Positions 1-64,000 of a DNA stretch of 64,000 bases are shown here, piece after piece. Positions within the stretch are counted from its first letter, which is position 1, and each line of letters opens with the position of its first letter. Where the stretch lies: positions 124,001 through 188,000 of the forward strand of contig JAHDKT010000013.1 of the NCBI GenBank assembly GCA_018436725.1. The letters are read 5' to 3'. The DNA is from Synergistaceae bacterium. Lineage in GTDB: Bacteria > Synergistota > Synergistia > Synergistales > Aminobacteriaceae. Position numbers and translations under genes: made by a program. The notes beneath the pieces were generated by a model. The model was not told the DNA's origin, did no database searches, and saw nothing but the letters and a program-made list of their open reading frames with translations.

Positions 1-527
1 CCCATAAGGTACTCGATGCCGAAGGCGTCGTTGAGTATTTTGGTCACCGGCGCCAGAGAGTTCGTCGTGCAGGAGGCGTTGGAAACGACGACATGCTTTG
101 CCGGATCGTACATGTTCTCGTTTACGCCGAGCACGATGGTAAGATCTGAATCATCGGCGGGGGCGCTGATAATCACCCTCTTCGCCCCTGCCTCGATGTG
201 CGCCGTCGCTTTTTCCTTCTTCGTGAAGATGCCGGTGCACTCGAGCACTATATCGACGCCGAGTTCTTTCCAGGGCAGCTTTGCGGGATCCTTTTCCTTG
301 AAAAGAGGGATCTCTTTCCCGTCGAGCTTCAGGCAGTTCTCCCCGGCCTCGACCGGGAACTTGGCTTTGCCGTGGATGGAGTCGTATTTGATGAGGTACG
401 CCATCTCCGAGGGCGGCGTCAAATCGTTCAAAGCCACTATTTCCACATCGGCGGGCTTGTTCGCCATGTAGCACCGCAGGACGAGCCGTCCGATCCTTCC
501 AAGTCCGTTGATAGCTATTTTTTTCAT
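1..527 (-). CDS. gap: Glyceraldehyde-3-phosphate dehydrogenase, N-terminal part (runs off the left edge)
   Basis: Type I GAPDH, which oxidises glyceraldehyde-3-phosphate to 1,3-bisphosphoglycerate with NAD(P)+ in glycolysis and gluconeogenesis. About 175 residues are present and the C-terminal half lies outside the window. The protein begins MKKIAINGLGRIGR, the NAD-binding Rossmann glycine motif, and reaches the active-site block SNASCTTN with the catalytic Cys near residue 153. The ATG at 527 follows a GGAGG ribosome site by 7 nt. Family assignment is secure; whether it prefers NAD or NADP cannot be read from this part. The gene lies downstream of the YibE/F gene on the same strand with 68 nt between them. 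Confidence 0.95.
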   Translation of the reverse strand, partial: MKKIAINGLGRIGRLVLRCYMANKPADVEIVALNDLTPPSEMAYLIKYDSIHGKAKFPVEAGENCLKLDGKEIPLFKEKDPAKLPWKELGVDIVLECTGIFTKKEKATAHIEAGAKRVIISAPADDSDLTIVLGVNENMYDPAKHVVVSNASCTTNSLAPVTKILNDAFGIEYLM

Positions 528-595
528 TGCAACACCTCCAGAAGTGTATAAATTCCGCGCTTTCACACTGTCATATTCTATCACAAAGTGAACGG

Positions 596-1759
596 TCAGT
601 CAGCAAGCTCCTCTCTCTGACGGTTTTCGGCGTTCGGATACGACCGGGCGATCCACCATACGCCGGCCGCCGCAGTGACAGGAATCGTAAGAAGAAGTCC
701 GATCGTGCCCGCAACACTTCGCAGAATTTCCTGCGCAATATGCGGGTCGTTGAGAAGAGCCGTCATGTCCGGTCCCTCCAGGGAGATGAGAACGACAAAC
801 GGAAGAGAACTCCCCAGATAGGCAAGGATCAGCGTGTTGATCATGCTTCCCAGAACATCGCTTCCGACGTTGAGGCCTGCCCTCCACAAACGGCGCAAAG
901 GGATCGACGGATCGTAAGAGTAGAGTTCCGCCATGCTCGACGTCACTGAAACGGCAACATCGAGCACCGCTCCTATTGCGCCCACCATGACGGCGGCGAG
1001 CAGCAGCCCCCGCAGTTCAAGATGCGGAGCCACCGAGAAGAGGAGCGCGGCGCTGTCGTTCTCAAGTCCGGTGAGCTGCCAAAGACCGATCATCGTCCAC
1101 CCGGTAAGCGACGCGGCGATAGCTCCTCCGACGGATCCGATGAAGGGAATGGGCCAGAGCACCCTGCGCGGGACGACGAAGATGATAGTGACTATGGAAA
1201 CTCCGGCAGTGGCAAGAATCGCAAACGGAACCGGAGTATACCCCTCGGCGAGCTTCGGTACGAACCACCCCAGGAGAAGGAAAAGGGAAAGAAACAGTCC
1301 GCAGAGAGCTTTTACCCCCGCTTTCCCGGCGAGAACAGCAAAAGCGGCGCACGCCAGCGTGATAAAACCGACGACGGCCGGTATCCTGTATCTATCGCTT
1401 ATCGAGTACTGACGAGTTCCATCGTCGAAGGTGTCCACCAGGAAGAGGTACTCCCTTCCCGGAACGAGGGCCAGCCTGCTGTCCGCGAGCTGAAGTATTT
1501 CGATCTCTTCGCTTGTTCCCGCCGAAGGACCGTTCCGGTACGTGATTCGTATGGTTACCCGCTCCGTCTCCCAATCTCCCTCGTTTTCAAGAACAGCTTC
1601 AACCTCCCGGCCGAGAATACTTTCGAGGACGATGATGGCCGAATCCTCGGTATTCCACCTGGCGAGCGCATACATATCCGCCCCCCGTGCGGCGAACCAT
1701 CCCAGGAGCGGAACCAGAACAAACAGGAGAACGGAAGAGCGGCTCACGCTTTTTACCAT
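596..1759 (-). CDS. YibE/F family multi-pass membrane protein
   Basis: 387-residue membrane protein of the YibE/YibF family. Residues 1-30 form a signal-anchor, followed by a soluble OB-like stretch of about 100 residues, then roughly seven hydrophobic segments from about residue 128 to the C-terminus. The conserved core includes GAIGAVLDVAVSVTSSM and a later GSMINTLILAY block typical of the family. Function of the family is not established; transport has been suggested. The ATG at 1759 has AAGGGG upstream. The gene starts 27 nt after the aldehyde:ferredoxin oxidoreductase gene ends, so the two are probably co-transcribed, but I see no biochemical link. Confidence 0.85.
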   Translation of the reverse strand: MVKSVSRSSVLLFVLVPLLGWFAARGADMYALARWNTEDSAIIVLESILGREVEAVLENEGDWETERVTIRITYRNGPSAGTSEEIEILQLADSRLALVPGREYLFLVDTFDDGTRQYSISDRYRIPAVVGFITLACAAFAVLAGKAGVKALCGLFLSLFLLLGWFVPKLAEGYTPVPFAILATAGVSIVTIIFVVPRRVLWPIPFIGSVGGAIAASLTGWTMIGLWQLTGLENDSAALLFSVAPHLELRGLLLAAVMVGAIGAVLDVAVSVTSSMAELYSYDPSIPLRRLWRAGLNVGSDVLGSMINTLILAYLGSSLPFVVLISLEGPDMTALLNDPHIAQEILRSVAGTIGLLLTIPVTAAAGVWWIARSYPNAENRQREELAD

Positions 1760-1786
1760 AATTCACCCCTTCTCACTGAACTACTG

Positions 1787-3634
1787 TCAGCACGACGTCT
1801 TCGACGATGCGTCAAGCCAGTGAACGAACTCCTCCAAACCAAGCTCCTTCAATTTTTCGGGCGTCGGCTTTCCATCCCCGGACCAACCCCGACCGGGGTA
1901 GTACTCCTTCAACTGCGCATCAAGATCGGGCAACGTGCCGGCGGAACCGCCGCTTCCCCGGGGTTCCTTGAGTATCCTCTCCGGAAGCGCGTCGTCCGCG
2001 GAGGAAATGCCGCAGGCCACGTTGAAGAGCCTCTTGAGATTGAAAATCCTCTCTCCGGCGAGCTGCAGTTCCTTGGAGTCCATGCTCCATCCGGTCACCC
2101 CGTCGATCCACAAAAGGATATCGTCTATTCTGGTGATGGCGAAAGGAAATTTGCACATCTTCAATGAATCGAGAACCCCCATCATGTTCTGCAGAGGGAT
2201 GTTCACACTCCCTTTTCCCTCGTCGACGGTCCGGTCCATAACAGTATCGATGCCGAACTCAGGATAGGTCATACTTCGCTCGAAGGAGTATGAAAAACCC
2301 GAAAGATGACAGGCACCTCTGTTAGACGTCGCGTACCCGGTAGCAAGGCTCTTGTAACAGCGAGGGTCGTGTGCCGGGAAGTCCATTCCTTTTGAGTGGA
2401 TCGCGTACTTTTCCGCCCCTTTTCCTATATGCGCTGCGGCCTTCCTGGTTCCTTTGGCTAGCAACGCGCCGATCCCCCTTTGCGCCACGATATCCGAGAG
2501 AAGGCGCACCATAGCATCGCCGTCCCCCCAGAGAATCGGATAACCGATTTCATCTTCCGTCAGAATGCCTCTTTCGAACAGCTCCATGGCGAAAGCAACC
2601 GCCGAGCCTCCGGAAATGGTGTCGACGCCCATCCTGTTGCAGAGGTCGTTACCGCGCCCGACTGCCTTCAGGTCGTTGATAAGGCAGTTGCTCCCCAGCA
2701 TGCCGATCGTCTCGTATTCAGGCCCGGCGCCCTTTACTCCATCGAACTCGACGTCCCTTCCGCAGCGTATCGGGCAGGACATGCACCCCCAGTTTCCCGT
2801 CAGAATCGACTCGGCCATAGCCTCTCCGGTGATGGATTTAACTTTTTCCGACCAAGAGCCCATACTCCAGTTTTTCAAAGGAATATCGCCGTTCTGCTCC
2901 GCCAGCGCTACTCCTCCGGCGGTGCCGAACCGTGTCATCGCCGGGAGCTTTTCCATATAGTACCTGGATTTCTCCGCCGACTTCGCACGTACCGCTTTCT
3001 CGTCCGCCATCGATACCTTCGCACTGCCGCGGGCGACTATCGCCTTCAGATTTTTCGAACCCATCACCGCCCCCATGCCGCCTCTGCCCGCCGCGCGGGC
3101 GTTTCGTCCGTCGTGCATGATATTGGCCAGCAACGCCATCTTTTCCCCGGCGGGGCCGATACAGGCGACGCCCGCAGGTTTGCCTTCGCGCTCCAGCAGC
3201 ATCTCCTCGGTCTCGAACGTGTCCTTTCCCCACAGGGAGGACGCGTCTCGAATCTCGATCTTTCCGTCGAGAAGAGCAACGTACACAGGAGACGATGCCT
3301 TGCCAAGAAAGACGATCCCGTCGACCCCCGCTTTTCTCATGTGATACCCGAAAGCCCCCCCGCAGTCGGATTCGCCGAACATATCGGTAAGAGGAGATTT
3401 GGAGACTACCTGATGACGCCCCGATGTAGGTATTCCCGTCCCTTGAAACGGGCCGTTCATGAAGATGAGCGGGTTTTCGGGTGCGAGCGCATCGAAAAGG
3501 GGCGAGCCGTACTTGAAAAGGAAATACGTCCCGAGGCCGGAACCGCCCAGATACTTTCGAAGAAGCTCGTCCCCCGCGGGAAGTATCTCGGTCGTGGATT
3601 TCGTTAAATCGATCAGAGCTATATTCATCTCCAT
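1787..3634 (-). CDS. Aldehyde:ferredoxin oxidoreductase (tungsten/molybdopterin enzyme)
   Basis: 615-residue member of the aldehyde:ferredoxin oxidoreductase family, which oxidises aldehydes to carboxylic acids and reduces ferredoxin with a tungsto- or molybdo-bis-pterin cofactor and one [4Fe-4S] cluster. The N-terminal domain has the GGSGLGTYF pattern near residue 30 and the AGRGGMGAVMGSKNLKA pterin-binding segment near 195. The cluster ligands are C-x2-C-x3-C near residues 283-290 (CMSCPIRC) and a distal Cys near 494 (LKMCKF). An open frame continues far upstream but overlaps the chromate transporter gene; ATG 3634 is chosen because AAAGGA precedes it and the protein then starts as the family does. 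In amino acid fermenters such enzymes can recycle the aldehydes made by 2-oxoacid oxidoreductases; that role here is inferred. Confidence 0.93.
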   Translation of the reverse strand: MEMNIALIDLTKSTTEILPAGDELLRKYLGGSGLGTYFLFKYGSPLFDALAPENPLIFMNGPFQGTGIPTSGRHQVVSKSPLTDMFGESDCGGAFGYHMRKAGVDGIVFLGKASSPVYVALLDGKIEIRDASSLWGKDTFETEEMLLEREGKPAGVACIGPAGEKMALLANIMHDGRNARAAGRGGMGAVMGSKNLKAIVARGSAKVSMADEKAVRAKSAEKSRYYMEKLPAMTRFGTAGGVALAEQNGDIPLKNWSMGSWSEKVKSITGEAMAESILTGNWGCMSCPIRCGRDVEFDGVKGAGPEYETIGMLGSNCLINDLKAVGRGNDLCNRMGVDTISGGSAVAFAMELFERGILTEDEIGYPILWGDGDAMVRLLSDIVAQRGIGALLAKGTRKAAAHIGKGAEKYAIHSKGMDFPAHDPRCYKSLATGYATSNRGACHLSGFSYSFERSMTYPEFGIDTVMDRTVDEGKGSVNIPLQNMMGVLDSLKMCKFPFAITRIDDILLWIDGVTGWSMDSKELQLAGERIFNLKRLFNVACGISSADDALPERILKEPRGSGGSAGTLPDLDAQLKEYYPGRGWSGDGKPTPEKLKELGLEEFVHWLDASSKTSC

Positions 3635-3693
3635 TCGCAACCATTTCCTTTCATCATATATGCTAAGAATTCGGCTAAAACGGCGGCCGACTT

Positions 3694-4227
3694 TCAGAGC
3701 AGCATGGCCCCAGCCACACCCGCCGCAAGGAGAAGCAGCTGAGGGAAGCGATTGAAAAAACCGACCCTGCTCAAAAGAAAAGCTCCGGCGACCATGACCC
3801 AGAGCCTCCAATCGTTTGCCAACGGTCGAACCACAACCCAGAACGCCGCGAAAAGCATCCCCGAAACCGCCGGACGGAGAGCCCGCTGGACTCTGTCCAC
3901 TCTCTTTCTCCATTTTCCCGAAGCTCTGGAGAGAAGAAAGAGCGCCGATACGAGCAGAAGAAGAGGCGCTCCGATGACGGAGAGTGTTGCGGCACAAGCG
4001 CCTGGGAGCCCCGCAATGCGATAGCCCACGAATGTCGCCGCATTGACTGCGAGCGGCCCCGGCGTCATCTGCGCCAGAGAGACAACTTCTGCAAAACCTC
4101 TTTCAGAAAGCCATGCCCTGGAGACGACAAGTTCGTAATGGATAAAAGGTATGGTCGCCAGCCCGCCTCCGAACGCGCCAAGACCGATACGAGCGAAGAC
4201 CAGCGCAAGAGTACCGAGCACGTTCAT
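3694..4227 (-). CDS. Chromate transporter family protein, second half-size subunit
   Basis: 177-residue half-size CHR family membrane protein. It has the family N-terminal block (LGAFGGGLATIPFI) and the AQMTPGPLAVNAATFVG motif near residue 60, followed by four to five hydrophobic segments. The start ATG at 4227 overlaps the stop of the preceding half-gene by four bases (ATGA), implying translational coupling and a heteromeric transporter of two short chains, a known arrangement. Family members export chromate or related oxyanions in some bacteria; the actual substrate here is unknown. The gene ends 60 nt before the tungsto-/molybdoenzyme gene, so an oxyanion role is imaginable but unproven. 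Confidence 0.88.
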   Translation of the reverse strand: MNVLGTLALVFARIGLGAFGGGLATIPFIHYELVVSRAWLSERGFAEVVSLAQMTPGPLAVNAATFVGYRIAGLPGACAATLSVIGAPLLLLVSALFLLSRASGKWRKRVDRVQRALRPAVSGMLFAAFWVVVRPLANDWRLWVMVAGAFLLSRVGFFNRFPQLLLLAAGVAGAMLL

Positions 4228-4757
4228 ACCTGCCCCTCTTCCCCGAGCAGCAGGCGAAACGCTATCCCCGCTCCAAGTGCAAGAAAGGGATGCGTTTCCG
4301 TAGCTATCAGGAGGACCGCTACTGCAACAAAGACCAGAATATCCTTCCATCCTCCCGCGCAGGAGATCCGGGTCATACCGTACACCACTCTGCCGATGAT
4401 CACGGCAACAGCCCCGGCGGCGCCGAGAAAGAACGCACCGAGCCACGGTTCATGCGCCCATTGAAGCAAAACCTTCGAGAGCAGCAAGATCGTCAGGAAC
4501 GGTGGAAAGGCAGTCCCGACGATCCCGCAAGCAGCTCCGGCCGGGCCGGCAAGCCGTTTCCCGGCCAAAAAAGCCATATTCACGGCAACGGGTCCTGGAA
4601 ACGCGGTCGCCAACACCATCATATCGGCGATCTCCTCGCTCTCAAGACGCTTCGTCGAACGGAGTTCCTTTTCTATGAATCCGAGCATGACCAAGCCACC
4701 TCCGAAGGTGAATGCTCCTACTCGAAGAAAAAGAAAAAAAATCGAAGAGAGGGACAT
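4224..4757 (-). CDS. Chromate transporter family protein, first half-size subunit
   Basis: 177-residue half-size CHR family protein, first of the overlapping pair. It starts with a hydrophobic segment carrying VGAFTFGGGLVMLG and has ATAFPGPVAVNMAFLAG near residue 50, matching the duplicated motif of full-length ChrA. The C-terminus is again hydrophobic. Its TGA stop overlaps the ATG of the second subunit. The spacing suggests that it opens a transcript continuing into the partner and the aldehyde:ferredoxin oxidoreductase. Substrate unknown. Confidence 0.88.
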   Translation of the reverse strand: MSLSSIFFLFLRVGAFTFGGGLVMLGFIEKELRSTKRLESEEIADMMVLATAFPGPVAVNMAFLAGKRLAGPAGAACGIVGTAFPPFLTILLLSKVLLQWAHEPWLGAFFLGAAGAVAVIIGRVVYGMTRISCAGGWKDILVFVAVAVLLIATETHPFLALGAGIAFRLLLGEEGQV

Positions 4758-4838
4758 GGCACAATCCTCCGGAATCTTTGGTTCGCACGCCGGGCAAGGG
4801 ACTCCCTCCCCGAAGAAGGGAGCCTCTCTCCCGGGTTC

Positions 4839-5348
4839 TCAGGCGACAAAATGCGCAAGAAGCTCGCAAAGCTCCTCCTGAATCATCTCGTTGTACTTGC
4901 CCCGCCGGTAGCCGAGCGTCAAGGCGCTCCTCTCTCCCGCGTCAAGATCGCGCATTTCTTCCTTGAGCGCCTTCGGTAGTTCGACGTAGCTCCCCTTCAA
5001 GATCATTGCATCGTCGAAAAAGAGGAGGGTCGGAATTCTCGAGGAACCTGTCAGGGCTTCAAGTTCCTTTTCAAACGGGGACCTCGGAAAGATCGCAAGT
5101 TCGATCTTCGAATTCAGTTCCTTCATCCGCCGCACAAAAGACATTGTCACCACCGAGTCCGGGCAGTAAATCTCCGCGAAAGCGGCCAGTTTGAGAGGCT
5201 GATTCACACGGCGGACACTCTCTTCGAACGCCGGAGAAAACTCCGCGCGCGAACATGCGCGCCGCTGCCTGTCCCGCTCTTCCTCGTACCCTTTTTCAAG
5301 ATACTCGTCGAACGAATACCCCTTCGTAAAATCGATCACACGCTCCAC
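4839..5348 (-). CDS. Thioredoxin-like protein with a single active-site cysteine
   Basis: 169-residue soluble protein that reads as a thioredoxin fold: beta strand LKLAAFAEIYCPDS near residues 53-65, a later cis-Pro-type segment SRIPTLLFFD near 105, and a helical tail. The usual CxxC is reduced to one Cys (YCPD), so a dithiol exchange role is doubtful; similar proteins are annotated only as thioredoxin family. The frame opens at GTG 5348; a second GTG at 5342 with GGTGG upstream is an equally good start. It lies 81 nt upstream of the chromate transporter pair on the same strand. Confidence 0.7.
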   Translation of the reverse strand: MERVIDFTKGYSFDEYLEKGYEEERDRQRRACSRAEFSPAFEESVRRVNQPLKLAAFAEIYCPDSVVTMSFVRRMKELNSKIELAIFPRSPFEKELEALTGSSRIPTLLFFDDAMILKGSYVELPKALKEEMRDLDAGERSALTLGYRRGKYNEMIQEELCELLAHFVA

Positions 5349-5479
5349 CCCGCATTCTTTACAGTATGCAGTCTATATTACCCTTCACGCTCGTTTTTCT
5401 CAAAGGGCTTTTACTGGAAGTTGCGGCCGGAAGAGATCCGACGGGAGAGTGGTCGTTCTTTCGGCTTCCTGCTCTTTGT

Positions 5480-6871
5480 TCACGAATGCAGCTTCCCCCT
5501 GAAGAAAGAAAAGAACACGCCTACGCAGCAGAGCAGAGAAGAAATACTGAAGCAGATACGGGTCATTACGAGGAACAGATCGTACCGCTCGGCGGTGATG
5601 CGTTCCTCACCCAGAAAGAGGGCAAAAACAATCGTGATTACGGCCATGCTCGTCATCTGCCCGAGCACTCTCATGGTTCCCACGGAACCTGAGGCGATGC
5701 CGTAGTATGCGGCGGGGACCGATCCCATGATCGCGTTCATGTTCGGCGAGGAGAAAAATGCGAATCCTACCCCGAGCAATACAAGAGCGGACACGATCAG
5801 GGGCAACGACGTCGTCCATCCGAGAAAGATGAAGATCCCCAGCCCGAACGCTGTAAAAAGCATTCCCCCCGAGGCAAGGAGGCCGGGCTCGAGGCGGTCT
5901 GAAAGCTTGCCCGCGAATGGAGAGAGCAGCGCCTGCAGAACGGGCTGCACAATCATCACCGTACCGGCCTCCGCAGGGGTCATTCCCTTGATGTATTGAA
6001 GATAAAGACTCAATAAAAACGCGACGGAATAGGTTGCCGCGTAGTTGATGAGAGCCGCGACGTTGGAGAAGGTAAAAACACGGTTTCCCGAAAAGAGCCT
6101 GACGTCGAAAAGGGGATTCTCGGCACGCACCATTCTTCGAAGAAACAACAGGAAGAAGACGGCACCTCCCCCCATAAGCCCGGCTCCTTCGAGCGAGGGG
6201 AGAACGGACGCTCCGTACATAAGCGCCACAAGAGAGATACCGTACAGGATTCCGCCGTAGACGTCGAGGCGCTGCTCCCGCGCCTCGCGCCATTCGAACC
6301 GTATAGAGCGGGACATGATGAATGCGAGCAGTAAACCGAGCAGGACGTTGGTAAAAAAGACCGCCTTCCACCCCCAAAAGGCAATAAGCACGCCTCCAAA
6401 AAACGGCCCGGCCGAGGAGCCCGCATAGACAGCGGCCACATTCACGCCAAGAGCCTTACCACGCTCCGAAGAAGGAAAAACAGAGGTGAGAATGGCCATT
6501 CCCATTGTAAGCATCAATGCTCCCCCGGTTCCCTGGACGGCCCGGAGAAGAATAAACACCGGCATGCCTGGGGCAAAGGGACAAAGCAACGTGGCAAACG
6601 TAAACGCCCAAGTCCCCCAGAGGAGCACAAGCTTTCTTCCCCAAATGTCCCCCATCTTTCCCGCAGGAACTAAAAAGACCGCCGAAGCGAGAAGGTAGGC
6701 GGTCGCCACCCAGCTCAACCACACGGCGCTCGCGCTGAAATGCGCCTGAATAGCGGGGAGCGCGATATTCACCGCCGAGAGCATGAACGGCGGCAGAAAT
6801 GCCGCCAACGCAGTCGCGGCAAGGACGACGTTCTTCGATCCTTGAATACGTTCCGGTACGCAAGATATCAT
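5480..6871 (-). CDS. MFS transporter, drug:H+ antiporter-2 (EmrB/QacA) type
   Basis: 463-residue major facilitator protein with about 14 predicted membrane helices. Visible signatures are SAVNIALPAIQ in the first helix, the motif-A-like loop GKMGDIWGRKLVLLWG near residue 70, and the GPFFGGVLIAFWGWKAVFF antiporter motif C region near 150. Such proteins export hydrophobic drugs or metabolites with proton exchange in the inner membrane; the substrate is not predictable. The ATG at 6871 is preceded by AGCGAG at fair distance; an in-frame GTG three codons upstream is possible. It lies downstream of iorAB on the same strand after a 137-nt gap containing a hairpin. Confidence 0.88.
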   Translation of the reverse strand: MISCVPERIQGSKNVVLAATALAAFLPPFMLSAVNIALPAIQAHFSASAVWLSWVATAYLLASAVFLVPAGKMGDIWGRKLVLLWGTWAFTFATLLCPFAPGMPVFILLRAVQGTGGALMLTMGMAILTSVFPSSERGKALGVNVAAVYAGSSAGPFFGGVLIAFWGWKAVFFTNVLLGLLLAFIMSRSIRFEWREAREQRLDVYGGILYGISLVALMYGASVLPSLEGAGLMGGGAVFFLLFLRRMVRAENPLFDVRLFSGNRVFTFSNVAALINYAATYSVAFLLSLYLQYIKGMTPAEAGTVMIVQPVLQALLSPFAGKLSDRLEPGLLASGGMLFTAFGLGIFIFLGWTTSLPLIVSALVLLGVGFAFFSSPNMNAIMGSVPAAYYGIASGSVGTMRVLGQMTSMAVITIVFALFLGEERITAERYDLFLVMTRICFSISSLLCCVGVFFSFFRGKLHS

Positions 6872-6945
6872 CGAAAACACTCGCTTTTTTTAAGGAATTG
6901 GGCTTCGGGGAAGAGTATATCCTATATTCTGCATTTACGATACGG

Positions 6946-6989
6946 CTGCGCGAGGGAAACGGTACGAATTCCCCGTTCGCCCCGCGCAG
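6946..6989. repeat. Imperfect 17-bp inverted repeat between iorB and the MFS gene
   Basis: Arms 6946-6962 and 6973-6989 match at 14 of 17 positions around a 10-nt loop, with strong GC pairing at the base. It lies 20 nt beyond the iorB stop. Neither strand has a clear T-run after the stem, so it may be a weak terminator or a 3'-end stabiliser for iorAB mRNA. Confidence 0.5.
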
Positions 6990-7008
6990 TGTGTGCGAAC
7001 AGAATCGC

Positions 7009-7590
7009 CTATCCCAGGTTCAGACCTTTCCGGAAGGCTCTCTCGTTAATTTCAAGCGCGTGCGGCGGCACGCATGCGCGAAGCGTTGTACTCCACTCCG
7101 CATCCGCAAGCCCGAGGCTCTTTACCACTGCGCCGAGAAGCACAACGTTCATCACCTTCGGATTGCCCAATTCCGCGGCGGCCTTCGCCGCTTCGACAAG
7201 AAGCATGCGGGGCGCGGCTTCGGCAAGTTTTTTCTCCAGTACTTGCGGATACACAGCCTGTCCGAGGATAACGGGCATGGGGTAGATCTCATGATTATTC
7301 ACGATAAGCACGCCATCGGACGACAAGTAGGAAAGCCAGCGAAGCGCTTCCATCTTTTCGAAGGCGACGAGGACATCCGCCTCGCCCGTCCCCATCACGG
7401 GAGAGTACACCTTTGCGCCGTAGCGAACATGCGTCGAGACGCTGCCGCCTCGCTGCGCCATCCCGTGAATCTCCGACATCTTCACGTCGTACCCGAGGGC
7501 AAGAAGTCCTTCCGAGAGGAGCTTGCTCGCGAGAATCGTCCCCTGCCCTCCTACCCCGACAAGGAGGACGTTCTTTCCATTGTTATTCAT
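7009..7590 (-). CDS. iorB: Indolepyruvate:ferredoxin oxidoreductase, beta subunit
   Basis: 193-residue gamma/beta-type subunit of 2-oxoacid:ferredoxin oxidoreductases. The N-terminus LLVGVGGQGTILASKLLSEG and the block SEIHGMAQRGGSV near residue 45 are diagnostic of IorB. With IorA it decarboxylates aryl pyruvates, formed by transamination of Trp, Phe and Tyr, to aryl-acetyl-CoA and reduces ferredoxin. ATG 7590 follows GGGAAGG by 8 nt and overlaps the end of iorA by 8 nt, so translation is coupled. No iron-sulfur Cys motif is present in this subunit, as expected. Confidence 0.95.
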   Translation of the reverse strand: MNNNGKNVLLVGVGGQGTILASKLLSEGLLALGYDVKMSEIHGMAQRGGSVSTHVRYGAKVYSPVMGTGEADVLVAFEKMEALRWLSYLSSDGVLIVNNHEIYPMPVILGQAVYPQVLEKKLAEAAPRMLLVEAAKAAAELGNPKVMNVVLLGAVVKSLGLADAEWSTTLRACVPPHALEINERAFRKGLNLG

Positions 7591-9352
7591 GGAGTGCACC
7601 TTCCCTCGAAATGGCCTGTTTCGGGCAAACCTGCACGCACAAGGTACAGCCGTTGCAGGCAACGGAATCAATGAGAATCCGGCCTTCTTGTTTCGTAATC
7701 GCCGGACAGCCGAGCTTGAGGCACGAAGAGCAGAGAACGCATTTCTCCGCGTCGACGACGCAGTGGAGAGAGTCCCTCGCTTTTTGAATCTCTTTGATCA
7801 ATGCGCAGGGACGTGTCGTCACGATCACCGAGGTCTCCTCCGCGGCATACGCGGCGTCCACAGCCTCGCGGCTCGCCTTAAGGTCGTACGGATCGACGAC
7901 GTGAATGTGATTCTCCTTCACTCCGCAAGCGGCGCAGAGACGAGGAATGTCGAGGGCTGCCGTCTCCTCCCCCATGAGAGTTCTTCCCGTGCCGGGATTC
8001 TCTTGCTGTCCCGTCATCGCGGTAATCCGGTTATCAAGGATGACGAACACGCCTCTCGACTTGTTCACCACGGCGTCGACAAGGCCCGTAATCCCGGAAT
8101 GGAAAAAAGTGGAGTCGCCGAGGATGCCGAAGACCTTCTGCGAACGGCCGGCCTTTTCCTGCGCTTTCTGGAAGCCGATGACCGCTGAAAAACCCGCCCC
8201 CATGCAGACGGTGCTCTCGCCGACATTGAGCGGGGGCATCGACCCGAGTCCATAGCAGCCAATATCCCCCATCACAACCAGCTCTTTCTTCTTGCTCATC
8301 GCAAAAAGCAGGCCTCGGTGCGGACATCCTGCGCAGAGGAGCGGCGGGCGGTTCGGCGGTGTGATTCCGGTATCGGGTCCGGAGGCGGGCTTTGTTCCGA
8401 GAATCGCTTTCGCTATGAGAGCGGGAGAGAGTTCATCGACCAGAGGGAGCGCGTCCTTCCCGGAACAGGCGATGCCCATTCCCCGTACCGCGCCCTCGAT
8501 AAACGTGTCGTTTTCCTCCACTATCCAGAGATTTTCAACCTTCGAGGCAAAGTCCCGAATGGCTTTCTCCGGCAGAGGCCAGGTCATTCCCAGTTTCAGA
8601 AAGCTCGCCCTGTCCCCAAGGGCTTCTCTGGCATGCTGCCAGCCTATGCCGCTCGCGATAACGCCGATTTCTCCGCTTCCCTCCTCGGTCGAGATAAACG
8701 GCGACGTCTCGTTGAACTCCCGCAGCTCCAAAAGGCGCTTCTCCACAATATAGTGCTTCGCCTTGGCGAAGACGGGAAGCATCGCATTCTTCGCCGGATT
8801 GCGGGTATACTCCCGGACGGGACGCTCCACTCGCTCCCCCGTCTCGACGACGCTCTTGCTGTGACAGATACGCGTCGTCACGCGAAGAAGAACGGGTGTG
8901 TCGAATCGTTCGGAAATATCGAAGGCGGCTTTCATGAAATCAAGACACTCCTGGCTGTCGGAAGGCTCGAGCATGGGCAGTTTCGCATGGAGCGCGTACC
9001 ACCGGTTGTCCTGCTCGTTCTGCGAGCTGAAGAGTCCGGGATCGTCGGCATCGACGATGACAAGACCTCCGTTGACACCTATATACGACATCGTAAAAAA
9101 TGGATCCGCAGCAACATTCAAACCTACGTGCTTCATAGCGCACATCGCCCTGGCCCCCGCCATGGAAGCTCCGGAAACAACCTCAAGGGATACTTTTTCG
9201 TTCGTGGACCACTCGGAATAGATCTCCTTATACCTGGAGACATTTTCAAGAATTTCCGTGCTCGGCGTTCCAGGATAAGCGGCCGCCACGTGACAGCCCG
9301 CTTCCCAGGCGCCTCGGGCAATAGCCTCATTGCCGGTCAGCAGTTCCCTCAT
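7583..9352 (-). CDS. iorA: Indolepyruvate:ferredoxin oxidoreductase, alpha subunit
   Basis: 589-residue catalytic subunit. The N-terminal pyrimidine-binding domain starts LLTGNEAIARGAWEAG and carries AYPGTPSTEI; the thiamine-diphosphate domain has GDIGCYGLGS near residue 360 with downstream GDSTFFHSG. The C-terminus contains ferredoxin-like cysteines in CVLCSSCLKLGC near 540 and CNGCTLCVQVCP near 570, typical of IorA. Start ATG 9352 is preceded by GGAAGGAG at 10 nt. The enzyme feeds electrons from aromatic amino acid breakdown into ferredoxin. The regulator gene 187 nt upstream on the same strand may control it; that is inference from position. Confidence 0.96.
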   Translation of the reverse strand: MRELLTGNEAIARGAWEAGCHVAAAYPGTPSTEILENVSRYKEIYSEWSTNEKVSLEVVSGASMAGARAMCAMKHVGLNVAADPFFTMSYIGVNGGLVIVDADDPGLFSSQNEQDNRWYALHAKLPMLEPSDSQECLDFMKAAFDISERFDTPVLLRVTTRICHSKSVVETGERVERPVREYTRNPAKNAMLPVFAKAKHYIVEKRLLELREFNETSPFISTEEGSGEIGVIASGIGWQHAREALGDRASFLKLGMTWPLPEKAIRDFASKVENLWIVEENDTFIEGAVRGMGIACSGKDALPLVDELSPALIAKAILGTKPASGPDTGITPPNRPPLLCAGCPHRGLLFAMSKKKELVVMGDIGCYGLGSMPPLNVGESTVCMGAGFSAVIGFQKAQEKAGRSQKVFGILGDSTFFHSGITGLVDAVVNKSRGVFVILDNRITAMTGQQENPGTGRTLMGEETAALDIPRLCAACGVKENHIHVVDPYDLKASREAVDAAYAAEETSVIVTTRPCALIKEIQKARDSLHCVVDAEKCVLCSSCLKLGCPAITKQEGRILIDSVACNGCTLCVQVCPKQAISREGALHE

Positions 9353-9539
9353 CTTCGCTCCACTCCTTCCGAAAAACCGCCGTCTTCTCAAGAAAATGGG
9401 CGACGGCTATATGATAATAATTTTTTATCACATCTTCGCGTCTTTCGCAACGGGTCCGGATTCCGAGTATTCATCTTCCGAGGGGAAACCACGTTTGGGG
9501 AGCGTTCCTTTCTGTTTCGCGCGCAAAAGCAGAGCATGC

Positions 9540-10244
9540 TCACGCCTTCTTCAGGTATCGATAGACCGTTGCTTCAGATACGCGCAGACGTTCCGCCACC
9601 TTTGCGACAGCACCCTTCATAGAAAAAAGATGGCGCGTTTTGAGCATGCTCACAAATCGAATTCGCTCTTCCGGAGACATTTCGGCTGGATCCGCCGAAA
9701 ATTCGGAGGAGGCCTGTTCGATGAGCACATCCATCAGGCCGTCGAGATTGGAATGCGATTCTCTCTCCAAGACGGCTTCAAAGGGCGGGTCCTCGTTCGT
9801 CCGTTCCGCAAGATCCCGCGAGAGCCCGTTCAGCATCCGAATTTTCTCATGGAGCGTGTCGTGAAGCTTGATTAAGTTGGTCACATCGTGATTGGCGCAA
9901 ATCATCCCTCGCAGCTCCCCCTTTTCGTCCTTGATGAAGAAGGTGTGCGACTCGAGAATGCGATTATCCTTCGTCCTGTCGACATGCGCCACCATATCTT
10001 CGACGTATCCGCCGCTCTGTATCAGTTTGATGAAGGTGGGGGCATACTCGGACATCGTGCTTCCCACGGTTCGGCCGCTGATATGCCCGTTCCGTATCGC
10101 CACGATGGACGACTCGGGACGCGAGACGTCGTGGAGTACAAGCTCGTACTCCGGCCCGCAGACTTCGGCGAAAAAATCAAGAATAGGTATGTATTTTTCC
10201 AGAAAATCTCGGTTTCCGGAAGAGCTTGGCGTATCGATTTTCAT
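9540..10244 (-). CDS. YheO/DauR-type PAS-HTH transcriptional regulator
   Basis: 234-residue regulator. Residues about 12-125 match the YheO-like PAS domain (VLHDVSRPESSIVAIRNGHI, then THTFFIKDEKGELRG-like segment near 105), and the last 60 residues form a helix-turn-helix of the HTH_22 type ending AERLRVSEATVYRYLKKA. Family members sense small ligands and control amino acid catabolism or transport. ATG 10244 is chosen over an upstream ATG because AAGGA lies 7 nt ahead of it. It precedes iorA on the same strand, so a link to aromatic amino acid oxidation is plausible but not shown. Confidence 0.85.
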   Translation of the reverse strand: MKIDTPSSSGNRDFLEKYIPILDFFAEVCGPEYELVLHDVSRPESSIVAIRNGHISGRTVGSTMSEYAPTFIKLIQSGGYVEDMVAHVDRTKDNRILESHTFFIKDEKGELRGMICANHDVTNLIKLHDTLHEKIRMLNGLSRDLAERTNEDPPFEAVLERESHSNLDGLMDVLIEQASSEFSADPAEMSPEERIRFVSMLKTRHLFSMKGAVAKVAERLRVSEATVYRYLKKA

Positions 10245-10338
10245 CACATGTTCCTTCCCTTCGAAGAATGAAGCCTCTCTTGATAAAAAATTCATATCAC
10301 GTCCGGGGGAATCTGTAAAGAAGTCCGCCGGGTACGTA

Positions 10339-10367
10339 TTGACACCCTCCGGAAAGGGGCGTATCAT
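10339..10367 (+). promoter_or_regulatory. Strong sigma-70-type promoter for the aroE leader
   Basis: TTGACA at 10339-10344, a 17-nt spacer, and TATCAT at 10362-10367 on the plus strand. Transcription would begin near 10374, giving a leader of about 285 nt before aroE. It overlaps the 5' side of the divergent PAS-HTH regulator gene. Confidence 0.7.
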
Positions 10368-10413
10368 TACCCGAAACTTTCAGACGCCCCTTTCGGGGAG
10401 AAGGCTGGTTTGC

Positions 10414-10551
10414 ATGTTCTCAAGACGTGGTGCGATTTGCGGGTTTTCCGGATTCTCCTTTAGCTACGGCCGTTGGTATTATTCCGCCGACGGTCGCTGT
10501 TCGTATCGGAACCGGTGCACCCGCAGCCAGTACGTCTTCGGAGCAGTGTAG
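10414..10551 (+). CDS. Candidate aromatic leader peptide of an aroE attenuator
   Basis: 45-codon open frame 40 nt after the predicted transcription start, with AGAAGG 11 nt before the ATG. Eleven of 45 residues are aromatic; residues 11-23 read F-S-G-F-S-F-S-Y-G-R-W-Y-Y, seven aromatics in thirteen, covering Phe, Tyr and Trp. The TAG stop lies 29 nt before a rho-independent hairpin, and aroE starts 107 nt after the stop. This is the geometry of a translation-coupled attenuator controlling an aromatic pathway gene. The segment CGACGGT at 10488-10494 can pair with ACCGTCG at 10558-10564, but I could not derive a full antiterminator. The alternative is a chance frame in a GC-rich leader. Confidence 0.5.
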   Translation: MFSRRGAICGFSGFSFSYGRWYYSADGRCSYRNRCTRSQYVFGAV

Positions 10552-10576
10552 CGCAATACCGTCGACGGAGAATCGC

Positions 10577-10613
10577 AAAAGGCCGGGCCCGGTTTCGGGG
10601 ACCCGGCCTTTTT
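10577..10613 (+). terminator. Rho-independent terminator in the aroE leader (candidate attenuator)
   Basis: Stem arms 10581-10590 and 10599-10608 (ten pairs, one mismatch) around an 8-nt loop, flanked by AAAA and a run of five T. It stands between promoter 10339-10367 and aroE, so transcripts reading into aroE must pass it. The flanking A-run would also let it act on the minus strand. Confidence 0.8.
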
Positions 10614-10658
10614 CTGTGCACATACGGCCCGTAGAAAAAAGCCAAAGGAGGTTAAACC

Positions 10659-11561
10659 ATGAAAAAAGCGACCACACGTACACATTCACCCGCGCTGGAG
10701 ACAAAAGAACACGGAAGAGGCGTTGAGCGTCTTGTCGGTTTGCTCGGAGACCCTGTCGCCCATACCCTTTCCCCCGCCATGCAGAATGCGGCATTTCAGG
10801 CTCTCGACGCACACTGCCGTTATCTCGCATTCCGGGTTTGCGCGGAGAACTTCGAAAGCGCGATACAGGGACTGTCCGCTCTTGGCGCGGTGGGGACGAA
10901 TATTACAGTCCCTCACAAGGAACGAGCATTTCGATGGGTGCGCCGTCTGGACCCCTCCGCAGCCGGGACGGGAGCCGTAAATACGGTTCTTTTCAGCGAA
11001 GAGGGGGCAGTCGGTTACAACACCGACGTCGCCGGCATCAGGACGGCGCTTGCGGCGCTCTCTCCCCGAAAAGACAGCGCGCTCATCCTCGGCTCGGGCG
11101 GCGCGGCTCGTGCCGCCGTCTGCGCACTGCGGGACGAGGGATTCGCGCACATAGGAATAATGAACCGTACCCGCGAACGAGCCGAAACGCTTCGCACACA
11201 GTTCTTTCCAACATCCCCGCGGAAACCGCCGACATGCGAAGTGCTCTCGTTCGGCGAGGCCCCTTCCTTCACCCCCGATCTCCTTGTGAACACGACCTCG
11301 CTAGGCATGCACGGAGCACCCTGGCCTGAGGAGCTGCTCGATACCGTAGTGTCGGCGGCGAAAGGAGGGGCCGTCCTCGACCTCGTCTATGCTCGGGGCG
11401 GTGAAACACCTCTCTGCGAACGCGCTCGCATCTCGGGCATACGGGCTCTCTCCGGACAGGAAGTGCTGCTGCATCAGGGTACGGCGGCCTTCAAGCTCTT
11501 CACCGGAATGGCCGCTCCTGTGGAGGTTATGAGGGAGGCTTTGCGTAAAGCGACATCATGA
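10659..11561 (+). CDS. aroE: Shikimate dehydrogenase (NADP+)
   Basis: 300-residue AroE, which reduces 3-dehydroshikimate to shikimate with NADPH on the way to chorismate and the aromatic amino acids. The substrate-binding domain has GLLGDPVAHTLSPAMQNAAF at residues 30-49 and the catalytic NITVPHKE near 90; the NADP domain has LILGSGGAARA near 140 and the NRTRERAE phosphate-binding loop. The C-terminal GQEVLLHQGTAAFKLFTG is typical. AAGGAGG stands 8 nt before ATG 10659. The N-terminus is about 25 residues longer than usual. It appears monocistronic, behind the candidate attenuator. Confidence 0.96.
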   Translation: MKKATTRTHSPALETKEHGRGVERLVGLLGDPVAHTLSPAMQNAAFQALDAHCRYLAFRVCAENFESAIQGLSALGAVGTNITVPHKERAFRWVRRLDPSAAGTGAVNTVLFSEEGAVGYNTDVAGIRTALAALSPRKDSALILGSGGAARAAVCALRDEGFAHIGIMNRTRERAETLRTQFFPTSPRKPPTCEVLSFGEAPSFTPDLLVNTTSLGMHGAPWPEELLDTVVSAAKGGAVLDLVYARGGETPLCERARISGIRALSGQEVLLHQGTAAFKLFTGMAAPVEVMREALRKATS

Positions 11562-11678
11562 AGTCAGAAAAAAGCCGCAAAGCCTCGCACATCCGAGGAG
11601 GCGCCTCCGAAGCGGCATTCGACTACCAACGTCCAACATTGCCTTCACAAGGCGGGAGAGGAGCGCGCGTTGCGTCAT

Positions 11679-12890
11679 TTACTCGGCGAGCACACTTTCG
11701 AAGGCCTTTAAAAAGTCCCCGATCTCATCCCCTGTTATTACAAATGGAGGATAGAGCCGGAACGTCGACGTCAACTGGTGGAAGTCCTGGAGGAACCCTT
11801 TTTCCACAAGTCGTTTCGACATTCCGGCGCCCCTCGGGGCTGCCTCCGGAGTCAGCTCCGCGCCAACCATGAGCCCTCTGCCCCGCACCTCCCGAATACA
11901 GGGGAATCGTTCCTGTACCCTGCGGAGCCCTGAAAGCAGGAGTTCCCCCATTTCCGCGGACCGTTCGACCAATCCTTCATCTCGAATCGCGCCGATCACT
12001 TCCGCTGCGATTCTCCCGGAGAACGGCGTGTTCTGGTGCGACTGGACGTGCCTTCCCATAACGGAAAGCGCTCGTTCCTCAACCTCTTTCTTCGTAACCA
12101 CCGCCGAGACGGGCAGGCCGCCTCCTATGGCCTTGCCGACGACCAGAATATCCGGAACGATATTCTCGTGTTGGAAGCCGAACCATTTGCCTGTCCGGCC
12201 CATTCCCGTGGTCACTTCCTCGGAGATGAAAAGCGCCCCGAGGGAACGGGCATACTCCTTGAGCCGCGCGCCGTAGCCAAGGGGCGGCACGAGGATGCCG
12301 CCTCCGAGAAGCGGCTCGTAGAGAATCGCCGCAGGCCATTTTTCGGGCGGCAGCTCTTCAAGAACGTTCAGACAGGGGAACTCCCCGTCGCCGCACTCCG
12401 CAAAGAGAGCACAACGGGCGCAGTGCGGCGCCGCAACACGCAGGGCATTGCCCGGTTTCGGCAGGTACGAAGCGTTGCGCCCGGCTTCGGATAGCGAGAG
12501 CGCGTAGACGGTTCCACCGTAGTACCCCTTTTCCGCGACGACGACTCCCGTCCTTCCTGTCGCGGCATGCGCCATTTTGAGCGCAAGTTCGACGGCTTCG
12601 CTCCCCGAACTCAGGAAGACCGCCAAGTCGAGTTCCGGCGGCAGAATCGAATCAAGCTCCCCGAGACAGTTCTCTATCTGCTGCGTATCGAACGCGGCCC
12701 CCGTCTGGAAAAGTCCATGCGCCTGCTCCTCGACGGCTCGCCTCAGGCGTGGGTGTCCGTACCCGAGCACGTTGCACCACGTTCCCGAGAACATATCGGT
12801 GTAGCTTCGCCCCTGATCATCGTACAGCGTACTCCCGTTTCCCCCGGCAAGACGGATGCCGTGCACGGGGTTCGTATTCCAAAGCTTCAC
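11679..12890 (-). CDS. Class III PLP-dependent aminotransferase (aspartate aminotransferase family)
   Basis: 403-residue fold-type I, class III aminotransferase, the group holding acetylornithine, ornithine and 4-aminobutyrate transaminases. Features are SSGSEAVELALKMA near residue 95, the cofactor Asp region LGALFISEEVTTGMGRTGKW and the PLP Lys in VVGKAIGGGLP near 252. A C-x2-C-x5-C-x6-C segment near residues 158-174 recalls the cysteine insert of GABA-type relatives. The start is GTG 12890, overlapping the stop of the MocR-type regulator (GTGA), so the regulator and enzyme are translationally coupled. The amino donor is not determined. Confidence 0.88.
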   Translation of the reverse strand: MKLWNTNPVHGIRLAGGNGSTLYDDQGRSYTDMFSGTWCNVLGYGHPRLRRAVEEQAHGLFQTGAAFDTQQIENCLGELDSILPPELDLAVFLSSGSEAVELALKMAHAATGRTGVVVAEKGYYGGTVYALSLSEAGRNASYLPKPGNALRVAAPHCARCALFAECGDGEFPCLNVLEELPPEKWPAAILYEPLLGGGILVPPLGYGARLKEYARSLGALFISEEVTTGMGRTGKWFGFQHENIVPDILVVGKAIGGGLPVSAVVTKKEVEERALSVMGRHVQSHQNTPFSGRIAAEVIGAIRDEGLVERSAEMGELLLSGLRRVQERFPCIREVRGRGLMVGAELTPEAAPRGAGMSKRLVEKGFLQDFHQLTSTFRLYPPFVITGDEIGDFLKAFESVLAE

Positions 12891-14380
12891 TTCGCTATCC
12901 CCTTTCTCTCGTAGACCTTATGAAAAGCTCGAGCCAGCCTGCGTATCCCCTCTTCAATCTCCGCCTCGTTCAGCGAAGAAATGGAGAGACGGAAGAACGT
13001 ACCGGTCGGATCCGAGGAAAAGAACGATCTTCCAGAAGCGACGGCGATTCCCTCGGACACAAGGATATTCTCCCAATCGACCGGAGGATGGGAGGCCATG
13101 GAGAGCCAGATGAGGTACCCTCCTCCGGGTTTCGTCCAGCGCGCCCACTCGGTAGAGATGAAGCGTTCAAGGGCGGCCAGCGCAGTCAGCATTCGCTTTC
13201 GGTAGACCCTGTGCATCATCGATACATGCTTCTCATACCATCCGTCGGAGCAGAAAGTGGCCAGCGCGGCCTGCAACAGCCCCGGAGGCGCGAGTTCGCC
13301 GTACCGGCGAATCGCTGTCAAGCGGCGGATACACTCCGGATGCGCCGCCAACCACCCAACGCGTATTCCCGGGAAGAGAACCTTGGAAAACGTACCGCAG
13401 TAGATAACCCGGTGCCCGCTGTCCATTGACTTCACAGGAAGCACCACTCTTCCCGAGTATTTCATCTCTTCCTCGAATGCATCCTCGATGAGCGGCACTT
13501 CGTAGCGAGAACAGATCGAGAGCAAGCGCTCCCTGTGGGCCTGGTCCGTGGTGATCCCTGTGGGGTTTTGAAAGTTAGGCATTGTGTAGATCAGATGAAG
13601 GGGGGATGTACGGCAACGGTCCTCAAGAACGTCAAGATTCATCCCATCGTCCGCCATCGGGATTTCCGCTATGTCAAGTTCATACTGCCTGAGGAGCGGC
13701 AGAATATCTCCGTAGCAGGGCGACTCCACCGCGACTGTTTTTCCTGGCCGTGCGGCCATTCGGAGCATGAGATCAAGGGCATGCTGCGCCCCGTTCGTTA
13801 TCAGGATCTCCTCTCGTGTCACGGAAATACCGTGCGTCCTCATTCGAACGGCAATCGCTTCACGAAGCGGTTCGTACCCCTGCGCATCCCCGTAGCCGAG
13901 AAGAGAAAGGCCGTCATCTCGGAAGACTCTTGAAAGAGAAGCCCGGAACTGGTCGGCGGGAAAGAGGCGCGGGTCCATCTTGATGAACTCGAAGGAGATA
14001 CAGCGCGGAGATGGAGTATGCTCACGGCGAGAATGTCGAGTTAGAAAAAGCCGGTACACTTCCTCGGCGGCAGGAGAAGCCACACGCGACCAGTCTATCG
14101 CGCTCAGCGGTTCCTTATCGCCGGTTTCTGCAACCCGGACACGGTTGCGCACTACTGGAGCCGCCCCTCGAAGGAGGTCCACATAGCCGAGCGACCAGAG
14201 CGTCTGGTAGGCCAAAGCGACCGTGGAACGATGCACCCGGAGAAGTTCCGCCAGTTTTCTCGTCGAGGGGAGTCTATCTCCCGGGTTCAACGCACCGTTT
14301 CTCATCATTTCGAGAAGTCGGTCCACGATCTGTCTGCTTTTTGACTGCGGCGCGCGGTCATCCACCTCAAAAAGGAGCAT
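12887..14380 (-). CDS. MocR/PdxR-type GntR-aminotransferase transcriptional regulator
   Basis: 497-residue fusion of an N-terminal GntR winged helix (residues about 10-75, with GDRLPSTRKLAELLRVHRSTV) and a class I aminotransferase-like domain that keeps the PLP lysine in GTFSKVLFPGIRVGWL near residue 320 and the YTMPNFQNPTG block near 260. Such regulators bind PLP or its adducts and often control aminotransferase or vitamin B6 genes. Here the regulator sits first in a two-gene operon with its probable target, unlike the common divergent layout. A short inverted repeat lies 46-71 nt upstream. Confidence 0.92.
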   Translation of the reverse strand: MLLFEVDDRAPQSKSRQIVDRLLEMMRNGALNPGDRLPSTRKLAELLRVHRSTVALAYQTLWSLGYVDLLRGAAPVVRNRVRVAETGDKEPLSAIDWSRVASPAAEEVYRLFLTRHSRREHTPSPRCISFEFIKMDPRLFPADQFRASLSRVFRDDGLSLLGYGDAQGYEPLREAIAVRMRTHGISVTREEILITNGAQHALDLMLRMAARPGKTVAVESPCYGDILPLLRQYELDIAEIPMADDGMNLDVLEDRCRTSPLHLIYTMPNFQNPTGITTDQAHRERLLSICSRYEVPLIEDAFEEEMKYSGRVVLPVKSMDSGHRVIYCGTFSKVLFPGIRVGWLAAHPECIRRLTAIRRYGELAPPGLLQAALATFCSDGWYEKHVSMMHRVYRKRMLTALAALERFISTEWARWTKPGGGYLIWLSMASHPPVDWENILVSEGIAVASGRSFFSSDPTGTFFRLSISSLNEAEIEEGIRRLARAFHKVYERKGIAK

Positions 14381-14413
14381 GCGCTCCCTCCTTTCCGTGA
14401 ATCTACGCGCACT

Positions 14414-14451
14414 ACACTACATCGCAAGTGGCTTCATCACAACTGCCACTT
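14414..14451 (-). promoter_or_regulatory. Candidate promoter and operator of the MocR-aminotransferase operon
   Basis: On the minus strand AAGTGGC (14451-14445) and GCCACTT (14432-14426) form a perfect 7-bp inverted repeat with 12-nt spacing. It brackets a possible -35 TTGTGA at 14442-14437, which is 17 nt from a weak -10 TAGTGT at 14419-14414. The position suits autoregulation by the downstream gene product. Confidence 0.45.
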
Positions 14452-14461
14452 TTTACTTTTT

Positions 14462-15097
14462 TTACCGTACCACATTCGAAAAACAACGATCCCTAACGAA
14501 GGCTTTGTCAAGCCGTTTTTTCGTTGGCATGAGTACCAGAAGCGGCAGCAGTCCGCGCAGGCGAAGATGCTCGATGTACGTCTCCAGTTTTCTCACATGC
14601 TCCCGTACCCTGGGATCGTCGGATAATTGCAGCCCCTCCCTGTACTTGCGAAGCGCATCTTCGAACCACCCTGCTTGCTGAAGCGCCGCAGCTTCTTTCC
14701 AAAGCTCCAAGGCGGCTTCTCTACGCGAGGCGCGTGCCGTCTCGCTTTCTTTGCTTCTTTTCGCCGCAAGGGTTTCCTCAAGTTTCCAGACGTGCTCTCT
14801 TACTTTTGGATCCTCGTGGTATCCGAGCCCCTCCCGATACTTCTTCAGAGCATCTTCGTACAGGCCCTTGATCTGTAAGTCCGCAGCCTGCTTCCAGAGG
14901 TCGATCGCTTTCTGTCGGTAAGCTTCCTGAATTGAAGCTGGAGCCGACACGAAGCTCCGTTCACTTACCGCGAAATCGCAGGCATTCGCAGTTCCGGCAG
15001 ATAGAAAAAGAAGCGCAAGAAAACATATCAGCGCGGAAAGAAGGCTCTCATTCGATCCCTGCACCAAACAGAACGCAGTTCCCCGGCTTTTGTTCAT
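14462..15097 (-). CDS. Secreted protein with two tandem helical repeats, function unknown
   Basis: 211 residues from ATG 15097. A signal peptide (about residues 18-40, ending near TANA) precedes two near-identical units of about 45 residues, each running A-x2-LW-K-x-AA-x-LQ, then a Y/F-EDALxKYREGL block, then DPxVREHVxKLE. The unit resembles a TPR-like helical hairpin. The end is basic and hydrophobic (LRLRGLLPLLVLMP). I do not recognise the family; periplasmic protein-protein contact is a guess. GAGGAG lies 13 nt before the chosen start, and an in-frame ATG seven codons upstream is possible. Confidence 0.65.
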   Translation of the reverse strand: MNKSRGTAFCLVQGSNESLLSALICFLALLFLSAGTANACDFAVSERSFVSAPASIQEAYRQKAIDLWKQAADLQIKGLYEDALKKYREGLGYHEDPKVREHVWKLEETLAAKRSKESETARASRREAALELWKEAAALQQAGWFEDALRKYREGLQLSDDPRVREHVRKLETYIEHLRLRGLLPLLVLMPTKKRLDKAFVRDRCFSNVVR

Positions 15098-15159
15098 TAC
15101 GCATTCACTACTCCTCATCCTTGCATGACGTCAATACTCCCTGCGCATTCACCCTAATA

Positions 15160-15207
15160 AAAAAGAGACGCTCCTCCTCGGGACGTTTCGGAGGGGCGTC
15201 TCTTTTT
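15160..15207 (-). terminator. Rho-independent terminator after the ECF S-component gene
   Basis: AAGAGACGC (15162-15170) pairs with GCGTCTCTT (15196-15204), extended inward by a CCTC/GAGG pairing, and both flanks are A/T runs. It lies directly beyond the stop of the ECF transporter gene on the minus strand and could act in both directions. Confidence 0.85.
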
Positions 15208-15215
15208 TAGAAAAA

Positions 15216-15761
15216 TTAGCCGACGGCGATGAACGAGAGCCTGCGCGCGAGCAGCTTGATGCACATGACGAAGAGCGGAATCTGTATGAGCTGCGTTTGG
15301 AGCCGCACGAGGAGCGTCGCTGTAAACGGAACACCGAAGAGCATATTCAGAAAATACGGGACCATAAGCACGGAGGTGACGAACTGACCCGCCGCTATAG
15401 CGACCAGCAGCTCGATGAACGAATGCTCCGCAACGTGCTCCCGCTGCCGGAAGAGCCTGAGCGCCAGCGGCGGAATCGCCCCCGTAAGCGCCGCCGTCAA
15501 CGTGAAGTGGGGCATGAAAGCGCCCCCCGCAGGGCTCATGATGAACCCGGCAACATCGCCGAGCGCTCCGACGACGGCGCCGGCACGCGGACCGAAGAAG
15601 AGCCCCGCGAAAATCACAGGAACGGCGCCAAAACCGATTCTGAGCGATTCGACACCCCCTATGGGGATGCGAATGCTCGCAATACGAGTCAGCACCACAT
15701 TCAAACCGATCAAAAGGGAAAGGACAACCATATCGCGGAGAGCATACCGAGACTGTTTCAT
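15216..15761 (-). CDS. ECF transporter S-component, folate-type (FolT-like)
   Basis: 181-residue hydrophobic protein with about six membrane helices. The loop after the first helix, RIPIGGVESLRIGFGAVPV, and FGPRAGAVVGALGDVAGF match the folate-family substrate-binding S-component of energy-coupling-factor transporters. The S-component binds the vitamin and works with shared EcfA, EcfA' and EcfT subunits, none of which is in this window. ATG 15761 has a perfect AAGGAGG at 6 nt. A long structured leader upstream may control it. Substrate assignment to folate rests on motif memory, not on a search. Confidence 0.75.
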   Translation of the reverse strand: MKQSRYALRDMVVLSLLIGLNVVLTRIASIRIPIGGVESLRIGFGAVPVIFAGLFFGPRAGAVVGALGDVAGFIMSPAGGAFMPHFTLTAALTGAIPPLALRLFRQREHVAEHSFIELLVAIAAGQFVTSVLMVPYFLNMLFGVPFTATLLVRLQTQLIQIPLFVMCIKLLARRLSFIAVG

Positions 15762-15948
15762 GAAAAACCTCCTTATGACATACCGGCACAACCGCCACAT
15801 CAAAAGAGGTGCGAACCAATTGATGTGACAGCGAACGCGACTTCCCCACCGCAAATCACGAATGATTTTTCGTCCCGGGGCAACGTCCCATCCCAGGGCA
15901 CTTCACGCGGGAAAACCTACTCTGCCTACCTTTGTTCGAAGCATTATA
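15762..15948 (-). promoter_or_regulatory. Long structured 5' leader of the FolT-like gene (possible riboswitch)
   Basis: A clear -10 TATAAT lies at 15948-15943 on the minus strand, so the mRNA leader is about 170 nt. It contains G-rich and C-rich blocks that can pair (around 15874-15898) and an exact 8-bp inverted repeat, 15796-15803 with 15820-15827, about 35 nt before the start codon. Vitamin S-component genes are often preceded by riboswitches. I could not fit the leader to the THF, TPP or cobalamin consensus, so the class is open. Nothing else is seen in the gap up to 16100 apart from the terminator at 16004-16044. Confidence 0.4.
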
Positions 15949-16003
15949 CCATTCTTTACAAGAAAAACCCGCTGCACTTTTTTATTTTTCTCAAACCCGT
16001 ACA

Positions 16004-16044
16004 CAAAAGGGACGCCGGCGAACACTGCAACCCGCCGGCGCCCC
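16004..16044 (-). terminator. Terminator of the secreted helical protein gene
   Basis: On the minus strand the arms GCGCCGGCG (16042-16034) and CGCCGGCG (16020-16013) form a strong stem around an 11-13-nt loop, followed by CCCTTTT. It is about 57 nt past the stop codon at 16101. Confidence 0.7.
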
Positions 16045-16100
16045 TCCGGAATCGCGGAGAAAAGCCCGCCCTTTCGTCGGAAAGAATCTCCTCTCCGGGG

Positions 16101-17249
16101 TCAGCTTCCTTTGCGAATCTGCCCCGTAATGCGTTCGAACTCCTTGAGGACCTCCTGATCATAGACCGTGGAGAGGTCGGGAAGCACGAAGCCGAAGACT
16201 CCTTCGAGCGTCTTCATGGAGATATTGATCAGCGAAATCAGGTCGCCGCCGGTCTTTACGGTCTGGTACGTATTGCGAGCCACGGAGAGGTCGCTCTTGA
16301 GCTTCTCCGCCGAGAGAAGAAGTTTGCTCTGCTGCGTTCGAAGATACTCCCTGTAGAGCGACGCCGTGCGTACGGTCCTTTCGTTCGCCTTGACATTCGT
16401 CTCAAGCACTGTTCGCTTGCTGTCGTCACGCCCCGTACCGGCAAGCATCTCTTCAGCCTGTTTTTTCAGAAGCTGCGCCGAGTTCGTTATTTCATCGAGA
16501 CGTGGAGAATACTCTCCGGAAATCTTCTCGAGCACGTGGTGGTGTGCATGAAGGTAAATATCCACAAGGACCATATGGACACCCGTGTACTTTCTTGCCA
16601 TGTGGATATTCCCCTCCCCCTTGCGGAGAAGCTCCACGATTTGGAGATTTATCTTCTTGATGCCGTCCGCCGCGAGCAGGAGCGCGATGACATCGTCGCC
16701 GCTCACGCTCGCGAGAAGAATATCCAGACGCGCGCCGTCCACGCTCACTCCCATGGCGCTCAGAGCGGAAACCATTGAGGAGCGAATAGCTTCCTTCTCT
16801 TTTTTGAAACGCACAACATCCTTCTGGAGTTCCCCGACTTCCTTGTCGATTTTCGAACGAGTCTGTCTGAACGGAATCCAGCTCTTCTCCGGCGCTCCTA
16901 TTCGATCCTTTCTCAGCTCCGCTATCTTCTGCTCCGCCTTTTCGATCCGTTCTTCAAGAGAACGGTACTCCCCTCTTGAGGAGTGAAACTCGGAGTCGAG
17001 GAGGATGTCGAAGACCTCGTTGAGCAACTTCTCGTACTTTTGTTTGTTCGACTGCTTGTCGGCGCCGAAGATTTTGGACTCGGGAAGCGTCTCGCCCTTC
17101 TCGAAAAGCTCGAGCGCCTGTTCCAGCTTCGGCATGGCCTTGCTCCACATCTTCGCGAAGATGGAATCGTCTTCGCTCTCTGTTCCGGCGCACGCCGGAA
17201 CAAAACTCAGCAGAGACACAAAAACCATGAACAACCTGAACATCTTCAT
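16101..17249 (-). CDS. Secreted alpha-helical protein of unknown function
   Basis: About 382 residues from ATG 17249 (four nearby ATGs; this one has the best distance to GAGGTG). A signal peptide of about 20 residues ends at PACAG and could be a lipoprotein-like site. The rest is charged and helical with coiled-coil character around residues 85-150 (many E, K, R and L heptads) and again around 270-330. No enzymatic motif is visible and I do not recognise the family. It stands alone between its own terminator and a divergent promoter region shared with the serine dehydratase operon. Confidence 0.6.
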   Translation of the reverse strand: MKMFRLFMVFVSLLSFVPACAGTESEDDSIFAKMWSKAMPKLEQALELFEKGETLPESKIFGADKQSNKQKYEKLLNEVFDILLDSEFHSSRGEYRSLEERIEKAEQKIAELRKDRIGAPEKSWIPFRQTRSKIDKEVGELQKDVVRFKKEKEAIRSSMVSALSAMGVSVDGARLDILLASVSGDDVIALLLAADGIKKINLQIVELLRKGEGNIHMARKYTGVHMVLVDIYLHAHHHVLEKISGEYSPRLDEITNSAQLLKKQAEEMLAGTGRDDSKRTVLETNVKANERTVRTASLYREYLRTQQSKLLLSAEKLKSDLSVARNTYQTVKTGGDLISLINISMKTLEGVFGFVLPDLSTVYDQEVLKEFERITGQIRKGS

Positions 17250-17418
17250 CATCATCACCTCGCGAGAGTAATCTACCACAAATCCGACATTCTTTGTTCG
17301 GAATTACTGCGTTCCCGAAAAAACTTTTTTCTGCCTCTTACATCGAGAACACCAAGGAGCGTGGGAATGAAAATGATATACTCTTCGGAAGGATGACCAT
17401 CTTCTGGAGGTGACGCTG

Positions 17419-18990
17419 TTGAAACGGGTGAGCATACTGAATCACGTCATCGGCCCCATCATGCGTGGGCCGTCGAGTTCGCACACGGCCGGCCCTTGGC
17501 GCATCGGCAGAACGGCGCGGGATCTGCTCGGAGCACGGCCTGCGCGGGCGGAGTTTTTCTTTCATCCATCGAGTTCGCTGGCCGTTTGCTACCACGATCA
17601 AGGAAGCGACCGGGCCTTCATCGCGGGGCTTCTGGGCATTCCCCTGCCCACCCCCCGCTTCGAAGAGATGTTCGCGCTCGCATCCCGTCATGAACTCGAC
17701 GTGCATTTCCATCTGCAAAGCTTTCCGGAAGCCGACCACCCAAACAGCTCGCTCCTTGTCCTTTCAGGCGCGAACGGCGAGGAGATCGTTCTTCACAGCA
17801 GATCGGTAGGCGGCGGATCCTTCGAAATCGCGTCGCTGAACGGGGCCTCGCTCTCGATCACGGGTGAAAGCTTCGAGGTCGCCGTTGAAACACCGCCTGA
17901 AAATATCCCTGCGCTGCTCTCGCTGCTTCAAGTCAGTCGCTGCGCTCAGGCGCCCGTAAAGGACACCGGGAAAATTCTGCTCCAGGCTTCCTCTCCTTGC
18001 GCTCCGGAGAAGAGCACTCTCGAAAAAATCGCATCACTTCCGGGGGTCGGCCGCGTCATGACGGCGCAGCCCGTGATGTACCCGCTGGTTGGAGAAGAGA
18101 TTTTCTCCTCCGCTGAAGAGATGCTGGCGCTTGCGGAAGATCGAAGACTCACCCTCGGGGAGGCGGCGGTCGCCTACGAATCGGCCCTTTTGGGGCAGGA
18201 CGAAGACGCGATGATGGAGGAGATGGAACGGCGCCTTGAGATCATGCTCGACGCGGTCCGCCTCGGGCTCTCCGGGGACATCCCTTCCATGAAACTTCTC
18301 TCTCCGGTCGCAGGAACGCTGGCCGCTGCCGAAAAAAGCGGCGCTCTCTTCCTTGGAGGCCCCCACGCGCGCGCCGCGATCCGTTCCATGGCGGCGCTCC
18401 ATACGTGCGCTTCGGGCGGCGTGGTGTGCGCGGCCCCGACGGGAGGCGCCGCAGGCGTGCTCCCCGGAGTGCTGGCGACTCTGACCGAGGATATGGCAAC
18501 GGACAGGAGGGGGGCCGTTATGGCGCTTTGGGCAGCAGGTGCGATAGGGCTCTTTCACGACCTCCGAAGCACCTTCGCCGCCGAGGTGGCGGGGTGTCAG
18601 GTCGAGATCGGCGCCGCCGGGGCGATGGCGGCGGCAGCCGTTGTGGAAGCCGCCGGAGGGAGCGCCGAACAGGGGTGCGATGCGGCCGCGACAGTCTTCC
18701 AGAACATGATGGGTTCCGTTTGCGACTTGGTGCAGGGAGTGGTCGAGATTCCCTGTCACAGCAGAAACGCGGCGCTGGCGTCTCAAGCCTTTCTCTGCGC
18801 CGACCTCGTCCTCGGCGGTTACAGAAGCCCCGTACCTCTGGACGAGACAATAGACGCCGTAGACGGCACGGGAAGGATGCTTCCGGAGGAACTTCGCTGC
18901 ACATCCAGGGGGGGACTTGCCCTCTGTCCGTCCGCACAACGCCTTCCGCGACTCGACGTTCACAGACTCTTCGAGGGGGAATCAGAATGA
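17419..18990 (+). CDS. sdaA: L-serine dehydratase, iron-sulfur type, single chain
   Basis: 523-residue one-chain L-serine ammonia-lyase that turns serine into pyruvate and ammonia with a [4Fe-4S] cluster. The beta-like domain opens with GPIMRGPSSSHTAGP near residue 15 and the alpha-like domain holds PTGGAAGVLPG, EVAGCQVEIGAAGAMAA and the cluster-proximal PCHSRNA near 450. TTG 17419 is chosen because GGAGG is 8 nt upstream and the protein then begins in the family manner; an in-frame GTG lies three codons earlier. Its stop overlaps the next ATG (ATGA). It supplies pyruvate in amino acid fermentation. Confidence 0.95.
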   Translation: MKRVSILNHVIGPIMRGPSSSHTAGPWRIGRTARDLLGARPARAEFFFHPSSSLAVCYHDQGSDRAFIAGLLGIPLPTPRFEEMFALASRHELDVHFHLQSFPEADHPNSSLLVLSGANGEEIVLHSRSVGGGSFEIASLNGASLSITGESFEVAVETPPENIPALLSLLQVSRCAQAPVKDTGKILLQASSPCAPEKSTLEKIASLPGVGRVMTAQPVMYPLVGEEIFSSAEEMLALAEDRRLTLGEAAVAYESALLGQDEDAMMEEMERRLEIMLDAVRLGLSGDIPSMKLLSPVAGTLAAAEKSGALFLGGPHARAAIRSMAALHTCASGGVVCAAPTGGAAGVLPGVLATLTEDMATDRRGAVMALWAAGAIGLFHDLRSTFAAEVAGCQVEIGAAGAMAAAAVVEAAGGSAEQGCDAAATVFQNMMGSVCDLVQGVVEIPCHSRNAALASQAFLCADLVLGGYRSPVPLDETIDAVDGTGRMLPEELRCTSRGGLALCPSAQRLPRLDVHRLFEGESE

Positions 18991-19757
18991 CAGCAGTGCG
19001 CAGCAGCGTAAATGAAGCTATTTGTCGTATCGAACTCAACAGGCCGGAGGCAATGAACACATTCAACGCGGAGCTTGCAGTCGAACTTGACGAGGCCCTC
19101 CTCGCAGCGGGAGAGGACGACAACGTTCGCGTCATCGTCCTCTCAGGGGCCGGAAAGCACTTCTCCACCGGAATCGACCTCCGAGAACTGCTCTCCAAAG
19201 AACGGCACGAGATCTCCGGTTTCTTGAAGCTGATGGACCTGCATAATCACAGGCTGGCTTCCCTGACGAAGCCGGTCATCGCCTCCGTGCAAGGATATGC
19301 CCTTGCGAACGGTACAGGGCTCGCACTGGCATGCGACTTCATCATCGCCTCGGACGACGCGGTCTTCGGGACAACCGCAGTAAATGTAGGGCTCATCTGT
19401 ATTGAACCCGGGTATCAACTGGCCCGCTGGATCGGTGAAAAACGGGCGTTGCAGTATGTTCTGTCCGGCGATCTTATTCCTGCGGCGAAGGGCGCCGAAC
19501 TCGGCTTCGTCCATACGGTGACGGAGAAGGAGAAGCTGGAAGAACGGACTCTGGAACTGGCAAAAAAACTGGCCTCGAAGAGCGCACTCTCCCTCCGGGC
19601 GGGGAAGACAGGCTTCGCCCGCATGGAGGGGCTCCCTCTCGAACGGGCTATTCAGGTCGGCGGCGAGGTATTCGCCGCGCTCGTCGCATCCGAAGACGGG
19701 CGAGAAGGCGTCGAAGCCTTCCTCGCCAAGCGCCCTCCCGTCTTTAGAAGTCGCTGA
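18987..19757 (+). CDS. Enoyl-CoA hydratase/isomerase (crotonase) family protein
   Basis: 256-residue crotonase-fold protein. The oxyanion-hole segments are SGAGKHFSTGIDLRE near residue 50 and SVQGYALANGTGLALACDFIIAS near 95; the catalytic Glu pair of classical hydratases is not obvious (INVGLICIEPGYQ-type region near 125), so the exact reaction, hydration, isomerisation or decarboxylation, is open. The ATG overlaps the serine dehydratase stop, indicating one transcript and coupled translation. The reason for pairing a crotonase with serine dehydratase is not apparent. Confidence 0.85.
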   Translation: MTAVRSSVNEAICRIELNRPEAMNTFNAELAVELDEALLAAGEDDNVRVIVLSGAGKHFSTGIDLRELLSKERHEISGFLKLMDLHNHRLASLTKPVIASVQGYALANGTGLALACDFIIASDDAVFGTTAVNVGLICIEPGYQLARWIGEKRALQYVLSGDLIPAAKGAELGFVHTVTEKEKLEERTLELAKKLASKSALSLRAGKTGFARMEGLPLERAIQVGGEVFAALVASEDGREGVEAFLAKRPPVFRSR

Positions 19758-19779
19758 ACGGCGCCGGAGGGACGGCGGT

Positions 19780-21033
19780 CTATACGTCGTCCCTCCATAA
19801 AGGCATCGTAGAGCAGCGAGGACCGCCGCCCCCCTTAACAAGTTCGTCGGCATCCAGAGGAACCACCTTGATACAGCCTTTTTCGAGCGCCTTGATGGTC
19901 GCGACGTTCCTGTCCCAGATACACACCCTCCCCGGCTCGAGAGTGAACGTATTCCCCCCGGAGCCGGCGCGCTGCTCGGAGAAGGCGACGGCTTCGCTCT
20001 CTTCGCCGCCTACTTTGATGATTCGAACCGCGTCGAGTCCCAGAACTTTCTGAATGGCGCCGAACAGGGAATCCTCTCTCCGTATCTTCAACCGCTCTCC
20101 TCTCCCCTTCGTGATATGTAGGACTGTGAGTTTTCTTTCTATGTAGGGGAAGAAAAGAAACGCATCGTGGTCGATCATGTTCAAAAACATATCGACATGC
20201 ACGGTGAGGCCGATCGAGTCAGCCGGACCGAGACGCTGATTCTCGAAGAGCAATGCCAGAACGTCCGTGATCTCGCCGCATCGCATGGTTCTTCCTGCGA
20301 TCTTCTCTATCGAATCCGGGTGCGTTCTCTCGTTCACGCCGATGACGAATACATTCCGGCTGTAACAGTGGACGTTCCCTCCCTCCACCGGGGTGACGTC
20401 GTCCGGATCTTCGCCGTACCACGTTGAAAAGTCCGCGTCGCGAAACACGGGATGGTGGCGAAAGATCGCCTTCACGCACGCCGGTTCCTTCACCCTGTCC
20501 CGATTGAACATCTTTCCGAAGACAACGCCTTCGCCGAGTACCGCTGCAGGGTCGCGGGAATAGAGGACGTTCGTCATCGGGAACAGGCACCATTCATTCG
20601 TACCGTCGACCAGATCCCGAAGCGCGATCTCCCCCGAAGTTCTATGTAGTTCCGCTTTCGTCATTCCGAAAAACAGGCGCTCGACAAGATCTCCCGGCGA
20701 AAGTTCAAGCAAGTGCTCCCGAAGAGTTTCCAACGTTCGTTCCGTAAGAAAGGAGCGTTCCGTATCCAAAACCGCTGAAACGACTTCGCTCTTTACTGCG
20801 TGAATCGCGAGCACGTCGCGCAGCAGATCCTCGAAGAGAAAAACAGTCGCGCCGAAGCCTTCGACAGCCGCCACCCATTTCTTGTGCTCCTCCGCCGCCT
20901 TCTGCGCGCTCGGAACAGAATCCCACGCCAGAGCCCCCACGTTCAGCGGGGTACATCGCTCTATTCCCTTACCCGGCGGTTGCATAACGACAGCGCGGAG
21001 ACGACCGATCTCCGAATTTACACAAATCTTCAC
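19780..21033 (-). CDS. arcA: Arginine deiminase
   Basis: 417-residue guanidino-group hydrolase that converts arginine to citrulline and ammonia. Markers are the early EIGRLRAVVMQPPGKGIER, the substrate motif FPMTNVLYSRDPA near residue 155, VEGGNVHCYSRNVFVIGVNERT near 215 and the catalytic Cys in GGGGPRCSTMPL at the C-terminus. Length fits ArcA. No carbamate kinase or ornithine carbamoyltransferase gene is near, so citrulline handling must be encoded elsewhere or by the neighbouring M20 hydrolase, which would be unusual. The start ATG lies about 106 nt after the M20 gene on the same strand. Confidence 0.96.
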   Translation of the reverse strand: MKICVNSEIGRLRAVVMQPPGKGIERCTPLNVGALAWDSVPSAQKAAEEHKKWVAAVEGFGATVFLFEDLLRDVLAIHAVKSEVVSAVLDTERSFLTERTLETLREHLLELSPGDLVERLFFGMTKAELHRTSGEIALRDLVDGTNEWCLFPMTNVLYSRDPAAVLGEGVVFGKMFNRDRVKEPACVKAIFRHHPVFRDADFSTWYGEDPDDVTPVEGGNVHCYSRNVFVIGVNERTHPDSIEKIAGRTMRCGEITDVLALLFENQRLGPADSIGLTVHVDMFLNMIDHDAFLFFPYIERKLTVLHITKGRGERLKIRREDSLFGAIQKVLGLDAVRIIKVGGEESEAVAFSEQRAGSGGNTFTLEPGRVCIWDRNVATIKALEKGCIKVVPLDADELVKGGGGPRCSTMPLWRDDV

Positions 21034-21139
21034 CCGATTCTCCTCCTCACAAACGTCGAACGGCCGAACGGAATCAGAATATGCCGGCAGTTCGCCGAAC
21101 TCAATCCGCCTGATCCCCTCATCGCTTGTCCGCTACGAA

Positions 21140-22408
21140 TCACAGGCTGCTTCCGGTGTGCCCAAGGCGCTCCGAAGCAACGTCAAGCAGAACGCGGGCC
21201 CCCCGAAGAAGCTGCTCGTCAGTAGTGTGCTCCGCGGGATTGTGGCTGATACCGTCTTGGCTGGGCACAAAAATCATCGCTGCCTTGCAGACCCTGGCAA
21301 GCATCTGCGCATCATGTCCGGCGCCCGAAACGATGCGCATCGACGAGAAACCTCTTATCCTCGCGGCGTCCTCCACGGCTGCTGCAAGTTCACTGTCGAA
21401 CCGGACCGGTTTGAAACGCGCGAGAGTCTCCACGGATATCCCGACGCCTTCTTCCATTTGCAGCTCCCTCAGGAAAGCAAGAAGTTTTTCTTCTCCATCG
21501 ACGAGACGCCCTTCGTCGGGGTCGCGCATATCCACTGTAAATACCGCCTTCGATGGAATGACATTGATCGCATCCGGAAGGAAGCGGAGGGAGCCCACGG
21601 TGGTTCGTGTGTTTTCCGAAGCGCAGGCGAGTTCCCGCAGAAAAACGATTATTTTCGCGGCTGCATAGCCTGCGTCGTGGCGCATCGAGACCGGGGTTGT
21701 CCCGGCATGATTCGCCGTTCCGGAGATTTCTATCTGCTTCCATGAAATACCCTGAAGATGTTCCACAACCCCGATATCAATCTTTATGCTGTCGAGCACC
21801 GGCCCCTGTTCCACATGCAGTTCGAGATACTCCGCGGGGAGCACAAGAGAAGGATCGGTTCCTCCGGCATATCCGATACGGCGAAGCGCGTCGCCGAGAA
21901 GGACCCCGTCGGAGCCCTTGGCCGCAAGCGCGTCGTCGAGGAAGATTCCCCCGGTAAAGAAGAGCGATCCCATCATATCGGGCTGAAAGCGAACTCCCTC
22001 CTCATTGGTGAACGCCGCAACAATAAGAGGCCGTATAGGGCGCATGCCCGCTTCTCTAAACGCCCTGGCGACCGCCAGTCCGGAGAGAACTCCGTAGACC
22101 CCGTCGAGCGGTCCAGCGTTAATCACCGTATCTATGTGAGAACCTATCATCAAGGCATTCGCGCAAGAATCCCCTTCTCCGTACAGAATACCGAAGATAT
22201 TGCCGAGAGGGTCGATTTTCACATCGAGCGCAAGCTCCTTCATCCATTGCTGCAGCAAATCCCGCGCCATCTTGTCCTGCTCGGAGAGCGCAAGACGCGT
22301 TCTCCCTCCTGAAGGGTCGATTCCGACCTTTCCAAGAAGCTCTATCTGTTTCAGAAGCAGCGTCTCGTCGATCTCAAGACGCGTATTCCCGGGTGTTCCA
22401 ACGCTCAC
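21140..22408 (-). CDS. M20-family amidohydrolase, hydantoinase/carbamoylase type
   Basis: 422-residue metal-dependent hydrolase of the N-carbamoyl-L-amino acid amidohydrolase / allantoate amidohydrolase group. Visible metal and substrate motifs are IGSHIDTVINAGPLDG near residue 85, FTNEEGVRFQPDMMGS near 130, LELHVEQGPVLD near 190, SGTANHAGTTP near 225 and the terminal SGAGHDAQ and SHNPAEHT. These enzymes cleave ureido groups (carbamoyl-amino acids, allantoate, ureidoglycine). The GTG start at 22408 has GGAGG 7 nt upstream. The place between arginine deiminase and agmatinase suggests a ureido or guanidino substrate; its identity is unknown. Confidence 0.88.
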   Translation of the reverse strand: MSVGTPGNTRLEIDETLLLKQIELLGKVGIDPSGGRTRLALSEQDKMARDLLQQWMKELALDVKIDPLGNIFGILYGEGDSCANALMIGSHIDTVINAGPLDGVYGVLSGLAVARAFREAGMRPIRPLIVAAFTNEEGVRFQPDMMGSLFFTGGIFLDDALAAKGSDGVLLGDALRRIGYAGGTDPSLVLPAEYLELHVEQGPVLDSIKIDIGVVEHLQGISWKQIEISGTANHAGTTPVSMRHDAGYAAAKIIVFLRELACASENTRTTVGSLRFLPDAINVIPSKAVFTVDMRDPDEGRLVDGEEKLLAFLRELQMEEGVGISVETLARFKPVRFDSELAAAVEDAARIRGFSSMRIVSGAGHDAQMLARVCKAAMIFVPSQDGISHNPAEHTTDEQLLRGARVLLDVASERLGHTGSSL

Positions 22409-22475
22409 AGAAATTCCTCCCTCCGCATCGTGCCGGCGGGATCTCGCAACCGCCGACGTTCTTCTACGCGCCGTA

Positions 22476-22485
22476 TAGTATACTA
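22476..22485. promoter_or_regulatory. Shared palindromic -10 region between the M20 gene and agmatinase gene
   Basis: TAGTATACTA is a perfect 10-bp palindrome that can serve as a -10 element for both divergent genes (starts at 22408 and 22507). No good -35 box is visible on either side, so an activator may be needed. Confidence 0.35.
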
Positions 22486-22506
22486 GCAAAAAAGGAGGAA
22501 TCCACG

Positions 22507-23466
22507 ATGGAAAAAAACGATATGCCTATCACCGGCATCTGTTCTTTCGCAAAATATCCAATCTGCCCCGACATCGACGTGCTGGATGCGGATATGGCGA
22601 TTCTCGGCGTTCCCTACGATCTCGGGGTGGGCTTCCTCAGCGGCGCCCGCCTCGGGCCGCGGAGAATACGTGAGGCGTCAACGCAGTACGCGCGCGGCGC
22701 ACGGGGTTTCTACGACCCCGAGCTTGATCGCACATTCCTCGGCGCCCCTTGGAAAATTGTCGACTGCGGCGACGCCGACATCGTCCATGGGGATGTGCAG
22801 ACTTCATTCGACAGAATCGAGGAGGGAGTGCGGGCCATCCTCGGCAGAAATGCCACACCGATCGTTCTGGGAGGCGATCACTCAGTCTCAATTCCGGTCG
22901 CACGCGCTCTCGCGGAAAAATACGATACGATCGGCGTACTCCAACTGGACGCCCATCTCGATTGGTCGATGGCGCCGGGAGGGCAGCGTTTCGGAAACGG
23001 CAGCCCTCTGCGGAGAATGTCGGAGATGGCGCACATAGGACCGATGACGCAGATAGGGCTGAGAGGCATGGGAAGCAGCAGAAAAGAGGATTTCGACGAT
23101 GCCAGAGCCTACGGGAGCACACTCTTCACGGCTTCCGAGGTTCGCCGCGCCGGACCGGAAGAGATCATCGGGGCCATCAAACCCGCAAAGGCGTACTATG
23201 TTACAATCGATATCGACGTTTTCGATATTTCTTTGGCGACGGGGACCGGTTCCCCCATGCCGGGAGGGCTTTCGTATCAGGAGGTTGCAGCGCTCCTGCG
23301 GGGTATTGCGAGCCGCTTCGACATCGCCTGCGTGGACCTTGTTGAAGTTGCGCCCCAGTACGACCCCTCGGGAGCGACATGCCGAATCGCCGCGCTGACG
23401 CTGCTGGAGTTCATGGGACATATCCTCGAATACAGAAAAGTGCGAACCGGCAAAAGCGACGCATGA
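22507..23466 (+). CDS. speB: Agmatinase / ureohydrolase family protein
   Basis: 319-residue arginase-fold hydrolase. The binuclear manganese ligands are present: GGDHS near residue 122, DAHLD near 145 and DIDVFD near 238. Length and the GVPYDLGVGFLSGARLGPRRIRE N-terminus favour agmatinase, which splits agmatine to putrescine and urea, over arginase; guanidinobutyrase or guanidinopropionase activity is also possible. GGAGG is 8 nt before ATG 22507. Transcribed divergently from the M20 hydrolase, it completes a small group of genes acting on guanidino and ureido compounds. Confidence 0.88.
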   Translation: MEKNDMPITGICSFAKYPICPDIDVLDADMAILGVPYDLGVGFLSGARLGPRRIREASTQYARGARGFYDPELDRTFLGAPWKIVDCGDADIVHGDVQTSFDRIEEGVRAILGRNATPIVLGGDHSVSIPVARALAEKYDTIGVLQLDAHLDWSMAPGGQRFGNGSPLRRMSEMAHIGPMTQIGLRGMGSSRKEDFDDARAYGSTLFTASEVRRAGPEEIIGAIKPAKAYYVTIDIDVFDISLATGTGSPMPGGLSYQEVAALLRGIASRFDIACVDLVEVAPQYDPSGATCRIAALTLLEFMGHILEYRKVRTGKSDA

Positions 23467-23493
23467 GCTTTCGGAGCGGGCGCTGAAAAGAAA

Positions 23494-23540
23494 GGGCTTC
23501 GGCGGGCTCGTGAAAATGAGTCCGCCGAAGCCCTGGTTTT
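23494..23540. terminator. Bidirectional terminator between agmatinase and the Ig-like protein
   Basis: A 12-bp perfect GC-rich stem (23494-23505 with 23522-23533) extended by three inner pairs, followed by TGGTTTT on the plus strand and CCCTTTCTTTTC on the minus strand. It serves both convergent genes. Confidence 0.85.
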
Positions 23541-23566
23541 GTTGAGATCTGAGAGCTGGCTTCCCG

Positions 23567-24523
23567 CTACTTGCGTCCCGCAAAAAGCGGAATGAGCGGC
23601 AGAAGGAGGAGAAGGAACAACGGAGAAGATGCCCCTACCGTACAGCCGTCGGAAAAATCCAGCCAGTCTTCGCGGACGGTAACGACGCTCTCGGCAATAT
23701 ACCCTCCATCCTCGGTGATCGCGCTGATTACGGCTTTACCTTTTCGGACCCCCACCACGATACCGGTTTGCGAAACGGAAGCGATATTCCAGTTCGACGT
23801 CACCCATCGGACGCGTTTGTTCGTCGCGTTCGCAGGCGTAATATACGCGATGAGATGCCGCGTACCATTGACGTAGACGTGTGTCGATGCGTGGTTCAGT
23901 ACAATGCCCTCTACCCGGATCTCGTTGTCCACGACATCGACGGCACACTCCGCGAAAAATCCCCCGTCCTCCGAAACCGCGCTGATGACCGCATGGCCCG
24001 GGTTCAGCGCGCTCACTGCTCCCTGCGGAGAAACTACGGCCACTCCTGCGTTCGAGGTTCGCCACGTCACATTCTTGTTGAGCGCTGTATCCGGAACTAC
24101 GGTTGCCGTCAGATAGACGGACTTCCCCTTCTCGGCCACAACAGTCTCCGGAGAAATGCGAACGGCTGCCACTCTGTGAGGGTTTGCATTCGGAATCACG
24201 GTCACCAGACAGGAGGCGCTTTGGCTGCCTACGGAGCCGGCGGGAGAAAAGTGCGCGGTGATAACGGCAGTACCGCTTCTCCACCCCCGCACCGTCGCAT
24301 AGGCACTCTGCGGGACGACAAGAAAATCCGCAACGGAAGAATCGCTTGAACTCCACCAGATATCCCCGGCGCCGTTCGTCAACGCATGCAGAAGAAAAGT
24401 TTTGCCCACCTCCACCCGCGCACTCTCCCTGTCGAGGCGAATATCGCTGTTCGCTGCCGCAACGGATGAACCGACCAACATACAGAAAAGAAGAATACTC
24501 CCCAACACACATTTCTGCCGCAT
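23567..24523 (-). CDS. Secreted Ig-like (Big_2) repeat protein with Synergist-CTERM sorting tail
   Basis: 318 residues from ATG 24523, which has GGAGG 7 nt ahead. A signal peptide ending near VAAANS is followed by three bacterial Ig-like group 2 domains at about residues 23-105, 118-200 and 203-285; the second and third share a signature ending V-S-x5-G-x-V-x-G/A-x7-VISA-x-S/T-EDGG. The C-terminus has Gly-Cys-Thr-Val-Gly-Ala, then a long Leu-rich helix, then GRK, the pattern I know as Synergist-CTERM, a sorting signal restricted to Synergistota. The protein is probably processed and anchored at the cell surface. Binding partners are unknown. The gene is monocistronic. Confidence 0.82.
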   Translation of the reverse strand: MRQKCVLGSILLFCMLVGSSVAAANSDIRLDRESARVEVGKTFLLHALTNGAGDIWWSSSDSSVADFLVVPQSAYATVRGWRSGTAVITAHFSPAGSVGSQSASCLVTVIPNANPHRVAAVRISPETVVAEKGKSVYLTATVVPDTALNKNVTWRTSNAGVAVVSPQGAVSALNPGHAVISAVSEDGGFFAECAVDVVDNEIRVEGIVLNHASTHVYVNGTRHLIAYITPANATNKRVRWVTSNWNIASVSQTGIVVGVRKGKAVISAITEDGGYIAESVVTVREDWLDFSDGCTVGASSPLFLLLLLPLIPLFAGRK

Positions 24524-24682
24524 TGCAGCACCTCCGCACACTCTCTGCGTCTCAATCCGCATTTTTTCACACGGAACTTCCCTCTGCCACACGATCAAAA
24601 GGTACCACTCTATCAAAAAACCGCCGCTGTCAGGAGTTTTCACTGCAATCCCCAACAACGACGGTATTTTGTGATTTCTGAC

Positions 24683-25034
24683 TGGTGGAGGCGGGGGGAA
24701 TCGAACCCCCGTCCGACAAGGGCCGGCCGTGAAAGCGCTACGGGCGTAGTTCCCGATTTATTGTCGGCTTGAAACTCCCGGGAACAGGATTTTCTCGCCC
24801 AAGCCTCCTTGTCTTTTTTCCGGAGCCGGAGACACTCCCCGAAAAGCATCCGCCTTTTTGTGTCGCCTTACGCAAAAACGGCGGCTACTTCTGCGTAAGA
24901 CGTGACTGCGTTAAGCAGCCAGTGCGTAATTGTTATTGTTGACGTTTGTTTTTGTGTCCGCGTTTAACGAGGTTCGGACGACCTCGGCCCGCTCTTCCAG
25001 ACCCTCCGTCTTGCCGTCGAAACCAGTCGCCCCC
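24683..25034 (-). ncRNA. ssrA: tmRNA (transfer-messenger RNA)
   Basis: 352 nt on the minus strand. The 5' end GGGGGCGACTGG pairs with the 3' end CGCCTCC-ACCA to make the acceptor stem, and GGGGTTCGA-type T-arm sequence is near the 3' end. The tag frame ends in Asn-rich sequence followed by Y-A-L-A-A and TAA (stop near 24914). The exact resume codon is not fixed from sequence alone. It rescues stalled ribosomes with SmpB. The 5' end is only 20 nt from the smpB stop, so it may be transcribed with smpB and then processed. Beyond the 3' end no clear terminator is seen. Confidence 0.95.
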
Positions 25035-25054
25035 ATGTTCGTACGACCGTCACT

Positions 25055-25516
25055 TCAGTCTCGGTCGCTTCGCCGGACCGCGCGCTCAATGTCTCTTTTG
25101 GCGTCGCGTTCGGCAAGCGAATCTCTTTTGTCGTGAAGGAGCTTACCCTTGACCAGAGCCAGCTCCACTTTCGCCCTTTTTCCCTCTTTCAAGTATACTG
25201 AGAGGGGCACAAGTGTCAAACCCTTTTCCCGGATCTTTGAAAACAAGCGAAGTATCTCATGACGTTTCATCAGGAGCTTTCTGTCCCGAAGGGGCTCGTG
25301 ATTGTAATAGCTCCCCTTTTCGTACGGAGATATATGCACTCCGACCAGCCACAATTCGCCGCTTCGAATAAGCGCGTACCCTTCCTTGAGGTTGACCTTC
25401 CCGTCACGCACCGATTTGATCTCGGTCCCGGTCAACACAATACCGCACTCGAAGGTCTCAAGAATGAAATAGTCATGACGTGCTTTTCTATTCTGCGCTA
25501 CGGTGCGGTCAGCCAT
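25055..25516 (-). CDS. smpB: SsrA-binding protein SmpB
   Basis: 153-residue SmpB, the partner that delivers tmRNA to stalled ribosomes. The diagnostic parts are NRKARHDYFILETFECGIVLTGTE near the start, KSVRDGKVNLKEGYALI, HISPYEKGSYYNHEP and the basic tail with LVKGKLLHDKRDSLAERD. Length is normal. The gene directly precedes ssrA, giving a smpB-ssrA pair driven by a good promoter at 25535-25563. Confidence 0.97.
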   Translation of the reverse strand: MADRTVAQNRKARHDYFILETFECGIVLTGTEIKSVRDGKVNLKEGYALIRSGELWLVGVHISPYEKGSYYNHEPLRDRKLLMKRHEILRLFSKIREKGLTLVPLSVYLKEGKRAKVELALVKGKLLHDKRDSLAERDAKRDIERAVRRSDRD

Positions 25517-25534
25517 CTCTTTTCTCCATATTCA

Positions 25535-25563
25535 ATTTTATCATCATGGTCAGCATTAGTCAA
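25535..25563 (-). promoter_or_regulatory. Sigma-70-type promoter of smpB
   Basis: On the minus strand TTGACT (25563-25558), 17-nt spacer, TAAAAT (25540-25535), 19 nt before the smpB start codon. It would yield a very short 5' leader. Confidence 0.65.
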
Positions 25564-25610
25564 TACCAAAACACCTCACGCTGCCGGAGAGCTGGAGGAT
25601 CATCCGGGGA

Positions 25611-25644
25611 AAAAGAAAGAGGCTCCGGATCTCCGGAACCTCTT
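25611..25644 (-). terminator. Terminator after tRNA-Pro
   Basis: On the minus strand AAGAGG-x-TCCGG pairs with CCGGA-x-CCTCTT (25644-25617, one internal mismatch) and is followed by CTTTC and TTTTC. It lies 17 nt past the tRNA 3' end. Confidence 0.7.
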
Positions 25645-25661
25645 GGCGTCGTCTCCAAATA

Positions 25662-25739
<78 letters not shown>

Positions 25740-25792
25740 ACACCTTGTTCCCGATTGCTCTCGGCAACGGCGAAGATTGTAACACCCGAAAG

Positions 25793-26434
25793 CTATCTCG
25801 TCAAACGGTCATCTCGTTTTCTGTCATCTTCTCCCGGGGTTGTTCCTCCCTTTCGGTTGTTCTTCCAGGAGATGCGACTTGAGGGGGCGCTGTCCGCTGC
25901 AAGAGGAATTTCCGTCCACCCCCACGGAGTAACAAGGAGGAACCGGAACGCGATTCCCTGGCGGTTCAAAGCGCGGATATGGGATATGTAACGATAGACG
26001 TCGCCGATAATGAACGTATCGCTGATGAGCCAGACCCTGCGGCTGACCCCGCGATTGAACAATGCCGCGTAGTCGATCGCCATTCGCAGGCTGTCTTCAA
26101 AATCGGCAGGCCCGATGTGCAGCGCGACAACATCTTCGTTTCCGAACGGCTTCTTGATGTTTGGAAGCAGATCCGCATATTCATCAACCCATTCGAGACT
26201 GTTGAAGAGCGCCTCTCCGTCCATTTCCATGACGTTTTCAAAAAGAGCCGCTACCGGATCGATATCCTGCTCCGGGTTGTCGGCCCGTATGGACTCGTCC
26301 ATCCACTGCTGCACCTGATTGACAATTTTTAGTATATACTGCGGATATTCCGATCCCGACATGGCGGAAAGAATCTCTCCCACTGTCCAGTTTTCGCTCG
26401 GATTGCTCCGGTCGTTTCTTCGCTCTCGTGTCAT
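25793..26434 (-). CDS. Conserved-looking soluble protein of unknown function
   Basis: 213 residues from ATG 26434, which has GGAGG 5 nt upstream. The first 20 residues are polar and basic; residues about 20-170 look like one folded acidic domain with a mixed alpha/beta pattern (DVVALHIGPADFEDSLRMAIDYAAL, then RRVWLISDTFIIGDVYRYI). The last 25 residues are disordered and very rich in Arg, Lys, Asp and Gly. No signal peptide or membrane segment. I do not recognise the family. It is upstream of tRNA-Pro on the same strand. Confidence 0.6.
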   Translation of the reverse strand: MTRERRNDRSNPSENWTVGEILSAMSGSEYPQYILKIVNQVQQWMDESIRADNPEQDIDPVAALFENVMEMDGEALFNSLEWVDEYADLLPNIKKPFGNEDVVALHIGPADFEDSLRMAIDYAALFNRGVSRRVWLISDTFIIGDVYRYISHIRALNRQGIAFRFLLVTPWGWTEIPLAADSAPSSRISWKNNRKGGTTPGEDDRKRDDRLTR

Positions 26435-26583
26435 GCCATCCTCCATGTTTCTGATCTGAAGGAAGCATAGCACATCCTCCAAAAGGCCACAACAGGGGAA
26501 GATGCGAAAATTGCTGATGCGTGTTTTTTCTGATGAAGCCTGTGCTTCTTGACCATGCCCGCATCGCGACGCGGAGGGGGGAC

Positions 26584-26604
26584 GAGGCTGGTTGAACCAG
26601 TCTC
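26584..26604. repeat. Inverted repeat in the gap upstream of the isochorismatase-like gene
   Basis: GAG-x-CTGGTT and AACCAG-x-CTC form a near-perfect hairpin or dyad 61 nt before the start codon at 26665. It could be an operator for the plus-strand gene. The remaining 230-nt intergenic stretch (26435-26664) shows no gene. Confidence 0.35.
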
Positions 26605-26664
26605 TCGAAATCGCTCCGGATAGTGTAAAATTACGCTGTACGACATTCTTTCGGAGGTGTACTC

Positions 26665-27222
26665 ATGGGCATTTCCCGGCTTCGCCGCGATTCGGCGCAT
26701 TTTTTGATGATCGACGTGCAGGAACGATTGCTGCCTGCGATTGCTGGCCACGAAACAATCCGTCGCAACACGCTGAAACTGGCTCGGGCGGCCGGCGTCC
26801 TCGGCGTTCCCTTCTGCTACACGGAACAGTATCCTAAAGGCCTTGGAAGCACGGATGGAGAAATTCTGGAAGCCCTACCCGAGGGCGTTCATCGTTTCGA
26901 AAAGAACACTTTTTCCTGCTGCGACGAAGAAGGATTCGATGAGATACTCGAACGGCAGCCCCGCCCCGTTACGGTGCTTTTCGGTATCGAAACGCATATC
27001 TGCGTCCTGGCGACCGCGCTTGATCTCCTCGAACGGAAACGACAGATTGTCGTCGCCGCAGACGCATGCGGAAGCCGTTCCCCCTCCCATGCGGATCTGG
27101 CAATGGACGCGATGCGAAACGCGGGGGCGCTTGTTCTCCCCGTGGAAACGGTTATTTATCATATCATGGGACGATCGGGAACACCGGAGTTTAAAGCGCT
27201 GCTCCCGCTCTTCAAGGAGTAG
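26665..27222 (+). CDS. Isochorismatase family cysteine hydrolase
   Basis: 185-residue protein of the isochorismatase-like superfamily. The catalytic triad positions are visible: Asp in FLMIDVQERLLPAI near residue 18, Lys in the RFEKNTFSCC segment near 80 and Cys in GIETHICVLATALDLLE near 112 with the cis-peptide region before it. Such enzymes hydrolyse amides such as nicotinamide, N-carbamoyl compounds or isochorismate; substrate is undetermined. GGAGG is present 7 nt before ATG 26665. Convergent with the methyltransferase-like gene 13 nt downstream. Confidence 0.88.
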   Translation: MGISRLRRDSAHFLMIDVQERLLPAIAGHETIRRNTLKLARAAGVLGVPFCYTEQYPKGLGSTDGEILEALPEGVHRFEKNTFSCCDEEGFDEILERQPRPVTVLFGIETHICVLATALDLLERKRQIVVAADACGSRSPSHADLAMDAMRNAGALVLPVETVIYHIMGRSGTPEFKALLPLFKE

Positions 27223-27235
27223 GCGACTCTTCCTG

Positions 27236-27793
27236 TCAGCGGAAACTGAAGAGAAGAAGCGCGGTTCCGAGAAGAGTTACGAGAAGAGAATGCCGTTCGC
27301 TTCTCCAGAGAACGGCTGCATCGAAAGGACCGCGAAGTCTTTCCGGAGAAAAGCTGCGCGGAATAAACCGCCCGGTGCTTTCGGAGTACCGGGCGTAGTC
27401 CTCCCCAAAAGTGCGAAGGAGGAAGTCTTCTTCGTAGGGAACTATAAAGAGACAGTAGACAACCCAGAAGGAAACGACGAAAAGAAGCAGCGCCTTCCAG
27501 CCTGCGATCATCCCCCAGCCGGCCCCGATAAACCAGTTGCCAACATACAGAGGATTGCGGACAAGGCTGTACGGCCCCCATGTCGCAAGGCGCTGCGCGC
27601 CGACCTGCTCCCCTCGGTACCTGGCGATGCATCCTGCCGCCCAAAAGCGGAGCGTCTGGCCAATGAGAACAAGAACGCCCCCTAGAAGAGAGGCGTACAG
27701 GCCGGAAGGTTCGGCCAGAAACCAGACGGCAAAAAAGAGGACGGTCCAGATACCGCCCCTCAGCTTGAAGATGGATGCGCGGAAATCAGTCAC
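27236..27793 (-). CDS. Isoprenylcysteine carboxyl methyltransferase-like membrane protein
   Basis: 185 residues from GTG 27793, or up to 200 if an upstream ATG (27838 or 27823) is used. Four to five hydrophobic segments surround GPYSLVRNPLYVGNWFIGAGWG (residues about 80-100) and a later YEEDFLLRTFGEDYARY, the SAM-binding pattern of the ICMT/PEMT/NnrU superfamily in bacteria. Substrates may be phospholipids, quinones or other lipids. The GTG start overlaps the flippase-like gene by 8 nt, so I prefer it over the ATGs that overlap by 38-53 nt. Membrane location. Confidence 0.8.
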   Translation of the reverse strand: MTDFRASIFKLRGGIWTVLFFAVWFLAEPSGLYASLLGGVLVLIGQTLRFWAAGCIARYRGEQVGAQRLATWGPYSLVRNPLYVGNWFIGAGWGMIAGWKALLLFVVSFWVVYCLFIVPYEEDFLLRTFGEDYARYSESTGRFIPRSFSPERLRGPFDAAVLWRSERHSLLVTLLGTALLLFSFR

Positions 27794-28871
27794 GCCGTTC
27801 CCCGTCTTCTGGAATTTCTTCATTTGCAGCATCTTCAACGGAAGGTTCGTGGTGGAAAATCTCCTCGGTCACGCCCCATCCAAGAAGACGAACGGCCACG
27901 ACAACACCCATGCCGATGGCAAGGTACTCCGTAAAAAAGCGCCACGCGATCGCCGTGACTCCCGCCATGTTCCACGGAACCAGAAGACCGAAGAGCGCGG
28001 CCCCGCCGCCTTCCGCGACACCGCTCGCTCCGGGTGTCGGAACGAAGTAGAGCAGAAACATGAAAACAGCCTGTGCGAGGATGGCCTGAAGATAGTGCAA
28101 CGGAAGCCCCATGGCGGCGATCAAGCAGGGGAGGACCGAAAAGATGCAGAGCAGATGGAGCATGGAGAGGAAAATCGCAAGAAGAAAAGATTTCAATCCG
28201 CATGAGAAGAACATGCGGAAGTTCAGGTTGTAGTTATCCACCTCGAGGTTGATTCTCCGTATGACCCTGAGCACGGTTTCAGGTTTTACGACTCCAAGGC
28301 GCTTCAACCAGAGAGTAAGTACTCTCCCCCATTTTTTTATGAGCAAGGGGCGCAGAATACTCAGGAGGACCAGCACCCACGAAACAACGATGAAAACAAG
28401 TACGTAGGAGAAAACTCCCTTTAAAAAAAGCTTCCCTTTAAGCAGCTCCGGTTCGATAACGACCGCCAGAGGGACGACAAGCCCAAGAATCAGGAGCGTA
28501 AGCAGCGTTCTGGTCAGCGTGATCGCAATTCCCTTGCCCAGCGGCACCTTCTTCTTATAGAGAACGTAGACCTGGAAAGGACCGCCGCCGCTTTGCATCG
28601 GGGTGACGGCGCATCCGAAGTAGTGCAGCCACGTAAGCACCATCCCGAGGCGAAAACCAATTCGTTCTCCCGCCGCCCGTGCAAGAGCACAAAAACGTGC
28701 CGCATCGCAACACCACGCGGCGCCGACAAAAAGAAGCGCCAGCGCCAGCAGGCGCACATCCGCGTCGAGCATCGTCTTCCACGTATCGGCATCGACACTG
28801 GAAGCGAGCACAAGCGCGCTCACACCAAAAGAAAGAAGCAGAAACAGAATGAGTCCTTTTCGAAGGGTCAA
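27786..28871 (-). CDS. Flippase-like (UPF0104/YbhN) integral membrane protein
   Basis: 361-residue protein with about eight membrane helices, of the lysylphosphatidylglycerol synthase transmembrane-region family. Key segments are YFGCAVTPMQSGGGPFQVY near residue 90 and YFVPTPGASGVAEGGGAALFG near 290, the family's conserved loops. Relatives move or bind lipids and glycans across the membrane. The start at 28871 (TTG or ATG frame) is not strongly supported by a ribosome site. Coupled by overlap to the methyltransferase-like gene, suggesting joint lipid modification. Confidence 0.85.
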   Translation of the reverse strand: MTLRKGLILFLLLSFGVSALVLASSVDADTWKTMLDADVRLLALALLFVGAAWCCDAARFCALARAAGERIGFRLGMVLTWLHYFGCAVTPMQSGGGPFQVYVLYKKKVPLGKGIAITLTRTLLTLLILGLVVPLAVVIEPELLKGKLFLKGVFSYVLVFIVVSWVLVLLSILRPLLIKKWGRVLTLWLKRLGVVKPETVLRVIRRINLEVDNYNLNFRMFFSCGLKSFLLAIFLSMLHLLCIFSVLPCLIAAMGLPLHYLQAILAQAVFMFLLYFVPTPGASGVAEGGGAALFGLLVPWNMAGVTAIAWRFFTEYLAIGMGVVVAVRLLGWGVTEEIFHHEPSVEDAANEEIPEDGERRD

Positions 28872-29046
28872 TACAGAAGTGCCTCCTCACAGGTTCCGGC
28901 TGCCCCGCAGCTCCCGCGATCAGGGCGGTTGAAATGCGGAATCGGAAGCTATTGTAGCAGATTTTTCCATAGACAAAAGTACTTCAAGTGAAAAGAAACT
29001 GTTTCTACGGGAAAAAGCGCAGAAATATTCTCACCCGACTCTTCGC

Positions 29047-29071
29047 ACGTCGAAAAAATTTCTTTCGACGT
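29047..29071. repeat. Inverted repeat beyond the fliD-divergent gene
   Basis: ACGTCGAAA (29047-29055) and TTTCGACGT (29063-29071) form a 9-bp perfect stem with a 7-nt AT-rich loop, just after the stop of the gene at 29085. It may end that minus-strand transcript, though no T-run follows. Confidence 0.4.
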
Positions 29072-29084
29072 TGCGCCGTCGATA

Positions 29085-29684
29085 CTACTGAATAGCCTTC
29101 CGGCCCGTCTCCAGAAGCGCTTCCATGTACTGTGCAAGCCGTTGGATCCCCGGAAGCACGCCGGTGCGAATGCGGAACGAAAGCTCGAGAGGCTTTCCGT
29201 TTTCGATCGAAGAAGACGCTTTCTCAAGCTCCCCAACAAGAGACGTCTTCAACTCTCCAACCTTTCCGTCGCCGATTTCGTTGTCGGAGATTCCAAGGAG
29301 GATCTGGCAGTTGTGCATCACCTGCAATGACCATCCGATTCCTTCGGCGGCCTGCTGCAAAAGCCCCAGCCCTTCGACGGTCTTGTCGGCCTCCAGCATA
29401 TCGGCGACTTTGGAGAGCCCGGCGGAAAGATGCCCCATATACTTCGTTCCCTCCGAAAGAGAGTCCATAACAAGCTCCCTCACGGGAACGGTCTCGAATC
29501 GGGCCTCGCCGCCTCCGGCAAGGGCCAGAAAGGCCTCTTCCTCCAGAACGGTTCCGTCGACCATGATCGAACGGACAACGCGCCCTCTTCTGGCAACCTC
29601 CTCTTTCACCCCGGAGAAGAGTTCCTCCTTGGTACCGATATCCCCGGAAAAAACGTGTTCGTCCCCGTCGATGATAACTCTCAT
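29085..29684 (-). CDS. Unknown soluble protein divergent from fliD
   Basis: 199 residues from ATG 29684, with AGGAGG 6 nt upstream. The N-terminal 60 residues look like a small beta-rich ubiquitin-like unit (MRVIIDGDEHVFSGDIGT, then VRSIMVDGTVLEEEAF), and the remainder is helical and acidic (EGTKYMGHLSAGLSKVADMLEAD, LLQQAAEGIGWSLQVMHNCQILLG). No signal peptide or membrane helix. I do not recognise the family. Divergent placement next to the flagellar cap gene suggests a flagellar accessory or chaperone role, which is only positional inference. Confidence 0.65.
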   Translation of the reverse strand: MRVIIDGDEHVFSGDIGTKEELFSGVKEEVARRGRVVRSIMVDGTVLEEEAFLALAGGGEARFETVPVRELVMDSLSEGTKYMGHLSAGLSKVADMLEADKTVEGLGLLQQAAEGIGWSLQVMHNCQILLGISDNEIGDGKVGELKTSLVGELEKASSSIENGKPLELSFRIRTGVLPGIQRLAQYMEALLETGRKAIQ

Positions 29685-29789
29685 AACGTCCCTCCTGTAT
29701 ACGGGTATCATTCCCCTGCATGCCGTTTGCGAACGACCTTTTCGGGAGACATTGTACCATGACTTTTTTCAATGCACCCACGATATACA

Positions 29790-29817
29790 TCAAGATCGAA
29801 ATCGAAGCTGCCGATAA
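29790..29817 (+). promoter_or_regulatory. Sigma-28 (FliA/SigD)-type promoter of fliD
   Basis: GCCGATAA at 29810-29817 is an exact match to the flagellar sigma-28 -10 element; TCAA at 29790-29793 stands 16 nt upstream as a SigD-like -35. A start near 29824 would give a leader of about 36 nt before fliD. Confidence 0.6.
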
Positions 29818-29859
29818 GAAAGCGAGAATGAATACCCTTCGACAGGGAGATGATTTTAT

Positions 29860-31893
29860 ATGGCTGAATATCAGTCGACATTTTCGATCCCCGGGATCTC
29901 CTCGCAGATCGACTGGGGAGCGATGGCGGACAAACTTCTGGAGAAAGCGCGGAAGCCTATCGAACAGTGGACAGCTCAACAGGATACCCTTGAACTCAAG
30001 ATAGGCTTGTTCAACGAGTTTTCCGCGAATTTGAAATCGCTGCGCAGCTCGGTGACACCTCTGAAGCTGGAATCGATCTTCAAGGCGAAAGCGGCGGAAT
30101 TCACTGTTCTTTCCGGAGTTAACGCGAACAGCGTTGTCTCGGCAACAGCCGATGCGAGCGCGGCGATTGCCCGCCACGAGATTGTCGTCTCGCAGAAGGC
30201 TGTGGCCGAAACTCGTTTCAGCAAGCAAATAACGTCGACTATCGGAGTTGCCGGCAGTTTTCAAGTCAATGTTGGAGGACGTCGTGCCGACATCGAAGTG
30301 CTCACAACAGACTCGCTTCAGACAATCGCTCAAAAAATCAATACGGCAAAGGATGCTACGATCAATCCATCGACGGGACAACCCTATGGAGTAGGTCTGG
30401 GAGTAATCGCCACCGTTCTCGATAATAAAATTGTTTTAAAAAGTTCCAACACCGGCTTGGGAACCACGACCACAGACTGGAATGTGACCAGAGGGACAGG
30501 ATCGACCGACAAACTTGGTTTCTCAGTCGCCAAGGGGGCTCCTTCCAATGGAACGCTCACCATCTCGGACGGCACTAATACTTATACGGAAAACGTTGAT
30601 TTTACAGTCTCTTCTGGAAGCGATACTATTGACTGGAGCATAGGCGGGACAGAGCCTGCCGCAGGGACTTCCTATACTGTTTCTTACTCCGTAAACTCGA
30701 ATGCATTCAGCCTGACAGGTGACCTTCCAGTATTAACAGCGCTTGGGTTTGACGACGGCACCTTGGCCGATCCGATATATAACATTCAGGCGAAGGATGC
30801 CATTTTTTCGATCGACGGTCTGTCAGTCACCCGCTCCTCGAATCAGGTGGACGATCTGCTTGAAGGTGTGAAACTCACAATCAACGGTGCCGGATCAGTG
30901 ATCATGGATATCACTCAGGATGCGGAAAAAGCCGTGACAGGGGTACAGGATTTCGTAGGTTATTTCAATGACGCAATGGACTGGCTGAATATTAGATTGA
31001 CAGAGTCGAAACAAGAAAAATCGACGGACTCAACGAAAAGTGATGATTTTTATAAGAAATTCGGCCTCTTGCACGGTAACTCCATGCTCTGGCAGAGCAA
31101 GTCGCAGCTTCGCATGCTCATGACCAATCCTGTGACGGCGAAATATACGAGTAAGACAGGGAGCGCTGTCCTCGGTACAATGGCATCGCAGGGGCTAACT
31201 TCGAACTCCACATTCGAGCTAACCGTCGGCGTGCGGACAGCCAGGATAGAAGTCTCGCCTTCGGATACTTTGAGCACTATTGCGTCCAAGATAAATAATT
31301 CCTATGAGATGCTGCACGACCCTCAAGGGAGAGTCTACCCTATTCCGATGGCCAGCGCAAAGGTCGTCAACAATCAGTTGGTGATAGAAGCTTCGCCTGG
31401 CAGGCAGTTCTCCTTGGCCAGCTCCGACGGTATACTGGATACACTCGGTTTGGGTACTCCTTTCACGTTGCTCTCCCAGCTCGGGATCTCCACGGAAAGT
31501 ACCGACTACGGCAAGAGCGGCAAGCTCGAATTCGATACCGAAAAGTTCATGGCGGCGTTGCGGAAAGATCCGGACGGCGTGGCCGCAATCATGACGACCG
31601 TTATGAAAAGTATGGACGAGTATATTGGCAATATGGTGGACGCAAGCCAGGTGCAAGTCGGCGACACCACCGCCCCCAAGGGTCGGATAGCAAGCCAGAT
31701 ATATACGTATCAATCCGAAATCACCACTCTGAATAAACGTATTTCCGACTTCGAGCGCCGCATCGAACTCCGCTCCAGAGGGCTCTACGAATCTTTCGCC
31801 AAAGCCGAAGTACGCCTCGCGAAACTCCAACAACAGGCTACTTGGCTTTCTTCGGTGTTATCCCAGTTAAGCGCGAAAACCGCCAGTAGCTAA
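29860..31893 (+). CDS. fliD: Flagellar filament cap protein (hook-associated protein 2)
   Basis: 677-residue FliD, the cap at the filament tip that folds and inserts flagellin subunits. The N-terminal domain begins with the QSTFSIPGISSQIDW segment, the usual FliD start, and the C-terminal 150 residues carry the coiled-coil cap region ending with many helical residues (YQSEITTLNKRISDFERRIE). Two flagellin hook IN-type units (near residues 128-150 and 448-470) share a D/S-DTLSTIASKIN-like end. A variable beta-rich insert with SDGTNTYTENVDFTV lies near 235-280 and has lower GC than neighbours, fitting an exposed antigenic domain. AGGGAG precedes the ATG by 10 nt. Confidence 0.93.
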   Translation: MAEYQSTFSIPGISSQIDWGAMADKLLEKARKPIEQWTAQQDTLELKIGLFNEFSANLKSLRSSVTPLKLESIFKAKAAEFTVLSGVNANSVVSATADASAAIARHEIVVSQKAVAETRFSKQITSTIGVAGSFQVNVGGRRADIEVLTTDSLQTIAQKINTAKDATINPSTGQPYGVGLGVIATVLDNKIVLKSSNTGLGTTTTDWNVTRGTGSTDKLGFSVAKGAPSNGTLTISDGTNTYTENVDFTVSSGSDTIDWSIGGTEPAAGTSYTVSYSVNSNAFSLTGDLPVLTALGFDDGTLADPIYNIQAKDAIFSIDGLSVTRSSNQVDDLLEGVKLTINGAGSVIMDITQDAEKAVTGVQDFVGYFNDAMDWLNIRLTESKQEKSTDSTKSDDFYKKFGLLHGNSMLWQSKSQLRMLMTNPVTAKYTSKTGSAVLGTMASQGLTSNSTFELTVGVRTARIEVSPSDTLSTIASKINNSYEMLHDPQGRVYPIPMASAKVVNNQLVIEASPGRQFSLASSDGILDTLGLGTPFTLLSQLGISTESTDYGKSGKLEFDTEKFMAALRKDPDGVAAIMTTVMKSMDEYIGNMVDASQVQVGDTTAPKGRIASQIYTYQSEITTLNKRISDFERRIELRSRGLYESFAKAEVRLAKLQQQATWLSSVLSQLSAKTASS

Positions 31894-31929
31894 TTCGGAA
31901 AAACAGCTACTCTTCTCATCTTGAAAATG

Positions 31930-31969
31930 AAACGGGGCCCGTGATGTATCCTCGGAGCCCCGTTTTTTT
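31930..31969 (+). terminator. Rho-independent terminator after fliD
   Basis: ACGGGGC (31932-31938) pairs with GCCCCGT (31957-31963), with a run of seven T ending the stem. It lies 37 nt past the fliD stop. Confidence 0.85.
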
Positions 31970-32016
31970 GTTGTGTTAGCGCGCCGAAAAATGATCGTCC
32001 ATTACGAATATACGCC

Positions 32017-32703
32017 TTACCGCACCTCGTTCTCCAATATATGCGCCAGCGTGTCGGGAGAGAGCTGCGCGAATCCGATGCGCCATGCGAGAATAGCGGC
32101 CTGTGTCCTGTCGCGTAGATCGAGCTTCTTGAGCACATGGCTGACATGGTTCTTCACCGTCTTCTCCGAGAGCACCATGCGGTCGGCAACCTCCGTATTG
32201 CTCAGCCCCTGCGAAAGCCAGTAGAGAATCTCTTTCTCTCGCGGCGTCAGCTCGTAGAGTTGGTCGTTTTCTTCTTTTCTGCGCGAGAAGGAGGTAAGGA
32301 GTTTTCCGGCGACGCGCGGATCCACATAGGGCTGACCTCTTGCTGCGGATCGAATCGCGGAGAGCAACTCGACCTTACCCGACGCTTTGAGGACAAACCC
32401 GAGGACTCCCGCGGCGGAGAGAGCGGAGAGACAGTCTTCGTCGTCGTAGGCGCTGATGGCAACGTAGCGCATTTTGTGCGGAATGTTGTTCAGTTCACGC
32501 ACAAGCTGGATGCCATCCACCCTGGGCATATTGATGTCGAACAGCAGAATATCCGGTTCGTGCTCCCGAATGAGAAGGAGCGCCTCTTCCCCGTCGCCGG
32601 CCTCCCCCACCACGACAATATCCGACTCAAGCTCCAGAAGTTTTTTTACCCCGTCGCGAAAGAGCTTGTGATCATCCGCAATAAGAACCTGTATCTGCTC
32701 CAT
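32017..32703 (-). CDS. NarL/FixJ-type response regulator (LuxR HTH), orphan
   Basis: 228-residue two-component response regulator. The receiver domain has the acidic pocket ADDHKLFRDG near residue 10, the phosphoacceptor Asp in LLFDINMPRVDG near 57 and the Lys in FVLKASGK near 107. The C-terminal LuxR helix-turn-helix reads LTPREKEILYWLSQGLSNTEVADRM then SEKTVKNHVSHVLKKL. ATG 32703 is preceded by GGAGG at 8 nt. No histidine kinase gene adjoins it, so its partner is elsewhere. It may control the neighbouring flagellar or other genes; no direct evidence. Confidence 0.94.
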   Translation of the reverse strand: MEQIQVLIADDHKLFRDGVKKLLELESDIVVVGEAGDGEEALLLIREHEPDILLFDINMPRVDGIQLVRELNNIPHKMRYVAISAYDDEDCLSALSAAGVLGFVLKASGKVELLSAIRSAARGQPYVDPRVAGKLLTSFSRRKEENDQLYELTPREKEILYWLSQGLSNTEVADRMVLSEKTVKNHVSHVLKKLDLRDRTQAAILAWRIGFAQLSPDTLAHILENEVR

Positions 32704-32849
32704 TTGGACACCTCCGTCCCAGTCTGCGAAAACACGCTCCGTTGTGCTATAGTGAATGAAGGAGCGCACGGCCCCGTGCCGAAACACCTGCGTAGGACTT
32801 AAGAACTATTCTAACACGATCACGACCGATTTTCGAGGAGGAACAGCAA

Positions 32850-33650
32850 GTGACGGAAAAAAATATCGCGGATCTTCCGTTTTCGATCCGAAAAAAAATG
32901 GGGCTTGCCCTTGCGGAATTCCGAATGATAATGCCCGGCGATCGAATCCTTATCGGTCTTTCCGGCGGTAAGGACAGCATGGTGCTCGCGCTGGCCCTCG
33001 CCGGTCTGCGTCGACGCAGCCCGGTCGAATTTTCGCTCTCCGCCTGCACGGTGGACATCACCGGAGGCGAAAATGATACCGATCTGTTGCGCGATTTCTG
33101 CGAATCCCTCGGGATTCCATATTTTATAAAAGCGCACCCCATCGTCGACATCATCAACATAAGAAACGAACGCTCTCCTTGCAGCCTGTGCGCGAACATA
33201 CGAAGAGGCATACTGAATACCGCCGTGAAAGAAGCGGGCTGCAACGTGCTCGCTCTGGGACATAACCTTGACGATGCGGTCGAAACGGCTCTTATGAACC
33301 TCTTTCACACTGGACGATTCAAAGCCTTTCAACCAAAATACTGGCAGAGCCGTTCCGATGTCACGGTCATCCGCCCGCTCATCCTGACGGAAGAACGGCG
33401 TATCGCAAAGGAAGCCGCTCGTCTTGCTCTTCCTCTCCTTCCGTATACATGCCCCTTTTCTCTGGAAACCGAAAGAGTACGGGCAAAAAAAATCATCGGT
33501 CAACTTGCTGCCGGAAATCCGAGAATCAAGTACAATATAATCCACGCACTGAAAAGCATCGACGAAGGAGACAGATGGAGGTGCGCCGCTCGTCATGAGA
33601 AACAGCAGGTGATCGCTTCTGATTCCGGCGCGTGTGTTTCCGCGCTTTGA
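32850..33650 (+). CDS. TtcA-type tRNA thiolation (PP-loop ATPase) family protein
   Basis: 266-residue N-type ATP pyrophosphatase of the TtcA family, which adds sulfur to cytidine 32 of tRNA with an iron-sulfur cluster. The PP-loop is LIGLSGGKDSMVLALAL near residue 35 and the cluster/sulfur cysteines are CSLCANIRRG near 118; a downstream GHNLDDAVETALMNL segment is characteristic. The last 35 residues are unusual. The GTG start at 32850 has GAGGAGG about 9 nt upstream. It might instead be a related thiolation enzyme; TtcA is the best fit. Confidence 0.82.
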   Translation: MTEKNIADLPFSIRKKMGLALAEFRMIMPGDRILIGLSGGKDSMVLALALAGLRRRSPVEFSLSACTVDITGGENDTDLLRDFCESLGIPYFIKAHPIVDIINIRNERSPCSLCANIRRGILNTAVKEAGCNVLALGHNLDDAVETALMNLFHTGRFKAFQPKYWQSRSDVTVIRPLILTEERRIAKEAARLALPLLPYTCPFSLETERVRAKKIIGQLAAGNPRIKYNIIHALKSIDEGDRWRCAARHEKQQVIASDSGACVSAL

Positions 33651-33742
33651 GAAGAATCCCTGCAGTCTCCGGAACGGTATGGCCGGATTCCCTTGGTCCT
33701 TCGCGTTCCAAGGAGTGAGAAAGCTCTTCAAGGAGAGATGAC

Positions 33743-35578
33743 ATGGGTAAAATCGAGGAACACGCGGTACCCCCTTCGCCTCCGGAAACCTCTTTTTCCG
33801 GAGGACTTGCTTCCCTTACGGAAAACGAGGAGATCGTCAGAAGGTATTTCCATTGGGATCCTCTGGACGATCCTTCTTTCGCTAATCTTATCGTCGGGAA
33901 GGGCAACATCGGCGGAAAAGGTCGATCGCTCCTTTTCGCAATGGCAAAGCTTCGAGAAAGCAATGACGAAACGCTGAAGCGAGTGGTATTTCCTCCTTCT
34001 CTCTTCATCGCCACAGAGTCGTTCGACAGCGTTGTCGCTCAGATTCCTAATTTGGAGACGCTAAAAAACGAGTCCCCGGAGAACATCGAAGAAGCTTTCC
34101 TTGCGACGAAACTGCCCGATTCCGTTATCGAGGCTGTAAGGGGCTTTCTCTCCAAGATCACGGACCCTATTGTCGTCAGAAGCAGCAGTGTACTGGAGGA
34201 TTCTCTGAAATACTCATTCGCGGGCAAGTACCTCTCGACTTTCGAGTTCAACGGAGAGGACGAACCTCTCGAAACACGCGTCGCACATGTAGAACAAGAT
34301 ATCAAGAAGATTTACGCGCGGACCTTCTTTCCTGTCGCCGTCGCCTACCGTCTGAAGCACGGTCTGGGAGACGACAGGATGGGGATTATCGTTATGCGCG
34401 TCGCCGGAAAGTGGCGCGGCCGTTATTACTATCCAACCATGGCGGGAGTAGGCTTTTCCCGCTACTATCGCCGCTGGACCACACGAATCAAGTCCGAGGA
34501 CGGTATCATCCGTCTCGTCTTCGGCATGGGTACCACAAGCACGAAACGCGGGTACGCCCGCACGTTCGCCCTGACGCTCCCTTCGCTCCGTCCCGAGGGG
34601 CAGAATCCGTTCAACATCATGCGTCACGCACAGGAACACTTCCAGGTGATCGACAGAGAACAAAAGGCGCTCGTCACGGTGGACGTCAAGCAGATATGGA
34701 AGGATATCTTCCCCTACCACAGCTGTTTTCCCGATTATGCCCAGATTTACAGCCCCGACGAGGAGGGCGGCTATTTCACTCCCATGTCGCGTCACGGGTC
34801 CGTCATCGAAAAAGGTGAAAAAGTCTGTTTCACGTTCGAAGAGTTCGCATTTAGGTCAAAGCACTTTTTCGACAGGATGAAAAAACTACTCGCCCTTTTG
34901 GACAAAGAGATGGGCGTACCGGCGGATGTGGAGTTCGCTTTCCATCCCACGGAGGATTTCGTCGAGATCGTTCAGGCGCGCCCTCTCTGGATTAGCGAAC
35001 AGATATCTTCCGCGAATATCCCCAAACTGGAAAAGCGGGACGTAGTGCTCCGCGCGGACCGCATGGTCACGCACGGCGTGAAGGAGAACATACCCTATCT
35101 TGTATACATCGATCATCATATCTACGCTCAGGAGACGCGCTTTCACGATGTGGCACGAGCGATAGGTTCGGTGAACGACATGCTGAAGGGTTCCAGATTC
35201 ATTCTTGTGGCGCCGGGACGCGTCGGGTCGAGCAATCCGTTGCTCGGAGTTCCCGTACAGTACAACGAAATCACCCGTTGCTGCTGCATCGTCGAGGTAG
35301 GATTTCCGAAAGAGGGGTATATGCCCGAACTCTCCTTCGGTACGCACTTCTTTACCGACCTGGAGATAGACGGCATCCTGTACATGCCCGTGTACGAAGG
35401 CGCGAAGAACAACGTTTTCGACGAGCGCTTCTTCGATTCTTCTCCTTATACCCTCGGCGGACACGCCGGGGTGCGTATCTACTCGGGTTCCTTTTCCGTG
35501 TACACCGACGGAGACAAGAACATGGGCGTGGTTGTTGCGGACAGGGTGGACGAACCCGAGTCGGTGTGGGGGGAGTAA
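33743..35578 (+). CDS. Orphan pyruvate phosphate dikinase/PEP synthase-type ATP-binding protein
   Basis: 611-residue protein whose first two thirds resemble the PPDK N-terminal ATP-grasp domain: LIVGKGNIGGKGRSLLFA near residue 50 and VVRSSSVLEDSLKYSFAGKYLSTF near 145, then an ATP-binding ridge HPTEDFVEIVQARPLW near 400. The usual phosphohistidine swivelling domain and PEP/pyruvate barrel are missing; the final 190 residues form an unrecognised domain (LVYIDHHIYAQETRFHDV to the end). The reaction is therefore unknown. AAGGAG lies 9 nt ahead of the ATG. It starts 92 nt after the TtcA-like gene and is followed by its own terminator. Confidence 0.8.
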   Translation: MGKIEEHAVPPSPPETSFSGGLASLTENEEIVRRYFHWDPLDDPSFANLIVGKGNIGGKGRSLLFAMAKLRESNDETLKRVVFPPSLFIATESFDSVVAQIPNLETLKNESPENIEEAFLATKLPDSVIEAVRGFLSKITDPIVVRSSSVLEDSLKYSFAGKYLSTFEFNGEDEPLETRVAHVEQDIKKIYARTFFPVAVAYRLKHGLGDDRMGIIVMRVAGKWRGRYYYPTMAGVGFSRYYRRWTTRIKSEDGIIRLVFGMGTTSTKRGYARTFALTLPSLRPEGQNPFNIMRHAQEHFQVIDREQKALVTVDVKQIWKDIFPYHSCFPDYAQIYSPDEEGGYFTPMSRHGSVIEKGEKVCFTFEEFAFRSKHFFDRMKKLLALLDKEMGVPADVEFAFHPTEDFVEIVQARPLWISEQISSANIPKLEKRDVVLRADRMVTHGVKENIPYLVYIDHHIYAQETRFHDVARAIGSVNDMLKGSRFILVAPGRVGSSNPLLGVPVQYNEITRCCCIVEVGFPKEGYMPELSFGTHFFTDLEIDGILYMPVYEGAKNNVFDERFFDSSPYTLGGHAGVRIYSGSFSVYTDGDKNMGVVVADRVDEPESVWGE

Positions 35579-35592
35579 ATTTTTCAGAAGCG

Positions 35593-35637
35593 AAGAAGAC
35601 CGCGCAAGGAGTTGCTCCGGCGCGGTCTTCTTTCTTG
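35593..35637 (+). terminator. Terminator after the ATP-grasp protein gene
   Basis: GAAGACCGCGC (35595-35605) pairs with GCGCGGTCTTC (35620-35630) around a 14-nt loop, then TTTCTT. It lies close behind the stop at 35578. Confidence 0.85.
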
Positions 35638-35654
35638 ATTTTTTCAGAAATATG

Positions 35655-37070
35655 TCAGAGCGTCATTTCCCGGAGCGAAAGTTTTTCCGCAAGCTCCGTT
35701 ACTTCAAGTGCCTGGGCGCTGTAATCGGGGCGTCCCATCAAACCGTAGGTGAAATTCTTCCCCTGCTCCACCCCGGGCTGATCGAAAGGGTTCACATCCA
35801 GAACATATCCCGTGAGCGCCGTAACATGTTCGTAGAGTTGGATCAAAGCGCCGAGCCGCCGTTCGTCCAACCGGGGAATCTCGATAGTCACTACCGGCTT
35901 TCCTCCCTTGGCGACGGCCGCCGCCGTCGAAAGGGCTTCGTAACGTCGCAGGGAGTTCATCGACTGGCCGAACAGATAGCCAAGCGGAACAAGCGCTTTC
36001 TCCTCCGTCTCCGGGATCACGATATCCTCCTCCGGCGCCGAAACGGTGATGACGGTAAAGAGCTTGTCGTCGGGGCCTTCGGTGTAGAGCTGGATCTGCG
36101 AATGCTGGTCGATGGCTCCCAGCGCGCGGACCGGAGTCGACCCGACGCCGTTCTTTCCCAGGCTCTCGCCCCAGAGCTGCGCGAACCACTCGCAGAACCG
36201 TTCGAGCGCATCTTCGTACGGCATCATGACCGTCATGTTTCGTCCATGCCGATAGTGCGCCACAGAGAGCGCCGAAAGAAACCATGCCGGGTTCTCGAAG
36301 AGCGAAGCGCGCTGCGCAAGTTTTTCGTCCATCTCCGCCGCGCCCGCGAGCAGTTTTCTCCCGTCGAGTCCGAGTGCGCAGGCTGAAAGAAGGCCGACCG
36401 AGGAGAGCACCGAAAACCGCCCGCCGACGTCCGATGGTAGCACGAGGCGGCGGCAGCCTATTTCGTCGGCGAATGGTCTAAGAACGCCTTTTTCCTCGTC
36501 GGTGATGACAAGAACATGTTCCGCAGCCTTTTTCGGCCCCAGCTCCACCTTCAGTCGATCCCAGAAAAAGAGGAAATTCGCCATAGTCTCGGCGGTACTC
36601 CCCGATTTGCTGATGACTATGAAGGCGGTTTTTTCGGGCTCGATAAGATTCCAGACCGTCCTATTGTCCCGAGGATCGACGTTGTCGGCGAGATAGAATC
36701 TGGGGCCGCCCCTCTTTGCCTCGGGCAATTCGTTCCAATAAGGGGGAAGGAGCGCGCCGTGCAACATCAAATTGCCCAGAGCGGAGCCGCCGATTCCTGC
36801 TTGGACCATGGCATCGAATCCACGCAACCAACCCGCCGCCTCTTCGATATCGCCGATATCTCTGAAAGGAAGGGCAAGCCACCCCACCCCGTCCCTTCCC
36901 GCGGCGCATCCCTCACGGAGCCAGGCATCGCCTTTCGCCAGGATTTCCGCGTATTTTTTCAGCGATTCCGCGCTCACCCCGCGGGGAGACACGGAATCCG
37001 CCCCGTTGTCAACCGCCATTCCGAATGATACGGTGAACAGATCGGAATCGGAACGCGTTCCTCTCGCCAC
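35655..37070 (-). CDS. pgi: Glucose-6-phosphate isomerase
   Basis: 471-residue Pgi that interconverts glucose-6-phosphate and fructose-6-phosphate in the cytosol. The sugar-isomerase folds show AGIGGSALG near residue 93, the phosphate loop ISKSGSTAET near 155, and catalytic region IDQHSQIQLYTEGPDDKLFT near 325, with the Lys in PGVEQGKNFTYG near 440. The chosen GTG at 37070 has AAGGAG 8 nt upstream; another in-frame GTG nine bases earlier sits too close to that site. Together with gap it implies a working sugar branch despite an amino acid fermenter setting. Confidence 0.95.
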   Translation of the reverse strand: MARGTRSDSDLFTVSFGMAVDNGADSVSPRGVSAESLKKYAEILAKGDAWLREGCAAGRDGVGWLALPFRDIGDIEEAAGWLRGFDAMVQAGIGGSALGNLMLHGALLPPYWNELPEAKRGGPRFYLADNVDPRDNRTVWNLIEPEKTAFIVISKSGSTAETMANFLFFWDRLKVELGPKKAAEHVLVITDEEKGVLRPFADEIGCRRLVLPSDVGGRFSVLSSVGLLSACALGLDGRKLLAGAAEMDEKLAQRASLFENPAWFLSALSVAHYRHGRNMTVMMPYEDALERFCEWFAQLWGESLGKNGVGSTPVRALGAIDQHSQIQLYTEGPDDKLFTVITVSAPEEDIVIPETEEKALVPLGYLFGQSMNSLRRYEALSTAAAVAKGGKPVVTIEIPRLDERRLGALIQLYEHVTALTGYVLDVNPFDQPGVEQGKNFTYGLMGRPDYSAQALEVTELAEKLSLREMTL

Positions 37071-37094
37071 TTTCTCCACTCCTTCCCATACAGC

Positions 37095-37331
37095 CTATTG
37101 ATTCAGTTTCGAGATCTCCTCGTCGATGGCCTCCGGGTTGTATCCCACGATATACTTCTCGCCGATTCTGGTCACCGGAACGCCCATCTGCCCCGTCTTC
37201 TTGACCATCTCCATGGCGGCCTCCCGGTCCGCAGCGACATCGATCACCTCGAAGGCGACCTTCTTTCCCTCCAGATACTCCTTCACCTTGGTGCACCAAG
37301 GGCATGTCTTGGTCGAATACACAGTTATCAT
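37095..37331 (-). CDS. Glutaredoxin-like thiol-disulfide protein
   Basis: 78-residue compact glutaredoxin/NrdH-like protein with the active site CPWC at residues 11-14 (STKTCPWCTKVKEYLEGK), the cis-Pro segment MGVPVTRIGEKYIVGYN near 50-60 and a short C-terminal helix. It would reduce disulfides using glutathione-free electron donors in the cytosol. ATG 37331 has GGAGG 8 nt upstream. It starts divergently from the electron-transfer operon, with an AT-rich palindrome between, and ends 24 nt before pgi begins on the same strand. Confidence 0.9.
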   Translation of the reverse strand: MITVYSTKTCPWCTKVKEYLEGKKVAFEVIDVAADREAAMEMVKKTGQMGVPVTRIGEKYIVGYNPEAIDEEISKLNQ

Positions 37332-37350
37332 AGCAGACACCTCCGTAGAT

Positions 37351-37377
37351 GATATATACTTAAGGGGAGTATATATC
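37351..37377. promoter_or_regulatory. Perfect AT-rich inverted repeat upstream of glutaredoxin
   Basis: GATATATACT (37351-37360) and AGTATATATC (37368-37377) are perfect 10-bp arms separated by 7 nt, 20 nt before the glutaredoxin start on the minus strand, in its leader. Typical of an operator for a dimeric regulator. Confidence 0.5.
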
Positions 37378-37397
37378 AAATTTCCCTCCCGGTCGAG

Positions 37398-37462
37398 TTT
37401 ATTATATACCGAATTTCTTCCGGGATGGGTAATTGTCCTGAATTCGCGGTATAATAAATACC
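37398..37462. promoter_or_regulatory. Divergent -10 elements for glutaredoxin and the NADH operon
   Basis: On the minus strand TATAAT sits within CGGTATATAATAAA (37411-37398); on the plus strand TATAAT is at 37450-37455 in a mirror-image context, CGGTATAATAAA (37447-37458). The plus element also lies in a small dyad GGTAT-x5-ATACC (37448-37462). Matching -35 boxes are poor, which fits activator control. Confidence 0.45.
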
Positions 37463-37505
37463 ATCACCGGGGTATTTCACTGAAAATGCACGAGGAGGAA
37501 ATAAA

Positions 37506-38021
37506 ATGACCATGTCGACGAAGGCCTCCGTGAGTTCCGCTTTGGAGCAGCGACTTCTTCCAATAGCGGAGCGATACCGGGGAAGGAAGGGGATCACCAT
37601 ACCGCTTCTTGCGGATCTCCAGAGGGAGATGGGGTACATCGCTCCGGAAGCGGTGGATTATATCGCGCATGAGCTGGATATTCCGGCTGCGGAGATGTTC
37701 GGCGTCGCGACGTTTTACGCCATGTTCCGCCTCCAGCCGGAGGGAAAGCATGTGATCCGCCTTTGCCGGGGGACGGCATGTCACGTTCAGGGATCGGCGC
37801 GTATCGGGGAGCAGATTCAGCGGCATCTTTCGGTGACCGACGGCGGGACCACCTCCGACGGGGTGTTCACGCTGCAGTTCGTCGCCTGTCTGGGATGTTG
37901 CAGTCTGGCGCCGGTCATGATGGTGGACGAGGAAGTTTTCGGGCTGCTGACACCCGAAAAAGCCGTCGATGTCCTTGAATCCGTGCGCCGCGCCTCCTCT
38001 GGAAACGGCGCTGCGGACTAG
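37506..38021 (+). CDS. NuoE/HndA-type [2Fe-2S] subunit of an NADH-dependent electron-transfer complex
   Basis: 171-residue thioredoxin-like ferredoxin subunit, the 24 kDa complex I type. Cluster ligands are Cys87 and Cys92 (CRGTAC) with Cys128 and Cys132 (CLGCC), C-x4-C and C-x3-C as in NuoE and HndA. The N-terminal helical segment LADLQREMGYIAPEAVDYIAHEL is typical. GAGGAGG is 7 nt before ATG 37506. It opens a three-gene operon and would pass electrons between the flavin of the NuoF-like subunit and other clusters. Confidence 0.92.
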   Translation: MTMSTKASVSSALEQRLLPIAERYRGRKGITIPLLADLQREMGYIAPEAVDYIAHELDIPAAEMFGVATFYAMFRLQPEGKHVIRLCRGTACHVQGSARIGEQIQRHLSVTDGGTTSDGVFTLQFVACLGCCSLAPVMMVDEEVFGLLTPEKAVDVLESVRRASSGNGAAD

Positions 38022-38039
38022 CTCATGGAGGTGTGCAAG

Positions 38040-39806
38040 GTGACCAAAACTATCGTGAAGGTCGGTCTGGCGAGCTGCGGCGTTGCCGCCGGCGCCGTCC
38101 CGATATACGAAACGCTTCTCTCCGCTTTGAAAGGGCGCGACGATGTCGAGATAAAAAAAGTCGGCTGTATAGGACTCTGTTACATGGAGCCCATAGTGGA
38201 GATAGAGCGCGACGGAAAATCCATCGCCTACGGCAAGGTGGACACGGCGCTCGCAAAGGAGATCGCCGAATCGCACGCGGTTCGTGGAGAGATTGTCCAG
38301 AGGGCGGTGATCCTCGACCCCTCTTCCAAGGCGTGCGAGAACGAACGTATGGACAGTCAGGTGCGCATCGTACTGCGGAACAGCGGACTCATCGATCCGG
38401 AGAAGATCGACGAGTACGTCGCCCGCGACGGCTACGACGCGCTGAAGAAAGCGCTCTCCATGACGCCGGAACAGGTGATCGAAGAAGTCCTTGCCAGCGG
38501 CCTCCGAGGCCGCGGAGGGGCTGGATTTCCTACCGGGCTCAAATGGAAGTTCGCACGCGGCGCCAAGGGGGACAAGAAGTACTTCGTCTGTAATGCCGAC
38601 GAGGGCGATCCCGGCGCGTTCATGGACCGCTCCGTGCTCGAGAGCGACCCGCACAGCATCATCGAGGGCATGGCCATCGGCGGATACTCCATCGGTTCGG
38701 ACGAGGGAATCATCTACTGCCGGGCGGAGTACCCGCTCGCCATCAAGCACCTCAACGTCGCTCTCGAACAGGCGCGCGAAAAAGGGTACCTCGGGAAGAA
38801 CATCCTCGGATCGAATTTTTCGTTCGACATTCACATAAAAGAAGGCGCGGGCGCGTTCGTCTGCGGGGAAGAAACCGCAATGATCGCATCCATCGAAGGC
38901 CGGCGCGGCATGCCGCGTCCGAGACCTCCGTTCCCCGCGAACAGCGGAGTCTTCGGCAAGCCGACGAACATCAACAACGTGGAGACCATCGCCAATATCC
39001 CCTGGATCATCCTCAACGGCGCGGCGAAGTTCTCCGAATACGGAATCGGCAAGAGCCGGGGAACGAAGGTGTTCGCTCTCGCAGGAAAGATCAAGAAGGG
39101 CGGCCTCGCGGAGGTTCCGATGGGGATGCCGCTGCGCGAGGTCATCTTCAACGTGGCGGGCGGTATCGCGGAGAACAAGAAGTTCAAGGCCGTCCAGCTC
39201 GGAGGCCCCTCGGGCGGTTGTATTCCGGAATCGCTTCTCGACACTCCGGTGGACTATGAGTCCATCAACGCCACGGGGGCCATAATGGGCTCCGGGGGAA
39301 TGGTGGTCATGGACGAAACGACGTGCATCGTCGACGTCGCGAAGTTCTTCCTTGCTTTCGTCCAAAAGGAGTCCTGCGGAAAGTGTCCCTTCTGTCGCAT
39401 AGGCACGAAACGGATGCTTGAAATCCTTGAGCGCATCTCGGAGGGGAAGGGCGTCATGGAAGACCTCGATACGCTCCTCGACCTCGCCTACCAGGTCAAG
39501 GAGGGCTCTCTCTGCGGTCTCGGCCAGACGGCTCCGAATCCCGTCCTCACCACGCTGAAATACTTCCGCGAAGAGTACGAGACCCACATCAGGGAAAAGA
39601 AGTGCCCCGCGAAGGTCTGTACGAACCTCATCCACTACGTCATCGACCCCGCCGTGTGCATCGGCTGCACGAAGTGCGCCCGAAACTGCCCTGTCTCCTG
39701 TATCGCGGGAGAAGTAAAGAAGCCCCACGTCATCGACGATGAAAAGTGCATCCGGTGCGGCCAGTGCAAAAAGGTCTGCCCCGTGGGCGCCATTTCCGTG
39801 GAATAA
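38040..39806 (+). CDS. NuoF/HndC-type NADH-binding flavoprotein subunit
   Basis: 588-residue NADH-dehydrogenase subunit. An N-terminal thioredoxin-like region (Cys13, then GCIGLC near 43-47) matches HndC relatives. The FMN/NADH domain has SGLRGRGGAGFPTGLKW near residue 152 and YFVCNADEGDPGAFMDR near 185; the [4Fe-4S] site is ESCGKCPFCRIGTKR near 445, and two ferredoxin clusters are at the C-terminus (CIGCTKCARNCPVSC, CIRCGQCKKVCPVGA). GTG 38040 is preferred because GGAGG lies 8 nt ahead; an ATG at 38025 lacks a site. It follows the NuoE-like gene by 18 nt and is the NAD(H) input or output of the complex. Confidence 0.93.
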   Translation: MTKTIVKVGLASCGVAAGAVPIYETLLSALKGRDDVEIKKVGCIGLCYMEPIVEIERDGKSIAYGKVDTALAKEIAESHAVRGEIVQRAVILDPSSKACENERMDSQVRIVLRNSGLIDPEKIDEYVARDGYDALKKALSMTPEQVIEEVLASGLRGRGGAGFPTGLKWKFARGAKGDKKYFVCNADEGDPGAFMDRSVLESDPHSIIEGMAIGGYSIGSDEGIIYCRAEYPLAIKHLNVALEQAREKGYLGKNILGSNFSFDIHIKEGAGAFVCGEETAMIASIEGRRGMPRPRPPFPANSGVFGKPTNINNVETIANIPWIILNGAAKFSEYGIGKSRGTKVFALAGKIKKGGLAEVPMGMPLREVIFNVAGGIAENKKFKAVQLGGPSGGCIPESLLDTPVDYESINATGAIMGSGGMVVMDETTCIVDVAKFFLAFVQKESCGKCPFCRIGTKRMLEILERISEGKGVMEDLDTLLDLAYQVKEGSLCGLGQTAPNPVLTTLKYFREEYETHIREKKCPAKVCTNLIHYVIDPAVCIGCTKCARNCPVSCIAGEVKKPHVIDDEKCIRCGQCKKVCPVGAISVE

Positions 39807-39833
39807 GCCTTGTCGGGAGGATTTCGAGCTGCC

Positions 39834-42800
39834 ATGAAGAAAAATATAAAAGTCACACTCAATGGAAAAACAGTCTACGGTTACGAGGGCCAACGGATTC
39901 TCGACCTCTGCACCGAGTGCGGCGTGGAGATTCCCACGCTCTGCTACGATCCGCATCTCAGCCTGCACGGAGGCTGCTCCGTCTGCCTCGTCGAAGTCGA
40001 GGGCGCGAAGACGCTCCTGCGGGCATGCGCGAACACCATCTCGCAGGGGATGGTCATCAAGACGGAGACGGAACGGGCAGTCAGCGCGCGGCGGACCGCA
40101 CTCGAACTGCTTCTCTCGGACCACGTCGGCGACTGCCGCCCTCCGTGCACGCTCACCTGTCCCGCGAACGGCAACGTACAGGCCTATATCAACCTCGCCG
40201 CGCAGGGAAAGTACGACGAGTCACTCGACGTGCTGCACCACCATGTCACGCTCCCTGCGTGCATCGGCAGGGTCTGCCCCGCCCCTTGCGAGAAGAAGTG
40301 CCGCAGGAACTTCGTCGACGACGCCCCGGTTTCAATAAAAGAGATCAAACGCTTCGTCGGCGACTGGGCGATTCGCAACGAAAAGATGGGATTCGTTCCC
40401 AAGATCGAGGAAAACGGGAAGCGAATCGCCGTCGTGGGCGGAGGTCCCGCCGGTATTTCAGCGGCTTACTATCTCAGGTTGAAGGGGTATGCCCCGGTCG
40501 TCTTCGAGAAGGAGATGCTCCTCGGCGGCATGATGCGGTACGGAATTCCCGACTATCGTCTGCCGCAGCACGTGCTCCAGGCGGAGATCGACTGGCTGCT
40601 GTCGCACGGCGTGGAGGTCCGCACCGGAATGACCCTCGGTAAGAATATCGCCCTCGAAGAACTCCGAAAGGAGTACGACGGCGTGATTCTCGCCATGGGG
40701 TGCTGGAAATCCTCCCCCATGCGCGTCCCGGGAGAGGAGCTTGACGGCGTCCTTGGGGGCATCGATTTCCTGTACGATGTGAAGACGAACCCCTCCGTCG
40801 CGATCGGCAAGAGAGTCGCGGTCGTCGGCGGCGGAAATACCGCGATGGACGCATGCCGCTCCGCCCGACGCCTGGGCGCGGAGGAGGTCTCCGTGCTCTA
40901 CCGACGCTCGCGCGAGGAGATGCCGGCGGACGACATCGAAATTGAAGAGGCTACTGAAGAAGGAGTCGATTTTATCTATCTCGCCGCGCCGAAGACAATC
41001 GAAGGAAACGGCAAAGTCGAGCGTATCGTCTGCGAACGGATGCGACTCGGCGAACCCGACGCCTCCGGCAGACGGAGCCCCGTCCCCACGGGAGAGACGT
41101 TTGTCCTTGAAGTCGACACCGTCATCGCGGCGGTCGGCCAGGGAATCGACTTCTCCACCGTTCCCGCCGAGCTGCACGACGGCAGAAAAATGAAAGTGGG
41201 CAAGGACTATGAAACGCCGCTTCCCGGCGTCTTCGTCTGCGGCGACCAGCAGACGGGACCCAAGATCGCCATCGAGGCGATCGGCAACGGGCACTGGGCC
41301 GCGGATTCTCTGGACCACTATCTGACGCACGGAACGCCCAAAAAACCGTTCTTCTACGATATCGTCCGGACGGACCTCGGCCCCGAGGACTTCGCCGACG
41401 TCGAACGCACAACGCAGGAGCACGTGGCGCACGTTTCCGGAGAGACGCGGCTGGCCGCTCCCTTCAATGAGTACAGCAAAGGACTGACCGAAGAGCAAAC
41501 CCTCCGCGACGCGAAGCGCTGTATGGAGTGCGGCTGCGCCGACGTCTTCGAATGCAAGCTCCGTAAATTCGCGACTACGCACGAAGTGCAGCCCGAGAAG
41601 CTGGCGGGCGCCCACGTCGAAAAGTTCGAGGACGCCAACCAGTACTACGTGCGGAACATGGACAAGTGCGTCCTCTGCGCGAAGTGCGTCCGCGCGTGCG
41701 ACGAAATCTCCGGTTTCCACGCCATCGACTTCGCGAAGCGTGGCTTCGAGTCCGTACTCACACCGCACTTCTTCAACGACATGGAACACTCCGACTGCAC
41801 TTTCTGCGGCCTCTGCACCCAGGTCTGCCCGGTCGGGGCCCTTATGGAGAAACGCGCCGAACGTTGGCCGCATCTGGAAGAGCCGCGGATCGTCAAGACA
41901 ACATGTATGCTCTGCCCGGTAGGCTGCGAACTCGACCTGAATCTCGACAGGAAGCGTTCGCGAATTGTCCGCGTTACTACCGATCTCGACAACCCCGAGG
42001 CCCCGACCGGCGGTTCGTGCTGTGTGAAGGGGCGCTACGGCTTTAAAGACGTAGCGGACGACGGCGCCTTCGTCCCCGCGCTCAAGGGAAACTCCGCCTC
42101 CTGGAGCGACGCCGTCGCGGCTTTCGACGCGCTCGCAGCCGGGAACGACGCGGCGTTCGTGCTTGGCCCGTCCCTCACATCCGAAGAAGTGCGCGCTCTT
42201 AAGGGGTACGCCGCCCTTCGCGCTCCGGACGCACGGATGTCCGCGACTTGCGATGCGGAGTTCATTCCTCTTCTCGATGAGGCGGCGCGTCGCAAGGATG
42301 TTGTCGGAGCAACCTACGCCTCCATGACCGGCTCCTCTCCGGCAAGCGATATACGCTGCGGAGAGGCCGACGCGTACCTGCTCGTCCGAACGAACACCGA
42401 CGACGACCAGCCGGTGCTCACATCCTGGCTCCGCAGGTCCGCTCGTCACCGTAAGGCAGCGGTGGTCTACATCGGCCAGACGCCGGGCCTCCTCGACAAA
42501 GGCGAAGCCGTCGTTCTGCGCCCGGAACACGGAAAATACGGCCAGGTCCTTGCTGCGCTCACTTCCGTAGTCAGGGCGCTCACGGCCAAGGAGAGCGTCG
42601 CCTCGGCCGGTCTCCTCTCCGGTACCGGCGTTCTTCCCGAAGACCTTGAAAAAGCGGCCGGACTCCTCGCCGCCGCGAAACATCCTGTGACCCTTATCGG
42701 CGCGGAGTCGCCCGCTAAAGAAGCCTTCGACGCCGCGGCGTCGCTCGCCGGAGGACGCTACCTTCTTCTCTTCAAGGGAGCCGGGAGCACCGCCCTCCTT

Positions 42801-43160
42801 GAGGCAATGCCCGGAGTCATACCAGCGGCGGCTCTTCGTACGATTCAGGGGAGCGCGTCTGTACTGCTCTTCGTCGGAACAACCCCGGAGAAAGCCGCTT
42901 TTGCTGCTCCCGAACTGGCCGGGAAGAAGTACGCGGTCCTGTCGTCGGCATCCTCTCCACTCTCGGAGAAGGCCGACGTTCTGCTGCCGCTTCTTCCCTG
43001 GACCGAGAAAGACGGAACGCTGAAAAATCTCGAAGGCCGCACGCTTCCAGTCCGGCGAGGCTCTCTGAACGCAAAAACAGGGAAGAGCCTGTGCGCCCTG
43101 CTGGCGGAGGCCGCATTGCCCTACGGAGGAAAGATCCACGCGAACCCTGTAGCTCGCTGA
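39834..43160 (+). CDS. Giant iron-sulfur flavoprotein: NuoG-type ferredoxin + GltD/NfnB-like core + truncated formate-dehydrogenase-like tail
   Basis: 1108 residues. Residues 1-75: complex-I-type [2Fe-2S] domain (Cys37, 48, 51, 65). Residues 95-160: Cys-rich helical domain of glutamate-synthase small subunits (Cys101, 105, 109, 143, 148, 152, 156). Residues 195-520: GltD/NfnB-like flavoprotein with FAD motif VVGGGPAGIS, NAD(P) motif VAVVGGGNTAMDA near 330 and closing FAD segment FVCGDQQTGPKIA. Residues 560-670: further Cys clusters including KCVLCAKCVRAC and CTFCGLCTQVCP. Near 690-730: molybdopterin-oxidoreductase Fe4S4 motif CMLCPVGC with distal GGSCC. The last 370 residues are a short molybdopterin-like domain lacking recognisable Cys/SeCys ligand. 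No H-cluster motifs. Probably an electron-bifurcating or transhydrogenase component with the two genes upstream; substrate unproven. Confidence 0.85.
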   Translation: MKKNIKVTLNGKTVYGYEGQRILDLCTECGVEIPTLCYDPHLSLHGGCSVCLVEVEGAKTLLRACANTISQGMVIKTETERAVSARRTALELLLSDHVGDCRPPCTLTCPANGNVQAYINLAAQGKYDESLDVLHHHVTLPACIGRVCPAPCEKKCRRNFVDDAPVSIKEIKRFVGDWAIRNEKMGFVPKIEENGKRIAVVGGGPAGISAAYYLRLKGYAPVVFEKEMLLGGMMRYGIPDYRLPQHVLQAEIDWLLSHGVEVRTGMTLGKNIALEELRKEYDGVILAMGCWKSSPMRVPGEELDGVLGGIDFLYDVKTNPSVAIGKRVAVVGGGNTAMDACRSARRLGAEEVSVLYRRSREEMPADDIEIEEATEEGVDFIYLAAPKTIEGNGKVERIVCERMRLGEPDASGRRSPVPTGETFVLEVDTVIAAVGQGIDFSTVPAELHDGRKMKVGKDYETPLPGVFVCGDQQTGPKIAIEAIGNGHWAADSLDHYLTHGTPKKPFFYDIVRTDLGPEDFADVERTTQEHVAHVSGETRLAAPFNEYSKGLTEEQTLRDAKRCMECGCADVFECKLRKFATTHEVQPEKLAGAHVEKFEDANQYYVRNMDKCVLCAKCVRACDEISGFHAIDFAKRGFESVLTPHFFNDMEHSDCTFCGLCTQVCPVGALMEKRAERWPHLEEPRIVKTTCMLCPVGCELDLNLDRKRSRIVRVTTDLDNPEAPTGGSCCVKGRYGFKDVADDGAFVPALKGNSASWSDAVAAFDALAAGNDAAFVLGPSLTSEEVRALKGYAALRAPDARMSATCDAEFIPLLDEAARRKDVVGATYASMTGSSPASDIRCGEADAYLLVRTNTDDDQPVLTSWLRRSARHRKAAVVYIGQTPGLLDKGEAVVLRPEHGKYGQVLAALTSVVRALTAKESVASAGLLSGTGVLPEDLEKAAGLLAAAKHPVTLIGAESPAKEAFDAAASLAGGRYLLLFKGAGSTALLEAMPGVIPAAALRTIQGSASVLLFVGTTPEKAAFAAPELAGKKYAVLSSASSPLSEKADVLLPLLPWTEKDGTLKNLEGRTLPVRRGSLNAKTGKSLCALLAEAALPYGGKIHANPVAR

Positions 43161-43189
43161 TTCCGAATACACACTCTTCGAAGAGACCC

Positions 43190-43226
43190 AAAAAAATTCA
43201 CAGGGCATCCCGCCCTGTGAATTTTT
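43190..43226 (+). terminator. Rho-independent terminator after the electron-transfer operon
   Basis: AAATTCACAGGGC (43194-43206) pairs with GCCCTGTGAATTT (43212-43224) around a short loop, flanked by A- and T-runs. It lies 33 nt past the operon's last stop and may act in both directions. Confidence 0.88.
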
Positions 43227-43246
43227 GTTGCTTCCACTAAACCATA

Positions 43247-43275
43247 TTGACATTCAGGATACTGGCCTTTAGAAT
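43247..43275 (+). promoter_or_regulatory. Sigma-70-type promoter of the LivJ-like gene
   Basis: TTGACA at 43247-43252, 17-nt spacer, TAGAAT at 43270-43275. Transcription would begin near 43282, 39 nt before the start codon at 43321. Confidence 0.75.
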
Positions 43276-43320
43276 AAACCAAATATTTTTTTAAGAACAC
43301 TTAGGGAGGTTGAGAAATTC

Positions 43321-44502
43321 ATGAGGAGAATGCATCTTGGCACAGCTTTCATCATCGTCTTCGCGCTGATTCTGCTCTCCGCCGCCACGTCGTTCGCCGC
43401 GGCCCCTTCAGGAGAACCGATCAAAATCGGTTATCTGGCAACGCTCACGGGCGACGGTTCCACGTGGGGGCAGCATGAACGGGACGGAGCGCTGCTCGCG
43501 GTCAAAGAGTTGAACGAGGCCGGAGGAGTGCTCGGACGTCCGCTCGAACTTGTGTACTACGATGTTCGGGGACGTCAGGAAGACGCCATCCAGGCGGCCC
43601 GCCGCCTTGTCCACGAGGACAAGGTAGTCGCCATAGGTGGAACGAACTATAGCGGTTTGAATATCGCCATCGCCTCCGTGGTGAACAACGGCCAGGTACC
43701 CCAGATCGGCACGGCGAGCACCAACCCGGCTGTTACAGTCGACCCGAGAACGAACACCGTCCGCCCGTACACGTTCCGCCTCTGCTACACCGATCCCTAT
43801 CAGGGAAAGGTCATGGCGGACTACCTCGTCAACAAGCTCGGTGTGAAGAGCGCTGCGGTCATCACGGATATCGGCAGCGACTATTCCGAAGGACTCAAGG
43901 AATTTTTCGTCGCCCGCTTCGGCGAGCTTGACGGCGAGCTGAAGGGCGTCTGGGGGTTCCGCGGCGGCGACGTCGACTTCAGGGCCCAGCTTACGGAGAT
44001 GAAAGCCTCCGGGGCCGAGGCGGTTGCGCTTCCTATTCTCTATAAAGAGATGGGTCTGATCATGAAGCAAGCCGCCGAACTCGACTGGAAGCCAATCTTC
44101 ATCGGCGGCGACGGTTTCAGCCCGAGTATGTACGAAATCGCCGGCGATAGTATGGAAGGAAGCTACTGGGTCTACAGCATGGACCTCAGTAACCCGCAGC
44201 TAATCTACCTTCTTTCCCGCTTCGAGAAGGAGTACGGCATTCCTGCGGCGGAGCCCGGCAACGTAGCATACGCCTACGACTTGATCACATGGGTGGCCGA
44301 CGCGATCAGAAAAACCGGTAAGGCCGATCCTGTGGCGATCCGGGAGGCGCTCGAGAACACGAAGGATCTTCGCCTTGTCCATTTCACGCTTACAGTCGAC
44401 AAGGAAACACACAATCCGCTGAACAAGCCTGCGGCTATGATGCTCTGGAAGAACCAGCAGCTCAACTTCCTTGAGATGTGGGCGCCTCAGGACAACTTCT
44501 AA
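43321..44502 (+). CDS. ABC transporter substrate-binding protein, branched-chain amino acid (LivJ) type
   Basis: 393-residue periplasmic binding protein of the Peripla_BP_6 fold. A signal peptide of about 27 residues ends at FAAAPS, and the mature protein starts PIKIGYLATLTGDGSTWGQHERDGALLAVKELNEAGG, the LivJ pattern. Later IGGTNYSGLNIAIASVVN and GVKSAAVITDIGSDYSEG lobes are typical. It would capture Leu, Ile, Val or other amino acids for an ABC importer; the permease and ATPase genes are not in this window, so it is an orphan here. AGGGAGG lies before ATG 43321, and a strong promoter and terminator flank it. Confidence 0.93.
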   Translation: MRRMHLGTAFIIVFALILLSAATSFAAAPSGEPIKIGYLATLTGDGSTWGQHERDGALLAVKELNEAGGVLGRPLELVYYDVRGRQEDAIQAARRLVHEDKVVAIGGTNYSGLNIAIASVVNNGQVPQIGTASTNPAVTVDPRTNTVRPYTFRLCYTDPYQGKVMADYLVNKLGVKSAAVITDIGSDYSEGLKEFFVARFGELDGELKGVWGFRGGDVDFRAQLTEMKASGAEAVALPILYKEMGLIMKQAAELDWKPIFIGGDGFSPSMYEIAGDSMEGSYWVYSMDLSNPQLIYLLSRFEKEYGIPAAEPGNVAYAYDLITWVADAIRKTGKADPVAIREALENTKDLRLVHFTLTVDKETHNPLNKPAAMMLWKNQQLNFLEMWAPQDNF

Positions 44503-44522
44503 TCCGACTCGATATCGATGCT

Positions 44523-44567
44523 CTCGCAAGAGAAGCCCTGCCCATCAGGCAGGGCTTCTCTTGCGAG
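44523..44567. terminator. Perfect 20-bp inverted repeat between convergent genes (bidirectional terminator)
   Basis: Arms 44523-44542 and 44548-44567 are exact reverse complements with a 5-nt loop. The inner GC-rich part followed by CTTCTCTT gives a U-rich tail on both strands, so it can end the LivJ-like gene (stop at 44502) and the flavoprotein gene (stop at 44587). Confidence 0.8.
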
Positions 44568-44586
44568 ACGACGGATTCGCGCCTCT

Positions 44587-46161
44587 TTACTCCTTCCTTG
44601 CGATCATCGCTCCGCCCGCCAGGGCAATACGGACGCGGCGCTTCCATTCCGCCCTCTCGTTCGGATACTCCTCGCGGAAATGAACGCCCCTGCTCTCCTC
44701 CCGAACCAGGGCCGCTCTTCCCACCGCCTCGGCGGTCAGATACATTCCGTTCATCTCCAAAGCATGCAGAAGATCGAAAGCGGAGGCGATTTTCAACCGG
44801 CTCCTCATTGTATTCAATGTTTCAATCCTAGAAAGACACCTTTGTATGCTCTCTCCGTTACGCCACGGGGAGAGTCCCTGCTGCACTTCGCGGCGGAGCG
44901 AACGGCGAACTTCCGGCGGAGATATTCCGTCCGGATCCGGCCTGCGCATGGACACGGGCAGCGGTATTTCCTTGCTGCCGGAGAGAACGGTTGGAGACGG
45001 CTCATCCACGGCCGTCTTCCCCGCCCTGAGGCCGAAAACGAGAATGCTTGTCAGCGCATTCCCTCCCATACGGCTCGCACCGTCGACGCCTCCGGAGGCT
45101 TCGCCACAGACGAAAAGACCGGGAAGAGAGGTCCTCCCCTCGGAATCCATCGGAACGCCTCCGGTGAAATAGTGCTGCACGGGACTGACCTGTACCGGCG
45201 CGGCGCGTTTTTCAGGAGGAAGATCGAACATGAGGGATACCCTGACGTCCGGGATCGAAAAATCCTCCTCTCGCAGCCGCTCCAGATGAAGCAGCGTCTT
45301 CCCGCCGCGTGCGGCATGTCCAGCGAGCAGCAATGCGGCGCGGTCGCGCGCGAAAAGATTCGCTTCCTTGCCTGTCGCAACACCCCATGAAGGGAAGGCC
45401 TCCTTAATATACTCTCTCCCGTTTTCATCCGTCACCGGGAGATAATCGATTATGGTGAGTCCCACCATCCATACAGGAAACCCCTCTTGATCCCATCCCA
45501 TCGGGTAAAACTGAACGTATTCCATATCCACCAGTTCAAGACCGGCCTCCAGGGCAAGCGCATACCCGTCGCCCGTCATACGTAGAGGGTTGTCCGTCCG
45601 TTCGTAGATCGCACCGCCACCGCCTGTCGCCAATATAACCGAGGATGCTGCGAAAGAGAACGCCCTTCCCCTCTTCCAGTCAACCGCTTCCACTCCCTCG
45701 GCGCCGCGTTCCCCAACCAGCAGCCGGGAAACGACATGATTCTCCAGAATTTCCACGCCTTCCCGGCGGGCGGCGGCAACGAGTTCGCGGACCATCCCTC
45801 CGCCGCCCATGATCTCGGAGGGCGCCGTTTTTCGCGCAGACGCATGTCCCGTGTCGTTTATCTTCAAGGAGACTCCCCACTCCGAAATAGTACGGAGCGC
45901 CGCCTCCGAACTGTCGGCTAGCGTTCGTACCAGCGAGGGATCATTGACATACCGGCCCGTCTCCATAATTCGACCGTAATGGTCGTCCGGAGAGATCTTC
46001 CCCGAAGAGAGCGAAAAGAGACCTCCGGAATAGGCCGTGCAATTGGCATCCCCGCACGCCGTCTTGCTAAGAAGCAGCACTTCCGCCCCGCTCCTCCGGG
46101 CGGAGATCGCCGCCGTCAGCCCCGCTCCCCCCGAACCCGCAACGATCACTCGTTTCTTCAT
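44587..46161 (-). CDS. FAD-dependent oxidoreductase, fumarate reductase/L-aspartate oxidase type
   Basis: 524-residue flavoprotein of the succinate dehydrogenase/fumarate reductase superfamily. The FAD loop is VIVAGSGGAGLTAAISARRSG near the start, with SSVILATGGGGAIYERT near 170, the substrate-facing QHYFTGGVPMDSEGRT near 335 and GLFVCGEASGGVDGASRMGGNAL near 355. The C-terminal helical region ends as in L-aspartate oxidase. No iron-sulfur or membrane subunit genes adjoin it, so the electron acceptor is unclear and the reaction is not fixed. ATG 46161 has AAGGAGG 9 nt upstream. Confidence 0.87.
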   Translation of the reverse strand: MKKRVIVAGSGGAGLTAAISARRSGAEVLLLSKTACGDANCTAYSGGLFSLSSGKISPDDHYGRIMETGRYVNDPSLVRTLADSSEAALRTISEWGVSLKINDTGHASARKTAPSEIMGGGGMVRELVAAARREGVEILENHVVSRLLVGERGAEGVEAVDWKRGRAFSFAASSVILATGGGGAIYERTDNPLRMTGDGYALALEAGLELVDMEYVQFYPMGWDQEGFPVWMVGLTIIDYLPVTDENGREYIKEAFPSWGVATGKEANLFARDRAALLLAGHAARGGKTLLHLERLREEDFSIPDVRVSLMFDLPPEKRAAPVQVSPVQHYFTGGVPMDSEGRTSLPGLFVCGEASGGVDGASRMGGNALTSILVFGLRAGKTAVDEPSPTVLSGSKEIPLPVSMRRPDPDGISPPEVRRSLRREVQQGLSPWRNGESIQRCLSRIETLNTMRSRLKIASAFDLLHALEMNGMYLTAEAVGRAALVREESRGVHFREEYPNERAEWKRRVRIALAGGAMIARKE

Positions 46162-46188
46162 CCTCAACAACCTCCTTTTCGCCTATGA

Positions 46189-46217
46189 CAAAAGAGCCCC
46201 GCAGTGCGCGGGGCTCT
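46189..46217 (-). terminator. Rho-independent terminator after the EF-G-like gene
   Basis: On the minus strand AGAGCCCCGC (46217-46208) pairs with GCGGGGCTCT (46202-46193) around a 5-nt loop, then TTTTGTC. It lies 34 nt past the stop of the EF-G-like gene and just upstream of the flavoprotein start. Confidence 0.88.
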
Positions 46218-46251
46218 TCGGAAAGCCATTCTCATCGGAAACGGGAGAACG

Positions 46252-48333
46252 CTACTCCTCCTCCTCTTCCTGTTTGTGCGCGGCGACTACCTTCTTGGTA
46301 ATCTCCGCCGGGACCTCTTCGTAGTGGTCGTACTCCATAGTGAACGAACCTCTGCCGGAGGTCATCGAACGGAGGATGATCGCGTAACGGAACATCTCCG
46401 CAAGAGGAACCTGCGCCTTCACGATCTGCTGGTGCCCCTTGCTGTCGATGCCGAGGATACGTCCTCTCCGGCTGTTGAAGTCGCCCATCACATCGCCGAG
46501 ATAATCCTCGGGGACCGTGACTTCGACGTTCATGATCGGTTCGAGAAGAATCGGGCCCGCATCCAGGATACCCTTCTTAAAGGAGAGGCGCGCCGCAAGC
46601 TTGAACGCCATTTCGGAACTGTCGACATCGTGGTATGAGCCGAAGAAGAGCGTCGCCTTGAAGTCGACCACGGGAAATCCGGCAAGAGGTCCCTTGACCA
46701 AGGACTCGCGGAGTCCCTTCTCCACTGCGGGAATAAAGCCCTTCGGGATGGCGCCTCCGACGATATTGTCTTCGAACACGAACCCGGCGCCTCTTTCAAG
46801 AGGCGTATATCTGATATGGGCATCGCCGTACTGCCCGTGACCTCCGGTTTGCTTCTTGTGCTTTCCCTGCGCCTCCGCAGTCTTGCGTATGGTCTCGCGG
46901 TAGGGGACCTGCGGAGTCTTGGTATCGAGGTCGACGCCGTAGCGTTCTTTCATCTTGGCGAGAACGATGTCGATATGCATATCCCCCATTCCGGAGAGCA
47001 CGCTGTCGTTCGTCTCGGGGTTCTTCTCGAAGCTGAGGCTGGGATCCTCCTCGAGCGTCTTGTTGATCGCGTTGCCGAGCTTGTCTTCGTCGGCGCGGCT
47101 CTTCGCCGTTATCGCAACGCTGTATACTGGTTTGGGGAACTCTATCGGCGGATACTTGACGGTAGACCCCTTCATGCCCAGCGTGTCGCCCACCTGGACG
47201 CTCTGAAGCTTCGGAAGCGCGAGGATGTCGCCGACGGCGATCTCCTTGACGTCTTTGCCTTCCTTGCCGGTCATGAACTTGAAAGAGCTGATGCGCTCGT
47301 CCTCTCCCTTGTTCACGTTGTAAATATTATTATCGGTAGTGAGGGTCCCCGAATTGACGCGGAGGAACGAGAGTTTTCCCACGTAGGGGTCCACCATAAC
47401 CTTGAAGCAGATGGCGGAGAAGTTTGCTGACGGATCCGGAGCGACATCGATATCGACGTCGCCCTTCTTCGCCGGGCGCGTCCGGGCTTCCAGCGGCGAC
47501 GGGAAGAAATCGACGATGAAGTCGAGCATCTGCTGCACGCCGACGTTCTGTGTGGAGGAACCCGGGAAGACCGGGAGCACCATCCGTCCGGCGATTGCCT
47601 TCCGTAAGACGGGGAGCAGCTCTTCGTCGGAAATCGCCTCTCCGTCGAGATATCGCATCATCATCTCGTCGTCGGCCTCGACAACGGCTTCGACAAGAGA
47701 TTCTCTGGCCGCTGCCACGGCATCGGCCATGTCGGCAGGCACGTCGGCTTCGGTGAACTTACCCGCCCCGTTTGTTTCGTACATATACGCCTTGCCGCGA
47801 AGGACGTCCACGACACCCTTGAAGGAAGACTCGCTTCCTACGGGAAGGAGGACAGGGACGGCTTTGTCGCTGTAATCGGCCTTCAGATCGGAGAGCACCT
47901 TGTCGAAATCGGCATTCTCACGGTCCAGCTTGGAGATGTAGAATGCGACGGGAAGTCCGAATTCCTCTCCCGTCTGCCAGGCCTTGTCCGTCTGCACTTC
48001 GATGCCGCTTGTTCCGCTCACGGCGATTACAAGAGTGTCCGCGACGCGGACGGCCGAACGCATCTCTCCGACGAAATCGGCAAATCCCGGAGTATCCAGG
48101 ACAAAAAGCGTCTTTCCCTTCCTCTCCATAGTGATGAGAGACGTGTTGATCGAGATCTGTCGCTTCTGTTCCTCCTGACTGAAATCGCTGACGGTGTTTC
48201 CGTCCTCGACCTTTCCCAGTCTGGTAGTACTGCCGCAATCAAAAAGCATGGCCTCGACAAGGCTTGTCTTTCCTGCGCCTCCGTGGGCTGCGATGGCGAA
48301 ACTGCGAGTGTTCTCAGGCTGACGGGTTCCCAT
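46252..48333 (-). CDS. EF-G-like GTPase paralog with altered GTPase motifs
   Basis: 693-residue EF-G superfamily protein covering all five EF-G domains (GTPase 1-270, domain II 290-375, III-V after). The P-loop is AHGGAGKTS and Switch-I carries QEEQKRQISI. The G3 motif is DTPGFADF, where canonical EF-G has the catalytic His, and the G4 motif is SKLD in place of NKxD. This marks it as a divergent EF-G-like paralog rather than the main factor. The C-terminus ends in five Glu. ATG 48333 has GGAGG 9 nt upstream; a TTG two codons earlier is unlikely. A good promoter is at 48393-48421. Its role, ribosomal or regulatory, is unknown. Confidence 0.9.
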   Translation of the reverse strand: MGTRQPENTRSFAIAAHGGAGKTSLVEAMLFDCGSTTRLGKVEDGNTVSDFSQEEQKRQISINTSLITMERKGKTLFVLDTPGFADFVGEMRSAVRVADTLVIAVSGTSGIEVQTDKAWQTGEEFGLPVAFYISKLDRENADFDKVLSDLKADYSDKAVPVLLPVGSESSFKGVVDVLRGKAYMYETNGAGKFTEADVPADMADAVAAARESLVEAVVEADDEMMMRYLDGEAISDEELLPVLRKAIAGRMVLPVFPGSSTQNVGVQQMLDFIVDFFPSPLEARTRPAKKGDVDIDVAPDPSANFSAICFKVMVDPYVGKLSFLRVNSGTLTTDNNIYNVNKGEDERISSFKFMTGKEGKDVKEIAVGDILALPKLQSVQVGDTLGMKGSTVKYPPIEFPKPVYSVAITAKSRADEDKLGNAINKTLEEDPSLSFEKNPETNDSVLSGMGDMHIDIVLAKMKERYGVDLDTKTPQVPYRETIRKTAEAQGKHKKQTGGHGQYGDAHIRYTPLERGAGFVFEDNIVGGAIPKGFIPAVEKGLRESLVKGPLAGFPVVDFKATLFFGSYHDVDSSEMAFKLAARLSFKKGILDAGPILLEPIMNVEVTVPEDYLGDVMGDFNSRRGRILGIDSKGHQQIVKAQVPLAEMFRYAIILRSMTSGRGSFTMEYDHYEEVPAEITKKVVAAHKQEEEEE

Positions 48334-48392
48334 TGCCAACTACCTCCTCCGGCGTACGTTCCTGCCCCTCACTGCACAAGGGCAACTTGAAT

Positions 48393-48421
48393 ATCTTACG
48401 CATAATGCTTCCGTTCGTCAA
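48393..48421 (-). promoter_or_regulatory. Sigma-70-type promoter of the EF-G-like gene
   Basis: On the minus strand TTGACG (48421-48416), 17-nt spacer, TAAGAT (48398-48393), about 60 nt before ATG 48333. Confidence 0.6.
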
Positions 48422-48485
48422 CGAACTGTGAAAAATCTCTTTTTAAAAGATGGAAAAGATTGCGTTCTTCAACGAGTACTCGATT

Positions 48486-49979
48486 CTAAGGCTTCTCCTG
48501 CAGCAACGTATCAAGCAGCTCCCCGACCGACGCCGCGTCAGCCTGCCCTCGGGCCTCCTTCATAACGAGACCGACGATGAACTTTTTCTTCTTCCCCTTG
48601 TCGTCCTTTCCGTCAAATATCTCGGCCACGACATCCGGATTGGAAGCAAGCACGCCTCGGACGGTATCGGCGAGCGCATTGCCAGAAAGTTTGCCGCGGG
48701 CGCCTCCGCTTGCCTCAAGCGCCTTCTCCAGAGATACTCCGTCCCGGATCATCGCGTTGAATGTTTCCCGTGCCGCGGTGGTCGAAAGCTTCTCGTCGTC
48801 CACGAGTCGGACCAGTGCCCCAAGATCTTTTGGGGACAGAGAAAACTGTTCGATGGCGATGTTCTGTTCGTTCAGTACCCGGAGGACTTCGGTACGCACC
48901 CAGTTCGACGCTCTGGCCGCGGACGCGCCGGACCGGACGCAGATTTCGTAATAGTCCGCGAGCGGCATTGTCTCGGAGAGGAGTGCGGCATCCGCTTCAG
49001 GAAGGGCGAACTCGTTACGGAAGCGGGCCTCCCTGGCCCACGGCATTTCGGGAAGCGAAGTCCTCACCTTCTCCAGCAGTGCGGGAGATGCTTCGATCGG
49101 AGGCAGATCCGGATCCGGGAAATAGCGATAGTCGTGAGCCGCCTCCTTGCTTCGCATCGAAGTGGTCACCCCATCGCCGTCGTTCCAATGTCGGGTTTCG
49201 AGTTCCAACACCCCGCCGTTTTCGAGCACAACAGTCTGCCTGCGGATCTCGTATTCGAGCGCTCGTTCGATCGCACGGAGAGAGTTCATGTTTTTGATCT
49301 CCGAACGTTCGCCCCAGTAGAGGATCTCTCCCGTCGCCGCATCCTTCTTTTGGAGCGAAATATTGGCGTCGACGCGCATGGAGCCGCGTTCCATATCGCC
49401 GTCGGAAACATCGAGATAGCGTACGAGCCTCCGCAGAGAAGTCACATACTCGCGCGCTTCGCGGGGCGAACGCAGATCGGGTTCCGACACGATCTCCGCC
49501 AAGGGCACGCCCCCCCGATTATAGTCTACGTATGAGCACTCCGAGCCTTCAAGGCGTCCGTCGGCAGCGGAATGCACCAGCTTCCCCGCATCCTCCTCGA
49601 GGTGCAGACGGGTGATCCTGATTCTCTTGAGAGCGCCCCCCTCTCCCGCGATGAACAGCTCTCCCCCCTCGGCGAGAGGGAGGTCGTACTGACTGATCTG
49701 ATACGCTTTCGGCAGATCGGGATAGAAGTAATTCTTTCTGTGGAAGACCGTCTTGTCCCTTATGGTGCATGAGAGCGCCATGGCCGCCTTGATCCCGAGT
49801 TCGACAGCTTTTCCGTTGAGCACGGGAAGCGCTCCGGGCAGACCGAGGCAGACCGGGCAGACGTTCGTGTTCGGCTCCGCGCCGATGTAGTCCGTGGAGC
49901 AGGAACAAAAAATTTTCGTTGCTGTCGCCAGCTGGACGTGAATCTCGAGACCGATGACCGGCTGGTAGGAATATTTCAT
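48486..49979 (-). CDS. gatB: Aspartyl/glutamyl-tRNA amidotransferase subunit B
   Basis: 497-residue GatB, the tRNA-binding kinase subunit of the GatCAB amidotransferase, which converts Glu-tRNA(Gln) and/or Asp-tRNA(Asn) to the amidated forms. It begins YQPVIGLEIHVQLATATKIFCSCS with the paired zinc cysteines CSC...CPVCLG, and has FHRKNYFYPDLPKAYQISQYD and SMRVDANISL. The YqeY-like tail is complete. ATG 49979 overlaps the gatA stop (ATGA). The gene ends a gatC-gatA-gatB operon, the usual order. Confidence 0.97.
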   Translation of the reverse strand: MKYSYQPVIGLEIHVQLATATKIFCSCSTDYIGAEPNTNVCPVCLGLPGALPVLNGKAVELGIKAAMALSCTIRDKTVFHRKNYFYPDLPKAYQISQYDLPLAEGGELFIAGEGGALKRIRITRLHLEEDAGKLVHSAADGRLEGSECSYVDYNRGGVPLAEIVSEPDLRSPREAREYVTSLRRLVRYLDVSDGDMERGSMRVDANISLQKKDAATGEILYWGERSEIKNMNSLRAIERALEYEIRRQTVVLENGGVLELETRHWNDGDGVTTSMRSKEAAHDYRYFPDPDLPPIEASPALLEKVRTSLPEMPWAREARFRNEFALPEADAALLSETMPLADYYEICVRSGASAARASNWVRTEVLRVLNEQNIAIEQFSLSPKDLGALVRLVDDEKLSTTAARETFNAMIRDGVSLEKALEASGGARGKLSGNALADTVRGVLASNPDVVAEIFDGKDDKGKKKKFIVGLVMKEARGQADAASVGELLDTLLQEKP

Positions 49980-51544
49980 ATTTCCCCCCCCCTTTCCGAA
50001 CCGGCGATCCCGGCGTCGGCCGCTCGATCCGCAGAGGCTTTCGCACACCCGCATGGAGCGATTTTCGCCGTGCCGAGCTTCTTCTCAAGCACCGCCGCGG
50101 TCGAGAGGAGTTCCGGCTCCCCCCACTTCGGAGCGATGAACTGAACCCCTACCGGGAGGGGCTTCTCGCCGGATGTGAAGCCCCCGTTCAGCGAGAGCGC
50201 CGGGAGTCCGGCGAGGTTCACCGGAAGAGTGAAGACGTCGGCCAAATACATCTGGATCGGGTCGTTCACAAGCTCTCCCTTTCGAAATGCGGGAGAAGGA
50301 GCCGTGGGAAGGGCGATGAGATCGCACCCGGCGAATGCGGCGGCGAACTCTTTTTTCATGAGCTGCCGGACTTTCTGGGCGGTCAGGTAGTAGGCGTCGT
50401 AGTATCCCGAGCTGAGAACATACGTTCCCGTGAGAATCCGGCGCTTCACTTCGTTGCCGAAACCGGAACCCCTTGTCTTGAGGTAGAGGTCGATCAGGGA
50501 TTTTTGATCCGAGGAGAGGCCGTACCGGACCCCGTCGAACCGGGCAAGGTTGGAGCTTGCTTCGGCGGGGGCGAGGATGTAGTAGCAGGGCAGGCCGAAT
50601 TCCAGGGAAACGGGAAGGGATATTTCAACGATCTCGGCGCCTTCCTCCCGGCAGAGGGCGAGCGTCTTGTGAAGAACGTCATCCACTTCGGCGGCGACGG
50701 AGTCTTTTCTGTTCCGCAGCTCTTTCACCACGGCGATTCTCTTCCCGGCGAGAGGCGCGCTTTCCCGTCCCGGAGCCTTCCAAGGCGCTAGAGACGCAAA
50801 ATAGTCGGGGCGCTCCCTTCTGCTTGAGGTCGCGTCGCGGGGGTCGGGGCGCGCGATCACGGAGAGCGAAAGTGCGAGATCTTCCACAGTGCGGGCGAAC
50901 GGGCCTATCTGATCGAGCGAGGAAGCGAACGCCACAAGCCCCCATCGGCTCACAAGCCCGTATGTCGGTTTCAAGCCGTAAATGCCGCAGAAGGAGGCCG
51001 GCTGACGGATCGAACCTCCGGTATCGCTCCCGAGGGCCAGCGGCGTGTATCCGGCCGCGACGGAGACGGCGCTGCCGCCGGAGCTTCCCCCCGGAACGCG
51101 CTCCGTATCCCATGGGTTCGAGGCCGGGCCGAAGGCGGAGAACTCCGTTGAACTCCCCATCGCGAATTCATCCATGTTGCCCTTTGCGGCAACAACGGCG
51201 CCGGATGTCTCAAGCAGCTCGGTCACCGTAGCGTCGTACGGAGGAATCCACCCCTCAAGAATCCTGCTCGCGCAGGTCGCGGGCATTCCGCGGACGCACA
51301 TGTTGTCCTTGAGCACAACGGGGACTCCGGCAAGCGGGCCGGGGTCTTCCCCCCTCGCGACGGCCGCGTCGACAGCTGCGGCATGTTTTCGGGCGATCTC
51401 CGGAGCGCGATGCAGGAGGGCGTGCAAAGAGGGTTCGAGGCTTTCCGCTCGCTCATAAAAAGACGTGAGAATCTCCACGGCGGAAAAATCGCGCTTCCGT
51501 ATTCCTCCGACGATCTCGGCTGCCGAGAGCGAAGAGAAGCTCAT
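49976..51544 (-). CDS. gatA: Aspartyl/glutamyl-tRNA amidotransferase subunit A
   Basis: 522-residue amidase-signature subunit that releases ammonia from glutamine. The Ser-cisSer-Lys triad region is visible: Lys in GVPVVLKDNMCVRG near residue 77, GGSSGGSAVSVAAG near 155 and the nucleophile block LGSDTGGSIRQPASFCG near 177. The last 30 residues after KWGEPELL are Ala/Cys-rich and longer than usual. ATG 51544 overlaps the gatC stop. Confidence 0.97.
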   Translation of the reverse strand: MSFSSLSAAEIVGGIRKRDFSAVEILTSFYERAESLEPSLHALLHRAPEIARKHAAAVDAAVARGEDPGPLAGVPVVLKDNMCVRGMPATCASRILEGWIPPYDATVTELLETSGAVVAAKGNMDEFAMGSSTEFSAFGPASNPWDTERVPGGSSGGSAVSVAAGYTPLALGSDTGGSIRQPASFCGIYGLKPTYGLVSRWGLVAFASSLDQIGPFARTVEDLALSLSVIARPDPRDATSSRRERPDYFASLAPWKAPGRESAPLAGKRIAVVKELRNRKDSVAAEVDDVLHKTLALCREEGAEIVEISLPVSLEFGLPCYYILAPAEASSNLARFDGVRYGLSSDQKSLIDLYLKTRGSGFGNEVKRRILTGTYVLSSGYYDAYYLTAQKVRQLMKKEFAAAFAGCDLIALPTAPSPAFRKGELVNDPIQMYLADVFTLPVNLAGLPALSLNGGFTSGEKPLPVGVQFIAPKWGEPELLSTAAVLEKKLGTAKIAPCGCAKASADRAADAGIAGSERGGEI

Positions 51545-51924
51545 GACGAGACCCCCTCTTCACCGCACGGGGAGGAAGAGCCCTCTCCGCCGTGCTGCCC
51601 GAGAATTCTCGGCACGACAAAAAAGGAGTCCTTTCTTCGCGGGGCCGAACCAAGAACGTCCTCCCGCACGCTCGAAACGATCGGAACATCTTCCCGCGCA
51701 GGAGGAATCTCCGTATCCGAGAAGAGGAACGGATCGACGGCGTCGAGGTCGAGCCGTCCTTCTTTTCCAGCTGCGGAGAGCACGTTGAAATGTTCAAGGA
51801 TGGCTCCGAAGTGCTTGACCAGCCCATCCATTTCTTCGTCCTCAACACGGAGCCTGGCGAGATCGGCAACGTGCCGCACCGCCTTCGTATCCAGCGCATA
51901 CGCGCCGGGGTCGCTGGGTGTCAT
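51541..51924 (-). CDS. gatC: Aspartyl/glutamyl-tRNA amidotransferase subunit C
   Basis: 127-residue GatC, the small bridging subunit. The N-terminal part VRHVADLARLRVEDEEMDGLVKHF and the mid-region VDPFLFS-type segment match the family; the final 40 residues are Gly/Ser-rich. ATG 51924 with AGGAGG 10 nt upstream is preferred; an upstream TTG lies too near the site. Before it, 215 nt (51925-52139) separate ligA and hold no gene I can support apart from a short dyad at the ligA end. Confidence 0.9.
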   Translation of the reverse strand: MTPSDPGAYALDTKAVRHVADLARLRVEDEEMDGLVKHFGAILEHFNVLSAAGKEGRLDLDAVDPFLFSDTEIPPAREDVPIVSSVREDVLGSAPRRKDSFFVVPRILGQHGGEGSSSPCGEEGVSS

Positions 51925-52139
51925 TGCGTTCAAACCTCCTGATTAGCAGACGGCGAACAGTGGTACGGACGGTCTTTCCAAGCGGCTTCAGGAAACTCGC
52001 GCCGTGAAACACACGCGGAGGAACACTTTCGCTCTCTTTGTTTCCCGAAGCGAACACTCGGGAACGCTTCACATACCATTCCGCCGGTCTTCCCGATTTC
52101 CTTCCAATCCGCATGAAATGGAGCATGCGGCAAAAAAGG

Positions 52140-55771
<3,632 letters not shown>

Positions 55772-55788
<17 letters not shown>

Positions 55789-56884
55789 TATGTTCCTCTC
55801 TCCTTTCAAAATAAACCTCACACGTTTCAAGTATTCCCCGGAGTTCCTTCCAGGAGAGGATGTGCGCAGCGGCGCGCCGCAGTTCGCCAATTCCGGGAAG
55901 CCCTTTGAACATGCCCGACAGAAGCCGCTTCACCATGAGAACGGCGATCCTGGGCCCCGATCCGGCGCAGACGTTTTCGCCGAAATCCAGAAGAAGGGAA
56001 AGTTGGAAATCCGGGGAGGGATTTCTGTATTTATTATGCACTTCATAGCCGAGAAACGCCAGCGTTCGCGGGAAAAGAAACGGATCCGCAATCGCTCCCC
56101 GTGCAAACATCACTGCGGCGCACCCTCCGTTGAGGTATTCCGCGGCCCGTTCGGGGGAGAAAACATCTCCGCTGGCACAAACTTTTCCCGGAAAAAGCGT
56201 TGCAAGACGCGGAAGCAAAGAAACGTCGGCTTCTCCGGTATAGCGTTGCGCGGGCGTTCTTCCGTGAACGGTCACCGTCGCGGCGCCCGCTTCCAGAAGC
56301 CCTTCGCAGAACGCCTCCGTCGTCAGCGGCAACGTCGGGGGGCACTTGCGTATCTTCGGCCAGACAGGAAGCCCGAGGGCAACAAGCCGCCTCACCATGT
56401 CGAAGGCCACCTCGGGACGCTCCAGCAATTTCGAACCGGCGCCCTTCTTCAGTACTTTGGGCATCGGACAGGCCATATTTATGCCCAGAGCGACGATTTT
56501 ACTCTGAACCCCGAGTGCACACTCAGCCCCCCTGGCCATGATTTCCGCATCTCCTGCAAAAAGCTGGGCTATTACGGGCGATTCTCCCTCCAGGACGGCA
56601 AGCATTCGCTCAGTCTTCGATCCGGGGGAGACGATCTCATACCCCTCGTCTCCGGTGTTGTTCCGCCTCCGAGACTGTCTTTCCGATACGAGCAGCCCGG
56701 CGCAGCTTATCATCTCCGTATGCACCGCCCCGGCGCCGAGTTTTGAGTAGAGAAGCCGAAGGGCGGGTATGGTCACTCCGGCCAAGGGAGCGAGAAGCAG
56801 CGGGTTCGCAAGCCGAAGCCCCCCTATCTCAACCGGATGTGCAGCGACAGAGGGCGGAGGAACAGGCAATTCGTCAAGGGTCAC
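55772..56884 (-). CDS. dus: tRNA-dihydrouridine synthase
   Basis: 370-residue FMN enzyme that reduces uridine to dihydrouridine in tRNA D-loops. The TIM barrel starts LANPLLLAPLAGVTIPALRLL; the catalytic Cys lies in INMACPMPKVLKKGAGSKLLE near residue 137; later WPKIRKCPP, VTVHGRTPAQRYTG and ASGDVFSPE segments are typical. The GTG start overlaps the coaX stop (GTGA). The DusB-like form is most likely; the exact position specificity cannot be told. Confidence 0.92.
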
Positions 56885-57648
56885 CTGGCGCGATTCCTTT
56901 CGTAGATCAGGCGCAGCCCCTCAAGCGTCAGCCACGGATCGACATGTGTGATCGTCTCCGAGAGCGACGCGACGACCGAAGCATGTCCGCCGGTGGCAGC
57001 CACGGGCGTCTTCGTTCCCAATTCGCTCCATGTCCTCCGTACGAGAGAGTCGACCAGTCCGGCGTTGCCGAACAGGATACCGGCCTGTATGGAGCCTATG
57101 GTGTTATTTCCGATGACGCTCTTCGGAGGTTCAAGGGAGACCTGCGGCAGTTTCGCCGTCCTGCCGAAGAGCGCTTCCATCCCTGTAACAAGCCCAGGAG
57201 AAATGGTGCCGCCAAGATATGCGCCTTCTTTATTGAGAATATCAAGCGTGATAGCCGTTCCGAAATCGACGACAATGAGCGGGGCGCCGAAACGGGCCTT
57301 CCCTGCGACGGAATTCACCAACCGGTCGGCTCCCACCTCGTGCTTCGGAGAATAGGCGATCTCCATCCCAAGGTCGAGGCTTGCGGTGACTTTTACGGGA
57401 ACGACGCCAAGATACTCCTCCAACCCCTCGGAGAGCGCGGTATCGAGAGAGGGGACCACGCTCGAATAGATGGCGCCTTCGAGCGCCTTCAGCGAAATTC
57501 CGGAGATGGAAAGCAGGTTGAGAAGATAAATACCCAACTCATCCGAAGTATGACGTTCGGACATAAGACGCCAGTGTTTTTTCAGAGTATCGCCTTCATA
57601 GATTCCTATGACCGTCGTGGTGTTCCCCACGTCGAGAACAAGCAACAT
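56881..57648 (-). CDS. coaX: Type III pantothenate kinase
   Basis: 255-residue CoaX, first step of coenzyme A synthesis, ATP plus pantothenate to 4'-phosphopantothenate. It begins MLLVLDVGNTTTVIGIYEGD, has GADRLVNSVAGKARFGAPLIVVDFGTAITLDI near residue 105 and GTISPGLVTGMEALFGRTAKLP near 155. Length fits. Upstream 128 nt to the comEC stop contain no gene. Confidence 0.95.
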   Translation of the reverse strand: MLLVLDVGNTTTVIGIYEGDTLKKHWRLMSERHTSDELGIYLLNLLSISGISLKALEGAIYSSVVPSLDTALSEGLEEYLGVVPVKVTASLDLGMEIAYSPKHEVGADRLVNSVAGKARFGAPLIVVDFGTAITLDILNKEGAYLGGTISPGLVTGMEALFGRTAKLPQVSLEPPKSVIGNNTIGSIQAGILFGNAGLVDSLVRRTWSELGTKTPVAATGGHASVVASLSETITHVDPWLTLEGLRLIYERNRAR

Positions 57649-57776
57649 GATATCTTCCTCCTTGAACGGAAGGCTTTAAACATCAGAGTATTATACCACC
57701 GGAAATATCTTCAAGGAACACTCAGAAGGCGGGCTCTCGGAAGGCTGGAAAACAGAGGCAAGCGGCAACGCGCCCT

Positions 57777-59288
57777 TTAAAGAAAAAACACAGCCGCAAG
57801 CAGGAGGATACCGGCGCCCGCTATTGTCCGCCCTCTCAGGGGAAAGAGTCCTCCTGTCACTGTCAAGAGAAAAAGACCGCCCCCAAGCGTTGCAAGCAGC
57901 GGAGACCATGAGAGCGTCCAGGGAAAGAAAGATGCCGCGCTGTCTGCAACCCACTCCCAGAGAGAAAAAAGTCCCTCGGCTGTCCCCGCGAAAATCTCAC
58001 CTGAAGGCACTGAAAGCAAAAGAGGAAGCGAAAGAAAAAGTGCAATCGGATAGAGCAGTGAAAAGAGAGGGAGCGCGACAAGATTAAGCGCTATTCCGGC
58101 GACGGGAACCTCTCCGAATGTGGCCGTCACCTGAGGGAACGCGGCAAACCAAATGAAGAGACTGGAAAGCGGAAGCATCCACAATGAGAGGCGGCGCTCC
58201 CCGAGGCCCGCAAGAAGAAGCGCGGCCATCACGGAGAGACGCCAGCCGATATCGAAAAACCAGGCAGGACGCCAGAGAAGCAGAAGCAGCGCAGCAAGGG
58301 AGACTGAATTCAAAGGAGTACCCTTTCGTCCGAGAACAGTGCCAAGAAGGAGCGCCTGAATCATCAGTGCAGCGCGGAGAGCGCCCGGGGCCCCTCCGGC
58401 GAGAAGAACGTACCCCCAGAGGAAGAGGCTAGAAAGAACGGCGGCCAATCGGCGCGAGCAGACGAGCCGTAGAGACGGAAAGGAAAGAAAACGCCACACC
58501 GCGAACGCCACAAGGCCGACATGAAAACCTGAAACCGCCAGAAGATGCGACGTCCCCCAGCGTCTATGCGCTTCCGTCAGGTCAGGATCGCGCACGCCCA
58601 GAACCGCCGCAAGCAAGTACCCCCGCGTCCGATACGGCAGCGTAAGAAGAATCCGTTTTCTGAGCGCCGTTCTCCAGCGGGCGAGCGACCATCCGCCGGT
58701 CTTCCGTGTAATCGATTCGGGGACGACCTCGATCGAGACGCCCCTCGCCTCCCAGTAGAGATCTTCCCTGAAAGACGAACCGGGACGCGGTGCGATCGCT
58801 TTCGTTCTGCCTGTGAAGAAGAGTGCGTCCCCTTCAAGAATATACCGGTTCGGAGAGAGCCTCATCAGGTACGTTCCAGAGGAAGCGTCCACAAGCACAA
58901 TCCGCCTGCTCCCCCAGGACCGTTCCAAAACAACTGTTCCTTCGTCCTGAAGAACGCCTGCCTTTATGGTTGCGGCGCTCACAAGACGATAGCCGCAAGA
59001 CAACGCACAAGCGAACGCGAGAAGCGACAGAAAAGCACCATAGGAGAAGAAACGGGGCGGACGGTATTCCGAGAGAATGAGAAGGAGTCCCCACACCGTC
59101 AGCGGCGCAAGAACTGAAGAGACAGGAGCGGGGATCCCCCGCGAAACAGCCATAATCGATACAGAGAGACCGGCGAGAATGAAGAGCAGCGGCGCCCTGG
59201 CCGCTCCCTCACGAGGGACAAACGGAACCGGGCCGCGATTCCTTTCGACGCTGGGAAGCCGTTCCAGAGGATATTGTTCCCGGCTCAT
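57777..59288 (-). CDS. comEC: ComEC/Rec2-type DNA uptake channel protein lacking the C-terminal hydrolase domain
   Basis: 503-residue membrane protein. After three N-terminal helices comes a soluble OB-like (DUF4131-type) region at about residues 100-190, then the competence domain with WGTSHLLAVSGFHVGLVAFAVW near 240 and GAPGALRAALMIQALLLG, plus many further helices. Full-length ComEC has an added metallo-beta-lactamase-like C-terminus; this one stops at residue 503 without it, and no neighbouring gene supplies it. It imports single-stranded DNA in transformable bacteria. The ATG overlaps the comEA stop by four bases. Confidence 0.88.
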   Translation of the reverse strand: MSREQYPLERLPSVERNRGPVPFVPREGAARAPLLFILAGLSVSIMAVSRGIPAPVSSVLAPLTVWGLLLILSEYRPPRFFSYGAFLSLLAFACALSCGYRLVSAATIKAGVLQDEGTVVLERSWGSRRIVLVDASSGTYLMRLSPNRYILEGDALFFTGRTKAIAPRPGSSFREDLYWEARGVSIEVVPESITRKTGGWSLARWRTALRKRILLTLPYRTRGYLLAAVLGVRDPDLTEAHRRWGTSHLLAVSGFHVGLVAFAVWRFLSFPSLRLVCSRRLAAVLSSLFLWGYVLLAGGAPGALRAALMIQALLLGTVLGRKGTPLNSVSLAALLLLLWRPAWFFDIGWRLSVMAALLLAGLGERRLSLWMLPLSSLFIWFAAFPQVTATFGEVPVAGIALNLVALPLFSLLYPIALFLSLPLLLSVPSGEIFAGTAEGLFSLWEWVADSAASFFPWTLSWSPLLATLGGGLFLLTVTGGLFPLRGRTIAGAGILLLAAVFFL

Positions 59289-60025
59289 TGGATGGCGATA
59301 AACCCCCTCATCGCTTCAAGCTTCTTCGCCCCGATCCCCTTGACCTTCAGCAGATCTTCCACGCACGAAAATCGCCCCAGAGTCTCCCTGCATTCCATAA
59401 TAGAACGGGCGATAGCCGGCCCTACCCCGGGAAGGCTTTCAAGCTCGGCTGCAGTGGCCATATTCACGTTCACCCGCCCTCCTGCGGCAGGTTGCGGGGC
59501 GCTTCGAAGCACCGCCGGCTGGGACGCGCGCGGGAACACAACGGCGGATGACGACTTTCCCGGCGAGGGAGCGGCATAATCGCCCGGTTTTCTCTCCAAG
59601 ACCGGCGCCGGAGGAAGAAGTGCGGGAACGTGAATATGCATACCGTCATCGAGAGGAGCAGCCAAGTTCACCTGCACAGGATCGGCTCTCTGCGTCAATC
59701 CCCCGGCAGCTTCGACAAGTTGGAACACCCTGCTCTCAGGGGGAAGGTGGTAGACTCCGGGCGACAGCACTTCGCCGGTAACATAGAGGACCCACGCCTT
59801 TTGAGCGGCGGGGGGTTCCTTGAGAACGGCAGGCGCCGATTCTGTTACCGCTGGAACCTGAGAAAGCGAGAGCGCAGGACCGGCTTTCATCCCCGAAGGA
59901 GTATTCACGAATTTGCCGGAGAAGTGATACACCAGGAATCCCGCGAGAAGAAAACAGCCGATACCAAGGGCAAAAAAAGCGAAACTCGCAAGGCGATCCC
60001 GCTTCAGCCTCCCGTTATTCTCCAT
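59285..60025 (-). CDS. comEA: ComEA-like DNA receptor (SLBB + helix-hairpin-helix)
   Basis: 246-residue membrane-anchored protein. One N-terminal membrane helix (residues about 14-36) precedes a Pro/Ala-rich linker, an SLBB/SLBP-like domain (LYVTGEVLSPGVYHLPPESRVFQLVEAAGGL near 80-110) and two C-terminal helix-hairpin-helix motifs (VNVNMATAAELESLPGVGPAIARSI and FSCVEDLLKVKGIGAKKLEAM). This is the ComEA architecture that binds DNA in the periplasm and hands it to ComEC. A second Pro/Ala-rich linker separates SLBB from HhH. Its stop overlaps comEC, so the two are coupled. Confidence 0.92.
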   Translation of the reverse strand: MENNGRLKRDRLASFAFFALGIGCFLLAGFLVYHFSGKFVNTPSGMKAGPALSLSQVPAVTESAPAVLKEPPAAQKAWVLYVTGEVLSPGVYHLPPESRVFQLVEAAGGLTQRADPVQVNLAAPLDDGMHIHVPALLPPAPVLERKPGDYAAPSPGKSSSAVVFPRASQPAVLRSAPQPAAGGRVNVNMATAAELESLPGVGPAIARSIMECRETLGRFSCVEDLLKVKGIGAKKLEAMRGFIAIQ

Positions 60026-60044
60026 GGTTTCACTGCATCCTCCT

Positions 60045-61400
60045 TTAGTTTTCGACGTGCAGTACGCGCCCGTTCAAGCACCAGTTCTCTCCGCATGTTA
60101 TCTCCACTGAGACAAAACGCCCGAGGAGTTCCTCCCCGCCCTCCACAAGGACGACCTTGTCCGACGGCGTTCTGCCCTGAAGGATTCCTTCCCCCCTCGG
60201 AGCGACGTCGTCAAGCAGCACGCTGAAGCGGCTGCCGACAAGCGATTCGTTGATCTCCCGCGCTATGAGCGACTGAATCCTGTTGATTTCGTTGAGACGC
60301 GCCATCTTGACTTCACGGGGTATCTGGTCCTCTCTGGCGGCTGCCGAGGTACCCTCCCTTGGGGAATAGGCGGCCGAGTGGACCAGGTCAAAACGGAATT
60401 CCCTCAGAGCATTCACCGAGCATTGGAAGTCATCATCAGTTTCCCCCGGATGACCGACGATGAGATCGGTAGTCAACCCCGCGCCGGGAAGATGGTTTCG
60501 TATTAACGATACTGCCGCACGGTACTGCTCCAGGGTGTACCCCCGGTTCATCATTTTTAAAATCCGGTCGCTCCCCGACTGAATAGGGAGATTAATCGAA
60601 GGACAGAGAATATCCGTATGTTCCGCCATGGCTTCGACGATATCCGGGGTGAAATCCCGCGGATGCGACGTGACGAAGCGGAGAAGACGCACGCCTGTGG
60701 AGGCTGCTGCATCTCGAAGCAGGGATGAGAATCTGTAACCGTCGGAGAAATCGCTCCCGTAGCTGTTGACGTTTTGTCCAAGGAGGGTGATTTCAAGGAC
60801 GCCGTCGGCTACAAGCGTCCGCATCTCCTCCAGAATATCCTCAGCAGGACGGGAGACAAAGCGCCCCCGGACATACGGAACAATACAGTATGAACAAAAA
60901 TTGTCGCAGCCGTGAGCGATGGTGACGAATGCTTTCCAGCGGTTCACACGTTCCGTAGGAGCGCCCGGAAGATCAAGAAAAGCTCTTGGATCGTCGTCCA
61001 GAAAAAAAACCGTCTCCTCGTTTCCGATGGTCCTTCCCGCGTCCCTTTCGTTGAAAAACTGTTCCAAAGCATCGGGAACCGCGCCGATGTGCCGGGGACC
61101 CGACACGAAACGAACCCACGGGAAACGGGCGGCCATCCTGCGCCCAACGCTCTGCGCAACACAGCCCGTCACTGCGACGATCGGCTTTCGTTCATTCTTC
61201 CAACGGACGGCGAAACGGCCGAGGTCGCTCCATACTTTCTGTTCCGCCTTGTCCCGAATGCTGCACCCGTTAAGGATCACGAGATCAGCTTCGTCCTCGG
61301 GGCTTTCTCTCCACCCGCGAGCAACAAGAGCGGTTCGTATCTTGTCGCCGTCGTAGACGTTCATCTGACATCCATAAATCTTCAGTGCAAAGCGGTGCAA
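60045..61400 (-). CDS. miaB: tRNA-2-methylthio-N6-dimethylallyladenosine synthase
   Basis: 451-residue radical-SAM methylthiotransferase that modifies A37 in tRNAs reading U-starting codons. The UPF0004 domain has cysteines in KIYGCQMN, NGCSIRD and VAVTGCVAQ; the radical SAM motif is CDNFCSYCIVPYVRGR near residue 165; the TRAM domain forms the last 65 residues (INESLVGSRFSVLLDDVAPRGEG). TTG is the start codon at 61400, with GGAGGAG about 8 nt upstream. It precedes comEA by 19 nt on the same strand. Confidence 0.95.
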   Translation of the reverse strand: MHRFALKIYGCQMNVYDGDKIRTALVARGWRESPEDEADLVILNGCSIRDKAEQKVWSDLGRFAVRWKNERKPIVAVTGCVAQSVGRRMAARFPWVRFVSGPRHIGAVPDALEQFFNERDAGRTIGNEETVFFLDDDPRAFLDLPGAPTERVNRWKAFVTIAHGCDNFCSYCIVPYVRGRFVSRPAEDILEEMRTLVADGVLEITLLGQNVNSYGSDFSDGYRFSSLLRDAAASTGVRLLRFVTSHPRDFTPDIVEAMAEHTDILCPSINLPIQSGSDRILKMMNRGYTLEQYRAAVSLIRNHLPGAGLTTDLIVGHPGETDDDFQCSVNALREFRFDLVHSAAYSPREGTSAAAREDQIPREVKMARLNEINRIQSLIAREINESLVGSRFSVLLDDVAPRGEGILQGRTPSDKVVLVEGGEELLGRFVSVEITCGENWCLNGRVLHVEN

Positions 61401-61620
61401 AGAAAAAACTCCTCCCGATGCGAAAATAGAGGTAAAAACAACAGAAATAGTATTATATACCCTTCAAAGGGAATTTTGGTACGTCAAAAACTCAATCCGT
61501 ACGTTCACGCATCCTCTTTTTCACCAAGGAAGAAGAACGGAAGAAACGCGCAAGGAAAAACCGTTTCGATAGAGTACAATGGTACCCGGGTTTTGAACAG
61601 AGAATCAAGGAGGTTGCGAT

Positions 61621-62085
61621 ATGCGAAGAAACAGTTGCTGTAGTGTGCTGATACTGTTTGTACTCCTCTGCGGAGGGCCGGCCCTCGCCGCCGTTTCACT
61701 TCCGGATATCCCGGGGTATACGGCGGAAGCGATGCGCAGTACGCCTCTTTCGGCTCCATCCGGAGATTTCGGAGTGTGGCTCTCCCGAACCTACCGGTCT
61801 GAGGGGCGGAGGCTCCTTGTAGCGACGCTGATGTCTGGTCCCGGAGCGGGTCCTCTTGTGACCGGAGAAGAGGGAACAAAAACGGACGACCGCCCTCTGG
61901 GCTTCGGAGCGACGTACGAAGTTTTTACCCTTGACGGGAAACCGGCAGTATATGAAACAATCCCTTCAGTCGGCGTCTCTCTTGCCGTTGCTGTGGACGC
62001 AAACAGCACGCTCACGCTGGAGTCTTCCTCCCTGGGCAGGGAAGCGTTGGAAGAAGCTGCGCTGTGTATGATGCGCGCCATGTAA
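61621..62085 (+). CDS. Small secreted protein of unknown function
   Basis: 154 residues. A signal peptide of about 23 residues (hydrophobic core VLILFVLLCGGPALA) precedes a compact domain with no motif I recognise, having a WLSRTYRSEGRRLLVATLMSG strand-like region and an acidic middle. AAGGAGG stands 7 nt before ATG 61621. The upstream 220 nt (61401-61620) hold divergent promoters with miaB, of which I can point only to a weak TACAAT at 61576-61581 on the plus strand and TATAAT at 61456-61451 on the minus strand. Confidence 0.65.
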   Translation: MRRNSCCSVLILFVLLCGGPALAAVSLPDIPGYTAEAMRSTPLSAPSGDFGVWLSRTYRSEGRRLLVATLMSGPGAGPLVTGEEGTKTDDRPLGFGATYEVFTLDGKPAVYETIPSVGVSLAVAVDANSTLTLESSSLGREALEEAALCMMRAM

Positions 62086-62106
62086 TCAGCTGTTTTTCAC
62101 AATAAA

Positions 62107-62136
62107 GAAGGGCTCCCGTAAAGGAGCCCTTTTTCT
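62107..62136. terminator. Bidirectional rho-independent terminator
   Basis: AAGGGCTCC (62108-62116) pairs with GGAGCCCTT (62123-62131) around a 6-nt loop with T-run after on the plus strand; on the minus strand TTCTTT follows the stem. It separates the secreted-protein gene from rubredoxin. Confidence 0.85.
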
Positions 62137-62159
62137 GCTTCGTGATCACACACGCAAGA

Positions 62160-62321
62160 CTACTCTTCAGGCTCGAACATATCCTTCCCCACAGCGCAGA
62201 CAGGGCAGACCCAATCTTCGGGGATATCTTCAAAGGCCGTCCCCGGAGCAATTCCGGAATCGGGATCGCCCTCGGCGGGATCGTAAACGTAACCGCATAC
62301 GGTGCACACGTACTTCTTCAT
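62160..62321 (-). CDS. Rubredoxin
   Basis: 53-residue rubredoxin, a small one-iron electron carrier used by anaerobes in oxygen and peroxide reduction. Both halves of the Fe site are present: [12 protein letters not shown] near residues 4-16 and [10 protein letters not shown] near 38-47, two CxxC pairs. ATG 62321 has GGGGGA 6 nt upstream. The gene is too short to stand out by length but the motif is unmistakable. The 128 nt up to the M24 peptidase stop hold no further gene. Confidence 0.96.
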
Positions 62322-62449
62322 GATATTTCCCCCTTCATCAATTCGGAATCAGATACAACTTCATTATATCGGGCGCAGAGAAAAAGGCAACTGCCTGTTG
62401 CCGAAATCCCTGTTCCTTCTGTTGACAATCCCCTGACGCTCCAGTGGAA

Positions 62450-63556
62450 TCAGACGGATACAACCGCAGTCTTCCTGCCTTTCCCGCCGGAGATACAGAC
62501 CGAACCGCTCGAGGTCACGAGATAGTCGTCCTCGATGCGCATACCTCCCCACCCTTCGATGTAGATACCGGGCTCGATTGTCACGATATCCCCTTCACGG
62601 AGAATATCCTTCGAAACGGGTGAAAGACGCGGCGCTTCATGGATCTCCAACCCGAGTCCGTGCCCCAGTCCGTGAGAGAAGTGTTTGCCCCACCCTTTTG
62701 AAGCGATTATTCCGCGGGCTACGGAGTCGACGAACTTCCCTTCCGCTCCGGGCTTCAAGGCCTCCGCCGCTTTATCCGCCGCCTCCAGAAGCACGGATTC
62801 AATCTCCCGCGCTCCCTCTGACAGCGGGCCCAGCGAAAAGTTCCGGGTAAGGTCGGACATGTATCCGTCCACCGTAGCGCCGAAATCGACGGTGACTATG
62901 TCTCCTTTTCGAAACGTCCTGTCCGTCGCCTTTCCATGAGGGAGCGCGCTTCGCTCTCCGGAAGCGACGATAAAGCCGCTCCCCTTCCACCCCGCCTCCG
63001 CGCCTCTTTTTCTGACGGCGTATTCGAGAAGCGCGTTCAGCTCGGTCTCGGACATTCCCTCGCGAACGAGGCCGAGGACTTCTTCATAGGAAGCAGAGGC
63101 TATGTCCGCCGCCTTGGCGATTGCGGCAATCTCCAATTCATCCTTTCGTCTTCGGAGCGAAGGAATGAGAACAGAGCAGTCTTTCCAGTGCGGGACGGAT
63201 TTTTCAAACGCCCGAAAGAGAGAGACGGAGAGCCGCTCCCCTTCAAAACCGGCGACCGTCCACCCTCCCCCGCGCAGCAGTTCCGCTGTTTTCTCCTGAA
63301 GGGTATTCTGTTCCTGCAAAACGACTGAAAACGGGGACTGCGCCTTCGCCTGAAGAGCATACCTTCCGTCAGTCACTAAAAGCGCCCTGTCCGCGGATAT
63401 CACGACAGCGCAGCTGCTCCCCCGAAAACCGGAGATGTAGGCGGCCGATTCGCTGTTATAGCCTTCGGTAACCAGGAGAACGAAGACATCCATACCCTCC
63501 TCGGCCACGACGCTTCGTAGCCTCTGAAGACGGCGTGAAATATGATCGAAACTCAT
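62450..63556 (-). CDS. M24-family Xaa-Pro aminopeptidase
   Basis: 368-residue creatinase-fold metallopeptidase that cleaves an N-terminal residue before proline. The N-terminal non-catalytic domain is followed by the pita-bread domain with metal ligands Asp in TVDFGATVDGY near residue 225, Asp in SDLTRNF, His in FSHGLGHGLGLEIHE near 295, Glu in IVTIEPGIY near 327 and Glu in MRIEDDYLV. It helps supply free amino acids from proline peptides. The ATG overlaps the upstream AIR-synthase gene stop (ATGA). Confidence 0.95.
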   Translation of the reverse strand: MSFDHISRRLQRLRSVVAEEGMDVFVLLVTEGYNSESAAYISGFRGSSCAVVISADRALLVTDGRYALQAKAQSPFSVVLQEQNTLQEKTAELLRGGGWTVAGFEGERLSVSLFRAFEKSVPHWKDCSVLIPSLRRRKDELEIAAIAKAADIASASYEEVLGLVREGMSETELNALLEYAVRKRGAEAGWKGSGFIVASGERSALPHGKATDRTFRKGDIVTVDFGATVDGYMSDLTRNFSLGPLSEGAREIESVLLEAADKAAEALKPGAEGKFVDSVARGIIASKGWGKHFSHGLGHGLGLEIHEAPRLSPVSKDILREGDIVTIEPGIYIEGWGGMRIEDDYLVTSSGSVCISGGKGRKTAVVSV

Positions 63557-64000
63557 TCCCTCCGCTCCTTCGGCCTCTCCAACAACCCCCAGAGCTCTTC
63601 GCGGACATCGTCCGGACAGTTGCCCGCGCCTTCGACAAAATGTCCGGCCGCGACGCCGGAAATACCTTTTTCACGAAGAGCCGCGAGCGCGTCGGCTTCC
63701 CCCCCCTGCGGAACAACCGCCAGAAGGACTCCGGAAGAGATAAGATGCAGCGGATCGAAATCGAGCGTCTGTACAGCCTTCTTCGTAAGAGGAGAGAACG
63801 GCACGCTCCCGTAATCGAGTTCAACTCCAAGACCGCTCAAGCGAACGATCTCCGCTATTCCGCCTCCGACTCCTCCCTCTGTCGGGTCGTGGAGAAAACG
63901 CGCCATGCCCCGGAGAAGCTTCGCCTCTTCGAGGACCGAGATCTGTTCGAGCCACCCGCGCGCCTCCTCCACCCCTTCGGGACCTATGGCAGGGAGCAGA
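63553..64000 (-). CDS. AIR synthase-related/HypE-like protein, C-terminal part (runs off the right edge)
   Basis: About 149 C-terminal residues of an AIR-synthase family protein; the frame stays open to the window edge. The C-terminal signature FLHDPTEGGVGGGIAEI near the middle, then ELDYGSVPFSPLTKKAVQ and ISSGVLLAVVPQGGEADAL match HypE and SelD/PurM-like relatives. HypE makes the cyanide ligand of NiFe-hydrogenase, while other members act in nucleotide metabolism; which applies cannot be told from this half. Its stop overlaps the M24 peptidase start. Confidence 0.8.
   Translation of the reverse strand, partial: LLPAIGPEGVEEARGWLEQISVLEEAKLLRGMARFLHDPTEGGVGGGIAEIVRLSGLGVELDYGSVPFSPLTKKAVQTLDFDPLHLISSGVLLAVVPQGGEADALAALREKGISGVAAGHFVEGAGNCPDDVREELWGLLERPKERRE

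Follow-up and report, generated by a model that had tools for sequence, protein, structure and literature searches.

A three-gene operon of the Sporomusa-type Nfn (Stn) family in a Synergistota genome, with a formate dehydrogenase-like tail predicted to be inactive

The 64,000-nucleotide stretch of Synergistaceae DNA analysed here (the window) contains a three-gene operon that adds a member to a family already described in print as the Sporomusa-type Nfn or "Stn" (also Nfn-Bfu or NfnABC). As an Stn relative, it very probably encodes an NADPH:NAD+/ferredoxin transhydrogenase predicted to bifurcate at the FMN of a NuoE/NuoF-like pair, with a large subunit whose formate dehydrogenase (FDH)-like tail lacks the active-site residues. 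Such an enzyme likely balances the cellular NADPH, NADH and ferredoxin pools. The original prediction regarded an NfnB-like partner for NuoE/F as unusual, but this arrangement is already known, and Synergistetes are listed among its holders in Kremp 2020.

Results

Gene organization and family assignment

The three contiguous genes claimed at 37506-43160 are all present, as open reading frames of 171, 593 and 1108 residues (Table 1). Gaps of 3 nt and 27 nt separate stnA from stnB and stnB from stnC; a GGGAGG stretch ahead of stnC lies 13 nt 5′ of the ATG at 39834, which is rather far. A Pfam search, which the original prediction had proposed as a check, recovered the NuoE-type, NuoF-type and fusion domains in the order it had read: 2Fe-2S_thioredx in StnA; Complex1_51K, NADH_4Fe-4S and C-terminal Fer4-type matches in StnB; and Fer2_4, Fer4_20, Pyr_redox_2, Fer4_7, Molybdop_Fe4S4 and a weak, partial Molybdopterin match in StnC. 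This domain order is far beyond chance, because StnC matches a solved homologue at E 2.5e-210 and the proposed survey of the phylum Synergistota found a match at E<=1e-100 in 55 of 185 genomes.

Table 1 Features of the stnABC operon, in window coordinates.
Feature	Position	Strand	Details
AGGAGG Shine-Dalgarno-like stretch	37493..37498	+	before stnA
stnA	37506..38021	+	171 aa, NuoE/HydC-like subunit; Cys87/92 and Cys128/131 fit a thioredoxin-type [2Fe-2S]
stnB	38025..39806	+	593 aa, NuoF/HydB-like subunit
stnC	39834..43160	+	1108-aa fusion: [2Fe-2S], GltD/NfnB-like FAD/NADPH core, [4Fe-4S] dicluster, FDH-like tail predicted dead
Fer2_4 [2Fe-2S] domain, StnC 3-79	39840..40070	+	Cys37/48/51/65
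GltD/NfnB-like FAD and NADP(H) core, StnC 100-500	40131..41333	+	GGGPAG (202), GGGNTA (332)
Val115	40176..40178	+	S. ovata Cys114 position; alignment
Lys172	40347..40349	+	S. ovata Lys170; alignment; cluster C7 ligand per PMC10482914
Arg242	40557..40559	+	S. ovata Arg239, near FAD; alignment; PMC10482914
Ferredoxin-like [4Fe-4S] dicluster, StnC 606-675	41649..41858	+	Pfam, alignment
Molybdop_Fe4S4 cluster, StnC 686-740	41889..42053	+	Cys691/694/698/730
Degenerate FDH-like tail, StnC 741-1108	42054..43157	+	no PF01568 domain
Glu809	42258..42260	+	FDH Cys/Sec active-site column; 60-row alignment

The marks of an Stn are found together: NuoE-like, NuoF-like and NuoG-GltD fusion genes side by side, a GltD-like FAD/NADP(H) core following the [2Fe-2S] domain and, judged by sequence, a catalytically inactive FdhF-like tail. 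Each of the three proteins has matches among the solved Stn/NfnABC subunits. The closest solved match of StnA, however, is HydC of a NiFe-HydABCSL hydrogenase and not an Stn subunit, so that StnA alone does not decide the family, which we count against the Stn reading.

The predicted bifurcating core and the StnC core

Every feature of the BfuBC bifurcating core is present at the sequence level: the [2Fe-2S] site of StnA and, in StnB, the FMN/NAD site, His521/Cys527/Cys532 matching the motif of the unusual [2Fe-2S] cluster B2, and a C-terminal pair of putative [4Fe-4S] motifs at 545 and 575 that would serve ferredoxin. StnB also carries ESCGKCPFCRIGT, a predicted [4Fe-4S] motif; the ligand roles in StnB are taken from PMC9304861/PMC10482914. 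These features bear on whether the complex could instead be a non-bifurcating NADPH:NAD+ or NADPH:sulfur oxidoreductase (Nso-like) whose ferredoxin site goes unused. NsoABC of Thermococcus litoralis is reported to be built from these modules, NsoC being 40.6% identical to StnC of S. ovata; however, StnB keeps the bifurcation-linked C-terminal dicluster and the B2 His/Cys, which non-bifurcating homologues are described as lacking, and archaeal Nfn-Bfu is reported to bifurcate (PMC9304861). We therefore consider an Nso-like activity improbable.

StnC retains the 28 expected ligands (26 Cys, His97 and Lys172) of seven Fe-S clusters, six [4Fe-4S] and one [2Fe-2S], and its predicted model superposes over 1045 residues on S. 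ovata StnC. The lysine ligand is reported to be strictly conserved in StnC (PMC10482914). Val115, replacing Cys114, counts against the Stn reading: C114A halved activity in S. ovata, and Val or Ile at this position was already reported for two homologues (PMC10482914).

If the enzyme works as the S. ovata structure implies, in the NADPH-oxidising direction, NADPH would reduce the FAD that StnC binds in its GltD-like core, from which electrons would pass singly over the Lys-ligated [4Fe-4S] cluster and the NuoG-like clusters to the FMN in StnB. There, a hydride would be transferred to NAD+, while single electrons from FMN would travel through the StnA [2Fe-2S] cluster and, helped by the swing of a domain, reach ferredoxin by way of the two C-terminal [4Fe-4S] clusters of StnB. 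The cellular direction may be mainly the reverse, with NADH and reduced ferredoxin yielding NADPH. The NADH/NADPH/ferredoxin transhydrogenase function of the original prediction agrees with that reported for the S. ovata and Thermococcus sibiricus homologues (PMC7483475, PMC10482914, PMC9304861). Its suggestion of flavin bifurcation fits the function reported for homologues, but the NfnB-like FAD is considered the non-bifurcating flavin in S. ovata Stn, where bifurcation is attributed to StnAB, at its FMN/[2Fe-2S] site (PMC10482914, PMC9304861).

Hydrogenase, NfnAB and other NuoF-type operons

The 1108-residue protein gave no match to Fe_hyd_lg_C (PF02906) at E<=0.001, bearing out the earlier claim that no [FeFe]-hydrogenase H-cluster is present and setting it apart from the large subunit of an [FeFe]-HydABC. 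A separate hydrogenase partner had been named as a possible refutation; neither a hydrogenase nor an FDH occurs among the seven neighbouring ORFs scanned, and the single PF02906 locus that turned up in the genome lies on a different contig. Another reading would have the operon feed electrons into a hydrogenase or FDH encoded at a different locus, since NuoE/F modules often serve such partners and further NuoF-type operons occur in the genome, next to a 727-aa NuoG-like gene in one case and to a selenocysteine (Sec)-FdhA in another. Those operons have their own NuoF, however, StnC supplies a complete third-substrate module, and the hydrogenase searches returned only the locus on the other contig: we think an input arm very unlikely indeed. 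Classical NfnAB was considered as well. The seven ORFs contain no separate NfnA (DHODB-type) subunit; three PF10418 loci were found in the genome, and the short loci L057-L059, which measure 1.9-3.1 kb and of which L059 lies close to the end of its contig, contain no GltD-core match. Rnf-type genes also occur in the genome.

The FDH-like tail

We predict from the sequence that the StnC tail is an FDH fold that is dead: the Cys/Sec column is occupied by Glu809, no His follows it in the 60-row alignment, which is loose in this region, and the Pfam search of the full protein found no PF01568 domain. This agrees with the original observation of a missing metal ligand, and a catalytic Cys or SeCys, named beforehand as contrary evidence, was not found at the FDH site. 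Cys806 was tried as a hidden metal ligand and rejected: P0001, which is 93% identical, has Ser there, and none of the remaining rows of the 60 has Cys. The column itself is Cys in 8/60 rows, with His next to it in P0108 and P0110 only. Were the complex instead an NADPH-linked FDH whose active site is cryptic, it would have to dispense with this Cys/Sec-His pair and with PF01568, in a genome where a separate gene encodes an FdhA whose Sec site is an in-frame TGA, and we hold this to be highly improbable. In the transhydrogenase that we favour, the tail would act in assembly and stability only; deletion of the dead domain in S. ovata is reported to have prevented purification of active complex (PMC10482914).

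Complete FDH tails in another Synergistota family

In a second Synergistota family, f10, StnC has a complete FDH tail. Among its nine matched genomes, six have an in-frame TGA at the selenocysteine site, one has Cys and two appear dead. The f10 enzymes with a complete tail are predicted from sequence to couple formate as well. Such StnC proteins go beyond what our literature searches found in print, and the sections of Kremp 2020 consulted contain no mention of them. In 6/6 Sec forms the TGA is followed by a conserved hairpin, GGGTCTC-GGC-GAGACCC, which begins 20 nt from the T of that codon and recurs in the FdhA of the window's genome; a different fold is seen in the Cys form (L068). Rfam gave nothing at gathering level in the four of six Sec loci given, and the stretch is also conserved coding sequence, leaving the hairpin a weak SECIS candidate.

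Origin of the tail

All trees come from quick searches with SH-aLRT support only, on rows that do not include S. ovata. The best tree of the dicluster/Mo-Fe4S4 region places Synergistota StnC with the FdhA of that phylum and not with the three other Stn rows. A separate origin of the dead tails in these two sets was not upheld: neither all Stn as one clade (p 0.061) nor the dead rows together without f10 (p 0.238) was rejected. For residues 1-590, a single clade of Stn rows that excludes the GltD-FDH rows was weakly rejected by an AU test (p 0.027), and P0136, which has a living FDH motif, was placed with the three non-Synergistota Stn rows; Stn is thus no tidy clade even in its core, which we count against the Stn reading.

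A first tail tree, which left out dead Synergistota tails of the window's kind (P0191, L104 and L096 dropped), and an identity switch near residue 600-630 suggested that f10 had a living tail re-grafted. This was not upheld as fact: with dead tails added (P0043 dropped), the tree with all Synergistota StnC tails as one clade was 24 lnL better than the free tree and was not rejected (p-AU 0.838, long branches flagged). In the alignable 145-column region (P0043, P0129, P0132, P0166 and P0201 dropped), f10 and dead StnC form one clade (support 95) with stand-alone Synergistota FdhA around it, and a clade that unites f10 with FdhA was likewise not rejected (p 0.556). The StnC tail region groups with the phylum's stand-alone FdhA, and two readings both stand: one ancient fusion with repeated death, or a later re-graft.

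We give even chances to a wider scenario, in which the window enzyme would be the burnt-out state of a four-way enzyme (formate/CO2, NADPH, NADH and ferredoxin). The f10 proteins would then combine a Sec FDH and an NADPH/FAD core on one chain over StnAB; the FDH half would derive from the phylum's own Sec-FdhA and have died in the window's line and, separately, in a Thermovirga-type line, leaving a stub in others. If true, all steps by which a catalytic domain passes from working enzyme to scaffold would be represented within a single protein family.

Discussion

Placing a published bifurcating transhydrogenase in a Synergistota genome with Rnf-type genes and a Sec-FdhA helps to predict how NADPH, NADH and ferredoxin are balanced. 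Intact, damaged and dead FDH tails on StnC within one phylum would make the conversion of a catalytic domain into a scaffold testable, as well as whether one Stn complex accepts formate.

Comparison with known systems

StnABC of Sporomusa ovata (8OH5/8OH9; Kremp 2020, Kumar 2023) shares with the window operon its NuoE-NuoF-fusion subunits, domain order, the 28 aligned cluster-ligand positions, Lys170/Arg239, the inactive FdhF-like tail and the fold over the superposed residues. It differs in StnC length (1172 aa, against 1108 aa) and in having Cys114 where the window enzyme has Val115. The best structural and sequence match, compared by database entries, is NfnABC of Caldicellulosiruptor saccharolyticus (9BOV/9BP5), whose large subunit is longer, at 1178 aa. 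Nfn-Bfu of T. sibiricus (9N5U/9N5V; Schut 2022) has the same modules and is a Type 1 Bfu, but the protein is shorter (963 aa in the entry) and the archaeal protein is described as lacking the A4 cluster Cys (PMC9304861). Within the window's own phylum, Table 1 of Kremp 2020 lists Acetomicrobium mobile Anamo_1498 (1071 aa) and Thermovirga lienii Tlie_1249 (1241 aa) as potential Stn, both sequence-only predictions there. Fdh-Bfu (Type 1, e.g. Carboxydothermus) and stand-alone Synergistota FdhA place a NuoG-like part and an FDH on the BfuBC core, without a GltD/NADPH module and with the FDH active site in place; the window StnC has the GltD/NADPH module and neither a Cys/Sec-His active site nor PF01568.

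The operon and its family

The three genes lie contiguously on the plus strand of the window (Table), with Shine-Dalgarno-like stretches 5' of stnA and of stnC. Pfam and NCBIfam searches bear out the arrangement originally predicted: a NuoE-like and a NuoF-like subunit, then a [2Fe-2S]-GltD-[4Fe-4S]-molybdopterin-like fusion. The predicted lack of a hydrogenase partner at the locus also holds: the seven flanking ORFs scanned include no hydrogenase, formate dehydrogenase (FDH) or NfnA gene, encoding upstream a PP-loop protein, a PPDK_N-type protein, phosphoglucose isomerase and glutaredoxin, and downstream a periplasmic binding protein, a fumarate-reductase-type flavoprotein and an EF-G-type protein. 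A promoter-like site (11/12) after stnC suggests that the gene at 43321, for the periplasmic binding protein, belongs to a unit separate from stnABC.

Features of the operon, the window and related loci
Feature	Location	Strand	Detail
stnA (NuoE-like)	37506-38021	+	ORF reading
stnB (NuoF-like)	38025-39806	+	ORF reading
stnC (1108-aa fusion)	39834-43160	+	ORF reading
Promoter-like site	43247-43275	+	between stnC and the gene at 43321
THF riboswitch	15827-15926	-	78.3 bits
tmRNA	24683-25034	-	
tRNA gene	25665-25739	-	
Stand-alone FdhA	L025:10454-13162 = C102:40453-43158 of G000, the window's genome		in-frame TGA at Sec site; after 597-aa NuoF-type gene
f10 TGA-type StnC loci	L060-L064, L067 (genomes G182, G178, G184, G183, G176, G177)		one in-frame TGA at FDH Sec site

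The three best PDB matches of StnC, all of them large subunits, come from Caldicellulosiruptor NfnABC, S. ovata StnABC and T. sibiricus NfnABC, and those of StnB are their partner chains; StnA matches HydC of NiFe-HydABCSL best, with the NfnABC/Stn partners at ranks 2 to 4. Residue-wise alignment with S. ovata StnC gives 27 Cys in common, and 26 of these (Cys400 set aside) with His97 and Lys172 make 28 ligand positions, the number needed by the six [4Fe-4S] clusters and one [2Fe-2S] cluster of the S. ovata structure. These matches and ligands support the predicted transhydrogenase activity. An AlphaFold model of full-length StnC, a check proposed with the original prediction (60-row alignment; pLDDT 89.8, pTM 0.84), fits entire StnC-type chains, including the tail. 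Among 18 related loci in named genomes, four are Synergistaceae/Synergistales MAGs with 70-89% identity (one spanning residues 1-670 only), and the other 14, from other groups, show 28-39%; the phylum is assigned as Synergistota from these relatives.

The modules, their order and the aligned ligand positions are read directly in the window. By homology, NADPH would give electrons to the FAD of StnC, from which they would pass along the cluster chain to the FMN of StnB and as hydride to NAD+, while ferredoxin would be reduced via the StnA cluster and the C-terminal clusters of StnB; the path would be reversible.

The tail of the window StnC and formate chemistry in its genome

We call a C-terminal FDH-like tail living or dead as predicted from the FDH motif with or without an active-site Cys or Sec. 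Electron transfer through the tail of the window's StnC would not be expected, since Glu809 occupies the Cys/Sec column of the 60-row alignment and the adjoining His occurs in only two rows, P0108 and P0110. These database relatives are Cys forms with complete FDH tails (PF00384 and PF01568 both complete).

The genome has three other PF01512 loci. In the first, an RnfC-type gene precedes one for an NQR2/RnfD-type protein; the second is a NuoE/NuoF/NuoG-like set whose large protein has 727 aa. In the third, a NuoF-type gene precedes an FDH split into two pieces, which share one reading frame across a TGA in the motif DHCAHL-U-HSATV; this FDH is a stand-alone FdhA, presumably containing Sec. SelB and tRNA-Sec matches above cut-offs are also present. 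Formate chemistry is therefore probably handled outside StnABC, consistent with a dead StnC tail.

The window is part of contig C58 of a 4.78 Mb assembly (127 contigs, completeness 99.45%, contamination 7.07%). Same-family genomes listed span 1.7-3.3 Mb, and near-copies of one PF10418 locus lie on two contigs (L057, L058); from these observations, the bin may be a mix of two strains.

Relatives with complete FDH tails

The proposed survey of this domain order across Synergistota returned an StnC match (E<=1e-100) in at least 55 of 185 genomes, a lower bound with few candidates scored per genome. StnC of the window's group measures about 1100 aa in all; stub forms have 958-1034 aa, and the 11 of them sampled make up a single clade. 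The protein reaches 1241-1367 aa in f10, another Synergistota family, where we examined all nine genomes having a match. Six carry an in-frame TGA at residue 824 (context DHCAHL-U-HS(P/A)TVAGLGETLGS; G183 and G177 truncated by contig ends), one has Cys at the Sec site (DHCARLCH), and the remaining two, of 1241 and 1243 aa, read VDSTYYMP or VDSIYYTP there and look dead. P0102, P0105-P0107 and P0109, database proteins each precisely 823 aa long, probably represent TGA-type genes that gene callers ended at the TGA. The match between the 1241-aa form and the printed length of T. lienii Tlie_1249 points to the Thermovirga group as the probable identity of f10.

SelB scores above cut-off in all 13 genomes given and tRNA-Sec in ten; G040, G181 and G182 gave none, G182 having a TGA-type StnC and a genome 80% complete. 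Apart from StnC, a query with the stand-alone FdhA (E<=1e-60) retrieved from the f10 genomes, of which several are incomplete, only a 352-aa fragment (G183) and matches at 34-36% identity. In all eight f10 loci examined, out of nine, StnB keeps the B2 motif (His/Cys, for its unusual [2Fe-2S] cluster) and the C-terminal dicluster. The StnB beside StnC is about 74-76% identical to the window StnB at L061, L062, L064, L067 and L007, and about 65-67% at L060, L063, L065 and L066, where an extra upstream stretch resembles the StnB N-terminal thioredoxin domain. This suggests that the bifurcating NuoE/NuoF module has been exchanged, from two pair types, under the same StnC.

In trees from quick searches without bootstrap, the f10 core (residues 1-690) falls within a 58-row StnC clade (support 100) that also holds the window and rows labelled Synergistota and Bipolaricaulota. 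The f10 tails fall within a clade of this phylum's stand-alone FdhA (21 rows, 100), five of these tails showing 63-65% identity to the FdhA of the window's genome. Across the 145 columns alignable in every row, Synergistota StnC with living tails and with dead ones belong to a single clade (95), which groups with Synergistota FdhA (41 rows, 94), apart from three other Stn rows: P0117 (Fervidicola), P0118 and P0120 ("Firmicutes" being a label assigned in this analysis). The simplest reading would be one fusion with a local FdhA, then repeated tail death; a living tail may instead have been re-grafted later in f10.

Among the 120 best P0110 matches listed, 95 further proteins (P0121-P0215, 1299-1463 aa) share the GltD insertion, and 91 of them have the living motif DHCARLCH, including proteins from Vibrio, Shewanella and Aeromonas named formate dehydrogenase subunit alpha. 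As judged from protein sequence, the GltD plus living-FDH order is not unique to f10; sampled members fall at several places in the tail tree, hinting at repeated fusion.

Comparison with known systems

No StnC with a living or Sec FDH tail is described in the passages of open-licence main texts considered, including PMC13188914 and PMC6085437; the supplementary clade lists of Schut et al. 2022 may include some. The relatives with complete FDH tails raise the interest of the finding beyond the window's operon, for which the observation is confirmed, the interpretation supported and the kind ordinary.

Kremp et al. 2020 purified Stn from S. ovata and listed potential Stn clusters in Firmicutes, Proteobacteria and Synergistetes, including Acetomicrobium mobile and Thermovirga lienii (PMC7483475). 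Kumar et al. 2023 solved its structure and assigned bifurcation to the FMN of StnAB, the FdhF domain being called inactive yet needed for functional assembly (PMC10482914). The S. ovata arginine that corresponds to Arg242 is conserved in the window's StnC, and Val115 stands where S. ovata has Cys114. Schut et al. 2022 class Stn under Type 1 Nfn-Bfu and count Synergistetes as hosts (PMC9304861), so that the window's operon is a member of this known family.
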